Shown here: positions 1-64,000 of the stretch, in pieces
How positions within the stretch are numbered: the stretch's first letter is position 1
Layout: each line of letters begins with the position of its first letter
Source of the DNA: Runella sp. SP2
GTDB taxonomy: Bacteria; Bacteroidota; Bacteroidia; Cytophagales; Spirosomataceae
Direction: 5' to 3'
DNA: 64,000 nucleotides
NCBI RefSeq assembly: GCF_003711225.1
Contig: NZ_CP031030.1
Span: 5,879,501 to 5,943,500 of the forward strand
Program-made: the position numbers and the translations under genes
The notes under the pieces: model-generated
The model's database searches: none
Told to the model about the DNA's origin: nothing
The model's input: the letters and a program-made list of their open reading frames with translations, nothing else

Positions 1-870
1 TTTGCGAAGCTCGTTGGAAGAAAAACTGGTCGTAAAGTTGATTTTTGGCGCGCCCGATTTCCCGCGTTTGGTCGTGATAATAACCACCCCGTTGGCAGCT
101 CGTGAACCGTATTGAGCGGCGGCGGCGGCACCGTTGATAACGTTTAAAGACTCAATGTCACTGGGGTTAATATCGGCCAAACGGTTGGTACCGAGCGCAG
201 TACTTGGCGCTTGGTTGCCGAGCGAAAGGGCCAACTGAGAAGCAGGCGACGTTTCGTTGTTAATGATTACACCGTCAATGACATACAGCGGGTCAGAACT
301 TCCTTGAATGGATTTTACCCCGCGCAAACGCACCGTAATCCCTCCTGCGGGGTCGCCTGAGTTTTGGGTGATTTGTGCACCTGGGATTTTCCCTTGCAGG
401 GCGCTCACGAGGTTGGGTGAGCCTGTTTTTTCAAGGTTATCCGCCTTAATGGTCGTAATTGCGTTACCGAGTTGTCGGCGCTCGGCCCGAATGGTAGAAC
501 CCGTCACGACGACTTCGTCGAGGTTCATTTGGTCTTCTCGAAGCGAAACATTGACAATCGACTGGCTCGAAGAAACCTCCCGTGTAACTGTGCTGTAGCC
601 TACCGCGCTGAACGTGATTTTGACATTACCACTTACATTAAGCGAAAAATCTCCTTCTACATTGGCAGTTGTCCCGAGCGAAGTTCCTGCTACTTGTACC
701 GTAGCGCCAGGGATTGGCTGACCATTGTTGTCAGTTACTTTCCCTTTGACGGCGTACGATTGGGCCCATCCATTGAGCGAAAAACAAATCGCTACAATTG
801 CCACAATCGTCCGCATGAGTTCAGAACGAAAACGGTTCTGAATGATTTGGCCGTAATTGTTGTGAAGCAT
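1..870 (-). CDS. SusC/RagA-family TonB-linked outer membrane protein, N-terminal part
   Basis: The first 290 residues are present; the gene runs off the left edge. The start is the ATG at 870; a second ATG at 816 begins the typical signal peptide (RTIVAIVAICFSLNGWAQ). After cleavage comes a carboxypeptidase-regulatory-like beta domain (roughly residues 40-115, with GKVTDNNGQPIPGATV) and then a TonB plug domain, ending with the SusC-typical stretch ASAAQYGSRAANGVVIITT-like, read here as AAAAAQYGSRAANGVVIITT. SusC proteins form the outer-membrane barrel that imports glycans or peptides with a SusD lipoprotein, which would lie outside the window to the left. It is divergent from the DeoR-type regulator at 1093 with about 220 bases between, so that regulator is a candidate controller. 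Substrate cannot be told from this part. Confidence 0.93.
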   Translation of the reverse strand, partial: MLHNNYGQIIQNRFRSELMRTIVAIVAICFSLNGWAQSYAVKGKVTDNNGQPIPGATVQVAGTSLGTTANVEGDFSLNVSGNVKITFSAVGYSTVTREVSSSQSIVNVSLREDQMNLDEVVVTGSTIRAERRQLGNAITTIKADNLEKTGSPNLVSALQGKIPGAQITQNSGDPAGGITVRLRGVKSIQGSSDPLYVIDGVIINNETSPASQLALSLGNQAPSTALGTNRLADINPSDIESLNVINGAAAAAQYGSRAANGVVIITTKRGKSGAPKINFTTSFSSNELRK

Positions 871-1092
871 AAGTTATTAATTAAATGTTTATTTTTAAAA
901 TCGGCATAAAACCGCAATAAATAAACAATAAAAACAGCAAACTCCGTCATTTGTTTGGTGAAAAATATTTGTATCAGTAGAATAAAATGAAAAAATTTTA
1001 AGATTTTGGCGAAAATTTGAGCTGAATCAAAAAATGTCTCTAATTTTATTGCAACTTTTTGCGGATTTGATTTTATATTTTTTTGAACCATT

Positions 1093-1857
1093 ATGCACCC
1101 AATTCAAACCCAAATGCTAAAGCGAGAACGACAGGCATTCATTATGAAACAAATCAATCTTCACAATCGGATATTGTCTGCCGATTTGGGATTGATGTTG
1201 AACGTTTCGGAGGATACCATCCGCCGTGACCTTAATGAACTGGCGGAGGCGGGCGAACTGGTGAAGGTTCACGGTGGAGCTTTGTCAAAATCGTACCATT
1301 ACGATTATGCCCCGAGTACAACGTATGCTTTATCGGAAAAAACGGTCATCGCGCAAAAAGCCGCTACCCTCATCGAAGACGGAATGTTTGTTATTCTAGG
1401 TGGAGGAACGACCGTTAGGGAGTTGGCGAGGTTATTGCCTGTCGATTTAAAAGCTACTTTTTTTACCATAAGCCTGACAACCGCCCTTCAGTTGTGCGAC
1501 CACCCGACGATTGACGTAATATTTTTGGGGGGAACGCTGGTCAAAAATTCGCAGATTAGCGTGGGAGGCGAAGTCATTAGCCGTCTCAATGAAATCAAGG
1601 CTGATTTGTGCATCATGGGTACCAATGCCATTGATACCGAATGTATTACGGATACGGATTTAGAGGCAGTTCAGGTGAAAAAAGCCATGATAAAAGCGTC
1701 TAAACGAAGTGCGGTGGTGACCATTAGTGAAAAACTGGGCAGTACCCAAAAACTTCAAGTGTGTGAGTTATCGGACATTGATTATTTGGTGACTGATTTG
1801 CCTGCCGATGCACCGCAGTTTTTAGGCTACCGCCGTGAAGGTCTGGTTATATTGTAG
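1093..1857 (+). CDS. DeoR/GlpR-family transcriptional regulator
   Basis: 254 residues. The N-terminal 60 residues form the DeoR winged helix-turn-helix (RERQAFIMKQINLHNRIL, then VSEDTIRRDLNELAEAGELV and the GGAL turn), and residues 80-235 are the DeoRC sugar-phosphate-sensing domain (ILGGGTTVRELARLL, GGTLVKNSQISVGG). Members usually repress sugar or polyol catabolic genes and release DNA on binding a phosphorylated sugar. The start at 1093 is used; the ATG at 1114 (MLKRERQAF) would give the more usual DeoR N-terminus and is equally possible. It is divergent from the SusC gene, suggesting it controls that uptake locus; this is inference from position. Confidence 0.93.
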   Translation: MHPIQTQMLKRERQAFIMKQINLHNRILSADLGLMLNVSEDTIRRDLNELAEAGELVKVHGGALSKSYHYDYAPSTTYALSEKTVIAQKAATLIEDGMFVILGGGTTVRELARLLPVDLKATFFTISLTTALQLCDHPTIDVIFLGGTLVKNSQISVGGEVISRLNEIKADLCIMGTNAIDTECITDTDLEAVQVKKAMIKASKRSAVVTISEKLGSTQKLQVCELSDIDYLVTDLPADAPQFLGYRREGLVIL

Positions 1858-1869
1858 AATTTTGCCAAG

Positions 1870-2322
1870 ATGCTCAGAGCCCTATTAATACATATTCGAG
1901 ACTTTTGTTATCACTATTCTAAGAAACAAGGAGGCGAAAAGTTTGCGGAAGAAAATTACAAGTTACGTCTTTTGGGCTTTGTATTTATCTATTACATAGG
2001 TATTTTAGTCGTGTTAGGGAATATTGCCCACCACTATAATAAGATGCCTATCAACAAAAATTCCTCCTTTTCAGGGCGAATTTTCTTCTCACTGTTTTTC
2101 TTCCTCCTTCCTTCTTGGCTTCTACTAAAATGGATTTTAAAAACAGTGGAAGATTCCCCCATCAAAATTGATGTTTCGTTGGATGAGTACAGAAAAATAC
2201 GAAATCGTGGTCTTTTTATTCTGGGATTTGGTTGTGTTTTTTGCTTGTCTTGCTTAGTACTACCCACTTATATTCGAGGGGGAAAAATACATGTTGGAAA
2301 TTATGTAATTCAGAGAAAGTAA
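1870..2322 (+). CDS. Small membrane protein, unknown function
   Basis: 150 residues, not recognised. Three hydrophobic segments are visible, around residues 33-55 (LLGFVFIYYIGILVVLGNI), 72-92 (IFFSLFFFLLPSWLLLKWIL) and 114-135 (FILGFGCVFCLSCLVLPTYI). The N-terminus is basic and soluble (RDFCYHYSKKQGGEKFAEE). It follows the DeoR gene by 12 bases, so it may be co-transcribed, but its AT-rich composition and lack of recognisable relatives make a functional link weak. The reading frame is intact, with hydrophobic segments and charged loops as in a real membrane protein. Confidence 0.6.
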   Translation: MLRALLIHIRDFCYHYSKKQGGEKFAEENYKLRLLGFVFIYYIGILVVLGNIAHHYNKMPINKNSSFSGRIFFSLFFFLLPSWLLLKWILKTVEDSPIKIDVSLDEYRKIRNRGLFILGFGCVFCLSCLVLPTYIRGGKIHVGNYVIQRK

Positions 2323-2370
2323 AGTAAATGCCTTCATTTTACGCTTTAGACGTATGCTATTCAAAGAAAA

Positions 2371-2396
2371 AAAGCGGAGGTTAATCCCTCCGCTTT
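2371..2396 (-). terminator. Intrinsic terminator overlapping the 3' end of the TPR gene
   Basis: A perfect 10-bp stem (AAAGCGGAGG / CCTCCGCTTT) with a 6-base loop. Read on the minus strand it is followed by a run of eight T. The left half of the minus-strand stem encodes the last residues and stop of the TPR protein (KRRD then stop), so the coding end and the terminator are fused. It also separates the convergent gene ending at 2322. Confidence 0.85.
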
Positions 2397-3619
2397 CTTC
2401 GTTCTTCCCTTCGTGATTTGTTGAGTTGGCTAATGGCGTCTTTGGCTTCTTTGACTTGGCTCGATTTTTTCTCCCCTCGGTCTATCACCGTTTTGTAATA
2501 CTCCCTCGCCGCTTCGTAGTCTTTTTCAGTTTCCGACATTTTTCCCAAGGCAATCAACGACGACAAATAATAGCCCGACGTAAACGCTTTGGCTTGAATT
2601 GAATAATTGACAGCCTGCAAGTAATACTCCTTGGCTTTTGGAATATCGCGGTGATAGTTGTTGTAATAATACGCCAAAACGTAGGCCGCATTTCGCCCGC
2701 TTACGGCTTCATATCCCGCCATCCCTTTGTCTATTTTGGTCAAAATACTCCTTGCGGCTTTTTCCGCTTCGGCGGTATTTCCCCGCACAAAAGCTGAGCG
2801 GAGGTAATAGCGTTCAAAATAGGGGTTGTCGGGGTAGGTTTCCCACGAGTATTTGGCCAAATCATACGCTTTGGCGTATTGATTTTCGTAGCTGTAAATC
2901 TGCAGTAAGAAATACCGTGCTTCGGTTCGGGTGTAAAAAGCGTTGTTTCCTACTTTTTCAAGTTGCTGAATACCAAGCTGTTTGTTGCCTTTAGGGAAAA
3001 GCCAAAGGATAGGTTTAAGCAACGGATAGTTGTCTGGAATCCATTGGGCAAAGTAATTGAACAACCCATCTCCAAACAGTAATTCGGGACTCAATTCACT
3101 TTTTCCTTCACATTTTTCCATGTATTTCAAGGCATTCTTCCCCGCAAAAGTCGCCCGCGACCAGTGTTTCCGTTCCGAGTGAATCCGTCCTTTGAACGCA
3201 TACGCTGCGGCTAAGAAGAACGAAGGCTCGATTTTGTTTTCGCGCGCATCATACAGTTTTTCTGCCAACGTAATGCAAGTATCCATCAAGGCCAAGCAGC
3301 GGTCGTCGTAGCGAGTGTCTTCGGTGTTGGGCACAATTTTCCACCACTCGGCCAACCCCATCAAAAAATAGGGCATGGGGTGGTAGGGATAGCGGTAACG
3401 CAACCAACGAAATTCGGCGTCGGCTTCGGCAAATTTGAAGTTATAAAGTTTGTTAATGGCCTCAGTAGCTTCGATTTGTACGCCTGGATTGGAGAGCAAC
3501 ATATCGTACTTGCCATCAAAGTCGGAGGAGGCATAAAGTTGGGCATTGGCGGTAGTCGTACCTAAAAGTACCCAGCCAATGATACCGAATATCCAATATT
3601 TTAAGATGTTCTTTTTCAT
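2381..3619 (-). CDS. Exported TPR-repeat protein, unknown function
   Basis: 412 residues with a signal peptide (MKKNILKYWIFGIIGWVLLG, cleavage after TTANA near residue 26). The body is helical with TPR-like motifs: one around residues 55-95 (AINKLYNFKFAEADAEFRWL), others at 125-160 and 225-390 (YSYENQYAKAYDLAKYSWET, EKDYEAAREYYKTVIDRGEK). The C-terminal 15 residues are extremely basic (SRREERRKRRD). Such proteins are usually periplasmic scaffolds; the partner is not visible. It stands alone on the minus strand, divergent from hpt. Confidence 0.8.
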   Translation of the reverse strand: MKKNILKYWIFGIIGWVLLGTTTANAQLYASSDFDGKYDMLLSNPGVQIEATEAINKLYNFKFAEADAEFRWLRYRYPYHPMPYFLMGLAEWWKIVPNTEDTRYDDRCLALMDTCITLAEKLYDARENKIEPSFFLAAAYAFKGRIHSERKHWSRATFAGKNALKYMEKCEGKSELSPELLFGDGLFNYFAQWIPDNYPLLKPILWLFPKGNKQLGIQQLEKVGNNAFYTRTEARYFLLQIYSYENQYAKAYDLAKYSWETYPDNPYFERYYLRSAFVRGNTAEAEKAARSILTKIDKGMAGYEAVSGRNAAYVLAYYYNNYHRDIPKAKEYYLQAVNYSIQAKAFTSGYYLSSLIALGKMSETEKDYEAAREYYKTVIDRGEKKSSQVKEAKDAISQLNKSRREERRKRRD

Positions 3620-3714
3620 GGTCTATTATCTTTGCTGTGGATATTAACGTACAACTTCTCGTTACAGTTTATTCGTAGCGCCATTTTTTAAGTTTTTTTT
3701 AATATTTTTTTATC

Positions 3715-4245
3715 ATGCTGACGGTCAAAGACAAAAAGTTTGTTCCATTTATCGAAAAACAACCACTCGAAGAGCGAATTGCGGAACTGGGGCGCGAAAT
3801 TAACGAAGATTACCGAGACAAGAACCCTCTTTTTGTGGTCGTCCTCAATGGTGCTTTTATGTTTGCAGCCGAACTAATGAAAAGTGTGACCATTCCGTGC
3901 GAAATAACCTTTGTGCGCGTCTCTTCCTACTCCAAAACGCAATCAACGGGCGAAGTGACGGAGGTTCTTGGACTGAAAGAACCCATTCGCGACCGCCACG
4001 TGATTATCGTCGAGGATATTGTCGATACGGGACTTACGATGAACAAGCTTCTTTTTCAACTTTCGGCCCAGCGCCCCGAGTCGATTCAGGTAGCCACGAT
4101 GCTCTTCAAACCCAAAGCCCTCAAAACGCCGCTGAGCGTCAAGTACGCTGCTTTTGAAATCGAAAACCGTTTTGTACTTGGCTACGGTCTTGATTATGAG
4201 GGTTATGGTCGAAATGTGGACGGCGTTTACGTATTGGCACCATAG
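3715..4245 (+). CDS. hpt: Hypoxanthine phosphoribosyltransferase
   Basis: 176 residues, the normal length for bacterial Hpt. It converts hypoxanthine or guanine plus PRPP to IMP or GMP in purine salvage, in the cytoplasm. Diagnostic segments are the PRPP loop VIIVEDIVDTGLTM (about residues 96-109), the early VVVLNGAFMFAAEL segment that carries the diphosphate loop, and the C-terminal FVLGYGLDYEGYGRNV with the base-contacting region. The start codon follows a very AT-rich stretch with no Shine-Dalgarno sequence, usual in this phylum. It is divergent from the TPR gene and seems monocistronic. Confidence 0.96.
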   Translation: MLTVKDKKFVPFIEKQPLEERIAELGREINEDYRDKNPLFVVVLNGAFMFAAELMKSVTIPCEITFVRVSSYSKTQSTGEVTEVLGLKEPIRDRHVIIVEDIVDTGLTMNKLLFQLSAQRPESIQVATMLFKPKALKTPLSVKYAAFEIENRFVLGYGLDYEGYGRNVDGVYVLAP

Positions 4246-4300
4246 CCTTTTTTCACTAAAAAACAGTTTCTTTATCAACACCTAACCAACCATTTTCTTC

Positions 4301-4909
4301 ATGTCTGATTTCCAAATTTACCTTGGATTGGGGTTTGACCACATCACCGACCCCAATGGCTACGACCACATTTTATTTGTAGTAGCCTTGTGCGCTATTT
4401 ATGCTTTTCGCGATTGGAAAAAAGTATTAGTACTTATTACTGCATTTACGCTGGGTCACTCGGTAACGTTGGCATTGGCAACGTTAAAGCTGATTACGTA
4501 CCGTTCCGATATTATTGAATTGCTGATTCCCATCACAATTTTTGCCACCGCAGTTGCTAATTTTTCAGATACCAGCACAGGTGAATCAAAATCCCCCAAA
4601 TTGCGGTACATCTTCGCGGCTTGTTTTGGCTTAATTCACGGCATGGGATTTTCCAACTATTTACGAAGCTTATTGGGTGAACAAGAAAGCATCGTTATGC
4701 CCTTGTTTTCGTTCAACGTGGGCTTGGAGTTGGGGCAATTGGTCATCGTGGCCATTGCATTGGGGATTGCCTCTTTGTTTATCGAAATCATTAAGTTGAA
4801 ACGACTCACGTGGAATCACCTGATTTCGGGAATTGTGGCGGGAATGGCTTTGTCGTTGATTCTCAACAATGAGCTATTTCGTACACTGATGGGGCTTCCA
4901 GTGGAATAA
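4301..4909 (+). CDS. HupE/UreJ-family membrane protein
   Basis: 202 residues with about six membrane segments. It shows the family histidine motifs: GFDHITDPNGYDHILF at the start, FTLGHSVTLAL around residue 55, and LIHGMGFSNYL around residue 115. HupE/UreJ proteins are nickel or cobalt permeases in organisms with hydrogenase or urease, but this shorter form is common in Bacteroidota with no such enzymes next to it, and none are seen here. Metal transport is therefore only a family-based suggestion. It lies 55 bases after hpt and could be co-transcribed with it. Confidence 0.85.
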   Translation: MSDFQIYLGLGFDHITDPNGYDHILFVVALCAIYAFRDWKKVLVLITAFTLGHSVTLALATLKLITYRSDIIELLIPITIFATAVANFSDTSTGESKSPKLRYIFAACFGLIHGMGFSNYLRSLLGEQESIVMPLFSFNVGLELGQLVIVAIALGIASLFIEIIKLKRLTWNHLISGIVAGMALSLILNNELFRTLMGLPVE

Positions 4910-4999
4910 TGTCGCAAAAAAGGCCGTACGCGTCTATGCCTTGACCTAATTTTGATTGATTTACCTTATTTTTACTATTCAACTAACAACCAAGTACCA

Positions 5000-7384
5000 A
5001 TGAGAAAACAGTTTATTTTTTACTGGCTTATGCTCAGTACGGGCTTACTATTTGCTCAGCCCCCTGCTGCGAACTACCATGCCAATTCGCGTTTTGAGCA
5101 ATTAGGCGCTCAACTCCCTACTCCAAATACGACCCGTACGGCTTCGGGAGCACCTGGAAAAGATTTTTGGCAACAGCGTGCCGACTACGACATCAAAGCG
5201 GAATTGGACGATGAGCAACGCAAAATCACGGGAACCGAAACCATTACGTACCACAACTATTCACCCGATGAGTTGAAATTTGTTTGGTTGCAGCTTGATC
5301 AAAACTTATTTGCCAAAGGCTCAATCAATGCCCTTTCGCAGCACAATAGCATCCAGCCACAAATGTCGTCAAACGCTGTGCGTGGTTTAAATGCCCCAAG
5401 TTCAGTACGGACGAGCATTACTGGTGACAAAGAATATGATTTCAAAATCACAGCCGTGAAGGATGCAAAAACGGGTAAGCCGTTGGCATATACCATCAAC
5501 AACACCATGATGCGCGTTGAGTTGCCTGCGAGCATCAAAACAGGCCAATCGTACGCGTTTTCGGTTGATTGGAATTACTTTATCAACGAATACTACGGCC
5601 GTGCGGGTTACGAGTTTTTTCCAAAAGATGGAAACTCTAACTACTTCATTGCGCACTGGTTTCCGCGTATGTGCGTCTATGACGACGTAAACGGTTGGCA
5701 ACACAAGCAGTTTTTGGGCCAAGGTGAATTTACCTTGACATTTGGTAATTACAAAGTGGCTTTGACAGTGCCTAACGACCATATCGTAGGAGCTACGGGA
5801 GAATTGCAAAACGCGGCTCAGGTCTTGACTTCGGAGCAACAAAAGCGTTTGGAACAAGCTAAAACAGCTACTCGTCCTGTGTTGATTGTGAGCCAAGAAG
5901 AAGCTGAAAAAGCAGAAAAAGGAAAGCCAACGGGTAAGAAAACGTGGGTTTTTAAGGCCGATAACGTTCGTGATTTTGCGTTTTCTACGAGCCGCAAATT
6001 CATTTGGGATGCGATGCAAATCGACCAAGCGGGTAAGAAAGTAATGTGTATGTCGCTTTATTCAAAAGAAGGAAACCCGCTTTGGGGTAAATATTCTACC
6101 ATGGTGGTAGCGCATACGATTAAGTCGTACTCAAAATATACAATTGACTACCCTTATCCAGTAGCCTACTCATGCCACGCGAGCGGCGGCGGGATGGAGT
6201 ATCCGATGATTTCGTTCAACGGTGGCCGCCCAGACCCCGATGGTACGTATTCGGAAGGTGTTAAGTATGGTATGATTGGCGTAATTATTCACGAAGTAGG
6301 CCACAACTTTTTCCCAATGATTGTCAACTCTGATGAGCGTCAGTGGGGATGGATGGACGAAGGTTTGAATACATTCGTGCAGTATTTGACTGAAAAAGAA
6401 TGGGACAAAGACTATCCAACGCGTCGCGGTGAGCCTCAGTACATTACTGATTACATGAAGCAAGGAACCGAAAACTTGGTACCAATCATGACGAGCTCGG
6501 ACAACATCATGCAATATGGCCCTAACGCCTACGCAAAACCTGCGACGGGCTTAAATATCTTGCGTGAAACCGTCATGGGTCGTGAGCTATTTGATTATGC
6601 GTTCAAAGAATACGCGCGTCGTTGGGCGTTTAAAAACCCGACTCCTGCCGATTTCTTCCGTACGATGGAAGATGCCTCAGGTGTGGATTTGGATTGGTTT
6701 TGGAAAGGCTGGTTCTACGGCGTTGAGCCTGTTGACCAAGATTTAGTGGAAGTTGAATGGTTTGCCCTAGACACGCAAAACCCTGAAATTACCAAAGCAA
6801 GCGCCAAAAAAGAAGCGGAAGACAAACGTAATACCGTGGCTCGTCAGCGTGACAAAGATTTTATCAAAGAATCGGTGGTAGAGAAAAATCCTGACATGAA
6901 GGATTTCTACAACTCGTACGACCCATACAAAGTGACGGACGCCGACAAGAAGAAATACGAAAGCTACTTGGCAAGCTTAACGGCCGACGAGCGTAAATTG
7001 GTAGAGTCTGGCATGAACTTCTATACGTTGAAAGTGAAGAACAAAGGTGGTTTACCAATGCCTGTGATTGTAAAAATGCAGTTTGAAGACGGCACGGATT
7101 CGGTAGCGCGCTTCCCAGCGGAAATCTGGCGTTTGAACGACCAACAAGTATCTAAAGTCGTAACGACGAAGAAAAAAGTGGTTCAGTGGACATTAGATCC
7201 ATTCCGTGAGATTGCCGACATCGACGAAGAGAGCAACAGCTTCCCACGTCAGCCAGCACAACCAACTCGTTTCCAGATGTTTAAAGGCGGAGGTTTTCAA
7301 CGTGGTGGTTCTAACCCAATGCGTGAAGCGCAACAAGCTCAGCCGCCCAAAGCAGGTCAGCAAGGCGGCGCTAAAAACGACTAA
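5000..7384 (+). CDS. Exported M1-family (gluzincin) zinc metallopeptidase
   Basis: 794 residues. Zinc site: H431-E-V-G-H435 with the third ligand E454 in WGWMDEG, the HExxH-18-E spacing of M1 aminopeptidases. N-terminal beta domain at about 55-330, catalytic domain 330-590, and a charged C-terminal part ending in a Q/G-rich tail. The ATG at 5000 gives a signal peptide (MRKQFIFYWLMLSTGLLFAQ). An upstream in-frame TTG at 4952 is unlikely: it lies inside TAATTTTG (4947-4954), which fits the -7 promoter element. Members trim peptides outside the cytoplasm. The GGGM exopeptidase motif region reads HASGGGMEYPMI here (about residue 393), supporting aminopeptidase activity. Confidence 0.93.
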   Translation: MRKQFIFYWLMLSTGLLFAQPPAANYHANSRFEQLGAQLPTPNTTRTASGAPGKDFWQQRADYDIKAELDDEQRKITGTETITYHNYSPDELKFVWLQLDQNLFAKGSINALSQHNSIQPQMSSNAVRGLNAPSSVRTSITGDKEYDFKITAVKDAKTGKPLAYTINNTMMRVELPASIKTGQSYAFSVDWNYFINEYYGRAGYEFFPKDGNSNYFIAHWFPRMCVYDDVNGWQHKQFLGQGEFTLTFGNYKVALTVPNDHIVGATGELQNAAQVLTSEQQKRLEQAKTATRPVLIVSQEEAEKAEKGKPTGKKTWVFKADNVRDFAFSTSRKFIWDAMQIDQAGKKVMCMSLYSKEGNPLWGKYSTMVVAHTIKSYSKYTIDYPYPVAYSCHASGGGMEYPMISFNGGRPDPDGTYSEGVKYGMIGVIIHEVGHNFFPMIVNSDERQWGWMDEGLNTFVQYLTEKEWDKDYPTRRGEPQYITDYMKQGTENLVPIMTSSDNIMQYGPNAYAKPATGLNILRETVMGRELFDYAFKEYARRWAFKNPTPADFFRTMEDASGVDLDWFWKGWFYGVEPVDQDLVEVEWFALDTQNPEITKASAKKEAEDKRNTVARQRDKDFIKESVVEKNPDMKDFYNSYDPYKVTDADKKKYESYLASLTADERKLVESGMNFYTLKVKNKGGLPMPVIVKMQFEDGTDSVARFPAEIWRLNDQQVSKVVTTKKKVVQWTLDPFREIADIDEESNSFPRQPAQPTRFQMFKGGGFQRGGSNPMREAQQAQPPKAGQQGGAKND

Positions 7385-7399
7385 TATTTTTCAGATCTT

Positions 7400-7457
7400 A
7401 GACCTTCCAAGTTTTTGAAACTTGGAAGGTCTGGCCGAAAAAACTTGGAAAGTCTAG
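7400..7457. repeat. Small palindromic repeat with an extra half-copy
   Basis: Two perfect 15-base arms, AGACCTTCCAAGTTT (7400-7414) and AAACTTGGAAGGTCT (7418-7432), with a 3-base gap. A degenerate extra copy of the right arm follows at 7442-7456 (14 of 15 bases). The design matches the palindrome at 46312-46344, which also carries an extra arm. It could work as a terminator for the M1 gene, but lacks a T-run. Confidence 0.8.
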
Positions 7458-7465
7458 TCAAACTC

Positions 7466-7514
7466 AAGCGGGGAATAACGGGTTTTCAATAACCTGTTGT
7501 TCCCCGCTTTTTTG
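7466..7514 (+). terminator. Intrinsic terminator after the M1 peptidase
   Basis: Long hairpin with outer arms AAGCGGGGAA (7466-7475) and TTCCCCGCTT (7500-7509), an inner AACGGGTT/AACCTGTT pairing, and a T-run (TTTTTT at 7508-7513). It covers the upstream alternative start (7497) of the next gene, which supports the start at 7554. Confidence 0.85.
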
Positions 7515-7553
7515 TGGCACAACATTTGCCCTGTTTTTTCAAAACTCAAAAAT

Positions 7554-8930
7554 ATGCCGAATAAACGCTGGATTCTTTGTGCTTGTATTGTCATTCTGGC
7601 AAGTTGGAAACCTTCTTTTGCTCAAAAAAAACTACGAATTGAAGCTAAAATAGTCAATGTAAAACCAATGCGGCTGATTTTGGCGCAGTATTTTGCAGGA
7701 CAACAAATGCCCGTAGATACCGCTATTTTGGGAGCCGATGGCCGTGTAGTGTGGCAAACCGATGCCATTCCCGAAGGCGTTTGTCGGATTGTCGGATTAG
7801 GTCGAGGGCTTGATATTTTTGTGACAGGCTCGCAACAGTTTTCCTTTGAAGCCGATTATAAAGACCTGATTGCTAGTATTCGTTTCAAAAACTCCCCCGA
7901 AAATACCCTGTTTTTTGATTACCAACGAGAACTACGGCGGCGCTACCAAGCGGCATTGGCAGAGCGTCAGCGGATGGGGATAAAAGAGGACTCCGACCCG
8001 CGTTGGAAAAACCGTTTTCAAGAACTCAATCAACAAGTGAAAGATTTTGTTGACTCATTGTATCAAAAACACCCTACCTACTTGAGTACGCGTTTTTTGA
8101 AAAGTTATCAAGAACCTAACTTGCCTATTTTGCCCGTTCAGAAATTATCGGCCAAAGATTCTCTGTATTTGCGAAACTACGCTTGGGAGCATTTTTTTGA
8201 TAATTCTTTTCTTTCGGATGAACGAATGGTTTATACATCGACCGTTCCTGCCCGCTTCGAACGCTTTTTGAAGGCGCTTCCTCAATTTGAAAAAGAACAC
8301 CGCCGTAAGTTAGTAGAGGGGCTTATTGAGAAAACAAAAGGAACGACTGAGCTCCGCAAATACATCGTCGGTGGGCTTGCCCAAAAGGTTGAATTAACAT
8401 CTAATCCAGATTTTGACCAGCTTTTTGAACAAATTGTGGATAACTATGTGGAAAACGATACAAAATTGTGGGATGCGAGCACTTTGCAGCGATTAAAAGA
8501 ACTAAAATCCATAAAAGCCAATGTTGCTGTTGGTAACGCTTTTCCTAAAATTTCCCTTTCAACTTTGGATGGGAAGGCGCTTCATTGGGAAGATGTCCAC
8601 AGTGACTACACTTTATTATTCTTTTATGACCCAGGTTGTACACATTGCCGAGAGGCTACGCCAGCGTTGGTGACAATGGCCAAACAATACGCCAATAAAA
8701 TGAATGTAGTAGCCATTACGCTAGACCCCAACGAGGCGCAATGGAAAACCTTTATTAACGAATTTCAAACGGAAAGCTTCCTCAACGTGAGAGATGCAAG
8801 TCGTTCGATTGAGTTTCATAAACTAGGGGTCATAGAATACCCCACCATTTATCTGCTCGACCGAGACAAAAAAATAGTGGGGCGTTGGTTGAAAGTAGAA
8901 GAGCTTCCGTCTTATCTGGTCAGTCGGTAA
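7554..8930 (+). CDS. Exported thioredoxin-like (TlpA/ResA-type) protein
   Basis: 458 residues from the ATG at 7554, which gives the signal peptide MPNKRWILCACIVILASWKP ending at SFAQ. Residues 25-130 look like the DUF4369-type beta domain found in front of Bacteroidota thioredoxins, 130-310 are helical, and 330-458 are a thioredoxin fold with the active site DPGCTHCREATPAL (CxxC about residue 361). It probably reduces or exchanges disulfides in the periplasm. Its end overlaps that of the convergent barrel gene by 19 bases. The longer upstream start would overlap the terminator and spoil the signal peptide. Confidence 0.88.
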   Translation: MPNKRWILCACIVILASWKPSFAQKKLRIEAKIVNVKPMRLILAQYFAGQQMPVDTAILGADGRVVWQTDAIPEGVCRIVGLGRGLDIFVTGSQQFSFEADYKDLIASIRFKNSPENTLFFDYQRELRRRYQAALAERQRMGIKEDSDPRWKNRFQELNQQVKDFVDSLYQKHPTYLSTRFLKSYQEPNLPILPVQKLSAKDSLYLRNYAWEHFFDNSFLSDERMVYTSTVPARFERFLKALPQFEKEHRRKLVEGLIEKTKGTTELRKYIVGGLAQKVELTSNPDFDQLFEQIVDNYVENDTKLWDASTLQRLKELKSIKANVAVGNAFPKISLSTLDGKALHWEDVHSDYTLLFFYDPGCTHCREATPALVTMAKQYANKMNVVAITLDPNEAQWKTFINEFQTESFLNVRDASRSIEFHKLGVIEYPTIYLLDRDKKIVGRWLKVEELPSYLVSR

Positions 8931-9583
8931 GAAGCCGTGAGTTGAAGGCCGCTAAAACGCTGTTGGAAACGGCTATCTCGCAATTGTGCTTCTCCAGGCA
9001 CAGCATACGCAATGTACATATCGCTCACGCCTTGAATGCTGGCCAAATAACGTACGCCAATCGAAAGTTTGTTCAGATTGAGCGCAACCCCTGCATGATA
9101 GCCAAACGCATAGCTGCGATAGGGTGAAAAAGTAAGTGGCGTTGAAGAATATTGCGACAAGAAATTTTTGAGGTTGCTGTCGTCAAACAATTGCAACGAA
9201 ATGAGCGGCCCGCCCGTAAATTCCAAACGTTTGTGCTTGTAGCCTAACGAAAGCGGAATATCCAACTGTCCGTATTGGATGGAAGTTTTATTCGTGCTTC
9301 CTGTCGATTCTATTTCACCTCCTTTAATAGAAAGTAAAGCCTCTGCTTGTAAAAAGACATCCTCTGTGCTACGTACATACGCACCTACTACGTAGCCTGC
9401 TTTGCTACTTCCTTGGGTGGTTATGGTTTCGGGTGTAGCCGAGCTTGACGTCGCTCGACGCCCAAGAAAATCATCTCCTCTGAGCTGCGAAATCTGTAAT
9501 CCCGCTTTTAATCCCCACTCTGCTCGTTGGGCGTTTGCCCCCAAGGCCGTCAAAACACAAAAAGCGGCAAGTAATCGTTTCAT
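8912..9583 (-). CDS. PorT-like outer membrane beta-barrel protein
   Basis: 223 residues from the ATG at 9583 (MKRLLAAFCVLTALGANAQ is the signal peptide). An AGGAG sequence lies 5 bases before this ATG, one of few Shine-Dalgarno-like sites in the window, and decides the start against an upstream one at 9640. The mature part opens with WGLKAGLQISQLRGDDFLG, the usual opening of PorT-type 8-strand barrels, and alternates polar and aromatic residues through to a C-terminal strand (LTASYRLTR). Function of this family is mostly unknown. Confidence 0.85.
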   Translation of the reverse strand: MKRLLAAFCVLTALGANAQRAEWGLKAGLQISQLRGDDFLGRRATSSSATPETITTQGSSKAGYVVGAYVRSTEDVFLQAEALLSIKGGEIESTGSTNKTSIQYGQLDIPLSLGYKHKRLEFTGGPLISLQLFDDSNLKNFLSQYSSTPLTFSPYRSYAFGYHAGVALNLNKLSIGVRYLASIQGVSDMYIAYAVPGEAQLRDSRFQQRFSGLQLTASYRLTR

Positions 9584-9669
9584 AAAACTCCTTTTTATAG
9601 TTTTAAAATAGATAAGTAATTTTCTAGTTTCAAAGTTCACTATCTTTTGCCCATAAATCCAACAAACGA

Positions 9670-11712
9670 ATGAAAAAACACCTATTGGTCTTACTTAGCG
9701 TTCTTATTCAGTGTGCGTATCAAAGCCATGCGCAAGAAGTAGATATCTGTGTATATGGCGGAACTTCGGCGGGCGTCATTGCCGCTTATACTGCGGCCAA
9801 ATCAGGAAAAAAAGTCCTTTTAATTGAGCCTAGTCGGCATTTAGGCGGCCTTAGTTCGGGTGGACTGGGTCAAACCGATATCGGAAATAAGTACGCAATT
9901 ACGGGCGTGGCCCGCGATTTTTACCGTAAAATAGGCCAGCACTATGGTAAGTTTGAGCAATGGACGTTTGAGCCACACGTGGCCGAGCAGTTATTTAATG
10001 ACTATATCAAAAGCGCTAACGTACCCGTTTGGCTCGAACATCGTTTAGTAAGAGTTCAAAAACAAGGAGAAAAAATTCAGGCCATTGAAGTAACTGCTTC
10101 CGAATCAAAAGGGGAAAAAGTACGTCTCGTAAAAGCTAAAATGTTTATCGACTGTACCTATGAGGGCGATTTGATGGCCCAAGCTGGAGTTAGTTACATC
10201 GTTGGACGTGAAGCCAATAGCCAATACAACGAAACCTGGAATGGGGTACAAATGCACGACAAGCACCAATTCCCTGAAGGCATTGACCCGTACAAAACTC
10301 CTGGTGATCCTTCAAGCGGATTGCTTTGGGGAATTTCTACGGAAGCACTAGCCCCAACAGGTTCGGGTGATAAGCTATTGCAAGCCTATAATTTTCGGTT
10401 GTGTTTGACCAAAGACCCTGTCAATCGAATTCCGATTACCAAGCCAGCGCGCTATGATTCAACGATGTATGAATTGTTGTTGCGACAAGTGGCCGTCGAG
10501 AAACCTGCGCACATCAACTGGGGGGTATTGCACATTGCTGATATGCCCAATTCAAAGACGGATATTAACAACAAAGGAGGTCTTTCAACGGATATGATTG
10601 GTATGAATCATTCGTTTGCCGAAGCGGATTTCCAAACCCGAAAAAAAATTATCAAAGAGCACGAAGACTACACCAAGGGATTTTTGTATTTCGTGGGTCA
10701 CGACCCCAGAATGCCACAACATTTGCGTCAACAAATGCTCGAATGGGGATACCCCAAAGATGAGTACCTCGACAATAACCACTTTTCGCACCAAATCTAC
10801 GTCCGTGAGGCGCGCCGAATGGTGGGAGATTACGTGATGACGCAGCATAATTGTGAAGGCCGAGAAATTGTGAAAGATGGTATCGGAATGGCGGCCTATA
10901 CGATGGATTCACACAACTGCCAGCGGATACTTTTTAAAAACCCTACCACGGGAAAAATGGAGGTTCGTAACGAGGGCGATGTACAAGTGGGCGGTTTCCC
11001 CCCCTACCCGATTAGCTATCGATCCTTAATTCCTCGCAAATCGGAATGTCAAAACTTGTTTGTCCCCGTATGCTTGTCAGCGACGCACATTGCTTATGGC
11101 TCTATTCGGATGGAACCTGTATTTATGGCACTTGGGCAAGCGTCGGCGATGGCGGCAGTTCAGGCCATCAACAGTAAAAAGGCTATTCAAGAAATAGATG
11201 TAGAAACACTTCAAAGAACGCTAAAAACCAATCCACTTGTAGATGGTAGCCAGCCCGAAATTTTATTGGACAACGACGTCACTCCTACAAATATCCAAGT
11301 CGTTGGTGATTGGCAAACCCTGAAAACGGGAAGTAAGTATGCTGCTACGCAGTTGACAGACAACTCCCTTGGGAAAACAGTAAAATCAGTTCGGTTTACG
11401 CCCGAAATTCCCCAAAACGGAGAATACGAACTCTATATATACAACCCCAATCCAACGGGGGGCGGTGGCAACCCAGGCGATGCCCAAAATCAATCCAAAG
11501 CAAGCAAAACAAAGCTAAAAGTAAAGGCCGCGAACCAAGAGCGAGAATTGGTCATTTCGACCCGAGAACAAGTGAGCGATTGGATTCGAGTAGGGAGTTT
11601 TTCACTGGCCAAAGGGAACGGTAACTTTGTCGAAATAACCAACCAAGATACAGATGGTATCGTTGTCGCAGATGCGGTACTGTTTGTTCCGCAGCGCACA
11701 GTCAGACGATAG
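9670..11712 (+). CDS. Secreted FAD-dependent oxidoreductase
   Basis: 680 residues with a signal peptide (MKKHLLVLLSVLIQCAYQSH, cut near AQE). Residues 22-60 are a GxGxxG-like Rossmann FAD site in its variant form (VDICVYGGTSAGVIAAYTAA, then the acidic VLLIEPS), followed by HLGGLSSGGLGQTDIG. The FAD fold runs to about residue 525; the last 140 residues are a beta-rich golvesin/xanthan-lyase-like carbohydrate-associated module (GEYELYIYNPNPTGGGGNPG). Relatives are often annotated xanthan lyase-like and sit in polysaccharide-use loci, so a glycan substrate is plausible. The last codons and TAG stop are contributed by the tandem hairpin repeat at 11701-11889. Confidence 0.9.
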   Translation: MKKHLLVLLSVLIQCAYQSHAQEVDICVYGGTSAGVIAAYTAAKSGKKVLLIEPSRHLGGLSSGGLGQTDIGNKYAITGVARDFYRKIGQHYGKFEQWTFEPHVAEQLFNDYIKSANVPVWLEHRLVRVQKQGEKIQAIEVTASESKGEKVRLVKAKMFIDCTYEGDLMAQAGVSYIVGREANSQYNETWNGVQMHDKHQFPEGIDPYKTPGDPSSGLLWGISTEALAPTGSGDKLLQAYNFRLCLTKDPVNRIPITKPARYDSTMYELLLRQVAVEKPAHINWGVLHIADMPNSKTDINNKGGLSTDMIGMNHSFAEADFQTRKKIIKEHEDYTKGFLYFVGHDPRMPQHLRQQMLEWGYPKDEYLDNNHFSHQIYVREARRMVGDYVMTQHNCEGREIVKDGIGMAAYTMDSHNCQRILFKNPTTGKMEVRNEGDVQVGGFPPYPISYRSLIPRKSECQNLFVPVCLSATHIAYGSIRMEPVFMALGQASAMAAVQAINSKKAIQEIDVETLQRTLKTNPLVDGSQPEILLDNDVTPTNIQVVGDWQTLKTGSKYAATQLTDNSLGKTVKSVRFTPEIPQNGEYELYIYNPNPTGGGGNPGDAQNQSKASKTKLKVKAANQERELVISTREQVSDWIRVGSFSLAKGNGNFVEITNQDTDGIVVADAVLFVPQRTVRR

Positions 11713-11889
11713 TCAGACTGTGCGATTCCTGCGTATCTGGTCTGACTATCGCCTGACCAAGATGGAAGCAGTCAGACTGTGCAATTCTTGCGTATCCGGT
11801 CTGACTATCGTCTGACCAAGGTGAAAGCAGTCAGACTGTGCAATTCTAATTCTTGCGTATCTGGTCTGACTATCGTCTGACCAAGGTTA
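11701..11889. repeat. Three tandem 59-bp hairpin repeats between convergent genes
   Basis: Units start at 11711, 11770 and 11829, exactly 59 bases apart, and differ at only a few positions; the third has a 6-base duplication (AATTCT). Each unit carries AGTCAGAC and, 20 or more bases later, GTCTGACT, so each folds into a hairpin with an 8-9 bp stem. A further left-arm sequence (GTCAGACGATAGTCAGAC) at 11701-11718 is complementary to the right arms GTCTGACTATCGYCTGAC of all three units. The array fills the whole gap between the oxidoreductase and the serpin. Confidence 0.9.
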
Positions 11890-13119
11890 AGACGGATCCA
11901 GCATTTTGCCCATAAACAAAATGGTATTAGACGTTTTTTCACTGATGACAAACATAAACGGACGGTCGGCGTGGTAGTAATTATTAGGCCCTACGGAGGT
12001 CAGTTCTATGCCAATCGTAGTGACAGCGGCAGCTTCCGTACCTTTTTCATCGACGGCCACAAAAGTATTTTGTTTTACAAATCCGACGTTTAAGCCACCC
12101 TTAGAACTAATTTTGGTCAAATCAGCGACACCAGGGATAAAAGCCGTCGGCATTCCCATGGTTTGAAGAACACTGTTTAGCTTTACTTCGTACTCTAAAG
12201 TAAACTTGGGTAATCCAATTTTAGCTTTTGGAATCTCTTTCATTGATTCTTGTAATTGTGTCCATTCGTTGGCCGAAAAATTGGCAATCAAATTAGCCAC
12301 TTGATTGCCATCTTTAGGAACAATCACCGTCATGGTATATTGGCCATTGCCGTACGGAAGTTCATACGCAAAGTAAGTAGCACGAGTACCTACCCTGACA
12401 TTGTCTTCCAAAAACATCATTTTCACGTTTTTCGTTTGGGTATCGGTCAGTTGGAACGGATAATCCGATGTTAGTTTTTCGGAGAAACTGGTTTTCCAAT
12501 CACCCTTAAAATAGAGGGCATTCATCAAAAACATCACCATTTGTGGTTCGATGTTGTCCAGTACTTTTTTTATCTTTCCGTTTGTCTTGTCGCTGGCCCA
12601 TTGGTTGAGTGGAGAAGCATCACTCCCTGTGTAAGAAGTGACGTCTGCTTTGAACCAAGATTTCATGGTATTTAGGAAATCTGTTTCTGGCTGAAACGTA
12701 TTTCGATACCACACCGAATTGGCCAAGCCAAGCGTCACTTTAGGGTCGGCTTGTGGCAATGCTTCCATCAGTTTTTGGTAAATTTGGTTGGCCTCGGTCG
12801 TTGATATTCCGCTGAGTTTGAGCGTTTGCTGGATTTCGTCGGCCGTTTTTCCGTTGGCACCATTGAGTAGCATTCCGAGGGCTGTGTGCAAGCTCAAGGG
12901 AGACACAAAAACGTTTTTGCTTTTTTGAGCGGTTTCGTTGTTTAATGTTTTGAAAAACTCAAATGCAAATTCGTTGGTTTGGCTAGAAAACTTCGATGGG
13001 ATGCCGATGGGAGTCACTTCATCAGAATTACTCGAAGAGGTGCAACCTAAGGCTGCCCAAAGTAAAAAAAGCGTGGCCGCAATGACCATGACACTTTGGA
13101 AAAAAGAAGGCGATTTCAT
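11887..13119 (-). CDS. Serpin-family protease inhibitor, lipoprotein
   Basis: 410 residues from the ATG at 13119 (MKSPSFFQSVMVIAATLF), giving a lipoprotein signal with lipobox ALGC near residue 26. The full serpin fold follows (FVSPLSLHTALGMLLNGANG, then the shutter and breach segments ADRPFMFVISEKTSNTILFM). The reactive-loop hinge reads EKGTEAAAVTT, matching the small-residue P17-P8 consensus of inhibitory serpins; counting from it places the scissile region around IELTS. It is probably exposed on the cell surface or in the periplasm, protecting against serine or cysteine proteases. An upstream start at 13149 would put ten polar residues before the signal. Convergent with the FAD oxidoreductase. 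Confidence 0.92.
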   Translation of the reverse strand: MKSPSFFQSVMVIAATLFLLWAALGCTSSSNSDEVTPIGIPSKFSSQTNEFAFEFFKTLNNETAQKSKNVFVSPLSLHTALGMLLNGANGKTADEIQQTLKLSGISTTEANQIYQKLMEALPQADPKVTLGLANSVWYRNTFQPETDFLNTMKSWFKADVTSYTGSDASPLNQWASDKTNGKIKKVLDNIEPQMVMFLMNALYFKGDWKTSFSEKLTSDYPFQLTDTQTKNVKMMFLEDNVRVGTRATYFAYELPYGNGQYTMTVIVPKDGNQVANLIANFSANEWTQLQESMKEIPKAKIGLPKFTLEYEVKLNSVLQTMGMPTAFIPGVADLTKISSKGGLNVGFVKQNTFVAVDEKGTEAAAVTTIGIELTSVGPNNYYHADRPFMFVISEKTSNTILFMGKMLDPS

Positions 13120-13236
13120 GTTTGTTTCAGGGCTTAAGGCTCTCGTCATAGCAGTAGATTTTTTTGGTAAAAACTAGGACTATGACGCTGTTGAGGTAAT
13201 AACGGTTGTAACCCCAAAAAAATTTTCAAACCCCGT

Positions 13237-13265
13237 GCAACCTTTCTATTTGTTTTTTGCATCTA
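13237..13265 (+). promoter_or_regulatory. Possible ECF-type promoter for the sigma-factor operon
   Basis: GCAACC (13237-13242) and CATCTA (13260-13265) with 17 bases between resemble the GGAAC / CGTCTA layout of ECF sigma promoters, 21 bases before the sigma gene. This would mean self-activation. The match is by eye only. Confidence 0.4.
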
Positions 13266-13285
13266 CCCATTGAAACAGCCTAAAC

Positions 13286-13852
13286 ATGGTGAAAATATTA
13301 CAACTATTCACAAACGAGAGCCAATTGGTCAAAGCCTTACAAAAAGGCGATCCCAAGGCGCAGCGGTATTTCTACGAGAAGTACTCCGCTCGAATGTTGG
13401 CAGTTTGTGTACGTTACCTGACCGATCAGATGGAAGCTGAGGATGTAATGATAGAGGGATTTATGAAGGTTTTTGAACGAATTGACCAATATAAGGGAGA
13501 AGGGAGTTTTGAGGGGTGGATGCGTCGCCTTATTACCAACGAAGCTTTGATGCGTTTGAGAACGCGGCGCCACATTGAAATCGACATTGACGCCCCCGAA
13601 GTACACCAGCAGGTTCACTTTGAAGGTATTGAAAACAATCTAGAAGTGGAAGACTTGATGGCCATCTTGGCAAAGTTGCCTACGGGTTATCGGACGGTTT
13701 TCAACTTGTATGCCATTGAAGGGTATTCTCATGCTGAGATTGCTGAACAGTTAGGGATAAATGAAAGTACCTCAAAGTCCCAGTTGCACCGTGCAAGGGC
13801 TTTGTTGCAGCAAATGGTTTCTGAAGTAGAAGGTTTAAAATGGAAAGCTTAA
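13286..13852 (+). CDS. ECF RNA polymerase sigma factor (sigma-70 family)
   Basis: 188 residues. Region 2 covers about 25-95 (RYFYEKYSARMLAVCVRYLT, then EAEDVMIEGFMKVFERIDQY and the DNA-melting GSFEGWMRRLITNEALMRLR) and region 4 covers about 125-180 (LPTGYRTVFNLYAIEGYSHA, EIAEQLGINESTSKSQLHRA). It directs polymerase to a small regulon. The next gene, 12 bases on, is a single-pass membrane protein that fits an anti-sigma factor, and the third encodes an outer-membrane protein, so the trio looks like an envelope-sensing unit. Confidence 0.93.
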   Translation: MVKILQLFTNESQLVKALQKGDPKAQRYFYEKYSARMLAVCVRYLTDQMEAEDVMIEGFMKVFERIDQYKGEGSFEGWMRRLITNEALMRLRTRRHIEIDIDAPEVHQQVHFEGIENNLEVEDLMAILAKLPTGYRTVFNLYAIEGYSHAEIAEQLGINESTSKSQLHRARALLQQMVSEVEGLKWKA

Positions 13853-13864
13853 AACACTAAAAAT

Positions 13865-14692
13865 ATGAAAAAGCATCCAGTTGATGAGTTGTTCTCGCGC
13901 AAACTTCGCGACGCTGAAATAACCCCTCGCGATGAAGCTTTTCAAAAGTTTCAACAAAGGTTACAAACCAAAGAGCGCCGAATAGGCTGGTGGCAACAAG
14001 GCCCTTGGCTGGCGGCGGCTGGCGTTAGCTTATTGCTTATGGCAGGCGGCGGCTGGTGGCTGATGAGCCAGCAGCCGAGTGAGTCAGATACGGTGGCATT
14101 GTCAAAGACACCTTCCCCAAAAATAGTTGCTCCTAACTCTAGCCAACACAGTGAGTCAAAAGTGATTATTGTACCGCCCACCGATGAATTGGCCAGTCTA
14201 GAAAAAAAGGTCAAAGCGGGAAGTCGTTCAGAAAGCCAAGTTTCTACTTTTTCGTCGGCAACGATACCTACCACGCCCAAGCGTGATATGAAGGCAAAAG
14301 AAGTAGTACAGCCGTTGGTGCAAGAAACACAAGTCGCGCAAGTGGTTGAAACAACGCCTGCTAGTGAGCCTGTAAAACAAATGAAAGTTGAAGAACCTAC
14401 CAAAACTGTAGCATTGGCAAATGCCGTAACGGCTAAGCCAACTGAAAAAACGGTCGTTCTTCAACTTCCTGAATTGGAAAAAACACTCGTTGCAGCCAAT
14501 GACCCACAAACCAACGTTGCGGCACCGAATACTGCAATGACCGATAATGATGTATTAGACAAACCTCGTAAATCGACAAGAATGGCGAAAGTCTGGCAAC
14601 AGCTTAAAAATGCCAAAAACGGAGAAAAAGTCGATTGGGATGAGGTTGGTTTTCATCCAAACAAGCTCGTTGCCAAAGCAATAGGTAAATAA
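13865..14692 (+). CDS. Probable membrane anti-sigma factor
   Basis: 275 residues. A cytoplasmic N-terminal part (1-40, KKHPVDELFSRKLRDAEITP) leads to one transmembrane segment at about 45-67 (WLAAAGVSLLLMAGGGWWLM). Beyond it is a long, low-complexity periplasmic region rich in K, E, V, T and P, ending in a compact basic segment (KVWQQLKNAKNGEKVDWDEV). No zinc-binding HxxxCxxC motif is visible. Position right after the ECF sigma gene and topology suggest an anti-sigma factor; sequence alone would not show this. Confidence 0.65.
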   Translation: MKKHPVDELFSRKLRDAEITPRDEAFQKFQQRLQTKERRIGWWQQGPWLAAAGVSLLLMAGGGWWLMSQQPSESDTVALSKTPSPKIVAPNSSQHSESKVIIVPPTDELASLEKKVKAGSRSESQVSTFSSATIPTTPKRDMKAKEVVQPLVQETQVAQVVETTPASEPVKQMKVEEPTKTVALANAVTAKPTEKTVVLQLPELEKTLVAANDPQTNVAAPNTAMTDNDVLDKPRKSTRMAKVWQQLKNAKNGEKVDWDEVGFHPNKLVAKAIGK

Positions 14693-14742
14693 CCCAGTAA
14701 CAATATCAGACCGTAATGACAACTTCAATAATTAATATAGCC

Positions 14743-15774
14743 ATGAAAAATGTAATAACAGCCATCGTTTTAACCGTAGTGACTAGCATTGCTGCCTACG
14801 CCGAAAAGTACACCGTTCAGGGAGATACGCTCATTGTTCAGTTTGGGAACAATACCCGACTCATTGTTCAAGCCAAAGACAAGTCGGAGATTCGTAACCT
14901 AAAACAGTACGACCTCAATAAAATCATTCGCGATTTGGGAGCTACGCTTGATTCCAGCGGTAAGGAAACTTACATTTATATCAACGGAGAAAACGGTCGT
15001 AAGTACTTAAAAGATACCGTTTTGGTAATCAGCCGTAAAGACGGAGAAGTGAAAATTTCGATTAATGACTCTTCGGCAGAAAAGAAGGAAGAAAAGTACG
15101 AAAAAGACAATGATGCGTCGTCTAGTCACGATGATGGTAAAATTACGAGAAGCGTCACTCGGCGCTACAAAAGCCCACGAAATGGGTTTGATGTACTCGT
15201 CGGACTGAACACCTACGCCCAAAATACGCCGCTTGCTTACAACAAGGAAGATTATGACTTGTTACCTTGGGGGTCGCGATTTGTAAGCTTGAGTTGGGTA
15301 AGAGGTGCGGCTATCAGCCGAGGAAGAGATGCCTCACTGGGGCTTGATCTGGGGGTAGATGTAGCGTGGTATAATTTGATGTTTGACGGAAACAATACCG
15401 TTCGTAAAGACGCCAATGCCATTAGCTTTCCAACGGCCTCAAATGACCTGCATAAGTCCAAACTCACGGCGGCTTACATCAACCTATCCTTGATGCCAAC
15501 GCTGGCGATTCACCGAGGCCCTATTTCTTATTTGAGCGTTGGAATGTATGGAGGTTATCGACTCGATAGCTACACCAAAACCCAAGAGACTAGAAAAGGA
15601 CGCTCGGAGCGAATTCACTCTAATTATTACCTTAATAATTTCCGATATGGTTTCGGTGCTGAGTTAGGCATTCGCCATTTTCCTGACCTTTTTATGCAGT
15701 ATGACTTAGGTGAACTGTTTCAAACTAACAAAGGGCCTGAGGTGCGAATGATTAGTTTCGGTATTCGTTTATAG
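14743..15774 (+). CDS. Exported protein with predicted outer-membrane barrel
   Basis: 343 residues from the ATG at 14743 (signal peptide MKNVITAIVLTVVTSIAAYA). Residues 22-115 form a small beta-rich soluble part (YTVQGDTLIVQFGNNTRLIV), then comes a charged linker (AEKKEEKYEKDNDASSSHDD), and residues 150-343 look like a beta-barrel ending in the aromatic/Leu strand VRMISFGIRL. Third gene of the sigma/anti-sigma operon, so it is a likely target or sensor of that system. No named family recognised with confidence. Confidence 0.75.
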   Translation: MKNVITAIVLTVVTSIAAYAEKYTVQGDTLIVQFGNNTRLIVQAKDKSEIRNLKQYDLNKIIRDLGATLDSSGKETYIYINGENGRKYLKDTVLVISRKDGEVKISINDSSAEKKEEKYEKDNDASSSHDDGKITRSVTRRYKSPRNGFDVLVGLNTYAQNTPLAYNKEDYDLLPWGSRFVSLSWVRGAAISRGRDASLGLDLGVDVAWYNLMFDGNNTVRKDANAISFPTASNDLHKSKLTAAYINLSLMPTLAIHRGPISYLSVGMYGGYRLDSYTKTQETRKGRSERIHSNYYLNNFRYGFGAELGIRHFPDLFMQYDLGELFQTNKGPEVRMISFGIRL

Positions 15775-15789
15775 TGTTAAAAATTAGGT

Positions 15790-15836
15790 AATTACGATGC
15801 TTTTAAAGGTAATTTAGAAGCATCGTAATTATTTTT
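15790..15836 (+). terminator. Intrinsic terminator after the sigma operon
   Basis: 13-bp perfect stem (AATTACGATGCTT at 15790-15802, AAGCATCGTAATT at 15818-15830) followed by ATTTTT. It isolates the sigma operon from the tRNA/tuf block. Confidence 0.85.
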
Positions 15837-15870
15837 CTTGAAAAAAAGTTTGTTTTTTTTTGCCTAAAAA

Positions 15871-15901
15871 TTTGAAGTGAATTAAAAATCGCATACATTT
15901 G
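15871..15901 (+). promoter_or_regulatory. Promoter of the tRNA-Tyr/Gly/Thr-tuf unit
   Basis: TTTG (15871-15874), 19 bases, then TACATTTG (15894-15901): an exact match to the Bacteroidota primary-sigma consensus TTTG-N19-TAnnTTTG, 51 bases before tRNA-Tyr. Confidence 0.85.
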
Positions 15902-15952
15902 CGACTCCAAAAACGACAACAAAGTCTTTTGGAAGTTTTTTGAAAATAAGAA

Positions 15953-16035
15953 GGGGGTGTACCAGAGTGGCCAAATGGGGCAGACTGTAAATCTGCTGAC
16001 GTACGTCTTCGGTGGTTCGAATCCATCCGCCCCCA
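15953..16035 (+). tRNA. tRNA-Tyr (anticodon GTA)
   Basis: Class II tRNA with a long variable arm. Acceptor GGGGGTG pairs with CGCCCCC (16028-16034), discriminator A. Anticodon stem GCAGA/TCTGC with loop CTGTAAA puts GTA at 15987-15989; the TTCGAAT T-loop is standard. CCA is not encoded (CC follows, then T). Confidence 0.96.
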
Positions 16036-16055
16036 CCTTTTTACATATAATACTA

Positions 16056-16128
16056 GCGGGAGTAGCTCATTTGGTAGAGCGGTAGCCTTCCAAGCTTCAG
16101 GTGGCGGGTTCGAGCCCCGTCTCCCGCT
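16056..16128 (+). tRNA. tRNA-Gly (anticodon TCC)
   Basis: Acceptor GCGGGAG pairs with CTCCCGC (16121-16127), discriminator T. D stem GCTC/GAGC, T-loop TTCGAGC. The loop CTTCCAA places TCC at 16089-16091. The anticodon stem GTAGC/GCTTC has one T-T mismatch (16083 and 16097), which is unusual. Confidence 0.94.
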
Positions 16129-16280
16129 CAAAATGGAGTCGTAACTTGAAAAGTTGCAAACATTTACCTCACAGGATTTTGTCGCTCCATAGCAAGTTAA
16201 TTGTTACTTGTTAATTGTTAATTGGAAGTTTTAACTACAAATAACTGTTAACGAATAACGATTAACTTTTTTGTTGAAAA

Positions 16281-16352
16281 GCCGTTATAGCTCAGGGGTA
16301 GAGCACTTCCTTGGTAAGGAAGAGGCCCGGGGTTCAAATCCCCGTAACGGCT
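16281..16352 (+). tRNA. tRNA-Thr (anticodon GGT)
   Basis: Acceptor GCCGTTA pairs with TAACGGC (16345-16351), discriminator T. Anticodon stem CTTCC/GGAAG with loop TTGGTAA places GGT at 16313-16315. The order Tyr-Gly-Thr-tuf is conserved in many bacteria, including enterobacteria. Confidence 0.96.
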
Positions 16353-16498
16353 CTGGCAGAAAAAATAGTTAACAATTAGGAGTTCTTTTCGCGGTAGTAG
16401 TGATAGCTATGGTCGTCATTTACCGTAAAACTCTGGACACTCAAGTTTTCTCTGTAAATCCATAATTAATACAAAACCAAATTTTAGTTAATAAAACA

Positions 16499-17683
16499 AT
16501 GGCAAAAGAACAATTCGACCGGAGTAAACCTCACGTAAACGTAGGTACAATCGGTCACGTTGACCACGGTAAAACTACTTTGACTGCTGCTATCACCAAA
16601 GTTCTTTCAGAAAAAGGTTTGGCAGAAAAGAAAGATTTCTCGTCGATTGACTCCGCTCCAGAAGAAAAAGAGCGCGGTATCACTATCAACACTGCGCACG
16701 TAGAATATCAAACAGTAAACCGTCACTATGCTCACGTTGACTGCCCAGGTCACGCTGACTACGTGAAAAACATGGTTACTGGTGCTGCCCAAATGGACGG
16801 TGCCATCCTTGTAGTAGCTGCTACTGACGGTCCAATGCCACAAACTCGTGAGCACATCCTTCTTGCTCGTCAGGTAGGTGTACCTCAGTTGGTTGTTTTC
16901 ATGAACAAAGTTGACATGGTTGACGATCCAGAGTTGTTGGAACTTGTTGAAATGGAAATCCGTGAGTTGTTGTCATTCTACGAATTCGACGGCGATAACA
17001 TTCCAGTTATTCAAGGTTCAGCTCTTGGTGGTTTGAACGGTGACGCGAAATGGGTTGCTACTATCGATGCTTTGATGGAAGCTGTAGATAGCTTTATCCC
17101 AACTCCTGCTCGTGATACAGATAAGCCATTCTTGATGCCAGTTGAAGACGTGTTCACGATCACTGGTCGTGGTACTGTAGCAACAGGCCGTATCGAGCGT
17201 GGTATCATCAACTCTGGTGAGCCTGTAGAAATCTTGGGTATGGGAGCTGAAAACCTTAAGTCAACTGTGACTGGGGTTGAAATGTTCCGTAAAATCCTTG
17301 ACCGTGGTGAAGCTGGTGACAACGTAGGTTTGCTCCTCCGTGGTATTGAAAAATCAGATATCCGTCGTGGTATGGTTATCTGTAAGCCAGGTTCGGTTAA
17401 GCCTCACGACAAATTCAAAGCTGAGGTTTATATCTTGTCAAAGGAAGAAGGTGGTCGTCACACGCCATTCTTTAACAACTACCGTCCGCAGTTCTATTTC
17501 CGTACAACTGACGTAACAGGTATCATCACTTTGCCAGCTGGCGTTGAGATGGTTATGCCTGGTGATAACTTAACAATCACTGTTGAGCTTATCAACTCAA
17601 TTGCAATGGAAAAAGGTCTTCGTTTCGCGATTCGCGAAGGTGGACGTACGGTAGGTGCTGGTCAGGTAACTGAAATCCTTTAA
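16499..17683 (+). CDS. tuf: Elongation factor Tu
   Basis: 394 residues, normal length. It carries aminoacyl-tRNA to the ribosome as a GTPase. G1 is [10 protein letters not shown] (residues 19-28), then the switch I/RGITI segment, G3 [12 protein letters not shown], and G4 NKVDMVDD; domains 2 and 3 follow, ending in the usual [12 protein letters not shown]. Codon use is strongly biased, as for a highly expressed gene. It follows tRNA-Thr by 146 bases with no promoter seen by eye, so it is probably transcribed from the promoter at 15871. It is closed by a strong terminator. Confidence 0.99.
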
Positions 17684-17707
17684 TCTAAAAGGGATACACC
17701 AACTATA

Positions 17708-17739
17708 AAAAAGGGAAGCTCGTATGGGCTTCCCTTTTT
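17708..17739 (+). terminator. Intrinsic terminator after tuf
   Basis: Stem AAAAAGGGAAGC / GCTTCCCTTTTT with an 8-base loop (TCGTATGG) and a T-run. It separates tuf from the histidine kinase gene. Confidence 0.9.
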
Positions 17740-17785
17740 ATTTTGTGATTAACTGAGTACATTGGCGTTCGTTTTCTCGGGTCAA

Positions 17786-19657
17786 ATGATACCATTAAGG
17801 CTAGTTGTTATTGGGATACTATTGGGGTGGATGTGTACGATTACCGTTCGGGCACAAGTTCCTGTATTACATCTTACTGATAAAATGATAGATACAGAGC
17901 TGTGGAAGCATCCTGCGCTTCAGTATTTGGCCGATACTTCTCAAAAATTGACAGTTCAACAGCTACGAAAAGACACCTCTGTTTTCTTCAAAAGCCCACT
18001 GGGCATTTCTGCTGATTTAGGTTTTAGAGACCAAGATGTTTGGCTACGTTTTAAGGTAAAAAAACAAACAGATAGACAGATTCATTGGGTAATTTCAAAT
18101 GATTATCCAATGGTGGAAGAGCTTGATGTGTTTGTTTTTAACGAACAAACGGGAGAAGTGAATCACCAAACCTTAAAAGAAGCTATCCCAGGCTATCAGC
18201 GAAATATCAATGTGCATCAGTGTGCCATTCCTTTAGAACTTGCTCCGAGGGTGTTGTATTCTGTTTATATCAAGTTACGTACAGGAGACGCAAAGAAAAT
18301 TCAGTTTAGAGTTGCCGAAACGTATCATTTTTACGAGACCTATCTCGATGAACTCTGGTTTTGGAGCGGGCATTTAGGGTTTGTAATTTGCATGATTGTC
18401 GTGCAATTGGTATTTCTACTGGTAACCAAAGAGCGAAACTTCTTGCTTTATCTCCTCTTTTTAATGGGATATTTATTGGTGGCCATTGTAGGAGGATACG
18501 GAATCATCGACCAGCTATTGTGGCCAAATCACGTTTGGTTGAAAGGCTATAGTATTGTGATTGCCGTCGTCATCAGCAATTTTTTAGGGGTGTTGTTTTA
18601 CGCCCATGCACTTCATTTGCGCGTATTAGCCCCTACCCTCTACAAGTTGATGCGAATAGATGCGATTGCGTCGGTGGTACTAAGCATTTGGATTTTCTTT
18701 TTTGAAGGACTTATCAGCCCCAATGTTTATTCGTGCGCTATAATCATTGTCTTTTTCTGTTTGGTCTCTATTTCCTGCATTGTGAGTTATCGACGAGGTA
18801 ATCCTTCGGCGATTTATTACCTTTTCGGGACGCTTTCTTATTTTATTGGGGTAATAGTTGTCTTGCTTTGGACTTTGGCTTACTTGACACCCAATCTGTT
18901 TGTTATCAACGCCATGCACATTGGCAGTATGTTTGAAATGGTGTTTTTTATGTGGGCATTGGCGGATGATTATCGTCGAACGCGTGAAGAGCGAGAACAA
19001 TCCCAAAAAGAGCTAATTCATACGCTACGAACCCAAAACGAGGAAATCTCGAAAGCTCAAATTAAAGGACAAACCCTTGAAAGAAAGCGGGTTGCTGCTG
19101 ATTTGCATGACTCGCTTGGTGGGACGCTCTCGGCAATTCGTTGGACATTATCATCAATCAACTCTGAAAGTTTGACAGAGCAGGAAAAACATGTGTATGA
19201 GTCACTAGTAGAAATGACCAATGAAGCGCAGCAGCGGGTTCGGTTTTTGAGTCATAACCTCGTGCCCGAAAATTTAGAAGCAGATGGGCTAGCAATAAGC
19301 GTGGAGAAACTGACAGAAAAGCTTAACCGAAATAATAAAACGCGATTTAAAACCGAGATAAACCTCGATAAAAAGTACGATAAACAAGTCGAGTTTGAGC
19401 TATACAGCATTTCGTTGGAGTTGATTAATAACATTATCAAGCATTCAAGAGCGAAAGAAGCAGTGGTCCGTCTTTATGAACAAGACAATCACTTACACCT
19501 TGACATTGAGGACGATGGAGTAGGAATGCAGGATTACAATCACCAAGGAAAAGGCTTAGGAAATATTCAAGAAAGGATTTCGTCGCTCAGAGGCACGTGG
19601 CAGATTGAATCCAACGGAAAAGGAACTCATGCGTCGGCGCAAGTGCCAATCTCCTGA
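17786..19657 (+). CDS. 7TMR-DISM sensor histidine kinase (NarL-type HisKA_3)
   Basis: 623 residues from the ATG at 17786 (signal peptide to VRAQ about residue 24). Residues 30-175 are a periplasmic 7TMR-DISM extracellular beta domain, 190-390 hold seven membrane helices, and a short coiled coil (EEREQSQKELIHTLRTQNEE) leads to the HisKA_3 box ERKRVAADLHDSLGG with His at about 441. The ATPase part has the N box (ELINNIIKHSRA) and G boxes (DIEDDGVGMQ, GKGLGNIQERI). Such kinases phosphorylate LuxR-type regulators; none is adjacent. It lies, with the MFS gene, between tuf and tRNA-Trp/secE. The TTG at 17762 is a poorer start. Confidence 0.92.
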   Translation: MIPLRLVVIGILLGWMCTITVRAQVPVLHLTDKMIDTELWKHPALQYLADTSQKLTVQQLRKDTSVFFKSPLGISADLGFRDQDVWLRFKVKKQTDRQIHWVISNDYPMVEELDVFVFNEQTGEVNHQTLKEAIPGYQRNINVHQCAIPLELAPRVLYSVYIKLRTGDAKKIQFRVAETYHFYETYLDELWFWSGHLGFVICMIVVQLVFLLVTKERNFLLYLLFLMGYLLVAIVGGYGIIDQLLWPNHVWLKGYSIVIAVVISNFLGVLFYAHALHLRVLAPTLYKLMRIDAIASVVLSIWIFFFEGLISPNVYSCAIIIVFFCLVSISCIVSYRRGNPSAIYYLFGTLSYFIGVIVVLLWTLAYLTPNLFVINAMHIGSMFEMVFFMWALADDYRRTREEREQSQKELIHTLRTQNEEISKAQIKGQTLERKRVAADLHDSLGGTLSAIRWTLSSINSESLTEQEKHVYESLVEMTNEAQQRVRFLSHNLVPENLEADGLAISVEKLTEKLNRNNKTRFKTEINLDKKYDKQVEFELYSISLELINNIIKHSRAKEAVVRLYEQDNHLHLDIEDDGVGMQDYNHQGKGLGNIQERISSLRGTWQIESNGKGTHASAQVPIS

Positions 19658-19693
19658 TTTTTTGCTACTTTTGTACCTTTGCTGTCCCCTTAT

Positions 19694-20902
19694 ATGGCTG
19701 AAAAACGCAACTCTGCCCTTTTATTTATCTTTATAACGTTACTGATTGACGTAACAGGTATTGGGATAATTATTCCCGTCTTTCCTAAATTGATTACCGA
19801 GCTCATTCATGGTGATTTGTCCCAAGCCTCTCTATACGGTGGCTGGCTCACGTTTGCGTATTCGGTGATGCAGTTTATATTTTCCCCAATTTTGGGCGGT
19901 TTAAGCGACCAATACGGGCGTCGGCCTGTGTTATTAGCCTCTCTTTTCGGATTTGGAATAGATTACATCTTCTTGGGTTTTGCCCCGAGTATAGGATGGT
20001 TGTTTGTAGGACGCCTCATTGCTGGCGTTTTGGGGGCAAGTTTCACCACAGCAGGGGCGTACATTGCGGATGTGAGCCCACCTGAAAAAAGAGCCCAAAA
20101 TTTTGGATTGATTGGCGCAGCTTTTGGTTTAGGGTTTATCATCGGCCCCATGCTTGGGGGGCTTCTTGGCCAGTATGGCGCCCGCGTTCCCTTTTTTGTA
20201 TCGGCAGGCTTGGCACTATTAAACTGGCTATACGGGTATTTTGTACTACCAGAATCACTGCTTCCCGAAAACCGCCGTCCTTTTGATTGGAAGCGAGCCA
20301 ATCCAGTGGGTTCATTGCGTCATTTAAAAAAGTATCCCATTATTTTTGGTTTGGTTATTCCACTGGTATTGATTTACATTGCAGGCTATGCTACGCAGAG
20401 TACCTGGACTTACTTTACCATGGAAAGATTTGGCTGGGATGAAAAATGGGTGGGGTATTCACTGGCATTTGTAGGAGTAATGGCTGCTCTTGTACAAGGT
20501 GGTTTAACCCGCACGATTATCCCCCGTTTGGGCAATACAAAATCCATTTATTGGGGATTAAGCGCCTACGGTATCAGCTTTTTTATGTACGCCTTTGCCA
20601 ACCAAGGTTGGATGCTGTTTGCCATTACTATTTTGGCGGCATTAGGAGGAATTGCAACACCTGCGCTTCAAGCCATTATGTCAAATGAGGTGCCTGCCAA
20701 TGAGCAAGGAGAGCTCAGGGGAGCGCTTACGAGTTTGATGAGCTTAACGGCCGTTGTAGGGCCAGTCATGATGACAAGCTTGTTTGCGTACTTTACCACT
20801 TCGGCTGCTCCTATTATTTTCCCAGGTGCGCCGTTTGCAATGGGTGGTGTTTTGACGCTCCTAAGTTTGATTTTAGTGAAACAAATTTTATCGCGTAAAT
20901 GA
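19694..20902 (+). CDS. MFS transporter, TetA-like drug-efflux family
   Basis: 402 residues with 12 membrane segments from the ATG at 19694. The loop 2-3 motif [17 protein letters not shown] is the MFS motif A; residues 120-150 have the antiporter motif ([19 protein letters not shown], drug:H+ motif C type). The best resemblance is to tetracycline-class H+ antiporters (TCR/Tet), though the substrate cannot be inferred. Two TAnnTTTG-like elements (19666-19673, 19674-19681) lie just upstream, without a clear -33 box. It is 36 bases after the kinase gene. Confidence 0.9.
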
Positions 20903-20918
20903 TTTTTTCTAAAAAAGA

Positions 20919-20949
20919 TTGCAATTGAAAATTTTGTTTCATACTTTTG
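20919..20949 (+). promoter_or_regulatory. Promoter of tRNA-Trp-secE-nusG-rpl unit
   Basis: ATTG/TTG (20919-20921), 20 bases, TACTTTTG (20942-20949) followed by C, close to the TTTG-N19-TAnnTTTG consensus, 28 bases before tRNA-Trp. It restores transcription of the conserved block behind the inserted kinase and MFS genes. Confidence 0.75.
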
Positions 20950-20977
20950 CAGTCCGATTTCAAGAAGTATTATATAC

Positions 20978-21048
20978 ACGGGCATAGTTTAAAGGTAGAA
21001 CTAAGGTCTCCAAAACCTTCGGTCTGGGTTCGAGTCCTGGTGCCCGTG
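20978..21048 (+). tRNA. tRNA-Trp (anticodon CCA)
   Basis: Acceptor ACGGGCA pairs with TGCCCGT (21041-21047), discriminator G. Anticodon stem AAGGT/ACCTT with loop CTCCAAA places CCA at 21010-21012; T-loop TTCGAGT. It ends 15 bases before secE, so it must be cut out of the secE transcript. The tRNA-Trp-secE linkage is widely conserved. Confidence 0.96.
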
Positions 21049-21063
21049 CAACTTTTGCGCAAA

Positions 21064-21255
21064 ATGAACTCAATTGTAGAATTTGTAAAAGCCTCATGGG
21101 ACGAGGTTCGGCACAATGTCACTTGGCCCAAGCTTAATGACCTTCAATCTAGTACAACACTTGTACTCCTCGGCTCGCTTATTTTTGCGGCAGTGGTAGG
21201 TCTCATGGACTTCCTATTTGAGAACGCTCTCAATTTCATTTATCAGTCATTCTAG
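21064..21255 (+). CDS. secE: Preprotein translocase subunit SecE
   Basis: 63 residues, the short single-span form common outside enterobacteria. An amphipathic N-terminal helix (VEFVKASWDEVRHNVTWPKL, with the conserved VTWPK) precedes one membrane segment at about 32-52 (LVLLGSLIFAAVVGLMDFLF). It clamps SecY in the inner-membrane translocon. The start is the ATG at 21064, just after tRNA-Trp; any longer frame would run into the tRNA. nusG follows by 34 bases. Confidence 0.96.
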   Translation: MNSIVEFVKASWDEVRHNVTWPKLNDLQSSTTLVLLGSLIFAAVVGLMDFLFENALNFIYQSF

Positions 21256-21289
21256 GGCTTTGCCCCGGTTATCCAAACGTTGAGCAGGT

Positions 21290-21844
21290 ATGAGTAATCT
21301 GAATTGGTACGTTATCCGGGCTGTGTCTGGTCAAGAAAAGAAGATTAAATCTTATCTTGAAAATGAAATCGTCAGACAGGGCCTTCAAGAAGCTATCCCC
21401 GAAATTTTAATTCCGACGGAAAAAATTGTCGAAATGCGTAACGGTAAGAAACGCATTCGTGAGAAGAACTTTTTTCCTGGTTATATCATTATTTCGGCCG
21501 ATTTGGCAAAAGGAGAAACACATCACCTTATTACGACAATGCCAGGTGTATTGGGTTTTTTGGGAAATACCAGTGGTAACTCAAAAATACCAGTGCCGTT
21601 GCGTCAGTCGGAAATCAATCGGATTTTAGGTAAGGTCGAAGATGCGGTAGAGGAAGTTGAAGCGCCGAAAGTAAGTTTCTTGAAAGGCGAGAGTGTTAAA
21701 ATTACCGATGGACCTTTCAGTGGGTTTATTGGGACAGTAGAAGAAATTTTTGACGACAAGAAGAAGCTCAATGTCGTTGTGAAAATATTCGGGCGTAGTA
21801 CGCCCGTGGAGTTGGGTTACGCACAAGTCGAAAAAGAAAGCTGA
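21290..21844 (+). CDS. nusG: Transcription termination/antitermination factor NusG
   Basis: 184 residues. The N-terminal NGN domain (about 1-110) has WYVIRAVSGQEKKIKSYLEN and FFPGYIIISADL; a linker leads to the KOW domain at about 128-180 (FLKGESVKITDGPFSGFIGT). NusG binds RNA polymerase and couples it to Rho or the ribosome. It sits between secE and rplK as in most bacteria. Confidence 0.98.
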   Translation: MSNLNWYVIRAVSGQEKKIKSYLENEIVRQGLQEAIPEILIPTEKIVEMRNGKKRIREKNFFPGYIIISADLAKGETHHLITTMPGVLGFLGNTSGNSKIPVPLRQSEINRILGKVEDAVEEVEAPKVSFLKGESVKITDGPFSGFIGTVEEIFDDKKKLNVVVKIFGRSTPVELGYAQVEKES

Positions 21845-21859
21845 TTTTTCAGAATGTTG

Positions 21860-21916
21860 CCGGGAGTACGAGACAAAAAGCTTCCACGTTGTCTATCAGC
21901 CGTACGTCCGAACCGG
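21860..21916 (+). promoter_or_regulatory. Structured leader before rplK, possible L1 operator
   Basis: The nusG-rplK gap can fold into nested helices: GTACG (21866-21870) with CGTAC (21901-21905), then AGACAA (21871-21876) with TTGTCT (21889-21894), with an unpaired ATCAGC on the 3' side, and CCGG at 21860 and 21913 outside. In other bacteria L1 represses rplKA by binding a helix with an asymmetric loop at this place. Function is inferred from location and shape. Confidence 0.35.
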
Positions 21917-21943
21917 TAACGCCAATTTAAACGTTTTAAAACG

Positions 21944-22387
21944 ATGGCGAAAGAAGTAGCAGGTTACGTCAAACTGCAAGTGAAAGGTGGCCAAGCCAAT
22001 CCTTCCCCCCCAATTGGACCAGCACTTGGTTCGAAGGGTTTGAACATCATGGAGTTCTGCAAGCAATTTAACGGTCGTACGCAGGACAAAATGGGTGTAA
22101 TCTTACCCGTTGTAATTACGTACTACAAAGACAAATCATTTGAATTTGTTATCAAAACTCCACCAGCACCAATCTTGCTTTTGGAGGCTGCAAAAGTGAA
22201 AGTTGGTTCTGCTCAACCTAACCGTAAGAAAGTTGGTTCAGTGAGCTGGGATCAAGTAAAAACGATTGCTGAAACAAAGATGCCAGATTTGAACTGCTTT
22301 ACGATAGAATCCGCAATGAAGATGATTGCAGGTACAGCACGTAGTATGGGGATTACAGTATCAGGTACAGCCCCTTGGGATAACTAA
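21944..22387 (+). CDS. rplK: 50S ribosomal protein L11
   Basis: 147 residues, normal length. It shows the N-terminal [20 protein letters not shown] segment that contacts the factor-binding region of 23S rRNA and the C-terminal RNA-binding part ending [17 protein letters not shown]. First of the rplK-rplA-rplJ-rplL group, 31 bases before rplA. The gap before it holds a structured leader. Confidence 0.98.
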
Positions 22388-22418
22388 TCACGAAGCGGAC
22401 GTAAAGACATTTTGAACA

Positions 22419-23117
22419 ATGGCAAAGTTGACTAAAAAAAGAAAAGAAGCTTTAGCGAAATACGATGCTAAAATCGAGTACTCGTTCGAGAAAGCTGCAG
22501 AAATTCTGAAAGACATCACTTATACGAAGTTTGATGCTTCAGTAGATATTGATGTTCGTTTGGGTGTTGACCCCCGCAAAGCAGACCAGATGGTTCGTGG
22601 CGTGGTGGCTTTACCACACGGTACAGGTCGTGAAGTACGTGTATTGGTACTTTGTTCGCCTGATAAAGAAGCCGAAGCAAAAGAAGCTGGTGCTGACTTC
22701 GTTGGTTTGGATGAGTTTATTCAGAAAATCGAAAAAGGATGGACTGACGTGGACGTAATCATCACAATGCCAACTGTAATGGCTAAAATTGGTCGTTTGG
22801 GTAAAATTTTGGGTCCTCGTGGCTTGATGCCTAACCCTAAGTCGGGTACAGTAACGTTGGAAGTTGGTAAAGCAGTAAAAGAGGTAAAAGCAGGTAAAAT
22901 TGACTTCAAGGTTGACAAGTTTGGTATTATCCACGCTAGCATCGGCCGTGTATCTTTTGGTCCTGATAAAATTGCCCAAAATGCTCAAGAGTTGATTGCG
23001 ACTTTAATGAAGCTTAAACCTTCTTCGGCTAAAGGTACTTACGTAAAAAGCGTACACCTCTCAAGCACAATGAGTCCAGGTGTCATCATCGATAAAAGCA
23101 CGATTGCAGGAATATAA
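22419..23117 (+). CDS. rplA: 50S ribosomal protein L1
   Basis: 232 residues, usual length. The L1 signature lies near residue 120-145 ([20 protein letters not shown]). L1 builds the stalk that moves deacylated tRNA from the E site, and in other bacteria represses its own operon. Two bases separate it from rplJ, so the pair is translationally coupled and there is no room for a separate L10 leader. Confidence 0.98.
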
Positions 23118-23119
23118 TT

Positions 23120-23653
23120 ATGACACGCGAAGAAAAAGCCGTTATCATAGAGGAACTCAGCGAAAAGTTCAAGGCGATTCCTTACTTCTATATTGTTGAT
23201 GCCGCAGGCATGACAGTTGGAGAAACAAACAACTTACGCCGTAAGTGTTTTAACCAAGGAGTAGAATATCGCGTTGTTAAAAACACGCTGATTGCAAAGG
23301 CACTTGAAACACTAGATACCGATTATACGCCATTCAACGAAAGCGTTTTGACTGGTTTTTCTGGTATCATGTTTCACCCAGAGTCAGGCAAAGTAGCTGC
23401 TAAATTGATCAAAGAATTCCGTAAAGAATCAGGCAACGACAAATTGAAGCTTAAAGGTGCTTCGGTTGAGTATAGCCTATTCATCGGCGAAAATCAATTA
23501 GATACGCTATTGACCCTGAAGTCAAGACAAGAATTAATCGGGGAAATCGTTGGCTTGTTGCAATCTCCTGCGAAAAATGTCGTATCGGCATTGCAAAGCG
23601 GAGGCGGCAAATTGGCTGGTATCCTCAAAACCCTTTCAGAACGCGAAGGGTAA
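23120..23653 (+). CDS. rplJ: 50S ribosomal protein L10
   Basis: 177 residues. It begins TREEKAVIIEELSEKFKAIP with the RNA-binding N-terminal domain (GMTVGETNNLRRKCFNQGVE, YRVVKNTLIAKAL) and ends with the helix that binds L7/L12 dimers (KLAGILKTLSEREG). It anchors the L7/L12 stalk. Start two bases after the rplA stop. Confidence 0.98.
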   Translation: MTREEKAVIIEELSEKFKAIPYFYIVDAAGMTVGETNNLRRKCFNQGVEYRVVKNTLIAKALETLDTDYTPFNESVLTGFSGIMFHPESGKVAAKLIKEFRKESGNDKLKLKGASVEYSLFIGENQLDTLLTLKSRQELIGEIVGLLQSPAKNVVSALQSGGGKLAGILKTLSEREG

Positions 23654-23767
23654 TTCAAGTACTACATTTGAAAATTTGAGAATTAGTCAATGGACATTTT
23701 CAAATCTTCAGATTACTAAATTTTCAAATTCAAAAAAACTCGTAACAAATTTTAACATTACAATAAA

Positions 23768-24148
23768 ATGGCAGATTTGAAAGCATTCGCAGAACAGCTT
23801 GTTAATCTTACAGTAAAGGAAGTAAATGAACTTGCTGCAATCTTGAAAGATGAGTACGGTATCGAACCAGCAGCAGCAGCTCCAGTAATGGTAGCAGCAG
23901 GTGGCGGTGGTGATGCAGCTCCAGTTGTAGAAGAAAAAACAGCTTTTGATGTAATCTTGAAATCAGGCGGTGCTGCTAAATTGCAAGTTGTTAAACTTGT
24001 AAAAGACTTGACAGGTCTTGGCTTGAAAGAAGCTAAAGAATTGGTTGACGGCGCTCCAAAACCATTGAAAGAAGGTATTGCTAAAGACGAAGCAGAAGCT
24101 TTGAAAAAGCAATTGGAAGAAGCTGGTGCTGAAGTAGAAATTAAGTAA
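23768..24148 (+). CDS. rplL: 50S ribosomal protein L7/L12
   Basis: 126 residues. An N-terminal dimerisation part (1-35, [20 protein letters not shown]), an Ala/Gly-rich hinge ([19 protein letters not shown]) and the C-terminal factor-binding domain ([32 protein letters not shown]). It recruits translation GTPases. The gap from rplJ is 114 bases of AT-rich DNA, allowing extra transcription or processing to raise L7/L12 above the other proteins. Confidence 0.98.
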
Positions 24149-24488
24149 TTTCTGCGCTTAGCGCTCCCAAAACAAACGGAAATAGGCCTGACCTTGTGTC
24201 AGGTCTTTTCCTGTTTAAGTAAGTACCGCTGTTTTGGCTATTGAAAACAGCAACAGTTAGTCGAAAATCAGAATAAATGCAGTTAATCTGACATCTATCC
24301 ACAATAGCGTTTCTTCTTTAATGAGTTTCTGCCTGAAACACTTCGCTACTCGTAGGGGCGATGCAAAGGGGCGAAATTCTAAAATCTACGAGGCAAGCTA
24401 AGTTTTTTGCAAACTAACTATTTGAGTCCCCGCGTTCAGTATCTTTAGAACGTCGCCTGGTTCTTATCCACCAAAAACTTGTAAAGCC
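24149..24488 (+). other. rplL-rpoB intergenic leader
   Basis: 340 bases without a gene. It holds the hairpin terminator at 24185-24209 and a second weak inverted repeat, CTCGTAG (24349-24355) with CTACGAG (24386-24392). No clear TTTG-N19-TAnnTTTG promoter was found by eye, so rpoBC probably depends on readthrough from the ribosomal protein genes or on a promoter I cannot see. Confidence 0.6.
24185..24209 (+). terminator. rplL-rpoB attenuator-like terminator
   Basis: GGCCTGAC / GTCAGGTC stem (8 bp with one G-T pair), 5-base loop CTTGT, then TTTT. The same place in other bacteria holds a partial terminator that sets the ratio of L7/L12 to RNA polymerase. Confidence 0.75.
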
Positions 24489-27400
24489 TTGGTAACCAAA
24501 CAAACTCCACGTAGAAGTTTTGCCCGGATTAAACCTGTTATTGATTATCCGGACTTCCTTGACGTACAGCTTCGCTCGTATCGCGAATTCGTTAATTTAG
24601 ATACCGCAGCCGAAGAACGTCACAAAGAAGGGTTGTACAAAGTATTCCAAGAGAACTTCCCAATCTCTGATTCACGTGAAAACTTTGTCCTTGAATTCGT
24701 TGACTATGCACTAGATCCACCAAAATACTCTGTTAATGAGTGTATTTCACGTGGACTTACGTATTCGGTGCCATTAAAGGCAAAACTACGCCTAAAATGT
24801 AATGACGCCGATAACGAAGATTTTGAAACAATTGAGCAAGAAGTGTTCTTGGGAGCTATCCCATACATGACCGAAAAAGGCTCTTTTGTAATTAATGGAG
24901 CTGAACGCGTTATCGTTTCTCAGCTACACCGCTCGCCAGGGGTGTTTTTCTCAATGAGCAAGCACACCAACGGTACTAAATTGTACTCGGCACGGATTAT
25001 TCCTTTTAAAGGGTCTTGGATTGAATTTTCTACGGACGTTAATAACGTGATGTATGCGTACATCGATCGTAAGAAAAAGTTTCCAGTAACTACCCTTCTA
25101 CGGGCGATTGGCTTCGGTTCTGACAAAGAAATTCTTGATTTGTTTGAACTTTCAGAAGAAATCCCTGCTACTTCTGCCAGCTTGAAAAAAGCCGTAGGCC
25201 GCCGCCTAGCTGCGCGGGTACTACGTACATGGACAGAAGACTTCGTGGATGAAGATACTGGTGAAGTAGTATCAATCAGCCGTAACGAAGTGTTGCTTGA
25301 GCGTGACTCTCTTATCACGGCCGGTGACTTAGACGTGATCCTTGATTCGGGGCAGAAATCAATTATTATGCACCGTGAGGACATGAACATGGCCGATTAT
25401 AATATCATTTATAACACTTTGCAAAAAGACAGCTCTAACTCAGAAAAAGAGGCTGTTGAGCAAATCTACCGCCAATTGCGTAACGCAGAAGCACCTGACG
25501 AACAAACCGCTCGTGAAGTAATTCAGAGCTTGTTCTTCTCAGATAAGCGTTATGACTTGGGTGATGTAGGTCGCTACCGTGTCAATAAAAAATTGCAATT
25601 GGATATTGCGATGTCAACGAAAGTATTGACGACGCAAGACATCGTTTCCATTGTAAAATACCTTATCGGTCTTATCAATGCCAAAGCCGTAGTCGATGAT
25701 ATCGACCACTTGTCAAACCGCCGTGTTCGTACGGTAGGTGAGCAATTGTGGGCACAATTTGGTGTTGGTTTGGCACGTATGTCTCGTACCATCAAAGAAC
25801 GTATGAACGTTCGTGATAACGAAGACTTCAAACCAATCGACTTGATTAATGCACGTACGTTGTCGTCAGTAATCAACTCGTTCTTTGGAACCAACCAGCT
25901 TTCGCAGTTTATGGACCAAACGAACCCATTGGCTGAAATCACGCACAAGCGTCGTATGTCAGCTCTTGGGCCAGGTGGTTTGAGCCGCGAACGTGCAGGT
26001 TTTGAGGTTCGTGACGTTCACTACACGCACTACGGCCGTCTTTGTACGATTGAAACGCCTGAAGGACCAAACATCGGTTTGATTTCTTCGCTTTGCGTTT
26101 ATGCAAAAACCAACAGCATGGGCTTCATCGAAACACCTTACCGCGTTATTAATGATGGTAAGTTGTCGAATGAACTTGTGTACTTGACCGCAGAAGAAGA
26201 AGATTCTAAATACATCGCCCAAGCCAACGCGTCGGTGGATGATAACGGAACCTTCTTGGTTGATAAAATCAAGACACGTTTTGAAGGTGACTTCCCAATG
26301 GTAGAGCCTGCGCAGGTGTCTTTGATGGATATTGCAGCAAATCAGATTGTATCGGTAGCGGCTTCGATGATTCCGTTCTTGGAGCACGATGACGCCAACC
26401 GTGCCTTGATGGGTTCAAACATGCAACGTCAGGCGGTGCCATTGCTCCGTCCACAGGCGCCAATTGTAGGTACAGGTTTGGAAGGCCGCGTAGCTCGCGA
26501 CTCACGTGCTTTGGTAGTAGCCGAAGGCAACGGGATAGTTGAGTTTGTGGATGCAACTAAGATTGTCATTCGTTACGAACGTTCGTACGAGCAGCGTTTG
26601 GTAAGCTTTGATAGCGACATTGTAACGTATGATTTGATTAAGTTCCGTCGTACTAACCAAGATACTTGTATCAACCTTAAACCGATGGTTTTGAAAGGCC
26701 AACCGGTAGAGAAAGGTCAAATCTTGAGCGAAGGATACGCGACAGAAGGTGGTGAATTGGCACTTGGACGTAACCTCCTTGTGGCCTTCATGCCTTGGCA
26801 AGGCTATAACTTTGAGGATGCGATTGTGATTTCTGAGCGGGTAGTACGCGAAGATATTTTTACTTCTATCCACATCGAAGAGTATGACCTTGAAGTACGT
26901 GATACCAAACGCGGAGAGGAAGAATTGACAGCGGAAATTCCGAACGTAAGTGAAGAAGCTGTTAAAAACCTCGACGAAAACGGTATCGTTCGCGTAGGAA
27001 CAGAAGTAAAAGAAGGCGACATTTTGATTGGAAAGATTACGCCAAAAGGCGAATCAGATCCAACACCAGAAGAAAAACTTCTCCGTGCCATCTTTGGAGA
27101 TAAAGCAGGTGATGTGAAGGATGCTTCACGCAAAGCACCTCCGTCGATGAAAGGGGTAGTCGTAGATACCAAACTTTTCTCTCGTCCAGGCCGCGATGAG
27201 CGCGTAAAACAAAAAGATGAGTTGAAAGTGTTGATGAAGAGCTACGGACGCGACTTGAGCAAACTCCGTGAAGTGCTTATCGACAAAATGGTAGAATTGC
27301 TTGATGGTAAGACAGGTGCGGGAGTGAAGCACAAGTTTGGCGAAGAAATCATGAGTAAAGGCGTGAAATTTAGCCGCGTGAACATCATCAACAATATCTT

Positions 27401-28346
27401 CCCAGATAAAAACCCGTACCGTGACGAAGGCGGTTACGTTGTTCCAGAAGAAGTAAACCTTTTGGGTGACTTAATCATCGAAGGCTGGACGGACGACCCA
27501 ACGACCAACAAGCTGTTGTTTGAGATGGTGAAAAACTATCAAAAACGCCGCAACGAAATTTCGGGACGTTTCAAACGTGACCGCTTTACGTTGGAAGTGG
27601 GAGACGAATTACCTGCGGGTATCGTAAAATTGGCGAAAGTATATATCGCTAAGAAACGTAAACTCAAAGTAGGGGATAAAATGGCGGGTCGCCACGGTAA
27701 CAAAGGGGTTGTGGCTAAAATCGTTCGCGATGAAGACATGCCTTTCTTGGCCGATGGAACACCAATGGACATCGTATTGAACCCTCTAGGGGTACCTTCG
27801 CGTATGAATATCGGTCAGATTTACGAAACCATCTTGGCATGGGCAGGTCGTAAATTAGGCCGCAAATACGCAACGCCAATCTTTGATGGTGCTACCGAAG
27901 ATCAAGTAGTTTCTGAATTGAATGAAGCAGGAATTCCTTCTTTTGGGCGTACACCACTTTATGACGGGCAATCGGGTGATAAATTTGACCAAGCAGTTAC
28001 AGTAGGTATCATGTACATGCTTAAACTGGGTCACTTGGTGGATGACAAAATGCACGCTCGTTCGATTGGGCCATACTCACTTATTACGCAGCAACCATTG
28101 GGTGGTAAGGCACAGTTTGGTGGACAGCGTTTCGGAGAGATGGAGGTTTGGGCGCTTGAGGCGTTTGGAGCTTCTCACATCCTTCAAGAGATTTTGACAG
28201 TGAAGTCCGATGACGTAATTGGACGGGCAAAAGCGTACGAGGCAATCGTAAAAGGTGAAAACCTTCCGAAGCCAAATATTCCAGAATCATTCAATGTATT
28301 GATTCACGAATTACGCGGTCTTGCCCTCGAAATTACGATGGACTAA
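24489..28346 (+). CDS. rpoB: RNA polymerase subunit beta
   Basis: 1285 residues, the usual Bacteroidota length. The N-terminus ([20 protein letters not shown]) is standard and no ATG exists before it in frame, so the start is the TTG at 24489. The rifampicin region reads [20 protein letters not shown] then SALGPGGL; the residues equal to E. coli Asp516, His526 and Ser531 are wild type, so no rifampicin resistance is expected from them. Catalytic and switch regions follow ([32 protein letters not shown]), ending in the [20 protein letters not shown] clamp motif. Transcribed with rpoC 109 bases on. Confidence 0.99.
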
Positions 28347-28455
28347 TCAATGTTTGGGGTTTACTGTTTTGGATTTATGGTTGGTAATACAACGCTAAAC
28401 TTGAGATAGTAAACTCTAAACCCTAAACAAAAATTTCACACAAATCATATCGAAA

Positions 28456-31400
28456 ATGTCATTCAAGAAAAACAAGAAAATCAATAGTGACTTTTCGCGG
28501 ATTACCATCAGTTTGGCTTCGCCAGAGTCTATTCTGGAAAGCTCATACGGTGAAGTAACGCAACCCGAAACCATCAACTATCGGACCTATAAGCCTGAGA
28601 TGGGTGGACTTTTCTGTGAGCGTATCTTCGGCCCCGTAAAAGACTGGGAATGCCACTGTGGTAAATATAAGCGTATTCGTTATAAGGGCATTATCTGTGA
28701 CCGTTGTGGGGTGGAAGTAACGGAGAAAAAAGTACGTCGTGAACGTATGGGACACATCGAATTGGTGGTGCCTGTTGCTCACATTTGGTACTTCCGTAGC
28801 TTACCTAACAAAATTGGTTATTTGTTAGGCTTGTCAACCAAGAAATTGGACCAAATCATCTACTACGAACGTTACGTAGTAGTTCAACCAGGTGTGAAAG
28901 CAGAAGATGGAGTCAACAAAATGGACTTCTTGACTGAAGATGAATACTTGGATATTATGGATCGTCTTCCACGTGAGAATCAACTTCTTCCAGATACAGA
29001 CCCGAACAAATTCATCGCTAAGATGGGGGCTGAAGGACTAGAGTTGTTGTTGTCACGTACGCAATTAGACGAATTGTCTTACGAATTGCGCCACAATGCC
29101 GCAAACGATACTTCGCAACAGCGTAAAGCAGAAGCGTTGAAACGTTTGAAAGTCGTTGAAGCACTTCGCGACGCAAACACCCGCATCGAAAACCGCCCAG
29201 AATGGATGGTGATTCGGATGGTGCCAGTGATTCCACCAGAACTTCGTCCGCTTGTGCCTTTGGATGGTGGACGTTTTGCTACGTCTGACCTTAACGACCT
29301 CTACCGTCGTGTAATCATTCGTAATAACCGTTTGAAGCGGCTGATTGAAATCAAAGCGCCAGAAGTAATCTTGCGTAACGAAAAACGGATGTTGCAAGAA
29401 GCGGTTGACTCGCTATTCGACAACAGCCGTAAAGTAAATGCGGTACGTTCGGAAGGTAACCGTGCCTTGAAATCACTTTCAGATATGTTGAAAGGAAAGC
29501 AAGGGCGTTTCCGTCAGAACTTGCTTGGTAAGCGGGTTGACTACTCAGGTCGTTCGGTAATTGTGGTAGGTCCAGAGCTCAAATTGCATGAGTGTGGTCT
29601 TCCCAAAGACATGGCGGCAGAGTTGTTTAAACCGTTCATCATTCGTAAGTTGATTGAGCGTGGTATCGTTAAAACGGTAAAATCGGCAAAGAAAATCGTT
29701 GACCGCAAAGACCCCGTTGTTTGGGACATCTTGGAAAACGTATTGAAAGGCCACCCTGTATTGCTTAACCGTGCTCCTACCCTTCACCGTTTGGGTATCC
29801 AAGCCTTCCAACCTAAGTTGATTGAAGGAAAAGCGATTCAGTTGCACCCATTGGTATGTACGGCCTTCAACGCCGACTTTGACGGTGACCAGATGGCGGT
29901 ACACGTACCACTAGGTCAAGAGGCTATTTTGGAAGCATCGTTGTTGATGTTGTCGTCGCACAACATCTTGAACCCTGCTAACGGAGCGCCAATTACCGTA
30001 CCTTCACAAGACATGGTATTGGGTCTTTATTACGTAACAAAAGGACGTAAATCGACCCCAGAAGTGCCTATCGCTGGAGAAGGAATGACATTCTACGGTG
30101 CTGAAGAAGTAATCATCGCCCTCAACGAAGGAAAAGTGTCTAAACATGCGCACATCAAGTGCCGTGTGACTGTTCGTAACGAGGATGGTACCCTTGAGAA
30201 AAAATTGATTGAAACGGTTGCAGGACGTCTATTGTTCAACCAGTGCGTTCCTGAATCCGTAGGATATATCAATGAATTGTTGACGAAAAAGAAACTTCAA
30301 CAAATCATTGGACACGTCTTCAAGATTGCGGGTAATGCACGTTGTGCACAATTCTTGGACGACATCAAGCAACTTGGTTTCCAAACAGCCTTCAAAGGTG
30401 GTTTGTCAATCGGTTTGGGAGATATTAAAATCCCAGATGTGAAATGGCAGCTCATCGAAGGTGCAAAAGAAGAAGTTCAAGGTGTGATGGATAACTTCAT
30501 GATGGGTCTTATCACCGAAAACGAGCGTTATAACCAAATTATCGACGTTTGGACACGTACCAACACGAAATTGGCCAATACGCTTTTGACCCAATTGGAG
30601 AACGACCAACAAGGCTTTAACTCCGTGTATATGATGATGCACTCGGGAGCCCGTGGTTCTCGCGAGCAGGTACGTCAGTTGGGAGGTATGCGTGGTTTGA
30701 TGGCGAAACCTCAGAAAAACCTTGCTGGGGGCGTTGGAGAAATCATCGAAAACCCAATCCTTTCAAACTTTAAGGAAGGTCTTGACGTTCTTGAGTACTT
30801 TATCTCTACCCACGGTGCGCGTAAAGGTTTGGCCGATACGGCCTTGAAAACAGCCGATGCGGGTTACTTGACACGTCGTTTGCACGACGTAGCTCAGGAC
30901 GTGGTTGTGAACGAGGTTGACTGTGGTACATTGCGCGGTATCGAGATTTCGGCATTGAAAGACAACGAGGACATCGTTGAGCCATTGTCTGAACGTATCT
31001 TGGGACGGGTTTCTGTACACGATGTACTTGACCCACTTTCGGGTGAGTTAATTTTGTCATCAGGTCAGGAAATCACCGAAGAAATCGCGGCTCGTATCGA
31101 CGAAACGAGCATCGAAACCGTAGAAATCCGCTCAGTATTGACTTGCGAAACCCGCAGTGGGGTTTGTTCAAAATGCTACGGACGTAACTTGGCGTCGGGG
31201 CGCATGGCCGAAATCGGTGAGTCGGTGGGGGTTATTGCCTCACAGTCAATCGGTGAGCCAGGTACGCAGCTGACACTTCGTACGTTCCACGTTGGGGGTA
31301 CTGCGCAAAACATCGCCGTAGAAGCCAACATCAGAGCGAAATTTGAAGGTAAGATTGAGTTTGAAGATATGCGTACCGTAGAGTCAACGGATGCGGAAGG

Positions 31401-32787
31401 AAATCCAGTAACGATTGTAATGGGTCGTTCGGGTGAAATTCGCATCGTCAGCGAGTCAAACGGACAGGTATTGATTGGTAATAACGTTCCTTATGGAGCT
31501 ACATTGCTTGTGAAAGAAGGTGAGCGAGTTACCAAAGGCCACGAACTTTGTAACTGGGATCCTTACAACGCCGTAATCTTGTCAGAATTTAACGGTTCTG
31601 CTCAGTACGAATCAATCGAAGAAGGTATCACTTTCCGCGAAGAAATCGACGAACAATCGGGCTTCCAGGAAATGGTAATCATCGAAACACGTGACCGTAC
31701 CAAAAACCCAGGTATCTTGGTAAAAGGTAAGAGCCCACTCTTGACCGACGCCGATGAGAAGATTTACAACTTGCCTGTAGGTGCGCGTTTGGTAATCAAA
31801 GATGGAGCCAATGTAAAAGCAGGTCAGCCTTTGGCGAAATTGCCACGTACACTCGGTAAAACGCGTGATATTACGGGTGGTTTGCCACGGGTAACGGAAT
31901 TGTTTGAAGCACGTAACCCATCTAACCCAGCGGTAGTTTCTGAAATCGACGGGGTGGTTATCTACGGAATTGTAAAACGTGGTAACCGCGAAATCAATAT
32001 CGAGTCGAAAGACGGCACGCGTAAGAAATACCTTGTGCCTTTGTCGAAACACATCTTGGTGCAAGATGGTGACTACGTGAAAGCGGGTGAACCACTTTCT
32101 GATGGTGCCATTACGCCAAGCGACATCTTGTCGATCAAAGGGCCAACGGCGGTACAAGAATACTTGGTAAACGAAATTCAGGAAGTTTACCGTCTCCAAG
32201 GGGTGAAAATCAACGATAAGCACATTGAGTGTATTGTACGCCAAATGATGCAGAAAGTTGAAATCATGGAAGCTGGAGATACCAACTTCTTGGAAATGCA
32301 ACCCGTAGATAAGTGGACATTCCGCGAAGAAAACGACCGTGTTCTTGACATGAAAGTGGTAGAGGATTCGGGCGATTCTGAAAACGTGAAGCCAGGGATG
32401 TTGATTTCGGCGCGCCGTTTGCGTGACGAAAACTCTACCCTCAAGCGTCGTGATCAGCGTTTGGTAGTGGCACGCGATGCCAAAGCAGCCGTTGCACAAC
32501 CAACCTTGATGGGTATTACGCAGGCGTCGTTGGGTACCGAAAGCTTTATCTCAGCCGCGTCTTTCCAAGAGACGACCAAAGTGTTGAGCGAAGCGGCGGT
32601 ACGCGGAAAACGCGATACCCTCGATGGCTTGAAAGAAAACGTAATTGTAGGTCACCTTATTCCAGCAGGAACGGGTGTACGCCGCTACCAGAAAAACATC
32701 ATTGGTTCGAAAGAAGAACTCGAAACCGTGACCGAATCACGTGAGCGTAGCAGCTCGCGTCGTAGCAAACGTGAATTAGCAAACTAA
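28456..32787 (+). CDS. rpoC: RNA polymerase subunit beta'
   Basis: 1443 residues. The zinc ribbon near residues 68-85 has four Cys ([20 protein letters not shown]), and the catalytic magnesium site is [15 protein letters not shown], at about residue 475. The second zinc cluster is seen as [19 protein letters not shown], near residue 900, then the bridge/trigger area [18 protein letters not shown]. The C-terminus is very basic ([16 protein letters not shown]). It is followed by a strong terminator, so rpoBC ends here. Confidence 0.99.
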
Positions 32788-32813
32788 CAGGTTTCCCCGT
32801 GAGTTTATAGAAG

Positions 32814-32846
32814 AAAACGCCCCGACTTCGGTTGGGGCGTTTTTGT
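32814..32846 (+). terminator. Intrinsic terminator after rpoC
   Basis: Stem AAAACGCCCC / GGGGCGTTTT extended by GAC/GTT and closed by a TTCG tetraloop, followed by a T-run. It ends the rpoBC transcript. Confidence 0.92.
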
Positions 32847-32925
32847 TTTTGGCCGCTTACACACTATTTTTTCGATTGCTGCCGTTTTTTAGTTCCTTTG
32901 TTCCCCAAACGACGATTATTTACGT

Positions 32926-35235
32926 ATGAAGAAATTACTTTTTGTTTTCTCCCTCGCTTTCATTTGTTGTACCTCACTTTATGCCCAAGACAATAACTAT
33001 AACTTGGTGCCATTTCCTGCGCAGTTCAACGGCGGCGACGGGCAGTTTGTGGTGAATGGGCAGACCAAAATTATTGTCACCGCCAAAGATGCTTTACTGA
33101 AACCCATTGCGCAATCGTTGGCTAGTGCGCTTAAAACAGCCTCGAAATTGAATTTGGTGGTTGCGCCCGCCGCTCCCCCGACGGCAACCAACACCATTTT
33201 TATTCGTTTGAACAAAGCCTTGGGCTTAGGAAACGAAGGGTACAAATTGGTGGTAGGAAAAGAACGCGTGATTCTGGAATCGGCGACGCCACAAGGAGCT
33301 TTTTACGGTTTACAAACCCTCCTTCAACTGCTGCCCACGGCGGTATTTAGTCCTACTCCCGTCGAAAACGTCGCGTGGGCAATGCCCGTTTGCCAGATTC
33401 AAGACCGTCCCCGCTTTGTGCACCGAGGGTTGATGCTCGACGTAGCGCGTCATTTTATGCCTGCTTCGTTTATCAAAAAATACATCGACCTACTAGCCCT
33501 GCACAAAATGAACGTGTTGCACTGGCATTTGACCGATGACCAAGGCTGGCGCATTGAAATAAAGAAGTACCCTAAACTCACGCAAGTGGGCTCAAAACGC
33601 AAGGAAACGCTTGTGGGGCACTACTCAGAAAATTACCCTCAGAAATACGACGGAAAAGAATACGGTGGGTTTTATACCCAAGCCGAAATCAAAGACATTG
33701 TAAAGTACGCTCAGTCGAAATACGTCACGATTATCCCCGAAATCGAACTGCCAGGGCACGCAACGGCGGCGTTGGCGGCTTACCCAGAATTGGGTTGTGA
33801 GCCTTCAAAAAACTACCAAGTGGGCACCAAATGGGGCGTGATGTACGACGTGTTTTGCCCCACAGAAAAAACCTTTACCTTTTTGCAGGACGTGTTGACG
33901 GAAGTAATGACGCTTTTCCCCAGTAAATACGTACACATTGGCGGAGACGAATGTCCAAAAGACGCGTGGAAAAAGAGCACGTTTTGTCAAGAATTGATAA
34001 AAAAACAAGGCTTGAAAGACGAACACGAGTTGCAAAGTTACTTCATCAAACGCATTGAGAAGTTTGTCAACTCCAAAGGAAAAAGCATTATTGGTTGGGA
34101 TGAGATTTTGGAAGGTGGAGTCGCGCCCAACGCTACGGTGATGAGCTGGCGGGGCACGGCAGGAGGCATCGAAGCGGCCAAACAAAAGCACAATGTCATC
34201 ATGACGCCGACGACCTACTATTACCTCGATTATTACCAAGGTAATCCTGCCAAAGAACCGTTGGCAATTGGCGGGTATCTGCCCATCGAAAAAGTATATG
34301 GCTACGACCCCGCCGACGGCTTTGATGAGGCGTCTAAAAAATACATTTTGGGGGTACAAGGAAACTTATGGACGGAATACGTGCCAACACCCGAACAAGT
34401 AGAATACATGACGTTTCCTCGGGCTACGGCCATTGCGGAATCGGCTTGGATGCCTTCGGGCGTCAAAAACTTTGAGGATTTTGCGATGCGTTTGAAGGAA
34501 CATTTAAAACGATTGGATTACCTCAAAGTCAATTATTCAAAACGTATTTTGGACGTTCGGGCGGTGACGCAGTTCAACAACCAAGGGCAGTTGCAGGTGC
34601 GTTTGGATAAATTGGATTCGGACAGCAAAACCTACTACACCACCGACGGCAAGCAGCCTACGACCAGCTCGACGGAATACACCATGCCGATAACGTTGGA
34701 CAAAATCACGACGATTAAGGCTATTACGACCGCTGGCGCTACTTTTGAGGAAAAGTTCTTTGTGCACCGCGCCAAAGGAAAACCTTACAAATACGCTGCT
34801 GCTCCTGCCGACTGGGCCGACCCTGATAAAAAGAAATTGACCGACGGGCAGGTAGCACAAAGCCCTCAAAACAGCGCGGAATGGGTGCAGATGTCGGGTA
34901 AAGATTTGGAAATTACGATTGATTTAGGCGAGGTAAAACCCGTGACCAAAGTGTCGGCCAATTTCTTGAAGCTGATTTTGTACAACATCTTCCCTCCTAC
35001 TTCGGTGGAAATTGGCCTCTCGCGCGACGGCGAAAGTTTCAAAGAAGCCTTGGCGCAGCCTGTGACGTACCAACTGGAAGGCGGATGGCAAATTTTACCC
35101 GTGGTTGCCGACTTCAAAACGGCGCGGGCGCGGTACATTCGAGTACGGGCTAAAAATGCAGGAAATGCCCCCGCAGGTCATCCAGATGCAGGCCGCCCCA
35201 CGACCATAGCGATGGACGAAGTGGTGGTAGATTAA
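32926..35235 (+). CDS. Secreted beta-N-acetylhexosaminidase, GH20
   Basis: 769 residues. Signal peptide MKKLLFVFSLAFICCTSLYA, then the GH20b N-terminal domain (about 22-155), the TIM-barrel catalytic domain (155-510) and C-terminal beta modules: a chitobiase-type domain (PTTSSTEYTMPITLDKITTI) and a discoidin-like end (LEITIDLGEVKPVTKVSANF). The acid/base pair is D341-E342 in HIGGDECPKDAW; the substrate-assisted aspartate and stacking Trp regions (LHWHLTDDQGWRIEI) are present. It removes terminal GlcNAc/GalNAc from chitin fragments, peptidoglycan or glycoproteins in the periplasm or outside. Alone in its transcription unit, with a strong terminator after it. Confidence 0.95.
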   Translation: MKKLLFVFSLAFICCTSLYAQDNNYNLVPFPAQFNGGDGQFVVNGQTKIIVTAKDALLKPIAQSLASALKTASKLNLVVAPAAPPTATNTIFIRLNKALGLGNEGYKLVVGKERVILESATPQGAFYGLQTLLQLLPTAVFSPTPVENVAWAMPVCQIQDRPRFVHRGLMLDVARHFMPASFIKKYIDLLALHKMNVLHWHLTDDQGWRIEIKKYPKLTQVGSKRKETLVGHYSENYPQKYDGKEYGGFYTQAEIKDIVKYAQSKYVTIIPEIELPGHATAALAAYPELGCEPSKNYQVGTKWGVMYDVFCPTEKTFTFLQDVLTEVMTLFPSKYVHIGGDECPKDAWKKSTFCQELIKKQGLKDEHELQSYFIKRIEKFVNSKGKSIIGWDEILEGGVAPNATVMSWRGTAGGIEAAKQKHNVIMTPTTYYYLDYYQGNPAKEPLAIGGYLPIEKVYGYDPADGFDEASKKYILGVQGNLWTEYVPTPEQVEYMTFPRATAIAESAWMPSGVKNFEDFAMRLKEHLKRLDYLKVNYSKRILDVRAVTQFNNQGQLQVRLDKLDSDSKTYYTTDGKQPTTSSTEYTMPITLDKITTIKAITTAGATFEEKFFVHRAKGKPYKYAAAPADWADPDKKKLTDGQVAQSPQNSAEWVQMSGKDLEITIDLGEVKPVTKVSANFLKLILYNIFPPTSVEIGLSRDGESFKEALAQPVTYQLEGGWQILPVVADFKTARARYIRVRAKNAGNAPAGHPDAGRPTTIAMDEVVVD

Positions 35236-35257
35236 AAAATTAAATAAATAGACATAC

Positions 35258-35299
35258 CCAACAAGAAAGGCGCTGTACCCACAGCGCCTTTCTTGTTGG
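35258..35299. terminator. Long hairpin terminator after GH20
   Basis: A perfect 19-bp stem, CCAACAAGAAAGGCGCTGT (35258-35276) and its complement (35281-35299), with a 4-base loop ACCC. The arms contain A/T-rich segments on both sides, so it could work in either direction, though no long T-run follows. Confidence 0.8.
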
Positions 35300-35375
35300 T
35301 GGGAGTATTCTTCCCGTTCACGCGGGTTTTTAGGCACTTTGTCCTAAAAAAGTCTTATTTTTTTAAACAAAAACG

Positions 35376-35383
35376 TAGGTTTG
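35376..35383 (+). promoter_or_regulatory. Possible -7 element of the TonB receptor operon
   Basis: TAGGTTTG followed by C fits the TAnnTTTG element, 88 bases before the ATG at 35471. No TTTG at the expected -33 position, so this is a partial match. Confidence 0.35.
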
Positions 35384-35470
35384 CCTCGTTTTTATAACGA
35401 AAAAGTACAAATGTAAACTTCTTCTTTTATCAATTAACAAGTAACGGTGGCTTGCCACTTATTGTCAGCT

Positions 35471-37828
35471 ATGAAACATATCTTTAGTATTTTGCTGTGG
35501 TTGGGGATGGCCACGTGGGCGTACAGCCAAGAAAAACGAACGATTAGCGGGTACATCAAAGACGCCTCCAACGGCGAAAGTCTGATTGGGGTATCGGTCT
35601 ATGTTCGGGAAATAGGAAACGGAACCGTGACCAACGACTACGGCTATTATGCCTTGAACCTGCCAACGGGCGTCTCTTACACGCTGGTCTTTAATTACAT
35701 TGGCTACGAAAAAGTAGAAAAAAAAGTGACACTTACTGACGATTTGAAGCTCAGTATCGAACTCAAAGACGAAAGTGTGAAGCTGCAAGAAGTCGTTGTC
35801 AAAACCACTAAAGAAGACGAAAATGTCAAGAACATTGAGATGTCGGTCAATAAGGTGGAAATGAAAACCATTCGCCAAATGCCCGCCCTGCTCGGGGAAG
35901 TTGATTTGGTGCGAAGCATTCAGTTGCTCCCTGGAGTGACAAGCGTGGGCGAAGGAGCCAGCGGGTTCAACGTCAGGGGGGGAAATATTGACCAAAACTT
36001 AGTCTTGCTCGACGAAGCACCTGTCTTCAATGCGTCGCACTTGTTTGGGTTTTTCTCAGTGTTTAACCCCGATGCAGTCAAAGACGTAAAACTGGTTAAA
36101 GGCGGGATTCCTGCGCAGTACGGTGGTCGTATTTCGTCGATTTTAGACGTGCGTTTGAAGGAAGGAAATGCCAAAAAACGGGAAATCAACGGTGGAATTG
36201 GGACGATTTTCTCCCGTTTGAGTTATGAACAGCCTTTTGCCAAAAGCAAAGGCTCATTCATTGTGGCAGGGCGTCGTTCGTACATCGACGTATTGGCGAA
36301 GCCGTTCTTGAACGGAGATTTAAAAAACTCACGTTTTTATTTCTATGACCTTACGGCCAAAGCCAATTACCGCATTGATGACAAAAATACGGTCTTTGCG
36401 TCGGGCTACTTCGGACGCGACGTTTTTGGGGCGGACTTTGGTTTTGAATGGGGAAACCAAACTGCAACGGTCCGCTGGAACCACGTTTTTAACAACAAAT
36501 TGTTTATGAATGCCACTGCATTCTATTCAAATTATGACTATGGTTTAGAATCGGACCGTAATAATACGAGCAAAAGCGGGGATAAATTTAAGTGGAATTC
36601 GAGCATTAAGACGTGGAGTATGAAGCCTGATTTTACGTACTATCTTACGCCTAACAATACGGTTACTTTTGGTGGACAGTACATCAATTACACCACCAAA
36701 CCTGGCACGGCAACGGCGATTTCGAGTGGTGAAGAACGAAACATTAGCTTGGACCCACGTTATGCCGACGAATCGTCTTTGTACATCGGAAATGACCAAA
36801 AACTCAACGAATGGTTGTCGTTTCAGTACGGAATTCGGTATTCGTATTTCCGAAATCTAGGCCCAGGGACGGCCTATGAGTTTTTAGAAGTAGTGAAAGG
36901 CGACCGAAAACTCCCTATTTCGGAGAAAAAATACGAATCGGGTGTGATAAATACGTATGGCAATTGGGAACCCCGTTTTTCGACCAAAATAGAGTTAAAT
37001 TCTTCTACTTCCATCAAGGCAAGTTACAACCGAACGGCTCAGTACTTGCATTTATTGTCAAACACGGCAGCAAGTTCGCCGTTGGATGTGTGGACGTTGA
37101 GTTCCAAAATCATTAAGCCTCAACTAGCCGACCAAGTGGCACTGGGCTGGTTCCAAAACTTCCAAGAGAACATGTACGAGGCGTCGTTGGAGGTGTATTA
37201 CAAGAAGCTCCAAAACCAAGTTGATTATGTTGCCAACTCCGATTTGTTGCTCAATACGTACCTCGAAGGTGACTTGCTTTTTGGCAATGGTCGGGCGTAC
37301 GGGGCAGAAGTTTACGTGAAAAAAAATCGTGGTAAGTTGACGGGTTGGTTGAGTTACACCCTTGCGCGTACCGAACGTAAAATCGAAGGCATCAACAACG
37401 ACAATTGGTTTCCTGCGCGTTTTGATAAAACCCATAATCTCTCGACGGTGGTGTTGTACCAACTCAATGACCGTTTGAGTTTCTCGGCCAATTTTGCCTT
37501 CAATACGGGTACTCCCGCCACTTTCCCAACCAATCGTTTTGAGTGGGGAGGCTGGACATTGCCGCAAAATGTGGACAACAGCCGCAACGCTGCCCGTATC
37601 CCCGCTTATCACCGTCTCGATTTAGGTGCGACGCTCAAATCGAAGAAAAAGCTCTTCGGCAAAGGCCAGGGCGAGTGGGTGTTGAGTATTTATAACGTCT
37701 ATAATCGTCGTAATCCGTTTTCGATGTATGTGCGTCAAAATGAGGATAATAACCTCAAAACCGAAGCCGTTCGCTACGCGGTGATAGGCTCGGTGGTTCC
37801 TGCCATTACGTACAACTTTAAATTTTAA
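35471..37828 (+). CDS. TonB-dependent outer membrane receptor
   Basis: 785 residues from the ATG at 35471, which begins the signal peptide MKHIFSILLWLGMATWAYSQ; the start at 35447 would add eight unlikely residues. A carboxypeptidase-regulatory-like domain (about 22-100, RTISGYIKDASNGESLIGVS) is followed by the plug (130-240, LPGVTSVGEGASGFNVRGGN) and the 22-strand barrel to the C-terminal VVPAITYNFKF. The FNVRGGNIDQNLVLLDEAPV variant is typical of receptors encoded with a DUF4249 lipoprotein, as here (5 bases away). Substrate unknown. Confidence 0.95.
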   Translation: MKHIFSILLWLGMATWAYSQEKRTISGYIKDASNGESLIGVSVYVREIGNGTVTNDYGYYALNLPTGVSYTLVFNYIGYEKVEKKVTLTDDLKLSIELKDESVKLQEVVVKTTKEDENVKNIEMSVNKVEMKTIRQMPALLGEVDLVRSIQLLPGVTSVGEGASGFNVRGGNIDQNLVLLDEAPVFNASHLFGFFSVFNPDAVKDVKLVKGGIPAQYGGRISSILDVRLKEGNAKKREINGGIGTIFSRLSYEQPFAKSKGSFIVAGRRSYIDVLAKPFLNGDLKNSRFYFYDLTAKANYRIDDKNTVFASGYFGRDVFGADFGFEWGNQTATVRWNHVFNNKLFMNATAFYSNYDYGLESDRNNTSKSGDKFKWNSSIKTWSMKPDFTYYLTPNNTVTFGGQYINYTTKPGTATAISSGEERNISLDPRYADESSLYIGNDQKLNEWLSFQYGIRYSYFRNLGPGTAYEFLEVVKGDRKLPISEKKYESGVINTYGNWEPRFSTKIELNSSTSIKASYNRTAQYLHLLSNTAASSPLDVWTLSSKIIKPQLADQVALGWFQNFQENMYEASLEVYYKKLQNQVDYVANSDLLLNTYLEGDLLFGNGRAYGAEVYVKKNRGKLTGWLSYTLARTERKIEGINNDNWFPARFDKTHNLSTVVLYQLNDRLSFSANFAFNTGTPATFPTNRFEWGGWTLPQNVDNSRNAARIPAYHRLDLGATLKSKKKLFGKGQGEWVLSIYNVYNRRNPFSMYVRQNEDNNLKTEAVRYAVIGSVVPAITYNFKF

Positions 37829-37833
37829 TCGCC

Positions 37834-38766
37834 ATGAAAAAGAATACGCTTCATACTTTTTTGACATATACTACCCTCGCATTTTTGACCGTAACGACCC
37901 TCACGAGCTGCGAAGATGTGGTGGACTTAGACGTAAAATCAGGCCCACCACAGCTTGTAGTAGATGGATGGGTGACCAACCAACAAACCAGCCAATCCAT
38001 TCGTCTGACGGAGTCAGCGGGGTATTTTGATAACAGCCCCGCAAAACCAGTCCTCAACGCGACTGTGACTGTTTCTGACGATAAAGGCCAAGTTTTTAAC
38101 TTTATTGACCTTAAAAAAGATGGTAACTACGTGTGGAAGCCAACGTCTGCCAGCGATACCATTGGGCGGGTAGGACGAACCTACACTTTGCGCATCAAAA
38201 TGGGTACCGAAGAATATACGGCAGTAAGTAAGCTCAATCGAGTGCCTAAAATTGATTCAGTGACTTATTTCTTTGATAAATTACCGATTGCTCCTCCCGA
38301 TGACGCCCCTCAAGAAGGCTATACAGCGGAGTTTTTTGCCCGTGACCCAGCGGGTGCGGGAGACTGTTACTGGATAAAAAGCTACAAAAACGGTAAGTAT
38401 TTCAACAAAACGACCGAAATCACCATCGCGTACGATGCTGCGTTCAGCCCAGGCGCGAATAGCGACGGTTTGCGCTTTATTTTGCCCATTCGTCGGGCCA
38501 TTTCTCCTGAGTTTTACAAAGAAAAAGACACGGTCAAAGTAGAGCTTTGCAGCATTCCGTTGGAAGGGTATTATTTCTTAAATCAAGTACGGACTGAGTC
38601 AAATAACCAAGGACTTTTTGCAACAGCTCCGTCCAATATTTATAGTAATATACAAAATACCAATCCAACGGGGCGTAAAGCGTTAGGCTTCTTTGGCGCG
38701 TCGGCGGTTAGTACGTTCACCGAAGTGATTGACGCCAAAAAAGCAAAACCCAAAGACGGAAACTAG
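37834..38766 (+). CDS. DUF4249 lipoprotein, TonB-receptor partner
   Basis: 310 residues. Lipoprotein signal with lipobox LTSC (Cys about residue 26), then EDVVDLDVKSGPPQLVVDGW, the DUF4249 opening with an Ig-like N-terminal half and a beta-rich rest. DUF4249 proteins are almost always encoded directly after a TonB-dependent receptor; they probably sit on the outer membrane as its accessory lipoprotein, by analogy with SusD. Five bases after the receptor, so certainly the same operon. Confidence 0.9.
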   Translation: MKKNTLHTFLTYTTLAFLTVTTLTSCEDVVDLDVKSGPPQLVVDGWVTNQQTSQSIRLTESAGYFDNSPAKPVLNATVTVSDDKGQVFNFIDLKKDGNYVWKPTSASDTIGRVGRTYTLRIKMGTEEYTAVSKLNRVPKIDSVTYFFDKLPIAPPDDAPQEGYTAEFFARDPAGAGDCYWIKSYKNGKYFNKTTEITIAYDAAFSPGANSDGLRFILPIRRAISPEFYKEKDTVKVELCSIPLEGYYFLNQVRTESNNQGLFATAPSNIYSNIQNTNPTGRKALGFFGASAVSTFTEVIDAKKAKPKDGN

Positions 38767-38769
38767 ACA

Positions 38770-40227
38770 CTAACAGACAACACCTTCGGAAAGGCGGAGG
38801 GTTTGGGTAACGCAGCTTGGGATTTCGTAAGGATAATGAGAAACGTAAATGAGCGTTTGCTCTTGCGAATCACAGACGGCGTTTACAACCTCCTTAAAAT
38901 GCTCTACGGCGGCAAAATCTAGCCCTTGGCAGGGTTCGTCTAAAATTAGTAGCGGTGGATGTTTCACCAACGCTCTGGCCAATAAAACGAGGCGTTGTTG
39001 TCCTTTGGAAAGGTTTTTAAATAATTTATCAAGTAATGAACCCACGTTGAGCCATTCGGCAACGGCGTGGGTTTGTTGTATTTGGTCTTCCGTTAATTTT
39101 CGGAAATACACCCCCGTAGCGTCAAAAAAGCCCGAAGCAATGGTTTTAAAAACAGTGGTTTCTTGGGGGAAATACAAATGAAGTTCGGGAGAAACGTGTC
39201 CAATTTTGTTTTTGACGTCCCACATTGACGGCCCGCCTCGTTTGAGGTCGAACAAATCATAATCATTGGCAAAACGTTGAGGATTATCGGCGGTCAAGAT
39301 ACTCAACAGCGTCGATTTCCCTGACCCATTGGGGCCAACGAGTGCCCACTTCTCCCCTTTTTTGATTTGCCAATTGACGTTATTGAGTACTTTTTTACCA
39401 CTGTAAGTAATGGTGATGTTACGCAAGTTGACCGCCAATGAAAAATTGTACGTTGGAGAAATAGGAACCACTTCGCGGGGCTGAAACGTCGCTTTGTCGG
39501 TTTCTGAAAGCGATTCTTCTTCCGAAATAATTCTCCCTTCTTTCAATCGAACCACGTGGCTGACGCTTTGGGGAATTTCTACTGAGGAAGTAACCAACAC
39601 AATGGTAACGCCTGCTTCTTTGAGGTGCGCAAGGGCGTTTCTTAGTACTTCGCGCGAGTGGACGTCCAAACCCGAAAATGGGTTATCCAAAAGCAATAAT
39701 TGCGGTTTTTTGAGCAACGACCGCGCCAAAAGCATCCGCCGAGTTTCGCCGTTGGACAAAGTCACAAAATGACGGTCGAGCAGGTGGTCGATGGAAAGCA
39801 ACTGGCAAGTGGCAAGTAAATCAGCTTCGCTGATGGTGTTTGGCGGAAGTATTACCGAATGGTTGTCAACGGTTCCTACGGGTTTGAGCTGATTGGTCAG
39901 CACTTCACGGACGGTGGGTGCCACTTCTGCTTCGTGGCTATGAAAACGCTGCTGATAATACTGTGCAGCGGATTTGATGATGCGATTGAAAGAGTAATCA
40001 GACGGAACAAGCTCGGCCACTTTTGAGAGTAACACATCGCCGTAATCGTGGGTCAATTTTCCGCGCCAAATGGGCCATTTTCCTGCCAAAACCTCTAATA
40101 ATGTGGATTTTCCGCTTCCATTTTCTCCGATGATGGCCCATTGTTCACCCGTTTGAATGGTGAGCGAAAGGTCGGATAAAACAACGGTGTCGTAGCGACG
40201 AACAAAAGCGTTTTGGAGTGTAATCAT
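38770..40227 (-). CDS. Fused double ABC ATPase (ModF/PhrA-like)
   Basis: 485 residues with two nucleotide-binding domains and no membrane part. NBD1: Walker A GENGSGKST (about 36), signature LSNGETRRMLLARSLL, Walker B LLLLDNPFSGLD with Asn where the catalytic Glu is expected. NBD2: Walker A GPNGSGKST (about 297), signature LSKGQQRLVLLARALV, Walker B LLILDEPCQGLD, normal. The layout matches ModF/PhrA-type ATPases, linked to molybdate regulation in E. coli, but no mod genes lie nearby. The start is the ATG at 40227; the TTG at 40257 is unlikely. Convergent with the DUF4249 gene, 3 bases apart. Confidence 0.9.
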   Translation of the reverse strand: MITLQNAFVRRYDTVVLSDLSLTIQTGEQWAIIGENGSGKSTLLEVLAGKWPIWRGKLTHDYGDVLLSKVAELVPSDYSFNRIIKSAAQYYQQRFHSHEAEVAPTVREVLTNQLKPVGTVDNHSVILPPNTISEADLLATCQLLSIDHLLDRHFVTLSNGETRRMLLARSLLKKPQLLLLDNPFSGLDVHSREVLRNALAHLKEAGVTIVLVTSSVEIPQSVSHVVRLKEGRIISEEESLSETDKATFQPREVVPISPTYNFSLAVNLRNITITYSGKKVLNNVNWQIKKGEKWALVGPNGSGKSTLLSILTADNPQRFANDYDLFDLKRGGPSMWDVKNKIGHVSPELHLYFPQETTVFKTIASGFFDATGVYFRKLTEDQIQQTHAVAEWLNVGSLLDKLFKNLSKGQQRLVLLARALVKHPPLLILDEPCQGLDFAAVEHFKEVVNAVCDSQEQTLIYVSHYPYEIPSCVTQTLRLSEGVVC

Positions 40228-40228
40228 G

Positions 40229-40243
40229 AACTTTGTCAAAGTT
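40229..40243. repeat. 15-bp palindrome AACTTTG-T-CAAAGTT
   Basis: Perfect 7-bp arms around a central T, just upstream of the ABC ATPase start in the divergent gap with the acyl-CoA dehydrogenase. The same palindrome occurs at 53389-53403 upstream of nuoB. Could be a regulator site or a small repeat. Confidence 0.7.
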
Positions 40244-40277
40244 TGAGATTTGGACAAAGTTAGTAGTCTAAATACTT

Positions 40278-40285
40278 TATATTTG
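40278..40285 (+). promoter_or_regulatory. Possible -7 element of acyl-CoA dehydrogenase
   Basis: TATATTTG followed by C, 17 bases before the ATG at 40302, fits TAnnTTTG. A TTTG lies 25 bases upstream, too far for the usual 19. Confidence 0.35.
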
Positions 40286-40301
40286 CTTAAATCTATACTT
40301 T

Positions 40302-41516
40302 ATGGAATCACTTTTTGTTACCGAGCGCATTAAAGAGCTCCTTCCGAAAATCAAAGCCTTCATTGAGAGTGAGTTATACCCACTCGAAACCCCCGAATAC
40401 CTTGCCCATGACTTTTCGCACGTTGAGCCGATTCTTCAGCAAAAACGTCAGTTGGTCAAAAAAGCAGGTCTATGGGGACTGCACTTGCCCGAAGAAGACG
40501 GCGGGCTAAACCTCACGCTTTGCGAATTTGGGCAAATCAGCGAAGTGCTGGCCAGTTCGCCTTTTGGGCATTTTGTATTCAACACCCAAGCCCCCGACAT
40601 TGGGAATACCGAACTGATGCACAAATACGCTCCCACGCACTTGAAAGAGCAGTATTTAAAGCCATTGATGGACGGAGAAATCCGTAGTTGCTTTAGCATG
40701 ACGGAGCCCGAATTTGCAGGGTCAAATCCTACGCGCATGGGTACGATGGCAGTCAAAGATGGGGACGATTACGTGATTAATGGTCACAAATGGTTTACCA
40801 GCAGTGCCGACGGCGCGGCCTTTGCCGTGGTGATGGCCGTGACCAATCCCGATGCCGCTCCACACAAACGAGCCAGCCAAATCATAGTTCCGATGGATAC
40901 GCCTGGGGTAAAATTAGTACGTAATATCCCCATCATGGGCCACGCAGGCGATAGCTGGGCGAGCCACGCCGAGATGTTGTACGAAAACGTTCGGGTGCCT
41001 CAGTCAAACCTAATTGGCACTGAAGGGACAGGGTTTTTATTGGCGCAAGAACGCCTCGGTCCTGGTCGGATTCACCACTGTATGCGTTTTATCGGAATTG
41101 CCGAGCGAAGTTTTGATTTGATGTGCCGCTATGCCGCTAGTCGAGAAATGGAAGAGGGAGTTATGTTGGGTGAAAAGCAATTTATCCAAGGGTTTATTGC
41201 CGAAAGCAGGGCCGAAATCGATGCCGCACGTTTGCTCGTATTGCGCACGGCCAAACACATTGATGAGCGGGGTGCAGCGGCTGTAAGGGACGAAATTTCG
41301 ATGATTAAGTTTTTTACCGCCAACATGATGCTTCGGGTGATTGACCGCGCCATCCAGACCCACGGTGGGTTAGGCATGACCAGCGACGTTTTGCTGTCGT
41401 ACTGGTACGCCCACGAGCGAGCAGCACGTATCTATGACGGAGCTGATGAAGTCCACAAAACCGCACTGGCAAGAGGTATTTTGAAAGGCTATGGCCTCGA
41501 TACCCGTAAAAAATAA
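40302..41516 (+). CDS. Acyl-CoA dehydrogenase family protein
   Basis: 404 residues. The helical N-terminal domain, the beta middle domain with the FAD-binding CFSMTEPEFAGSNPTRMGTM and the C-terminal helical domain (THGGLGMTSDVLLSYWYAHE, then RIYDGADEVHKTALARGIL) are all present. It oxidises an acyl-CoA to the enoyl-CoA with FAD, passing electrons to ETF. The closest type is the large-chain / ACAD10-11-like group, where the expected catalytic Glu is replaced by the Asp in YDGADEVHK; substrate length is unclear. Ends 4 bases from the convergent NtrY-like kinase. Confidence 0.92.
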   Translation: MESLFVTERIKELLPKIKAFIESELYPLETPEYLAHDFSHVEPILQQKRQLVKKAGLWGLHLPEEDGGLNLTLCEFGQISEVLASSPFGHFVFNTQAPDIGNTELMHKYAPTHLKEQYLKPLMDGEIRSCFSMTEPEFAGSNPTRMGTMAVKDGDDYVINGHKWFTSSADGAAFAVVMAVTNPDAAPHKRASQIIVPMDTPGVKLVRNIPIMGHAGDSWASHAEMLYENVRVPQSNLIGTEGTGFLLAQERLGPGRIHHCMRFIGIAERSFDLMCRYAASREMEEGVMLGEKQFIQGFIAESRAEIDAARLLVLRTAKHIDERGAAAVRDEISMIKFFTANMMLRVIDRAIQTHGGLGMTSDVLLSYWYAHERAARIYDGADEVHKTALARGILKGYGLDTRKK

Positions 41517-41520
41517 ATCA

Positions 41521-44500
41521 TTATTTTACTTCCGATAGCAGTGGGCTGTGCGTAAGCGGTAGCGATAAGAAAAAGGAAGTGCCGACTCCGTCTTCCGTTT
41601 CAAACCAAATATTCCCCCCCGCGTGTTCTACGCCTCGTTTGGCAATGGCCAAACCGAGGCCAGAGCCGCCTTGTTTGGTGCTGAAGTTGGGTAAAAATAC
41701 CTTTGGACGAATGGGTTCGGGAATCCCGTTCCCGTTGTCCTGAACTTCAATATAAACGTTGCCTTCGTCGGTACGGAGTCGTAGCGAAATCTCAGGACGG
41801 CGGCCTTCGGGCACGGACTGAATGCCGTTGATAATGAGGTTGGTGATGATACGCCCAATGAGCTGTCGGTCGCCCATGACATTGACCCGCTGTACTCGAA
41901 TATCTCGTTGCAGGGTGATTTTTGGGTCGTCAGAATACAAATCGGCGGCTTTGTTGAGGACAGACGAAATTTCAAACAACTCGTTTTTAGGCAACGGCAT
42001 TTTGGCAAAATCCGAAAACGACGTGGCAATGTCACTGATATTGTCGATTTGGTCGATGAGTGATTCAAACGTCCGCCGAATTCGCTCGCTTTGGGGCATA
42101 TTGGGCGGTAAATCACGCAGCATCGTTCGCTGAAGTTGCTGAATCGTCAACTTCATCGGGGTCAGTGGATTCTTGATTTCGTGCGCTACTTGCTTGGCCA
42201 TTTCCCGCCAAGCCGATTGTTTTTCGTTTTTGGCCAACTCTTCTTTGCTTTCGCTGAGTTTTTTGAGCATATCGTTGTACGACTTCACCAACGTCCCGAT
42301 TTCATCGTCTGATTTCCAATCTACGGGCTCGTTGAGCTGGTGTAAATTGATGCGACGAAACTTCTGCGTCATAAGTCGGAGTGGTATTGTTAAAAGGTTA
42401 GATGCCCAGTAAGACAGCACCAAAAACACCAAAAACATAATGGCAAAAACGCTCAAAATCGTCGAAATAACTTCAATAATTTGGCGATCTAACTCAGGTT
42501 TTGAATCAAAATGCGGAATACTAAGTACACCTAACGGTTTACTATTGCTACTGGCTCGCACGGTCACGTAGGCCGTACGGTATTGTTTTTTTCCCAACGA
42601 TTCATCCAACAAAACTTCATTTTCGCGGTCTTGAATGAGGTGAATATAGGCGTCAGGGTTAATCCATTTTGAAAGTAGTTTGCTTTCGTAAATGAGCGGT
42701 TTGGTGGTCATAAACAACGTCCCATTGTTTGAGAAGAAATTGATGTCAACGTTGGCATCGCGGGCTATTTTTTCCAGTTCTTCTTTGAGGGCATCTTCGC
42801 TTCTCCCCCCCCTCAAGTGTTCTTCCAAATACTGTACAAAATTGGTAGCAATGTTTTTGGTACTAGAGAGGTAAGCGCTTTCTTGATTGTTGAAATAGTT
42901 GGTACTGATGACGCTCAAGGTAATGAGTACAATCAATATCAAAGGCAAAAAGAAAGCGACATTGAGTAAGATTTGGATTTTGGTCGTATAACTGATTTTC
43001 AGCCGTCGGAATCCATATTTGAGCGCATAAACGGCAATAATACAGATGACATACAGCACCAATACCAAGTACAAAAACGAAAAGTTGGAAGTCAGGCTTT
43101 TGAATGGATACGACTTTGACGATACCACCACATAACGTTTGTTTTTGTCTCGGCTTCCTACGTGTTTGTAATCGTACAAAAGGAGACCCGTATCAAAAAG
43201 TGTGGAATTATCTAGTACCGCTAGGGGCATTTTACGGTCGTAATTGTAGCTGCCCGAGCTGAACATAAGCTCCTTTTGGGCGTCATAAATAGCGTAACTA
43301 TATTGTCGTGTTTCGGGAGTTGGAACAAACTTTTTGTCCATCAACAACTCTGGATACACATTTTTGGGTTGGTCTTCGCGGGGGTTTAGATTGAGCACGA
43401 CCCACCCCAGCAAGAGCGAATCTTGCCGAATGTCAATCAGGCTGAGGTATTGTTTTTTGAAGTTATTGACAAGGTCATTGATAAAAAACAAGGAAGGATA
43501 GTTGGTCTGGTACTTCACTTGTCGATACGGGTGAGTGTAATCATCGAAGTTGAGGGCATCAAACGTATTATCAAGAGGCTGCCCATCGGCTTTGAACGAA
43601 AGTACCTCAATGTCGTATTTGTCAAAATATTTATCTAAGTGAATACTTTTTACTTTTCGCTGAATACGCTCGCGAGAGAGAATGGTATCACTGATAAATG
43701 TTTCTTGAATATCTACATCTTTGCTAATGGCATCTTTGGCACGGTCGAGCAAAAACTCGCCAAAAGGGTCGTTCTCGGCGATGATTTTTTGCCCAAATTC
43801 CTTCTTGTTTGTGATGTCTTTGCGGTCTTCTTCGGTATAAACGACGTAGGTTGTCACCAACGCCCAGAAGAATGCCCCCGTGAAATAATAAATGGTGGTG
43901 CGATACCGAAACGAATAGAGAATTCGGGGAAACCGTGAGAAATAAAGTACAATAAAATAAACGGCGTGAATCCACAAAACCCAGGTAAGCTGGCCGTCAA
44001 AAAGCCACAAAAGTAGTACAAAAACACCACAACTCAGCAAAAAAATGAGCGTTCCTTGAACGCGATTTTTTGGATTGAAGCGGATAAATAAACTAACAAA
44101 TAAATGCGTTCCAAGGAAGTAAATGCTTGAAATACAGATAAATATAATGATACAGACAATCTTGAGGAGCGAGAATGAAATGCTCAAGGTGATGTCGAGG
44201 GTAAACTGCGATTTTTCGTAAATATTCTGCAATTCAGAAAAACATCCGTAAAAGACCCAAAAGCTAAGAAGGACAAATAGTCCCGAAAGCAGTACTTTGG
44301 GAACGCCCGAAATACGAAGTAAACTTGAGTAAATTTTGGAACGGAAATAAAAATCTGCCAAGTACAACACCAACAGAAAAACGACGATGGAGTTCAGCAG
44401 CAAGTCGCCCAAGGATGGAGCAATAGGCGAAGAAGCGTAAAATTTAGGATTAAAAATATCGTTCTCGTAAAACACAAACGGAACTCCAAAATACAGCATT

Positions 44501-45264
44501 CCAAGCCGTAAAAGCATCAAATACAGGGCAAGCAAGACAAAAGCGCGCTCATAATGACGCTCGCGGCTCCATCGGAGTATCCAACGGATGACGTGAACCC
44601 CCAAAAAGAAGATACACAATGCGCCCCAAATAATGCTGTTGACGGGAGTCGTCTGGTTATAGGTCTCAAATTTTGGGGGGGTAATTGAGAACAAGAAATG
44701 AGTGTTTTTGTCGAGGACATTGCTGTAAATAGGCCCCAAGCGCGTTGAAATCTGCTGAGGGTCAATCGAAAATAGCTCGGTATTGTAGCCCGACTGAAAG
44801 TAGTTATTTTTGTTTTTATAGTGGCTGTATAAATTAATCACCGAAACGACATCAAGGCGGGTGTCATTCTGAACTAACTGCCGCCGACTTACCAGAAACT
44901 TCCCTTGTTCAAAGGTAACTAGCTGGGTTTGGGCAATTTTACGAATTGATTCATATTCGGGAATAAAACGATAGTCGGACCAAAAAACCAGTTGCCCATT
45001 TTGGAATATGTAATAGGGATATTTGGTTGGATGACGAAAGGCAGAGAACTGACGAGAACTGTTTTGGGAGGCAATCGTCATGATTTCTCCTAATTCTTTG
45101 TGGGAGAGATCCAGTTCTTGTTTTACGCGTTCTTTGACAGCCGAAAAATATTTTTCCTCTGATGCTCCTAATGCGCCTCTCTCAAATACAAAAAACGATA
45201 GCAATGCCAACAGAAAAGAAGCAAAGGCCAGAAAAGCAAAAATATGTCGTTTAACTTGCTGCAC
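41521..45264 (-). CDS. NtrY-like giant membrane sensor histidine kinase
   Basis: 1247 residues, starting at a GTG (45264). A first membrane anchor (8-28) is followed by a periplasmic part (30-215), then about nine hydrophobic segments between 220 and 480, a second extracytoplasmic region (490-745), a further segment (748-770), one more sensor loop (830-955) between membrane anchors, a HAMP domain (about 985-1040) and the kinase core. The H box is VAHEIKNPLTPMKLTIQQLQ, the ATPase has N box LIINGIQSVP and G boxes DNGNGIP, GGSGLGLAIAKR. H box and layout recall NtrY. No response regulator is next to it. Confidence 0.93.
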   Translation of the reverse strand: MQQVKRHIFAFLAFASFLLALLSFFVFERGALGASEEKYFSAVKERVKQELDLSHKELGEIMTIASQNSSRQFSAFRHPTKYPYYIFQNGQLVFWSDYRFIPEYESIRKIAQTQLVTFEQGKFLVSRRQLVQNDTRLDVVSVINLYSHYKNKNNYFQSGYNTELFSIDPQQISTRLGPIYSNVLDKNTHFLFSITPPKFETYNQTTPVNSIIWGALCIFFLGVHVIRWILRWSRERHYERAFVLLALYLMLLRLGMLYFGVPFVFYENDIFNPKFYASSPIAPSLGDLLLNSIVVFLLVLYLADFYFRSKIYSSLLRISGVPKVLLSGLFVLLSFWVFYGCFSELQNIYEKSQFTLDITLSISFSLLKIVCIIIFICISSIYFLGTHLFVSLFIRFNPKNRVQGTLIFLLSCGVFVLLLWLFDGQLTWVLWIHAVYFIVLYFSRFPRILYSFRYRTTIYYFTGAFFWALVTTYVVYTEEDRKDITNKKEFGQKIIAENDPFGEFLLDRAKDAISKDVDIQETFISDTILSRERIQRKVKSIHLDKYFDKYDIEVLSFKADGQPLDNTFDALNFDDYTHPYRQVKYQTNYPSLFFINDLVNNFKKQYLSLIDIRQDSLLLGWVVLNLNPREDQPKNVYPELLMDKKFVPTPETRQYSYAIYDAQKELMFSSGSYNYDRKMPLAVLDNSTLFDTGLLLYDYKHVGSRDKNKRYVVVSSKSYPFKSLTSNFSFLYLVLVLYVICIIAVYALKYGFRRLKISYTTKIQILLNVAFFLPLILIVLITLSVISTNYFNNQESAYLSSTKNIATNFVQYLEEHLRGGRSEDALKEELEKIARDANVDINFFSNNGTLFMTTKPLIYESKLLSKWINPDAYIHLIQDRENEVLLDESLGKKQYRTAYVTVRASSNSKPLGVLSIPHFDSKPELDRQIIEVISTILSVFAIMFLVFLVLSYWASNLLTIPLRLMTQKFRRINLHQLNEPVDWKSDDEIGTLVKSYNDMLKKLSESKEELAKNEKQSAWREMAKQVAHEIKNPLTPMKLTIQQLQRTMLRDLPPNMPQSERIRRTFESLIDQIDNISDIATSFSDFAKMPLPKNELFEISSVLNKAADLYSDDPKITLQRDIRVQRVNVMGDRQLIGRIITNLIINGIQSVPEGRRPEISLRLRTDEGNVYIEVQDNGNGIPEPIRPKVFLPNFSTKQGGSGLGLAIAKRGVEHAGGNIWFETEDGVGTSFFLSLPLTHSPLLSEVK

Positions 45265-45367
45265 GAACGTTAAAGATAGGGTTTGAGTTTATCCACAACC
45301 CTCCCTAAAATCGTGCCAAAAGTTACTTTTATCAAGAAGTATTAATAACTATCTCGCTGTCAGCTAA

Positions 45368-45658
45368 TTATTTTACGACCGTAAAGCCTGCCCCATTGTC
45401 AGTTTCTTCAAAATCGACTTCCGTGCCTATGACATACATTAAGTGGCGTTTGTCGATGATTACTTTGATGGCGTCAATGTCATATACTTGGTCGTGTTCG
45501 GTAGGTGTATCAAAGCCTAACAAAAATTGCCCAACGCATCCACCACCTTTCATTCCAACGCGCAGACCGTAGCTGTCAGGTATTTTATTGGCCGTAAGGG
45601 TGTCAATAATTTCGCGTTTTGCCGTCTCTGAAATCCGAATAGGTTGAGCGTTTGCCAT
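45368..45658 (-). CDS. IscA/HesB-family protein lacking the C-terminal Cys pair
   Basis: 96 residues from the ATG at 45658. The A-type carrier fold is clear: ISETAKREIIDTL, VGMKGGGCVGQFLLGFD, YVIGTEVDFEETDNGAGFTV. The protein stops at VVK, where typical IscA/SufA/ErpA proteins continue with NPNA...CGCG and supply two more cluster-binding Cys. Only the first Cys (about residue 38) remains. It may have a role other than Fe-S transfer, or bind the cluster differently. The longer start at 45691 adds 11 residues not typical of the family. Confidence 0.85.
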   Translation of the reverse strand: MANAQPIRISETAKREIIDTLTANKIPDSYGLRVGMKGGGCVGQFLLGFDTPTEHDQVYDIDAIKVIIDKRHLMYVIGTEVDFEETDNGAGFTVVK

Positions 45659-45757
45659 GTTGTTTTGTACGTTTGTCGCTACCCGACGCACTATTTTGGT
45701 GATACTTTGCGTTCTTTGCGGGAATAAACCTTGTGTAGGTAATCAAACAACAAATCA

Positions 45758-46282
45758 ATGGAAATCGTCACCGACTTATTGAAAATTATTCTTCCATCGG
45801 CATTGGTGCTGTATGCCATGTACCTAACTGTAACGGCATTTTTGAAAAAACAATTGACCGAAAAAGAGGTAGAGTTACAACGTAAAAACGTAGAGATTGC
45901 GTTGCCGATTCGTTTGCAAGCATACGAACGAATGTGCTTGTTTTTGGAGCGAATCACGCCCAACAACCTACTCATTCGTACCAACGGAGTAGCTACGCAA
46001 GCCATTGAATTTCAGCAAATTCTTCTGCATGAGGTTCGAGAAGAATTTAACCATAACCTATCGCAACAAGTGTATATGAGCCACGATGCGTGGGAGCACG
46101 TTCGTTCGGCACAACAAGAAGTAATTACGCTTATTAATCAAGCCTCCGCAGAAGTAAAACCTGACGCCGCGCCGATTGATTTATCGAAAAAGATTTTTGA
46201 AAAAATCGTTCAAGAAAACCGAAACCCAACGGCATTAGCGCTCAAGTTTATCAAGAATGAAATTCAGCGGGAGTTTATGTAA
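45758..46282 (+). CDS. Conserved membrane-anchored protein, unknown function
   Basis: 174 residues. One membrane segment near the N-terminus (10-29, IILPSALVLYAMYLTVTAFL) followed by a helical, charged soluble part (LTEKEVELQRKNVEIALPIR, LQAYERMCLFLERITPNNLL, ending FIKNEIQREFM). The long helices resemble a coiled-coil anchor. I have seen such sequences widely in Bacteroidota but cannot give a function. Divergent from the IscA-like gene, whose ATG lies 99 bases away. Confidence 0.75.
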   Translation: MEIVTDLLKIILPSALVLYAMYLTVTAFLKKQLTEKEVELQRKNVEIALPIRLQAYERMCLFLERITPNNLLIRTNGVATQAIEFQQILLHEVREEFNHNLSQQVYMSHDAWEHVRSAQQEVITLINQASAEVKPDAAPIDLSKKIFEKIVQENRNPTALALKFIKNEIQREFM

Positions 46283-46295
46283 AACGGGGTAACAT

Positions 46296-46360
46296 AACCT
46301 CTCGAAAGTTCAACCTCTCGAAAGTTTTAAACTTTCGAGAGGTTAGCTAGCTAGCTAGCG
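46296..46360. repeat. Small palindromic repeat with extra arm, plus TAGC repeat
   Basis: Arms AACCTCTCGAAAGTTT (46312-46327) and its complement (46329-46344) form a 16-bp palindrome; an extra left arm lies at 46296-46310. Directly after comes (TAGC)4 at 46344-46359, which contains the stop codon of the minus-strand T9SS gene. It fills the gap between convergent genes and may end transcription on both strands. Confidence 0.85.
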
Positions 46361-47563
46361 AGTAACCCATAACTTTTGAGAGACGCGGCCTCGGTCAGGC
46401 GTTTGGTACGTCATAAAATAAAGCCCATTTTCCAGGATTTTATGAGGCCGAATCGTAAGGCTATTGTTAGAAGTTGCCTGAATATCAAACGGAATTTCTT
46501 GTCCCAACATCGTTATCAGTCGCAAACGGTCAAGCTCAAGATTATCAAACTGTAGGCGGACACTGCTCCCATCCGATGGGTTTGGATAAATAACAAACTG
46601 CGTTGCCTCGGCCTGAGGACTAACAGCTATAATTTTTGAATAATCCGACGTGCCGTCTTTGTCCACTTGCTTGAGTCGGTAATAATTGACGCCAGGGAGT
46701 GGTGCTTCATCCAAAAAGCTGTAATTAATAACTTGACGAGAGTCGCCTGCGGAGGTGAGTTTCCCAATCGTAGCAAATTCTTTTAAATCGGTACTTCGCT
46801 CCACGTTGAAATGGCTACTGTTGATTTCGAGCGCTGTTGCCCAAGAAAGTCGTACCCGTTCAGCTTCCGCTTTTCCTCGAAAATACATCAATTGTACAGG
46901 GACAATATTTGACCACGAAAGACTTGACAAGAAGATACTTTGGGTACTAAGTGCACCGTTTCTTGCGTCACTTCCACTGCCATAGGTGAGTGTAAAACGT
47001 TTTACGCCGCTATTACGAAAAGTGACGGTTGCACGGGTTGTATCTAAGGGGTCGGTATTGAAACCAGATAATACTTTAATGTGTGATGCTGTCCCGTTAG
47101 ACAAAAAGGCAGTATTGGGGTTATAAGTAATTGTGGGTAAAATCCCCGCATTTTTGTCATCGTAAGCTTCAATAGCCACGCGATCTTGGTAATTACTAAA
47201 GCTCAACTCACGGTCAATTCCCAATAAAGCAAACGATAAGTTTGTGACGGGGTCGCTAAAAGTGAAAGAAATCGTGACGACCTGCGTACGGCTTCCGAGG
47301 TTCATACTCAACCACAGCCCCCGCGAGTCACTACGTGGAGTATTATTGTTAAAACGGTTGATAGCTCCTTGAATGTTGGCTGTTACGGTCACGGCAGGTG
47401 TACCTAAGTTGGTAAAAGTATGTGACAATGACCCGTCGGGAAGCCATTTGGTGGTTTCTGATTCCGACGTTAGGTCAACAAAGCCCTGCCCGAACGAAAG
47501 TTGAGTGCAAAGTACCGCCAACAAAATCAATAAACCCCTCATAAATCGTAAACAGTTACACAT
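46355..47563 (-). CDS. Secreted protein with T9SS type A sorting domain
   Basis: 402 residues (395 if the ATG at 47542 is used, which gives the cleaner signal peptide MRGLLILLAVLCTQLSFGQ). Residues 30-220 are a beta-rich region of unknown kind with a weak repeat of VTISFTF-type strands. A fibronectin-like segment follows (VRLSWATALEINSSHFNVER), and the last 80 residues are the T9SS sorting domain (FVIYPNPSDGSSVRLQFDNL ... MTYQTPDRGRVSQKLWVTR). It is exported by the Sec system and then by T9SS to the surface or medium. Function unknown; it probably has a cell-surface or adhesive role. Confidence 0.88.
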   Translation of the reverse strand: MCNCLRFMRGLLILLAVLCTQLSFGQGFVDLTSESETTKWLPDGSLSHTFTNLGTPAVTVTANIQGAINRFNNNTPRSDSRGLWLSMNLGSRTQVVTISFTFSDPVTNLSFALLGIDRELSFSNYQDRVAIEAYDDKNAGILPTITYNPNTAFLSNGTASHIKVLSGFNTDPLDTTRATVTFRNSGVKRFTLTYGSGSDARNGALSTQSIFLSSLSWSNIVPVQLMYFRGKAEAERVRLSWATALEINSSHFNVERSTDLKEFATIGKLTSAGDSRQVINYSFLDEAPLPGVNYYRLKQVDKDGTSDYSKIIAVSPQAEATQFVIYPNPSDGSSVRLQFDNLELDRLRLITMLGQEIPFDIQATSNNSLTIRPHKILENGLYFMTYQTPDRGRVSQKLWVTR

Positions 47564-47652
47564 TCTCGTTGTTATTTTGATTCTACAAAATATATACGTA
47601 AGAAATGAAACAAAGATAGTTAAACTTTGTAAAAAAGTTACATTAAGCTTTC

Positions 47653-49098
47653 TTACAATTCATTAGCAAACTCAATTGCCTTTCTCAAGGCGGCTAGTTT
47701 GTTATTCACTTCTTGCATTTCAGAGGCAATATTTGACTTGGCTACAACTCCCATGCCAGCTTGGTAAAACAACGTATTGTTTTTACTCAAAAATGTACGA
47801 ATCGTAATGCAGTGGTTGAAGTCGCCGTTGAAACTAATATGCCCAAGTGCGCCACCATAAATGCTACGATTGGTACGTTCGAGTCGATTAATGATGGTCA
47901 TGGCGTTGTGTTTGGGTGCTCCCGAAAGCGTTCCTGCGGGGAATGTATCTGCCACAAGTTGAAGCGGGTTTACTCCTTCACTCATCTTGCCTGTTACTTT
48001 CGAGACAAGGTGAATGACGTGCGAGAAAAACTGAGCTTCTTTGTAGGTTTCTACTTTTACCACGTCGCAGCTACGACTCAAATCATTACGCGCAAGGTCA
48101 ACGAGCATCACGTGTTCGGCCGTTTCTTTGGGGTCAGCGGCGAGTTGACGGGCTAGTTCGGCGTCTTTTTCGTCGTCGCCAGTGCGGCGGAATGTTCCTG
48201 CAATGGGGTGGATTTCGGCGTGGCCGTTTTTGATAAAGATTTGTTTCTCGGGCGACGAACCAAACACTTTGTATCCGCCAAAATCGAAGAAAAACAAGTA
48301 GGGTGAAGGGTTCACCGAACGCAAAGCACGGTAAACGTTGAACTCGTCACCTTCAAATTTTTTGCTGAACCTTCTTGATGGAACAATCTGAAAAACGTCG
48401 CCGCGCAAGCAGTGGTTGATGCATTGTTGGATGATACCCTCCATTTCGGGGTCGGTTACGTTGCTCTGCTCACTTTCTTGGGCTTTAAAGCGGAATGTAG
48501 CCATTTTTGGCGCTTTTACAATCATTTCGAGCGAGTCTAAGTCCATACCCATCGACTTGCTATGATTCGCGTCGTCGCGCGTTACGCCGTAATCGTGTTC
48601 AAAAAGATATACTTCGTCTTTGAAGTGGTTGAAGGCAATTACAAATCGATATACCCGATAAACCATTTGCGGAATGGCATTGTCAGGGGTTTTTTCTTGA
48701 ATCTCAATGTCTTCAAAATACTCAACCGAATCGTACGTAATATGCCCAAACAAACCTCCATTGATAAAAGGGTGCTCGTTTTTAGGCGCGTCGAAGCGGT
48801 GGATAAAATCATGCAACTTTTGCATGGCCTGTTTACGATAAGGCAAAGGAAATGTTTCTTCACTTCCGTCAGGAAAGGTTTGAGTAACAACATCTTCGTC
48901 GATGACAAAAGAAGCAACGGGGTCGCAAGCGATGACGCTAAAGCCGTGTTCCATGCCGTGATACTCCGCGCTTTCGAGCATGACAGTGTAAGGAAACTTA
49001 TCGCGAAGTTTGAGATAAACGCCCACGGGCGTAAGCATGTCACCTAGCAATTTTCTGCTTTGGGTACTGATTTTGAAGGTAGTGTCGGTGGTTGTCAT
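47653..49098 (-). CDS. trpE: Anthranilate synthase component I
   Basis: 481 residues. TrpE makes anthranilate from chorismate, with ammonia supplied by TrpG, the first step of tryptophan synthesis. The N-terminal part carries the feedback-inhibition motif as MLESAE (about residue 40), matching the LLES site of allosteric TrpE. The chorismate-binding domain (about 205-470) has IVPSRRFSKKF, the PSPYLFFFDFGG segment, HPIAGTFRRTGDDEKDAELA, and FPAGTLSGAPKHNAM. No trpG or other trp gene follows, so trpE stands alone here. It is preceded by a leader peptide and attenuator (49129-49251), so Trp controls both synthesis and activity. Confidence 0.97.
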   Translation of the reverse strand: MTTTDTTFKISTQSRKLLGDMLTPVGVYLKLRDKFPYTVMLESAEYHGMEHGFSVIACDPVASFVIDEDVVTQTFPDGSEETFPLPYRKQAMQKLHDFIHRFDAPKNEHPFINGGLFGHITYDSVEYFEDIEIQEKTPDNAIPQMVYRVYRFVIAFNHFKDEVYLFEHDYGVTRDDANHSKSMGMDLDSLEMIVKAPKMATFRFKAQESEQSNVTDPEMEGIIQQCINHCLRGDVFQIVPSRRFSKKFEGDEFNVYRALRSVNPSPYLFFFDFGGYKVFGSSPEKQIFIKNGHAEIHPIAGTFRRTGDDEKDAELARQLAADPKETAEHVMLVDLARNDLSRSCDVVKVETYKEAQFFSHVIHLVSKVTGKMSEGVNPLQLVADTFPAGTLSGAPKHNAMTIINRLERTNRSIYGGALGHISFNGDFNHCITIRTFLSKNNTLFYQAGMGVVAKSNIASEMQEVNNKLAALRKAIEFANEL

Positions 49099-49128
49099 GT
49101 ATCATTTGAGATTGAGGTGCATAAAAAT

Positions 49129-49163
49129 AAAAAGCCCGCTGTTTGATGAACAGCGGGCTTTTT
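49129..49163 (-). terminator. trpE attenuator terminator
   Basis: Minus-strand stem AAAAAGCCCGCTGTT (49163-49149) / AACAGCGGGCTTTTT (49143-49129), loop CATCA, then TTTTTATTTTT. It lies 30 bases before the trpE ATG. Its left arm and loop contain CTGTTCATC (49153-49145), which is exactly complementary to GATGAACAG (49199-49191), the segment spanning the leader stop codon. The terminator and this 9-bp alternative pairing exclude each other. Confidence 0.93.
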
Positions 49164-49194
49164 TTGGTAAAAAAGTGAGCATAGTGCTATCTGT

Positions 49195-49251
49195 TCATCT
49201 CGGAAAAGAAGAACGCCACCACCAGCTTGTATTTTTTACGTTTGGATTCAT
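49195..49251 (-). CDS. trpL: trp leader peptide with three consecutive Trp
   Basis: 18-codon ORF: MNPNVKNTSWWWRSSFPR, then TGA. The three TGG codons (49216-49224) are residues 10-12. Trp is about 1% of proteins, so a WWW run in the one short ORF in front of trpE's terminator is very unlikely by chance. A ribosome stalled there covers up to about the 50th base of the ORF, leaving the antiterminator segment (bases 53-61) free; a ribosome at the stop (55-57) covers it, so the terminator forms. The ATG lies 4 bases after the -7 promoter element, so the transcript may be leaderless. No Shine-Dalgarno is seen. Confidence 0.9.
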   Translation of the reverse strand: MNPNVKNTSWWWRSSFPR

Positions 49252-49255
49252 GTCA

Positions 49256-49286
49256 CAAAAGTACAATCGTGTTTTTAAAAACCAAA
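49256..49286 (-). promoter_or_regulatory. Promoter of trpL-trpE
   Basis: Minus strand: TTTG (49286-49283), 19 bases, TACTTTTG (49263-49256), a full match to TTTG-N19-TAnnTTTG. Transcription would begin at or very near the leader ATG at 49251. Confidence 0.88.
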
Positions 49287-49314
49287 TTTTTATTTTGAGA
49301 GGTGTTGAGAACCC

Positions 49315-49902
49315 TTATTTTTTCTTGTAGAAGTTATAGATGACCGATACCTGTAACGTGCGGTTGTAGAGCGACTCGGTGGAAGTGCTCGAAATATTGG
49401 TAAAACCGTGTACGTAGCGAAGGTTGAGGCTAAAGTCTTCGGCCATGTCCATAAAATCAAAGCGAAGCCCAGAGCCTAAACTAAACTCATTTTTACGAAG
49501 GGGAACAATCGTGTTTGGGTTATGAAGCAAGTAGCTAATTTCGGGAGCTACTTCCAACGTAAGACCTTCGGTGATGGTATAGCCCACCGTTGGTACAAAA
49601 CTTCCGTAGTTAAAGTTATTGCGAACTACCTGAAACTCACCTTTAAACGTTCCTCCGCGTACAGAAAGCTGTACTTCTGGCTGGAATACCCATTTTCTAT
49701 CGGGCGTACGATAACGAAAAAAGACGCCCAAATTAGGGTGTGATTGGCGTTTGAGGCTATAAATAAAGTTTGGAGAATAGGTACTTCGCGCAATGTTCAA
49801 ACCTGCCTTTACCCCAAAATGTGGTTTAAGATAGAGTGTTTGGGCCGAAGCACCGAAGGTTAAAAACGCGAAAAAAAGTAATAATTTGTGTTTCAAATTC
49901 AT
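49315..49902 (-). CDS. PorT-like outer membrane beta-barrel protein
   Basis: 195 residues with signal peptide MNLKHKLLLFFAFLTFGASA. The mature start HFGVKAGLNIARSTYSPNFI and the C-terminal strand LQVSVIYNFYKKK fit a PorT-like 8-strand barrel. Transcription runs towards trpE but the leader region with its own promoter separates them. Role unknown. Confidence 0.85.
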   Translation of the reverse strand: MNLKHKLLLFFAFLTFGASAQTLYLKPHFGVKAGLNIARSTYSPNFIYSLKRQSHPNLGVFFRYRTPDRKWVFQPEVQLSVRGGTFKGEFQVVRNNFNYGSFVPTVGYTITEGLTLEVAPEISYLLHNPNTIVPLRKNEFSLGSGLRFDFMDMAEDFSLNLRYVHGFTNISSTSTESLYNRTLQVSVIYNFYKKK

Positions 49903-49926
49903 TGTGATAGTTAATTAAATAGTCTT

Positions 49927-50481
49927 CTAATTCAAGCTAGGGTCGGTTGGATAATGTGATTTGACCCTATACTCGCCTCCCATTCGTCTCAAAACTGCTC
50001 TCCACAGCTGTTCGGAAGGAGTGTCAAATAAAAATGATGGCTCGGCATCGGCCACAATCCACGCATTTTGGTTTATTTCTTCCTCCAGTTGTCCTCCCGA
50101 CCAGCCTGAATACCCAATGAAAAAACGTATATCTTGCTCGGTTATTTTGCCAACGTTGAGAAGGCTTACAATTTGTTCAAAATCACCACTCCAGAAACAG
50201 TTTTTGCCTACTGGAATGGCATCTTCAATAAACGGGAGTTGGTGTAAAAAATGCAAGGTGTTTTGCTCGACAGGCCCGCCCAAATACAAAGGAAGGTTGT
50301 TGACAACGGGCTCGCGCAAAACATCGTTCAAACTCAGATTGGTGGTTTGATTCAAAATCAGCCCAAACGTACCTTGCTCGTTGTGCTCACACATGAACAC
50401 AACACTTCGCTCAAAATTGGAGTCTCCTAAGAAGGGTTCTGCAATCAAAAGTTTTCCTGTAGTGGGCTTTTTTATTGGCAC
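49927..50481 (-). CDS. YqgE/AlgH-family protein
   Basis: 184 residues, from a GTG (50481). Family landmarks are TGKLLIAEPFLGDSNFERSV, GTFGLILNQTT, LPLYLGGPVEQNTLHFLHQL and the FFIGYSGWSGGQLEEEINQN segment. The family is almost universal in proteobacteria and Bacteroidota but its role is poorly known (linked to alginate regulation in one case). 24 bases upstream of the barrel gene on the same strand. Confidence 0.93.
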   Translation of the reverse strand: MPIKKPTTGKLLIAEPFLGDSNFERSVVFMCEHNEQGTFGLILNQTTNLSLNDVLREPVVNNLPLYLGGPVEQNTLHFLHQLPFIEDAIPVGKNCFWSGDFEQIVSLLNVGKITEQDIRFFIGYSGWSGGQLEEEINQNAWIVADAEPSFLFDTPSEQLWRAVLRRMGGEYRVKSHYPTDPSLN

Positions 50482-50541
50482 AGTCTTCGTCTGTTTGTGA
50501 AATAAGACCTTTCAGAAGACAAAAATAAGGTTTTTTCTTGG

Positions 50542-51258
50542 CTACTGAATAGGCATTGGGGGAACTAAGTCAGTAAAAAAATAAGTAGTCGTGATGGCGG
50601 TGCCTTCGGCGGTGGTATAATGGTACGTTTTTTCGACCGTTTCGCCGATGTGAAAACGGATTGATTCTGAAAAATAGGGAGCGTCAAAAACAAAGGTGTG
50701 AAACTCCCCATTTTCGCCGCAAGGGTCGATGTGTGAAGGTAAATCTTTGACAAAATCGGCATCCAACACCCGTCCGCAAAACGATTTGTCAAGCACATCG
50801 CCATTGACACTCACGACGATAGTTTGGAACCCTTTGGCCCAAAACTCGTTCAATAGTTCGAGTGAATCCCGTTTCCATAAGGGAAAAACGCCCGTTAGTC
50901 CCAGTGGACGCAATCGCTCTTCGCGGTGTTGTCGAAGGTCTTCCAAAAAAATATCACCAAAGACCGAATGAGTTATGCCCGATGCTACCAAAGGCGTCAA
51001 TGTCTCAGCCATACGGTGGTGGTATTCTTCCATCGAAACGGTTTCGGGCAGTCGAAGCTTGACAAGCGGCAGCCCTATGGCTTTTGCTTGCTGGTCAAGA
51101 AGTTCTTCTCGCACACCGTGCATCGACACCCGCCCATACGCTTCATTGACCGTCGTCAGTAGCTGCGTTACTTCCATGGTGGGGTGTTGCAAAACGTGAT
51201 AAAGAGACAAAGCAGAATCTTTGCCTCCTGACCAGTTCATGAGGGTTTTGTGTTTCAT
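50542..51258 (-). CDS. Dph6-related ATP pyrophosphatase
   Basis: 238 residues. The N-terminal PP-loop NWSGGKDSALSLYHVL (about 8-23) binds ATP; the rest (YGRVSMHGVREELLDQQAKA, SVFGDIFLEDLRQHREERLR) is the diphthine-ammonia ligase/MJ0570 type of adenine nucleotide alpha hydrolase. Bacteria lack diphthamide, so the substrate differs; relatives in Bacteroidota often lie near cobalamin genes. Its ATG overlaps the stop of the DUF6580-like gene upstream by 4 bases, so the pair is translationally coupled. Confidence 0.9.
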   Translation of the reverse strand: MKHKTLMNWSGGKDSALSLYHVLQHPTMEVTQLLTTVNEAYGRVSMHGVREELLDQQAKAIGLPLVKLRLPETVSMEEYHHRMAETLTPLVASGITHSVFGDIFLEDLRQHREERLRPLGLTGVFPLWKRDSLELLNEFWAKGFQTIVVSVNGDVLDKSFCGRVLDADFVKDLPSHIDPCGENGEFHTFVFDAPYFSESIRFHIGETVEKTYHYTTAEGTAITTTYFFTDLVPPMPIQ

Positions 51259-51845
51259 TTAACCACTGATAATTGTGGAAAACGAACTTTGAGTAATTCA
51301 AAGCTTCCAAAGAAAAGCGCACCGTAGGCAAGTGTACCTGCTAGGAAATTGCGCATAAAAGGGAAACCTTGTGCCAATGCTTGTTGTAGCCCAGCCCAGT
51401 CGCGACTGAGGGGTAGCTGCGTACGAATGTCAGTTCCGCCGCTTAACCAGACCGTAAAATCAGACAAAATCCAATGAGTGATGGCTGCCGCAATGCTGGC
51501 CGCTATAACGTTTCTGAGGCTCACTTTTTTTAAGAGCACATTGCCAAGGAGGACTATTAACGCAAAAGTACCATATACCCAATACCAGCCGTCGTAAATA
51601 AAACCATACTGGCCGCCATAAATCACGTTATTGATGACCATATCGCTGATAAAAAGGGTCAGAAGGGGAAAAAATAAGGCTTTCCCGCGCTGCGAAAAAT
51701 AAGCACCCGCAAATAGCCCCATGGCTCCAATGGGTGTGAAGTTGGCGATGGCTGAGGGCTGTGCTACGTTGATAATGCGAATCAACGCAAGGGCAAGAAT
51801 GAAGCACAGCAGGGTCGTAAAACGAGGATTGATTGATTGTTTCAT
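51255..51845 (-). CDS. DUF6580-type membrane protein, ECF-transporter S-like
   Basis: 196 residues with about five membrane segments. It opens with FTTLLCFILALALIRIINVA and FTPIGAMGLFAGAYF, which recalls the substrate-binding S subunits of energy-coupling-factor transporters and cobalamin-linked membrane proteins. The family name is from memory. Overlaps the ATP pyrophosphatase by 4 bases; a joint role in cofactor uptake or salvage is inferred, not shown. No cobalamin riboswitch was recognised before it. Confidence 0.75.
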   Translation of the reverse strand: MKQSINPRFTTLLCFILALALIRIINVAQPSAIANFTPIGAMGLFAGAYFSQRGKALFFPLLTLFISDMVINNVIYGGQYGFIYDGWYWVYGTFALIVLLGNVLLKKVSLRNVIAASIAAAITHWILSDFTVWLSGGTDIRTQLPLSRDWAGLQQALAQGFPFMRNFLAGTLAYGALFFGSFELLKVRFPQLSVVK

Positions 51846-51878
51846 ATTTTTTTGATAAATGGTATAGAAAAAAGGGAA

Positions 51879-51920
51879 ACCCTCTCTTCGGCCTTATCAA
51901 AACAAGGCAAAAGAGAGGGT
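51879..51920 (-). terminator. Intrinsic terminator after the DUF2795 gene
   Basis: ACCCTCTCTT (51879-51888) and AAGAGAGGGT (51911-51920), 10 bp, with an inner CCTT/AAGG pairing; on the minus strand it is followed by TTTCCCTTTTTT. It ends the 51962-52183 gene before the next unit. Confidence 0.88.
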
Positions 51921-51961
51921 CAGCAAAGTCGCTCTTTAACTGAAGACTACAGAGAAATCGA

Positions 51962-52183
51962 TCAGTATTCGTCTTCGTTGAAGAAGAAGTCGTCTTTGGT
52001 AGGGTAATCTGGCCAAATCTCCTCGATACTTTCGTAGGGTTGACCATCGTCTTCAAGTTCTTGAAGGTTTTCAACTACTTCTAACGGTGCTCCTGTGCGA
52101 ATAGCAAAGTCAATTAATTCATCTTTTGTAGCGGGCCAAGGCGCGTCTTCTAAATAGGAGGCTAGTTCCAATGTCCAATACAT
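51962..52183 (-). CDS. DUF2795 protein, small acidic
   Basis: 73 residues, very acidic and aromatic (YWTLELASYLEDAPWPATKD, ending PTKDDFFFNEDEY). DUF2795 proteins of this length are conserved almost unchanged across Bacteroidota; their role is unknown. It lies after nuoC on the same strand but 140 bases away, with its own terminator. Confidence 0.9.
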   Translation of the reverse strand: MYWTLELASYLEDAPWPATKDELIDFAIRTGAPLEVVENLQELEDDGQPYESIEEIWPDYPTKDDFFFNEDEY

Positions 52184-52323
52184 ACTCTCTTCCTTTTATT
52201 GGTTCTAAAATAGGTTAATTATCCTGTCGAATTGTGAAAATCCAACGTTTTTGGGCTGGAAATTGTTGCGAAGGATAGTATTTTTTTTGAATATGTCAAG
52301 AAGTTTTTTTTAAGTCCTGATAA

Positions 52324-52821
52324 TCAATAAATTACTTTTATGCCATGATAGAATTCTTGCGCTTGGTAGTCCTTGCGAAGCGGGTGCCCATGCCAATCGT
52401 TGGGAAGTAGAATGCGCCGCAAGTCGGGGTGGTTTTCAAAGAAAATTCCGACCAAATCGTACGTTTCTCGTTCGTGCCAATCAGCCGTTCGCCAAATGGA
52501 GGATACCGAAGGTACCTTGGGCGGTGTGCCATCAGCAGGGCGCTCAGCGATGACTTTGATGGCTAAATTATGCTCATACGGAATCGACGTCAAATGATAA
52601 ATTACTTCCATCGTGTTGGCAGCTGGGCCGTTGTCGATGCCCGTAATACAGGCTAAATAATCAAAAAACAAACGTTCGTCATTGGCCAAAAACTGACACA
52701 GTTCGAACAACTGGCTTGCCTGAATTTGCACAATGGGTTGGTTGGCTTTTTGGTTGACGACCGAAAACGAATCTATCCCAAACTGTTCGGTTAGTACCTG
52801 CGTTATTTCTGAAAATGTCAT
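52324..52821 (-). CDS. nuoC: NADH-quinone oxidoreductase subunit C
   Basis: 165 residues from the ATG at 52821 (TFSEITQVLTEQFGIDSFSV). The 30-kDa subunit motif is ERETYDLVGIFFENHPDLRR, followed by ILLPNDWHGHPLRKDY. It is part of the peripheral arm of complex I, next to NuoD and NuoB. Twenty bases after nuoB, so the two form one operon. nuoD does not follow; the next gene on this strand is DUF2795. Confidence 0.95.
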   Translation of the reverse strand: MTFSEITQVLTEQFGIDSFSVVNQKANQPIVQIQASQLFELCQFLANDERLFFDYLACITGIDNGPAANTMEVIYHLTSIPYEHNLAIKVIAERPADGTPPKVPSVSSIWRTADWHERETYDLVGIFFENHPDLRRILLPNDWHGHPLRKDYQAQEFYHGIKVIY

Positions 52822-52841
52822 GAGGGTAAGGCTCAATTAGG

Positions 52842-53366
52842 CTACACGTTTTCTTTTTCTATTTCGAGCAAAAGCGTAGGTGCAAGTGGGTGTTCGTTGC
52901 TAATTTTTTCCTGCAATTTCAAAAACCCACCAATCAATGCCTCGGGGCGCGGTGGGCAGCCTGGCACATACACGTCCACAGGGATGATTCTATCTACTCC
53001 TTTCACGACGTGGTAGCCATGCTCCCAGTAAGGCCCGCCGCAGTTGGAGCAGCTTCCCATCGAAATCACGTAGCGAGGTTCGGGCATTTGCTCATAAAGG
53101 CGTCGGATTCGGTCGGCCATTTTGAACGTTACGGTGCCTGCCACAATCATTACGTCCGACTGGCGAGGCGAAGGCCGTGGAAAAATTCCGAAACGCTCAA
53201 GGTCGTAGTTGGACGCGTACGAGGCCATCATTTCGATGGCGCAACAGGCCAATCCAAATCCCATCGGCCAGAGCGACGAAAGCCGCGACCAATTGAGTAA
53301 GTCTTCGACGCTGGTGACAATCACCCCGCCATCTCCTGTTTTGAGTCTATTGTTCTGTAAATCCAT
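52842..53366 (-). CDS. nuoB: NADH-quinone oxidoreductase subunit B
   Basis: 174 residues from the ATG at 53366. It carries the terminal Fe-S cluster N2: [11 protein letters not shown] (C41, C42), [11 protein letters not shown] and GCPPRPEAL supply the four Cys. NuoB passes electrons to quinone. The longer TTG start at 53399 lies in the palindrome AACTTTGACAAAGTT and is unlikely. nuoA is not upstream; a HAD-phosphatase gene is. Confidence 0.96.
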
Positions 53367-53388
53367 GCTACGCGTTATCGGAGTGCTA

Positions 53389-53403
53389 AACTTTGACAAA
53401 GTT
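53389..53403. repeat. 15-bp palindrome AACTTTG-A-CAAAGTT upstream of nuoB
   Basis: Same palindrome as 40229-40243 (opposite centre base), within CTAAACTTTGACAAAGTTAG, in the 56-base gap before nuoB. It may be an operator or a member of the small repeat family. Confidence 0.7.
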
Positions 53404-53422
53404 AGGTAAAACGTTGTGAAAG

Positions 53423-54130
53423 TTAGACGGACTGTGGTTCAAATTGGCCGTTGGCAAGGGTAAAAAATTGACTTTGAATGGCTTGTCGCTCGGTGAGGTA
53501 GCTGTTGTAATGAGGATAAAACCGCAACCGCTCGTCGATGGTTTGGTCGTGGACTCCCTGCAAGCCAAGCATCAACTCACAACCTTCGCGCACGGCAAAG
53601 TTGCCGCCGTCTTGGGCTGTGATGTAATCAACAAGCTTGTTTTTGATGACGTACTGCTGAAAAAGCGGGTTGCCTTTGTGGCGTATCAGAATCCGCACGC
53701 CACACTGCTCGGCGATGGATAAATCGAGGGCATCGTCAAAAAAGAAGGCTACTTCGCTGGCTTTCAGTCCTCGGCTGCTCATAAAATGTTCAAGTGCTTC
53801 GATTTTGTGCTTTATCCGAAAATAACAAGCATGGTAATGTTCTCGCTGCACAAGTTGAAACGACAGCAAATTTCGTTCACCCGAAATGACGGCCGTGTAA
53901 GGCATAGATGCTTGCGAAAGCCACCAGCCAAAACGCAGGAGGTTGGTTCCCATGGAGTCAACTTCGCTGAAATTACTGCTGCCTTGTTCGTTTTTGGTGC
54001 CGTCGTTAAAGACGCCGTCCCAGTCAAAAATAAAAGCTTTGATCGACGATAGTTTTTCTGCCAATTCAGAAACTGGCGTAATAAATTCTCCCCCAAGTTG
54101 GGTAAAAATAGCGCTTATGTCAGAAATCAT
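53423..54130 (-). CDS. HAD-superfamily phosphatase, KdsC-like
   Basis: 235 residues. HAD motif I is [13 protein letters not shown] (about residue 34), motif II is AVISGERN, and motif IV is [20 protein letters not shown]. The layout without a large cap domain resembles KdsC, which removes phosphate from KDO 8-phosphate in lipopolysaccharide synthesis, and NeuA/C-type phosphatases. The variant [11 protein letters not shown] (instead of FDVDGVLTDG) and an extra C-terminal part make the exact substrate uncertain. Upstream of nuoB on the same strand. Confidence 0.8.
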
Positions 54131-54245
54131 AAATAAAAAAGTACTACAAAAACTCTGTTTAACAATATTTTGAATCGGTAGTTGTATCTGTAATAAAAAC
54201 CCAAGAACTTGCGTTCGTTATTCAAACTAAAAAACCAATCTCGAA

Positions 54246-54686
54246 ATGAAAAAAGTAAAAGTAGTGCTTTTCATGACATTTTTGTCGCTTCAACTCTTCG
54301 CGCAAGGAAATCCAGATGCTTGTCTAGGGACATGGTTGACAGGTTCTAAAAAGGGACACGTCCAAATCTACAAACAAGGTGACAAATATTTTGGTAAAAT
54401 TATTTGGCTCAAAGAACCCAACGATGAGGCTACAGGCAAACCAAAGTTGGACAAAAATAACCCAGACGCACAAAAGAAATCGCGCCCTATCTTGGGCATG
54501 ATTAATTTGAACAACTTTGCTTATGATGGCGACAACGTATGGGAAGGTGGTAAAATCTACGACCCTGAAAACGGAAAAGAGTACAGTTGTAAAATGAAAT
54601 TGGTGAGCGCTAATCAGCTCGACGTAAGAGGGTTTATTGGCGTATCACTCATCGGCCGTACTGATACTTGGATAAGAGTTAAATAA
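54246..54686 (+). CDS. DUF2147 exported protein
   Basis: 146 residues. Signal peptide MKKVKVVLFMTFLSLQLFAQ, then the DUF2147 body: CLGTWLTGSKKGHVQIYKQG, YFGKIIWLKEPNDE and WEGGKIYDPENGKEYSCKMK, ending LIGRTDTWIRVK. It is a small lipocalin-like beta-barrel protein; its role is unknown. In other genomes it often lies with fatty-acid or envelope genes; none here. Confidence 0.92.
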   Translation: MKKVKVVLFMTFLSLQLFAQGNPDACLGTWLTGSKKGHVQIYKQGDKYFGKIIWLKEPNDEATGKPKLDKNNPDAQKKSRPILGMINLNNFAYDGDNVWEGGKIYDPENGKEYSCKMKLVSANQLDVRGFIGVSLIGRTDTWIRVK

Positions 54687-54746
54687 GGAATGAACAATAT
54701 CGGAGTAAATGGTTGTTGAGAAAGAAAAACCTAAAACAACGAACTC

Positions 54747-55313
54747 GTGAATACGCTTTTTCCTGTTTTTTTGAAACTAGAACAACTTCACGTACTCATC
54801 GTAGGTGGTGGGTACGTGGGGTTGGAAAAACTAACGGCCGTTTTGGCCAATTCTCCCCAAACGCAAGTAACGCTCATTGCTCCCGAAATCCGCGAAGAAA
54901 TTAAAGAATTGGCGGCTGCTCACCCTAGTGTTGAATTGATTTATAGTCGTTACGAACCACATTTTCTAGAAGGTCGCGATATTGTGATTGTCGGTACCAA
55001 CGACAAAGCGGTCAATCACCAAGTACAACAAGATTGCAAAGCTCGTAAGATTTTGGTCAACGTAGCTGATACGCCCGAGTTGTGTGATTTTTATTTGAGT
55101 TCGGTCGTGAAAAAGGGTGATTTAAAGATTGCAATTTCTACCAACGGAAAGTCCCCAACCTTCGCCAAACGCTTTCGAGAGGTGTTAGAAGAGATTTTGC
55201 CCGATTCGCTGCAAGCAACGTTGGATAATTTGCAACAAATCAGAAATAAGCTCAAAGGAGATTTTCAGGATAAACTCGAAAAACTCAATGAAATTACCAA
55301 CGTGATGAAATAG
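54747..55313 (+). CDS. Precorrin-2 dehydrogenase / siroheme synthase N-domain (CysG-N type)
   Basis: 188 residues, starting at a GTG (54747, MNTLFPVFLKLEQLHVLIVG). The Rossmann motif VLIVGGGYVGLEKL binds NAD; DFYLSSVVKKGDLKIAISTN and GKSPTFAKRFREVLEEILP complete the family. It oxidises precorrin-2 to sirohydrochlorin and may insert iron to give siroheme, for sulfite or nitrite reductase. The uroporphyrinogen methyltransferase half of CysG is absent, so it must be encoded elsewhere. Confidence 0.94.
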   Translation: MNTLFPVFLKLEQLHVLIVGGGYVGLEKLTAVLANSPQTQVTLIAPEIREEIKELAAAHPSVELIYSRYEPHFLEGRDIVIVGTNDKAVNHQVQQDCKARKILVNVADTPELCDFYLSSVVKKGDLKIAISTNGKSPTFAKRFREVLEEILPDSLQATLDNLQQIRNKLKGDFQDKLEKLNEITNVMK

Positions 55314-55316
55314 TGC

Positions 55317-55640
55317 TTAGAACAGATTTAGTGAAAAAGCCTTGTCTTTGAAAACAAAGAAATAGAGCAATCCAAACAAGATGAGGTAGCTGATAATGAG
55401 CCACTTCTTCTTTTGTTCAAATTCATCGTGGTGGTGGTAGTAATCGTAATACATGGACGCGGAGAGGCCAAAAATCATGAAAAACCCACACATAACGGCG
55501 CAGTGGATGCGGTACGCCACAAATTCGTGGAGAAAACTTGCTCCCAACAAAATGTAAAGAAGCCACATACCAAAGCCTATACGGTACAAATAGACGCTCA
55601 AACGGCGGTCGTTTTTGATGTCAAAAAGTTTATCTAACAT
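55317..55640 (-). CDS. Small membrane protein, unknown function
   Basis: 107 residues with two or three membrane segments: RIGFGMWLLYILLGASFLHE (about 21-40), YRIHCAVMCGFFMIFGLSAS (about 43-62) and WLIISYLILFGLLYFFVF (about 80-97). A His-rich loop (YYDYYHHHDEFEQKKK) lies between the last two. Not recognised. Convergent with the siroheme synthase gene, 3 bases apart. Confidence 0.7.
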   Translation of the reverse strand: MLDKLFDIKNDRRLSVYLYRIGFGMWLLYILLGASFLHEFVAYRIHCAVMCGFFMIFGLSASMYYDYYHHHDEFEQKKKWLIISYLILFGLLYFFVFKDKAFSLNLF

Positions 55641-55672
55641 AATTCGGAAGGCTGTTTTTTAGTAAAATTAGT

Positions 55673-55680
55673 TAGTTTTG
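55673..55680 (+). promoter_or_regulatory. Possible -7 element of the glycosyltransferase gene
   Basis: TAGTTTTG, 36 bases before the ATG at 55717, fits TAnnTTTG; no TTTG at the -33 position. Confidence 0.35.
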
Positions 55681-55716
55681 TCATAAAAGTCAAGTTTCTA
55701 CGAACCCTATACGTTC

Positions 55717-56703
55717 ATGCCATTAAAAGTCTTGGTGATTCGGTTTTCTTCCATTGGTGACATTGTGCTGACGACACCCGTGATACGATGCCTCAAAACG
55801 CAACGTTCTGATATTGAACTCCATTACGTAACCAAGGCTTCGTATCGGTTTTTGATTGCCGATAATCCTTACATTGACAAAATCCACGTGTTGGAAGAAA
55901 GCCTTTGGGGGCTTATCGGGAAGCTACGGCAAGAGAAGTTTGATGTCATCATCGATTTGCACAATAACCTCCGTACCCTCCAATTAAAAACGGCGTTGGG
56001 AGTCGAATCGTATAGTTTTAATAAGTTAAACTGGGAAAAATGGCTGTTTGTCAACCTTAAAGTAAAGGCCATGCCCAGCGTACACATCGTCGATCGGTAC
56101 CTTGATGCCGTCCGAAAGTTGGGAGTCGTCAACGATGACCGAGGGCTAGATTATTTTATTCCTTACAAAGACATCATTGAACCCGATTGGTTGCCCATCA
56201 CGCACCAACATGGCTACGTCGCCTATGCCATCGGCGGGCAACATGAAACCAAAAAACTACCCTTGGAACGGATGATTGAGCTTTGTCAGAAAATCAGCTA
56301 TCCGATTGTGTTATTGGGGGGAAAAGAAGATGCCGACAATGGAGAAGCGATTGAGCGGGCGTTGGGAAAAGAACGGGTGTATAATGCGTGCGGCAAATGC
56401 AATTTCAACCAGTCGGCGTCGCTGGTGCAGCAATCGAAACTGGTTTTTAGCCACGATACGGGTCTGATGCACGTGGCGGCGGCTTTCAAGAAAAAAGTAT
56501 ATTCGATTTGGGGTAATACCGTCCCCGAATTTGGGATGTATCCTTACCAAACCAACTTTGTAATTCTGGAAAACCGCCAACTTGATTGCCGCCCGTGTTC
56601 TAAAATTGGCAATAAACGCTGCCCCAAAGGACACTTTAAGTGCATGAACGAGCTTTCGTTTCAGTTTGAAATCAAAGAGCTTAAACCACAGCAGCGGCCA
56701 TAA
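55717..56703 (+). CDS. Glycosyltransferase family 9 (heptosyltransferase-like)
   Basis: 328 residues, GT-B fold. N-terminal KVLVIRFSSIGDIVLTTPVI is the heptosyltransferase opening; residues 165-300 hold the nucleotide-sugar side (YPIVLLGGKEDADNGEAIER, then VFSHDTGLMHVAAAFKKKVY with the DTGLMH motif and SIWGNTVPEFGMYPY). It transfers a sugar, by analogy ADP-heptose, to the lipopolysaccharide core at the inner membrane. A C-terminal Cys group (DCRPCSKIGNKRCPKGHFKC) is unusual but seen in this subgroup. Its 3' end overlaps the fRMsr gene by 23 bases. Confidence 0.93.
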   Translation: MPLKVLVIRFSSIGDIVLTTPVIRCLKTQRSDIELHYVTKASYRFLIADNPYIDKIHVLEESLWGLIGKLRQEKFDVIIDLHNNLRTLQLKTALGVESYSFNKLNWEKWLFVNLKVKAMPSVHIVDRYLDAVRKLGVVNDDRGLDYFIPYKDIIEPDWLPITHQHGYVAYAIGGQHETKKLPLERMIELCQKISYPIVLLGGKEDADNGEAIERALGKERVYNACGKCNFNQSASLVQQSKLVFSHDTGLMHVAAAFKKKVYSIWGNTVPEFGMYPYQTNFVILENRQLDCRPCSKIGNKRCPKGHFKCMNELSFQFEIKELKPQQRP

Positions 56704-57181
56704 GGCGGCCAATCAGCGCGGTGATTTTTTCCAAGCCTTCGGCGTCCACTTCTGAAAAATCATTGAGCTGGTCACTGTCAACATCAAGCACTATCACTAC
56801 TTCGCCGTTAACACCAAAAACGGGCAACACGATTTCTGATTTTGAGGCCGAACTGCACGCAATGTGCCCAGGAAACTGCTCAACGTCAGGTACAATGATG
56901 GTTTCGCGGCGGGTATAACAAGCACCACATACGCCCCGATGATACTGGATACGGGTGCAGGCAATGGGGCCTTGGAAAGGGCCAAGTACCAGTTGCCCGT
57001 TTTTAGCGATATAAAACCCTACCCAAAAAAACTGAAATGCCTCTTTGAGCGCTGCCGCAATGTTGGCAAGATTGGCAATGAGGTCAGTTTCTCCTTCCAC
57101 AAGGGCTTCAATTTGTGGATAAAGGTGCTCATAAATAAGAGCGCGGTCGGTTGTTTGCGGAAGATGAAGTGTTTCGGCCAT
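56681..57181 (-). CDS. Free-methionine-(R)-sulfoxide reductase (GAF domain)
   Basis: 166 residues, one GAF domain. The motif GVCGACYTRRETIIVPDVEQ followed by FPGHIACSSASKSEIVLPVF holds the Cys residues of the fRMsr family (one in GVC, one in HIAC; the extra Cys in GACY is also present). It reduces free Met-R-sulfoxide, protecting against oxidation. Convergent overlap with the glycosyltransferase, divergent from the RND transporter 57 bases away. Confidence 0.92.
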   Translation of the reverse strand: MAETLHLPQTTDRALIYEHLYPQIEALVEGETDLIANLANIAAALKEAFQFFWVGFYIAKNGQLVLGPFQGPIACTRIQYHRGVCGACYTRRETIIVPDVEQFPGHIACSSASKSEIVLPVFGVNGEVVIVLDVDSDQLNDFSEVDAEGLEKITALIGRLMAAAVV

Positions 57182-57195
57182 CCGTTGATATTCTT

Positions 57196-57203
57196 TACAT
57201 TTG
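57196..57203 (+). promoter_or_regulatory. -7 element of the RND-DUF4834-VWA operon
   Basis: TACATTTG (57196-57203), with TTTC 20 bases upstream as a near-consensus -33 box. It fits a start of transcription before the GTG at 57238, not before the TTG at 57151. Confidence 0.5.
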
Positions 57204-57237
57204 TGGTTGTTCGACGTTTACTTTAACCCCTATTGAC

Positions 57238-59574
57238 GTGTTTTGGCAAGCCACCTCCAAATTTATTCTAAAGAATCGTACAGTACTACTGGGTTTGGTG
57301 GTGCTGCTGACAGGTTTTATGGGGTTTCAAGCCTCCAAAGTTCGACTTTCTTACGAATTGGCCAAAATTTTACCTGCCTCAGATCCAAATTTTCAGCTTT
57401 ACGAGGCATTCAAAGCAAGGTACGGTGAAGATGGAAATGTGCTTGTGATGGGCGTCGCAACCAACCAAATGTTTCAGCAGGAAGTATTTAGCGATTGGTA
57501 CGAACTCAATCAAGCAATCAAAAAAATTGAGGGCGTGAAGGAGGTAGTTTCTAACGCCAGTTTGAGGGAAATTGTGCGCAACGATAGCCTGAAACGCTTT
57601 GATTTTGTCCCTATTGTCGCTCAAAAACCCCGTTTACAGTCGGAAGTTGACTCAATACGGCTCAAAATCAACCGATTGCCTTTTTACCAAGGCTTTATTG
57701 TCAGCGAAGACGGAAAGGCGCATTTGATGGCCATAACCCTCGACCAGCAAAAACTCAATGATGAAAGTCGGGGGGAATTATTGGAAGCTATTTTAAAAGC
57801 AACGGCTGTCTTTGAACGAAAACATTCTCTTAAAGTGCATTTGTCGGGGTTGCCTTACATCCGTACCGAATTTTCGGCCAAAGTAAGCCGTGAAGTTGTG
57901 ATGTTTACTGTTTTGGCAGTGCTGGTAACGGGTTTGATTTTGATGTTTTTCTTTCGGTCGTGGTGGGTGATGCTGATTTCCTTGGGAGTGGTGCTGATGG
58001 GGGTTGTGTGTAGCGTAGGCTACATGGTGTTGTTTGGGTACGAAATTTCGCTGTTGACAGGGCTAATTCCCTCGCTCATGGTGGTGATTGGGGTGCCTAA
58101 TTCCATTTTTTTGACCAACAAATACCACGAAGAGTTTGGCAAAACCAAAGACAAGTCGCAAGCTTTGGCAACGGCGGCGGAGAAAATTGGAGAAACCACC
58201 TTTTGGGCCAACATTACTACCTCCATTGGGTTTGGAGTATTCTATTTGACGGGCAGTAAATTGCTGGAAGAGTTTGGATTGATAGCATCTTTGAGCGTGA
58301 TGACAATGTACATGATTTGTTTGGTGTTGATAACCATTTTGTACAGCTATCTTCCTGCTCCCAACGCCAAGCACCTTGCGCGTTTGGAAGAAAAATTTAT
58401 CAGCCGTTTTTTACAAAAAGTAGATGGTTTAGTAAAAAATCGACGTCGGTTCATTTATCTGACGGTGAGCGTTTTAGTGCTGGTGTCGGCGTATGGATTA
58501 AGTCGAATCACGGCGATTGGCTTCATTGTAGATGATTTGCCAGAGAATGATCCGATTTTGACTGATTTACAATTTTTTGAACGTCATTTCCACGGCGTCA
58601 TGCCTTTTGAGGTAAGCATCGACACGGGGCGGCCTGGGAGGGTATTTGCGCCGCAGACATTGACCAAAATACGGCAGATGCAAAAAGAATTTGCGACGCA
58701 CCCTGAGTTTACCAAGCCGTTGTCGTTGGTCGAAGCCATCAAGTTTATTTATCAAGCCTATCGTGGCGGAGACCCCAAGTATTTCGTGCTTCCAGGGGCG
58801 CTGGAGTTGAATAAATTGGCCGAATATACGGGGGCGACCAAAGGGACGGAAGCTAGTTTTGGAAGTTTTATTGATACGACGCGCCGTTATACGCGGGTGA
58901 GTTTTCAAGTGGCCGATATTGGTACCAAACGCATTGATGCCTTGTACGACCTGCTTCAACCCAAAATTGACAGCATTTTCAACATCAACCCTGAGACAGG
59001 GACGTGGCTTGACAAAGAAGACCGATACGAAGCCCAAATTACGGGTAACAGTGTCGTGTTTACCAAAGGCAATGATTATTTGCTTCAAAATTTGGTCGAA
59101 AGTACACTATTGGCCATTGGGTTGATTTCGGTACTGATTGTCGTTTTGTTTGGAAATTGGCGAATGATTCTGATTGCTGTCATTCCTAGCTTGGTTCCGT
59201 TGGTGATTACGGCGGGCATTATGGGTTTTGCAGGAATTCACCTTAAACCCTCAACAACGCTTATTTTTAGCATTGCTTTTGGGCTTTCGTCCGATGGAAC
59301 GATTTACTTTTTGACCAAATACAAAGACGAATTTCGTAACAAAGGCCGAACTGTTGCCGATGCCGTTTCTCAAACGATTCAGTTTACTGGAATCAGTATG
59401 TTTTACACGGCTATTATACTCTTCGTAGGATTTGTTATTTTTACAGCTTCTACGTTTAAAGGCACAGTGGCGCTGGGAATTTTGGTTTCGATTACCTTGT
59501 TAATGGGAATGTTGTCCAATTTAATCCTTCTCCCTGCGTTTTTGTTATGGATGAATAAAAAAATAACCCAATGA
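57238..59574 (+). CDS. RND superfamily (MMPL-type) transporter
   Basis: 778 residues from the GTG at 57238 (MFWQATSKFILKNRTVLLGL). The earlier TTG at 57151 overlaps the divergent gene and lies upstream of the likely promoter. Two homologous halves each have one membrane helix, a large periplasmic loop and five more helices; half one includes VMFTVLAVLVTGLILMFFFR and GVPNSIFLTNKYHEEFG, half two has FSIAFGLSSDGTIYFLTKYK. This matches MMPL/patched-like RND proteins that export lipids. The next gene (DUF4834) starts with a 4-base ATGA overlap. Substrate unknown. Confidence 0.92.
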   Translation: MFWQATSKFILKNRTVLLGLVVLLTGFMGFQASKVRLSYELAKILPASDPNFQLYEAFKARYGEDGNVLVMGVATNQMFQQEVFSDWYELNQAIKKIEGVKEVVSNASLREIVRNDSLKRFDFVPIVAQKPRLQSEVDSIRLKINRLPFYQGFIVSEDGKAHLMAITLDQQKLNDESRGELLEAILKATAVFERKHSLKVHLSGLPYIRTEFSAKVSREVVMFTVLAVLVTGLILMFFFRSWWVMLISLGVVLMGVVCSVGYMVLFGYEISLLTGLIPSLMVVIGVPNSIFLTNKYHEEFGKTKDKSQALATAAEKIGETTFWANITTSIGFGVFYLTGSKLLEEFGLIASLSVMTMYMICLVLITILYSYLPAPNAKHLARLEEKFISRFLQKVDGLVKNRRRFIYLTVSVLVLVSAYGLSRITAIGFIVDDLPENDPILTDLQFFERHFHGVMPFEVSIDTGRPGRVFAPQTLTKIRQMQKEFATHPEFTKPLSLVEAIKFIYQAYRGGDPKYFVLPGALELNKLAEYTGATKGTEASFGSFIDTTRRYTRVSFQVADIGTKRIDALYDLLQPKIDSIFNINPETGTWLDKEDRYEAQITGNSVVFTKGNDYLLQNLVESTLLAIGLISVLIVVLFGNWRMILIAVIPSLVPLVITAGIMGFAGIHLKPSTTLIFSIAFGLSSDGTIYFLTKYKDEFRNKGRTVADAVSQTIQFTGISMFYTAIILFVGFVIFTASTFKGTVALGILVSITLLMGMLSNLILLPAFLLWMNKKITQ

Positions 59575-59813
59575 AAATACTTTTTAATATCATACTCATC
59601 TTCATTATGTTGGTGGCTTTTGTCCCTGCGTTCCGCCGCTTTTTGTTTTGGCTGTTGGTGGGGCGTCAGTTGGTCAAAGAACAACGTAAAAATTCTCCAG
59701 CGGCCCAACAACGCCGCGAGGGGGAGATTAGGGTAGAGAAAAAACCTTCCAATTCAGGAACGTCGCGTTTTGAAGGTGGCGAATATGTGGACTACGAGGA
59801 AGTGAAAGACTAA
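59571..59813 (+). CDS. DUF4834 small membrane protein
   Basis: 80 residues: one membrane segment (5-30, FNIILIFIMLVAFVPAFRRF) then a basic/charged tail ending GGEYVDYEEVKD, the DUF4834 signature end. Unknown role. The ATG overlaps the RND stop by 4 bases, so it is translationally coupled; the VWA gene follows 15 bases on. Confidence 0.88.
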   Translation: MKILFNIILIFIMLVAFVPAFRRFLFWLLVGRQLVKEQRKNSPAAQQRREGEIRVEKKPSNSGTSRFEGGEYVDYEEVKD

Positions 59814-59828
59814 CCCTTTGGATGTATT

Positions 59829-60857
59829 ATGTGGGACTGGCTTTCTTTGGAGTGGTTTACGTTGGCAAAACTACGCGCATTTTCGTGGACACATCCGTAC
59901 TATTTGTACGGTATTTTGGCCATTCCCGTGGCATTTTGGCTACGAAATGTGTTTCATGCAGGGTCGGTTCAACGGCTGGGAATTACATTTGTCGATAAAG
60001 ATGCGCCTAGAAGCTGGTCGGTGGCGCTGCGGTATTTATTTCCTCTAACTGGCTTTCTTGCCCTGAGTTGTTTATTAATAGCGCTTGCGCGTCCTCAGCT
60101 AATCAATACTTTGACCGAACGAGATGCTGAAGTGATAGACATCATGTTGGCTTTGGATATTTCGGATTCGATGTTAGAAAAAGACTTGCCCCCCAACCGC
60201 TTGGCATCGGCCAAAAGCGTTGCCAAATCGTTTATTGGCGGTCGTTTGCAAGACCGAGTGGGGTTGGTGGTGTTTGCGGGAGAAGCAATTACGCTTTGTC
60301 CGCTTACCAACGACTACGAACTGATTTATGGTTTTTTGGAGGAAGTCGATCACCGCATGATTACAGTGGCTGGAACGGCCGTGGGGAGTGCTTTGGCCGT
60401 ATGTATCAACCGATTGCGGGAAAGTCTAGCCAAGTCAAAAGTTGTTATTTTATTGAGTGACGGAGAAAATACCGCAGGGAATCTCGACCCAACCACCGCC
60501 GCGCAACTTGCCAAAGCCTTTGGCATACGGGTTTATACTATTGCTGTTGGTAAACCATTTATTAGCAGGGCCGTACGCGATTCTGTAGGAACAAAGCTGG
60601 TGCATTCGGTAGCCGACGAGGCCATGCTCAAGACCATTTCTTCTACCACCAATGGCCATTTCTATCGAGCTACCGACAATACCACGCTTGCACAAGTGTT
60701 TCGCCAAATTGACCGATTGGAACGAGTCAATGTCAAAAATCGACGTTACCAAGAAGTCAAAGATTATTACCGAATTTACCTCAACTGGGCGATTACCTTC
60801 TTTTTATGCCTACTGCTGCTCAAGGCCACTTTCGTCGCCAATGTCTTGGAAGATTAA
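59829..60857 (+). CDS. VWA-domain membrane protein, BatA-like
   Basis: 342 residues. Two N-terminal membrane segments (about 28-45 and 72-90), a von Willebrand A domain (100-300) with an intact metal site LALDISDSM (D, S, S), the threonine loop (LCPLTNDYELIY) and LLSDGENTAG, and a C-terminal membrane anchor (318-338). This is the BatA layout of aerotolerance loci, though batB-E and MoxR are not adjacent. It may assemble envelope complexes. Ends overlapping the subtilase by 4 bases. Confidence 0.9.
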   Translation: MWDWLSLEWFTLAKLRAFSWTHPYYLYGILAIPVAFWLRNVFHAGSVQRLGITFVDKDAPRSWSVALRYLFPLTGFLALSCLLIALARPQLINTLTERDAEVIDIMLALDISDSMLEKDLPPNRLASAKSVAKSFIGGRLQDRVGLVVFAGEAITLCPLTNDYELIYGFLEEVDHRMITVAGTAVGSALAVCINRLRESLAKSKVVILLSDGENTAGNLDPTTAAQLAKAFGIRVYTIAVGKPFISRAVRDSVGTKLVHSVADEAMLKTISSTTNGHFYRATDNTTLAQVFRQIDRLERVNVKNRRYQEVKDYYRIYLNWAITFFLCLLLLKATFVANVLED

Positions 60858-62050
60858 TTGTCCACCACTGCTGCTACTGCCACTTGGGTTTTGCTTGCCC
60901 TAGCAATAGGGTCAGGTACTCCGTCGGGGTCATTGGAGGCTGTTCCTGAGGTTGGAATATTTATCCCTTTGATTAAAAGTAAACCCGCTACGTGGGGTGC
61001 CGCCATAGAAGTGCCCGAAAGAATGGCATAACGGCCATTGGAATAAGTGGAAAGAATACGAACCCCGTAAGCAGCGACATCCACGGCGTCGTTGCCATAA
61101 TTGGAAAAGCTCGCAAAACGCCCCGTACTATCTACCGCTGACACCGTGAAAATATTGCTGTGATTAAGTCTCGCGGGTGAAAAACCGCTGGCAAGCTTGG
61201 CGTCGTTTCCTGCGGCAATGGAAAACAAAATCCCTAAATTGGCGGTAGCCTGTACTTCGCGGTCGAGGGTGGTTGAAATACCTTCTAAACCCAAACTCAT
61301 ATTGACGACATCGCCCGCTTTGCCATTTTGGCGGATGTAAGAAAGCGCCGAAATCACACTCGAGAGTCGCCCTTCGCCCAACTGGTCTAGTACTTTGAGT
61401 GCCACTATTTTGGCACCTGATGCAACGCCCATTACCCCCAAGGTGTTGTTTTTCGCCCCAATAATTCCCGCCACGTGGGTACCGTGTCCGTTGTTGTCTT
61501 CGGCAGTCGTGATGCCGCTGATGAACGATTGACTGCGTTGGGTGTCGATGTTGAGGTCAGGATGGTCGAGGTCAACGCCCGTATCAATAATCCAGACGGT
61601 TTTGTCTTGGAAGTTTTCTCCGTTGCCATACCCTGTTTTTCTAACGTTCCAAGTAACAGACGTCGCACTTACCACTTCCAAACAAGAACATAAACCAACT
61701 CTTCGGTCGGGTTCAATGAGTTCAATGCTGGGGTCAGTTTGTAAGGAATGAACTTCTGTTGGGGTGAGGCTGGCAAAAAAGCCCTCGCGGTGTCCTTTGA
61801 AGGTAGTACGAATAGCTTTTGAAGAAAGGTTATATTTCTTACGCAGTTGGTCAGAAAGGTTGGCTATTCGAGCAGTGGTGCTAGATGTGCTAGAAACTTC
61901 TTTGAGCGTAATAATGTATTCACCCTCAATGATATCGCCACTGGTGGCGGAAGCAGTCACTAAACAATCAGCCGCAGGTGCCGTTGACGTAATTTCACGC
62001 TGACAGCTTGCAAGTCCTACGAAAGTAAGGAGTACGATTACTTTTTTCAT
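60854..62050 (-). CDS. Subtilisin-family (S8) serine protease, lipoprotein
   Basis: 398 residues. Lipoprotein signal with lipobox LASC (Cys16). Residues 40-120 are an inhibitor-I9-like propeptide (EGEYIITLKEVSSTSSTTAR, EVHSLQTDPSIELIEPDRRV). The catalytic domain holds the triad: Asp in VWIIDTGVDLDHPDL (about 157), His in NGHGTHVAGIIGA (about 190) and Ser in LSGTSMAAPHVAGLLL (about 360). Short for a subtilase, with no extra C-terminal domain. It probably acts on the outer surface or in the periplasm. Confidence 0.94.
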   Translation of the reverse strand: MKKVIVLLTFVGLASCQREITSTAPAADCLVTASATSGDIIEGEYIITLKEVSSTSSTTARIANLSDQLRKKYNLSSKAIRTTFKGHREGFFASLTPTEVHSLQTDPSIELIEPDRRVGLCSCLEVVSATSVTWNVRKTGYGNGENFQDKTVWIIDTGVDLDHPDLNIDTQRSQSFISGITTAEDNNGHGTHVAGIIGAKNNTLGVMGVASGAKIVALKVLDQLGEGRLSSVISALSYIRQNGKAGDVVNMSLGLEGISTTLDREVQATANLGILFSIAAGNDAKLASGFSPARLNHSNIFTVSAVDSTGRFASFSNYGNDAVDVAAYGVRILSTYSNGRYAILSGTSMAAPHVAGLLLIKGINIPTSGTASNDPDGVPDPIARASKTQVAVAAVVDN

Positions 62051-62185
62051 TCTGTGTTAAGACGGGTTGGTTAAGAAAAAAGTAAACGTAATGGGTCATA
62101 AGGAAGCGCTACGAAGGGGTGAACGAAGATTGGTAAGTTGTTTGAAAAGTAACGCAGTTGTCGCTCAAAAATTGTTGTATAAACA

Positions 62186-62225
62186 AAAAGCGGCCGCACT
62201 TCGATGGAGAAATGCTGCCGCTTTT
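62186..62225 (-). terminator. Intrinsic terminator after the OmpH-like gene
   Basis: AAAAGCGGC (62186-62194) and GCCGCTTTT (62217-62225), with partial inner pairing; read on the minus strand it ends CTTTTTGTTT. It ends the 62242-62847 gene. Confidence 0.85.
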
Positions 62226-62241
62226 GAAGCCTAAGACGTGC

Positions 62242-62847
62242 TTATTTTTTAGCTTTAGCCGCGTCTTTTTCTTTGTACTCTTTGTTAAGACCTTCTACGA
62301 TTTTCTTGGTTACGTCAAGGCTAGCATCGGCAAACAAAATGCCGCCACCTTTGCTGTAGCCCAATACAAACTCGTAGCCACTTTCTTTGTTGTATTTTTT
62401 GATGTAATCGAAGATGTTGGTATAAAACTCTTCTGTTTTCTTCAAACGTTCTTCTTCCAGTTTACGAAGTTGCTCATCGCGGTATTTCGTAATGTCTTGC
62501 TCTTCTTTGCCTAACTGCGCTTGCGCTGCTTGAGCTTGGTCTTGCGAAAGAGCTCCTTGCTGGGCACGTTGTTGGAAGAAAGCCACTTTATTTTGGAAGG
62601 TGCGTCCTTTGTTAGCTAGGTCGTTTTCCAACTGAAAGCCTTTGCTTTCAAACTCTTTTTGAAAGTCTTTGTAATAATCATAGTTTTTGAGAAGCGAATC
62701 AGCTTGCACATAAACGATTTTTTTGCCTTTTGCGGCATCAGGAGTGCTACTGCTATCTCCCCCTGAGTGATGTTGGAAGTGTTGGTATCCCAAAAAAACG
62801 ACGGCCAAAGTCAAAACTGCATTCCAAATAAGTAGTCCGTTTTTCAC
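62242..62847 (-). CDS. OmpH/Skp-family periplasmic chaperone
   Basis: 201 residues, starting at a GTG (62847). A signal anchor (GLLIWNAVLTLAVVFLGYQH, about 4-23) is followed by a linker and the OmpH coiled-coil body (KKIVYVQADSLLKNYDYYKD, then helices rich in A, Q, K, E: RAQQGALSQDQAQAAQAQLG). It ends with a beta return (GYEFVLGYSKGGGILFADAS). Skp-like proteins hold unfolded outer-membrane proteins in the periplasm. The N-terminus may remain anchored in the inner membrane, since no clear cleavage site is seen. Confidence 0.92.
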   Translation of the reverse strand: MKNGLLIWNAVLTLAVVFLGYQHFQHHSGGDSSSTPDAAKGKKIVYVQADSLLKNYDYYKDFQKEFESKGFQLENDLANKGRTFQNKVAFFQQRAQQGALSQDQAQAAQAQLGKEEQDITKYRDEQLRKLEEERLKKTEEFYTNIFDYIKKYNKESGYEFVLGYSKGGGILFADASLDVTKKIVEGLNKEYKEKDAAKAKK

Positions 62848-63003
62848 TGTAAAATTGTTTTAAAGTTTTTAAAAGTTAATCGTAAACAAGTCCCTTTCAT
62901 CGTTAAATTTGTAAAGAGTTGATTTCCAAAAATTTACTTTAAAATGAAAGCAGATAGTTCCAATGGTGACAAAAATAGAAAAAACCATTCCCTTAAAAAA
63001 ACT

Positions 63004-63043
63004 TTCGCTCACCAAAAGGGCATTTGCCTTTATGGTGAGCGAA
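63004..63043 (-). terminator. Intrinsic terminator after the haloperoxidase-like gene
   Basis: TTCGCTCACCA (63004-63014) and TGGTGAGCGAA (63033-63043), 11 bp, with inner AAGG/CCTT; on the minus strand followed by AGTTTTTTTAAG. It closes the gene ending at 63065. Confidence 0.85.
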
Positions 63044-63064
63044 CAGACTCTTAGTATCTGGTTG

Positions 63065-64000
63065 TTATTTCTTCCAAGCCAAGGCGTTGATATGTTGTCC
63101 TACTTTCTTTCCTTCTTTTAGGCCAGTGTCGTTGTCTTGGAAGGTATGAATACCGCCGAGAAAACGCGAATAGGCTGATTCAGAGGCGGCTTCTTGGAAC
63201 GATTTAAAGCTACGTGCTTTAAAATCAACGTTTCTTTTGGTGTCTTTTACCCGTTTTACGTGGGAGTCATCTACAAATGCAAATGAAGTTCCGAAAAGAC
63301 CTTCAAGCGCTACTGCCGAAGCCGACGACTGCGTGGCATGGCCTGAGGCATAGCCAGGAAACGGCGGGGCTGGCCAGAACGGCACCCAACTGGGGTCAAT
63401 CGCACGGCGTACAAAGGTATAAGGGCGTTCATTGTTGAACATGTACTTACATTTCCAGCAAATGATAAAAGCGTCGGCTACTGCAATACCTGTGCGGGCC
63501 AATGCTTCTGCGGCTTTGTCTAGTTTAACATTACTGGTTTTAATGGCAATTTTTGCGATATTATATGAGTGACCAGGAGGCGTAAATGTCTCGCTTGGAT
63601 CATCGGCCCACCATATTGAGATTTCCTTTTCGGTTTGGGTGAGGCTAATGTTTTTCTTGTAAACGTCGTAGTATTGCTGGAAATAAGGCGAATTGACTTG
63701 CGTCGAAATCGTCAAAGGCGCAGGAGGCGTTAAGAGCCCATTGGCCGCGATGAATGTACGGTTTTGACCCCAATACGGTAGCATCGGGATGGTGCGTCCG
63801 TTTTCGGTTGGCTGCCACGACCCTGGAAAAACAGGAACTTTGTAGGTAGCGGGGAAATTACGGGTAAATCCTTCATGCCCACCGTCGGTTTTAGACCAGT
63901 CAAAAATGGCCTTTCCGATGGCATATCCAAATGCTTCCGAACGCTCTACAATGGCTTGACTGCTACTGGCAATGAGCTCATTACGAAGTACTGTCCCGAG
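63065..64000 (-). CDS. Vanadium-dependent haloperoxidase / PAP2-like protein, C-terminal part
   Basis: The open frame runs from beyond the right edge to the stop at 63065; 311 codons are seen and the start lies outside the window. The three PAP2/vanadate-binding motifs are present in order: FNNERPYTFVRRAI, PFPGYASGHATQSSASAV and SAYSRFLGGIHTFQDN. These supply the Arg, Ser/Gly/His and His ligands of vanadium haloperoxidases and type-2 acid phosphatases. In Bacteroidota such proteins are usually exported lipoproteins. Whether it oxidises halides or only removes phosphate cannot be told from this part. Confidence 0.88.
   Translation of the reverse strand, partial: LGTVLRNELIASSSQAIVERSEAFGYAIGKAIFDWSKTDGGHEGFTRNFPATYKVPVFPGSWQPTENGRTIPMLPYWGQNRTFIAANGLLTPPAPLTISTQVNSPYFQQYYDVYKKNISLTQTEKEISIWWADDPSETFTPPGHSYNIAKIAIKTSNVKLDKAAEALARTGIAVADAFIICWKCKYMFNNERPYTFVRRAIDPSWVPFWPAPPFPGYASGHATQSSASAVALEGLFGTSFAFVDDSHVKRVKDTKRNVDFKARSFKSFQEAASESAYSRFLGGIHTFQDNDTGLKEGKKVGQHINALAWKK

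Follow-up and report, generated by a model that had tools for sequence, protein, structure and literature searches.

How is the trpE gene of Runella sp. SP2 controlled? In the window analyzed here, a stretch of 64,000 nucleotides, trpE (anthranilate synthase component I) lies on the minus strand at positions 47653 to 49098. Its product exceeds the cut-off of the Chorismate_bind model, and its best NCBIfam match is TIGR00564 (trpE_most) at 422.4 bits, below the cut-off of that model (517.7). A first reading made from the letters of this DNA (the sequence-only reading) proposed that a ribosome-mediated attenuator precedes the gene. I examined by computation the parts of this putative attenuator, their spacing and conservation, base pair changes on both sides of the pairing, and the alternative folds. 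Judging from the sequence, it is very likely that a ribosome-mediated trp transcription attenuator controls trpE.

All of the claimed parts, namely the promoter, the ORF, the Trp codons, the pairing segments, the terminator, the T-run, and trpE, were found base for base at their places on the minus strand. A Bacteroidota-type promoter (49256 to 49286) was read from the sequence as TTTG (49286-49283), 19 nucleotides, and TACTTTTG (49263-49256). The leader ORF trpL, MNPNVKNTSWWWRSSFPR (49195 to 49251), has 18 codons and ends with a TGA stop codon at 49197-49195. Its three consecutive Trp codons, TGG TGG TGG (49216 to 49224), form the putative stall site. Pairing tests and folding located segment 2, GATGAACAG (49191 to 49199), across the leader stop codon, and its antiterminator partner, segment 3, CTGTTCATC (49145 to 49153), within the left arm and loop of the terminator. 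The terminator hairpin (segments 3:4; 49129 to 49163), detected by folding and by a terminator scan, has 15 pairs and a folding energy of -23.8 kcal/mol by itself. Its T-rich tail was read from the sequence (49121 to 49133), and the trpE ATG lies 22 nucleotides downstream of this tail. The hairpin is the strongest of nine terminator-like matches in the region from 47400 to 49400, while shuffled sequences average 2.8 matches. The leader as a whole folds with a z-score of -6.2, and none of 200 shuffles folded equally well. When the arrangement was searched as a pattern in the whole Runella genome, two matches were obtained, the trpE locus and C1:2880969. The latter was judged to be a chance match, since a reversed control pattern likewise matches once. 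A scan of the window with Rfam models at gathering scores detected four tRNAs and nothing else.

Where does the transcript start? Only four nucleotides separate TACTTTTG from the leader ATG (49251). The TAnnTTTG box ends exactly four nucleotides 5′ of the leader ATG in all 13 Runella loci, and the same exact gap was found in some loci of other genera. Dyadobacter, unlike Runella, has tens of nucleotides between the box and the ATG. More generally, 134 of 156 leaders have a perfect TAnnTTTG within 130 nucleotides of the leader ATG, against 229 of 3140 shuffles. Given the usual distance from a TAnnTTTG box to the transcription start site, the four-nucleotide gap predicts a 5′ UTR of about 0 to 2 nucleotides. 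Thus, the Runella trpL transcript is probably leaderless, with a predicted start at or adjoining the trpL ATG. According to the 5′ UTR data in PMC7366714, only about 3.7% of the 5′ UTRs of B. thetaiotaomicron are shorter than 10 nucleotides.

Might the hairpin merely terminate the transcript of the upstream gene, with the short ORF being accidental? An outer-membrane gene on the same strand (49315-49902) ends at 49315, and the hairpin is the only strong terminator detected between this gene and trpE, as this explanation would have it. However, a promoter and an ORF lie between that gene and the hairpin, and the ORF, the Trp run, and the alternative pairing are conserved even with a different upstream neighbor, a tRNA gene in Larkinella. 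I regard a plain upstream terminator as scarcely credible. In the Larkinella loci, the tRNA gene lies directly upstream of the trp leader. It is a tRNA-Pro(CGG) gene in L098 and L099. In L100, a 5S rRNA gene is followed by a tRNA detected by Rfam, and L101 to L104 share the sequence start of L100.

Is the attenuator conserved in the genus? TrpE was found in all 13 Runella genomes, including that of the window, and the leader is present in all of them. The tandem Trp codons, the alternative pairing, and the terminator are also retained in 13 of 13, with three Trp codons in 11 genomes and two in the other two. Loss of the Trp run or of the alternative pairing in close relatives, which the sequence-only reading had named as evidence against itself, was not seen. 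The antiterminator pairs were counted on an alignment of 12 distinct Runella rows (A1), where 94.4% of the cells are paired and five cells are changed on both sides. None of 500 shuffles was as high in either count, and slid registers reached at most 52.8% paired. Three Runella have a G-C pair in place of an A-U pair of the antiterminator, two of which also have an A-U pair in place of a G-C pair, while the ninth (last) pair is mismatched in a subgroup of six. On the other hand, only two pairs are doubly changed within the genus, a number reached by 137 of 500 shuffles, which counts against the pairing.

Beyond the genus, 156 leaders in 34 clusters were compared. Since a 40-sequence alignment (A2) shifts segment 2 by one base between genera, pairs were not counted on A2 and a permutation test was used instead. 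Segments 2 and 3 of the same locus pair with a mean of -14.3 kcal/mol, against -11.0 kcal/mol when partners are swapped, a difference reached in none of 10000 permutations over the 34 clusters. In 30 of the 34 clusters, segment 2 starts 9 to 23 nucleotides past the last Trp codon. Counting against the antiterminator, comparison with shuffles of the same locus gave p <= 0.05 in no more than 16 of the 34 clusters, and in only seven was the pairing stronger than that with 95% of foreign partners. The compensating pairing looked for in relatives is supported by the both-sided changes in Runella and by the advantage of own over swapped partners. The N-terminal part of the leader peptide differs between genera.

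Is segment 2 protected when it is not in use? A protector partner of segment 2 was found in segment 1, CGTTCTTC (49208 to 49215, minus strand), directly after the Trp codons. An earlier test of the 1:2 duplex was weak, reaching significance in just 4 of the 34 clusters, with p = 0.405 at the Runella locus. A hairpin test, which came after it and omits three of the 34 clusters whose segment 2 is more than 30 nucleotides away, gave p <= 0.05 in 18 of 31 clusters, with p = 0.040 at the Runella locus. The mean z-score was -1.73, against -0.02 in 93 control windows. When ribosome-free RNA ending at segment 3 was folded, segment 2 was held in an extended 1:2 structure of -21.4 kcal/mol in which the Trp codons take part. 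The protector hairpin 1:2, absent from the first description, makes this a four-segment attenuator. Alternatively, the switch might have three segments and no working protector, in which case transcription would read through both when the ribosome stalls and when the leader is untranslated, and would terminate only when a ribosome occupies the stop codon. The weak duplex test fits such a switch, and so does the simple 1:2 helix, which has only -4.1 kcal/mol against -10.2 kcal/mol for 2:3, but the 1:2 excess in the hairpin test and the extended structure of the free RNA make it unlikely. With segment 1 included, the locus has a tandem-Trp leader ORF, an intrinsic terminator, a mutually exclusive antiterminator, and a 1:2 protector, which are among the features of the ribosome-mediated trp attenuator class.

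How does the four-segment attenuator fold with a ribosome on it? Ribosome footprints, whose edge lies 15 nucleotides past the P site, were imposed on Runella RNA ending at segment 3. With the A site on Trp10, Trp11, or Trp12, a 2:3 helix of nine pairs forms, while it does not form with the A site on the stop codon. The two RNA states thus differ as the sequence-only reading had anticipated. The same 2:3 helix also forms with the A site on Arg13, directly after the Trp run, indicating that the Trp specificity of the switch does not come from the stall-position step by itself. In full-length RNA, the terminator is the minimum in both footprint states, even with the stalled ribosome. Thus, the choice must be kinetic and made as the RNA emerges.

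The response to Trp and the order of events during transcription would then be as follows. RNA polymerase would begin at or beside the trpL ATG. Under a shortage of charged tRNA-Trp, the leading ribosome would stall on the Trp run and cover segment 1, leaving segment 2 (nucleotides 53 to 61 of the RNA) free to capture segment 3 as it emerges. The 2:3 pairing would block the terminator, and trpE would be transcribed. With an ample supply of charged tRNA-Trp, the ribosome would proceed to the stop codon and cover segment 2, and the 3:4 terminator would end transcription. If the leader is not translated, segment 1 would hold segment 2, making termination the default. The original proposal that stalling frees GATGAACAG and finishing the peptide covers it agrees with the conservation, the both-sided changes, the spacing, and the footprint folding, although the 1:2 protector was missing from that account.

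Does the attenuator control trpE alone? The trpG-type gene and trpD, trpC, trpF, and trpB of Runella are grouped about 1.3 Mb away from trpE, while trpA was not located. A search for leaders with a Trp pair before trpG and before hemC/trpD of Runella detected none. The gene after trpE starts at 47563 on the same strand and encodes a T9SS sorting tail, and the terminator scan from 47400 to 49400 found no strong terminator between the two genes. Read-through from trpE into this gene could occur. The proposed control of trpE alone thus holds with respect to the located trp genes, but trpA was not among these and the next gene may be read through.

Are such leaders common in the phylum? Tandem Trp codons in a short ORF no more than 400 nucleotides upstream of trpE were found at 205 of 245 loci, while such an ORF occurred in 26 of 2450 shuffles and on 1 of the 245 opposite strands. 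The 245 loci comprise 165 loci and 80 added later, each with at least 400 nucleotides upstream, and some genomes were counted twice. The short ORFs with tandem TGG looked for upstream of homologous trpE genes are therefore widespread but not universal. Counting against, 26 of the 80 loci added later have no WW or WxW leader in the 400 nucleotides upstream of trpE. Two of these 26, L215 and L233, have one farther upstream, and the rest include all eight f35 loci, all four f30 loci, and some loci of families f4, f6, f13, f20, and others. Within the family, loci were taken from the first-listed 30 of 99 TrpE-bearing genomes, and others of the family were seen only among 80 named trpE loci. Of these 80, the start is intact in 79, and each of the 79 has a leader within 500 nucleotides upstream that begins with ATG and contains tandem Trp codons. 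They include loci of Runella, Dyadobacter, Telluribacter, Persicitalea, Larkinella, and Hymenobacter. Of 33 places first without a locus, 32 were examined (29 fetched and three otherwise, with G171 partial), and 51 of 72 in a second set were fetched, the remaining 21 being mostly f35.

A complete leader was not called at 16 of 173 loci (L001 was dropped, being the same place as L004). The start is missing in L097, L135 is too short, and L022 has a TTG start. In L020 and L021, the leader was seen and the script did not find a terminator. No leader was seen at L024, L026, L028, L127, L136, and L137. Three of these (L024, L026, and L028) are from species of genus g28 and lack a tandem-Trp leader in the 500 nucleotides before trpE, while three other species of the same genus (L019, L023, and L029) have one; the difference may reflect natural loss or gene rearrangement. 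By eye, single-Trp leaders were read in L132, L138, and L140, while L144 and L159 have leaders with WRW or WLW. The leaders of L132, L140, L144, and L159 still precede a terminator and are putative degenerate sensors. Minimal leaders with Trp at codons 2 to 5 (L121, L123, L128, and L139) were rejected, because each has an in-frame ATG 21 to 24 nucleotides farther upstream.

Some lineages have variant forms. In L138 (genome G159, about 2900-3240, minus strand), an apparent one-Trp leader, MNTIQKYFVATWQGNPTDCKQAAM, read by eye, is accompanied by a terminator, and trpE is separated from both by a tandem pair of tRNA-Trp(CCA) genes (3092-3021 and 2992-2921). Thus, synthesis of the sensed tRNA may itself be subject to the attenuator that senses it. 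A DNA search, which detects only similar sequences, yielded just these two copies of the tRNA-Trp in G159 and no copy in any of four other genomes. In f34, a family in another class of the phylum, 11 loci (L171, L172, L174, L175, L218, L220, L221, L229, L230, L240, and L247) have Trp leaders. Segment 2 pairs with the 5′ arm of the terminator at p <= 0.05 in none of the 11, and with the loop and the 3′ arm in 8 of the 11, with up to 12 pairs, in a test designed after the trend was already seen in the data. As judged from these sequences, f34 has a putative turned-round attenuator.

The sequence-only reading considered a complete attenuator to be noteworthy in this phylum. This novelty does not hold, since a tryptophan peptide leader of Bacteroidetes, Bacteroid-trp (RF01692), was published in 2010 (PMC2864571, Table 1). 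It is described in Rfam as "Bacteroidete tryptophan peptide leader RNA", and PMC6414381 likens it to the E. coli leader and notes its conservation upstream of the F. psychrophilum trp operon. The kind is already known in Bacteroidetes, and the Runella attenuator is a further member, with trpE split from the other located trp genes. Trp leaders of Cytophagales may also have been noticed before. Bacteroid-trp occurs in the same phylum, and an RF01692 match in L149 coincides with a tandem-Trp leader upstream of trpE. In contrast, the Runella locus (L004) has no RF01692 match at E <= 10, and the gathering score of 49 bits was not reached. With stricter filters, the RF01692 cut-off was passed in none of seven Runella genomes, in 6 of the 101 genomes examined in the family, and in 8 of 118 across the phylum; it was also passed at 1 of 20 diverse leader loci. 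The E. coli trp leader has tandem Trp codons, four segments, a stop codon at segment 2, and a terminator before trpE. The Runella leader shares all of these, while its promoter is of a different type and the other located trp genes lie away from the trpE transcript. Against the Trp_leader model (RF00513), it scored 30.6 bits (E 0.015), below the gathering score of 41.

S. meliloti has a similar layout. As reported in PMC7298713, the 5′ end of its trpL is the trpL ATG, only trpE(G) of its three trp operons is attenuated, trpE(G) is a fusion, and the 14-residue trpL peptide has a role in trans. Runella is similar in the predicted start of trpL at its ATG and in having trpE apart from the other trp genes. 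They differ in that S. meliloti is of an unrelated phylum, the trpE(G) fusion and the 14-residue trans-acting peptide are features of S. meliloti, and the Runella start site is a prediction. By analogy, the terminated leader RNA or the peptide of Runella might act in trans besides acting in cis. The similar layout, in which trpL is probably leaderless and precedes a trpE that stands apart from the remaining trp genes, is consistent with this, but the N-terminal part of the peptide is variable between genera, and I consider an additional trans action very unlikely.

What does the cis-acting attenuator mean for the phylum? It is conceivable, though somewhat less probable than the contrary, that much of the GTDB Bacteroidota inherited ribosome-mediated attenuation before trpE from a common ancestor, and that such attenuation occurs in more than one class and is largely unseen by the published model. 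It would operate without a 5′ UTR in Runella and some others, and in one deep family segment 2 would capture the loop and the 3′ arm of the terminator rather than the 5′ arm. Since RF01692 represents only some of the trp leaders that occur in the phylum, annotation relying on this Rfam model misses many of them. For attenuation, a ribosome must follow RNA polymerase closely, and thus a phylum-wide attenuator would be indirect evidence of transcription-translation coupling. This evidence concerns bacteria that initiate translation mostly without Shine-Dalgarno pairing, in which the attenuator may serve as a simple reporter for coupling.
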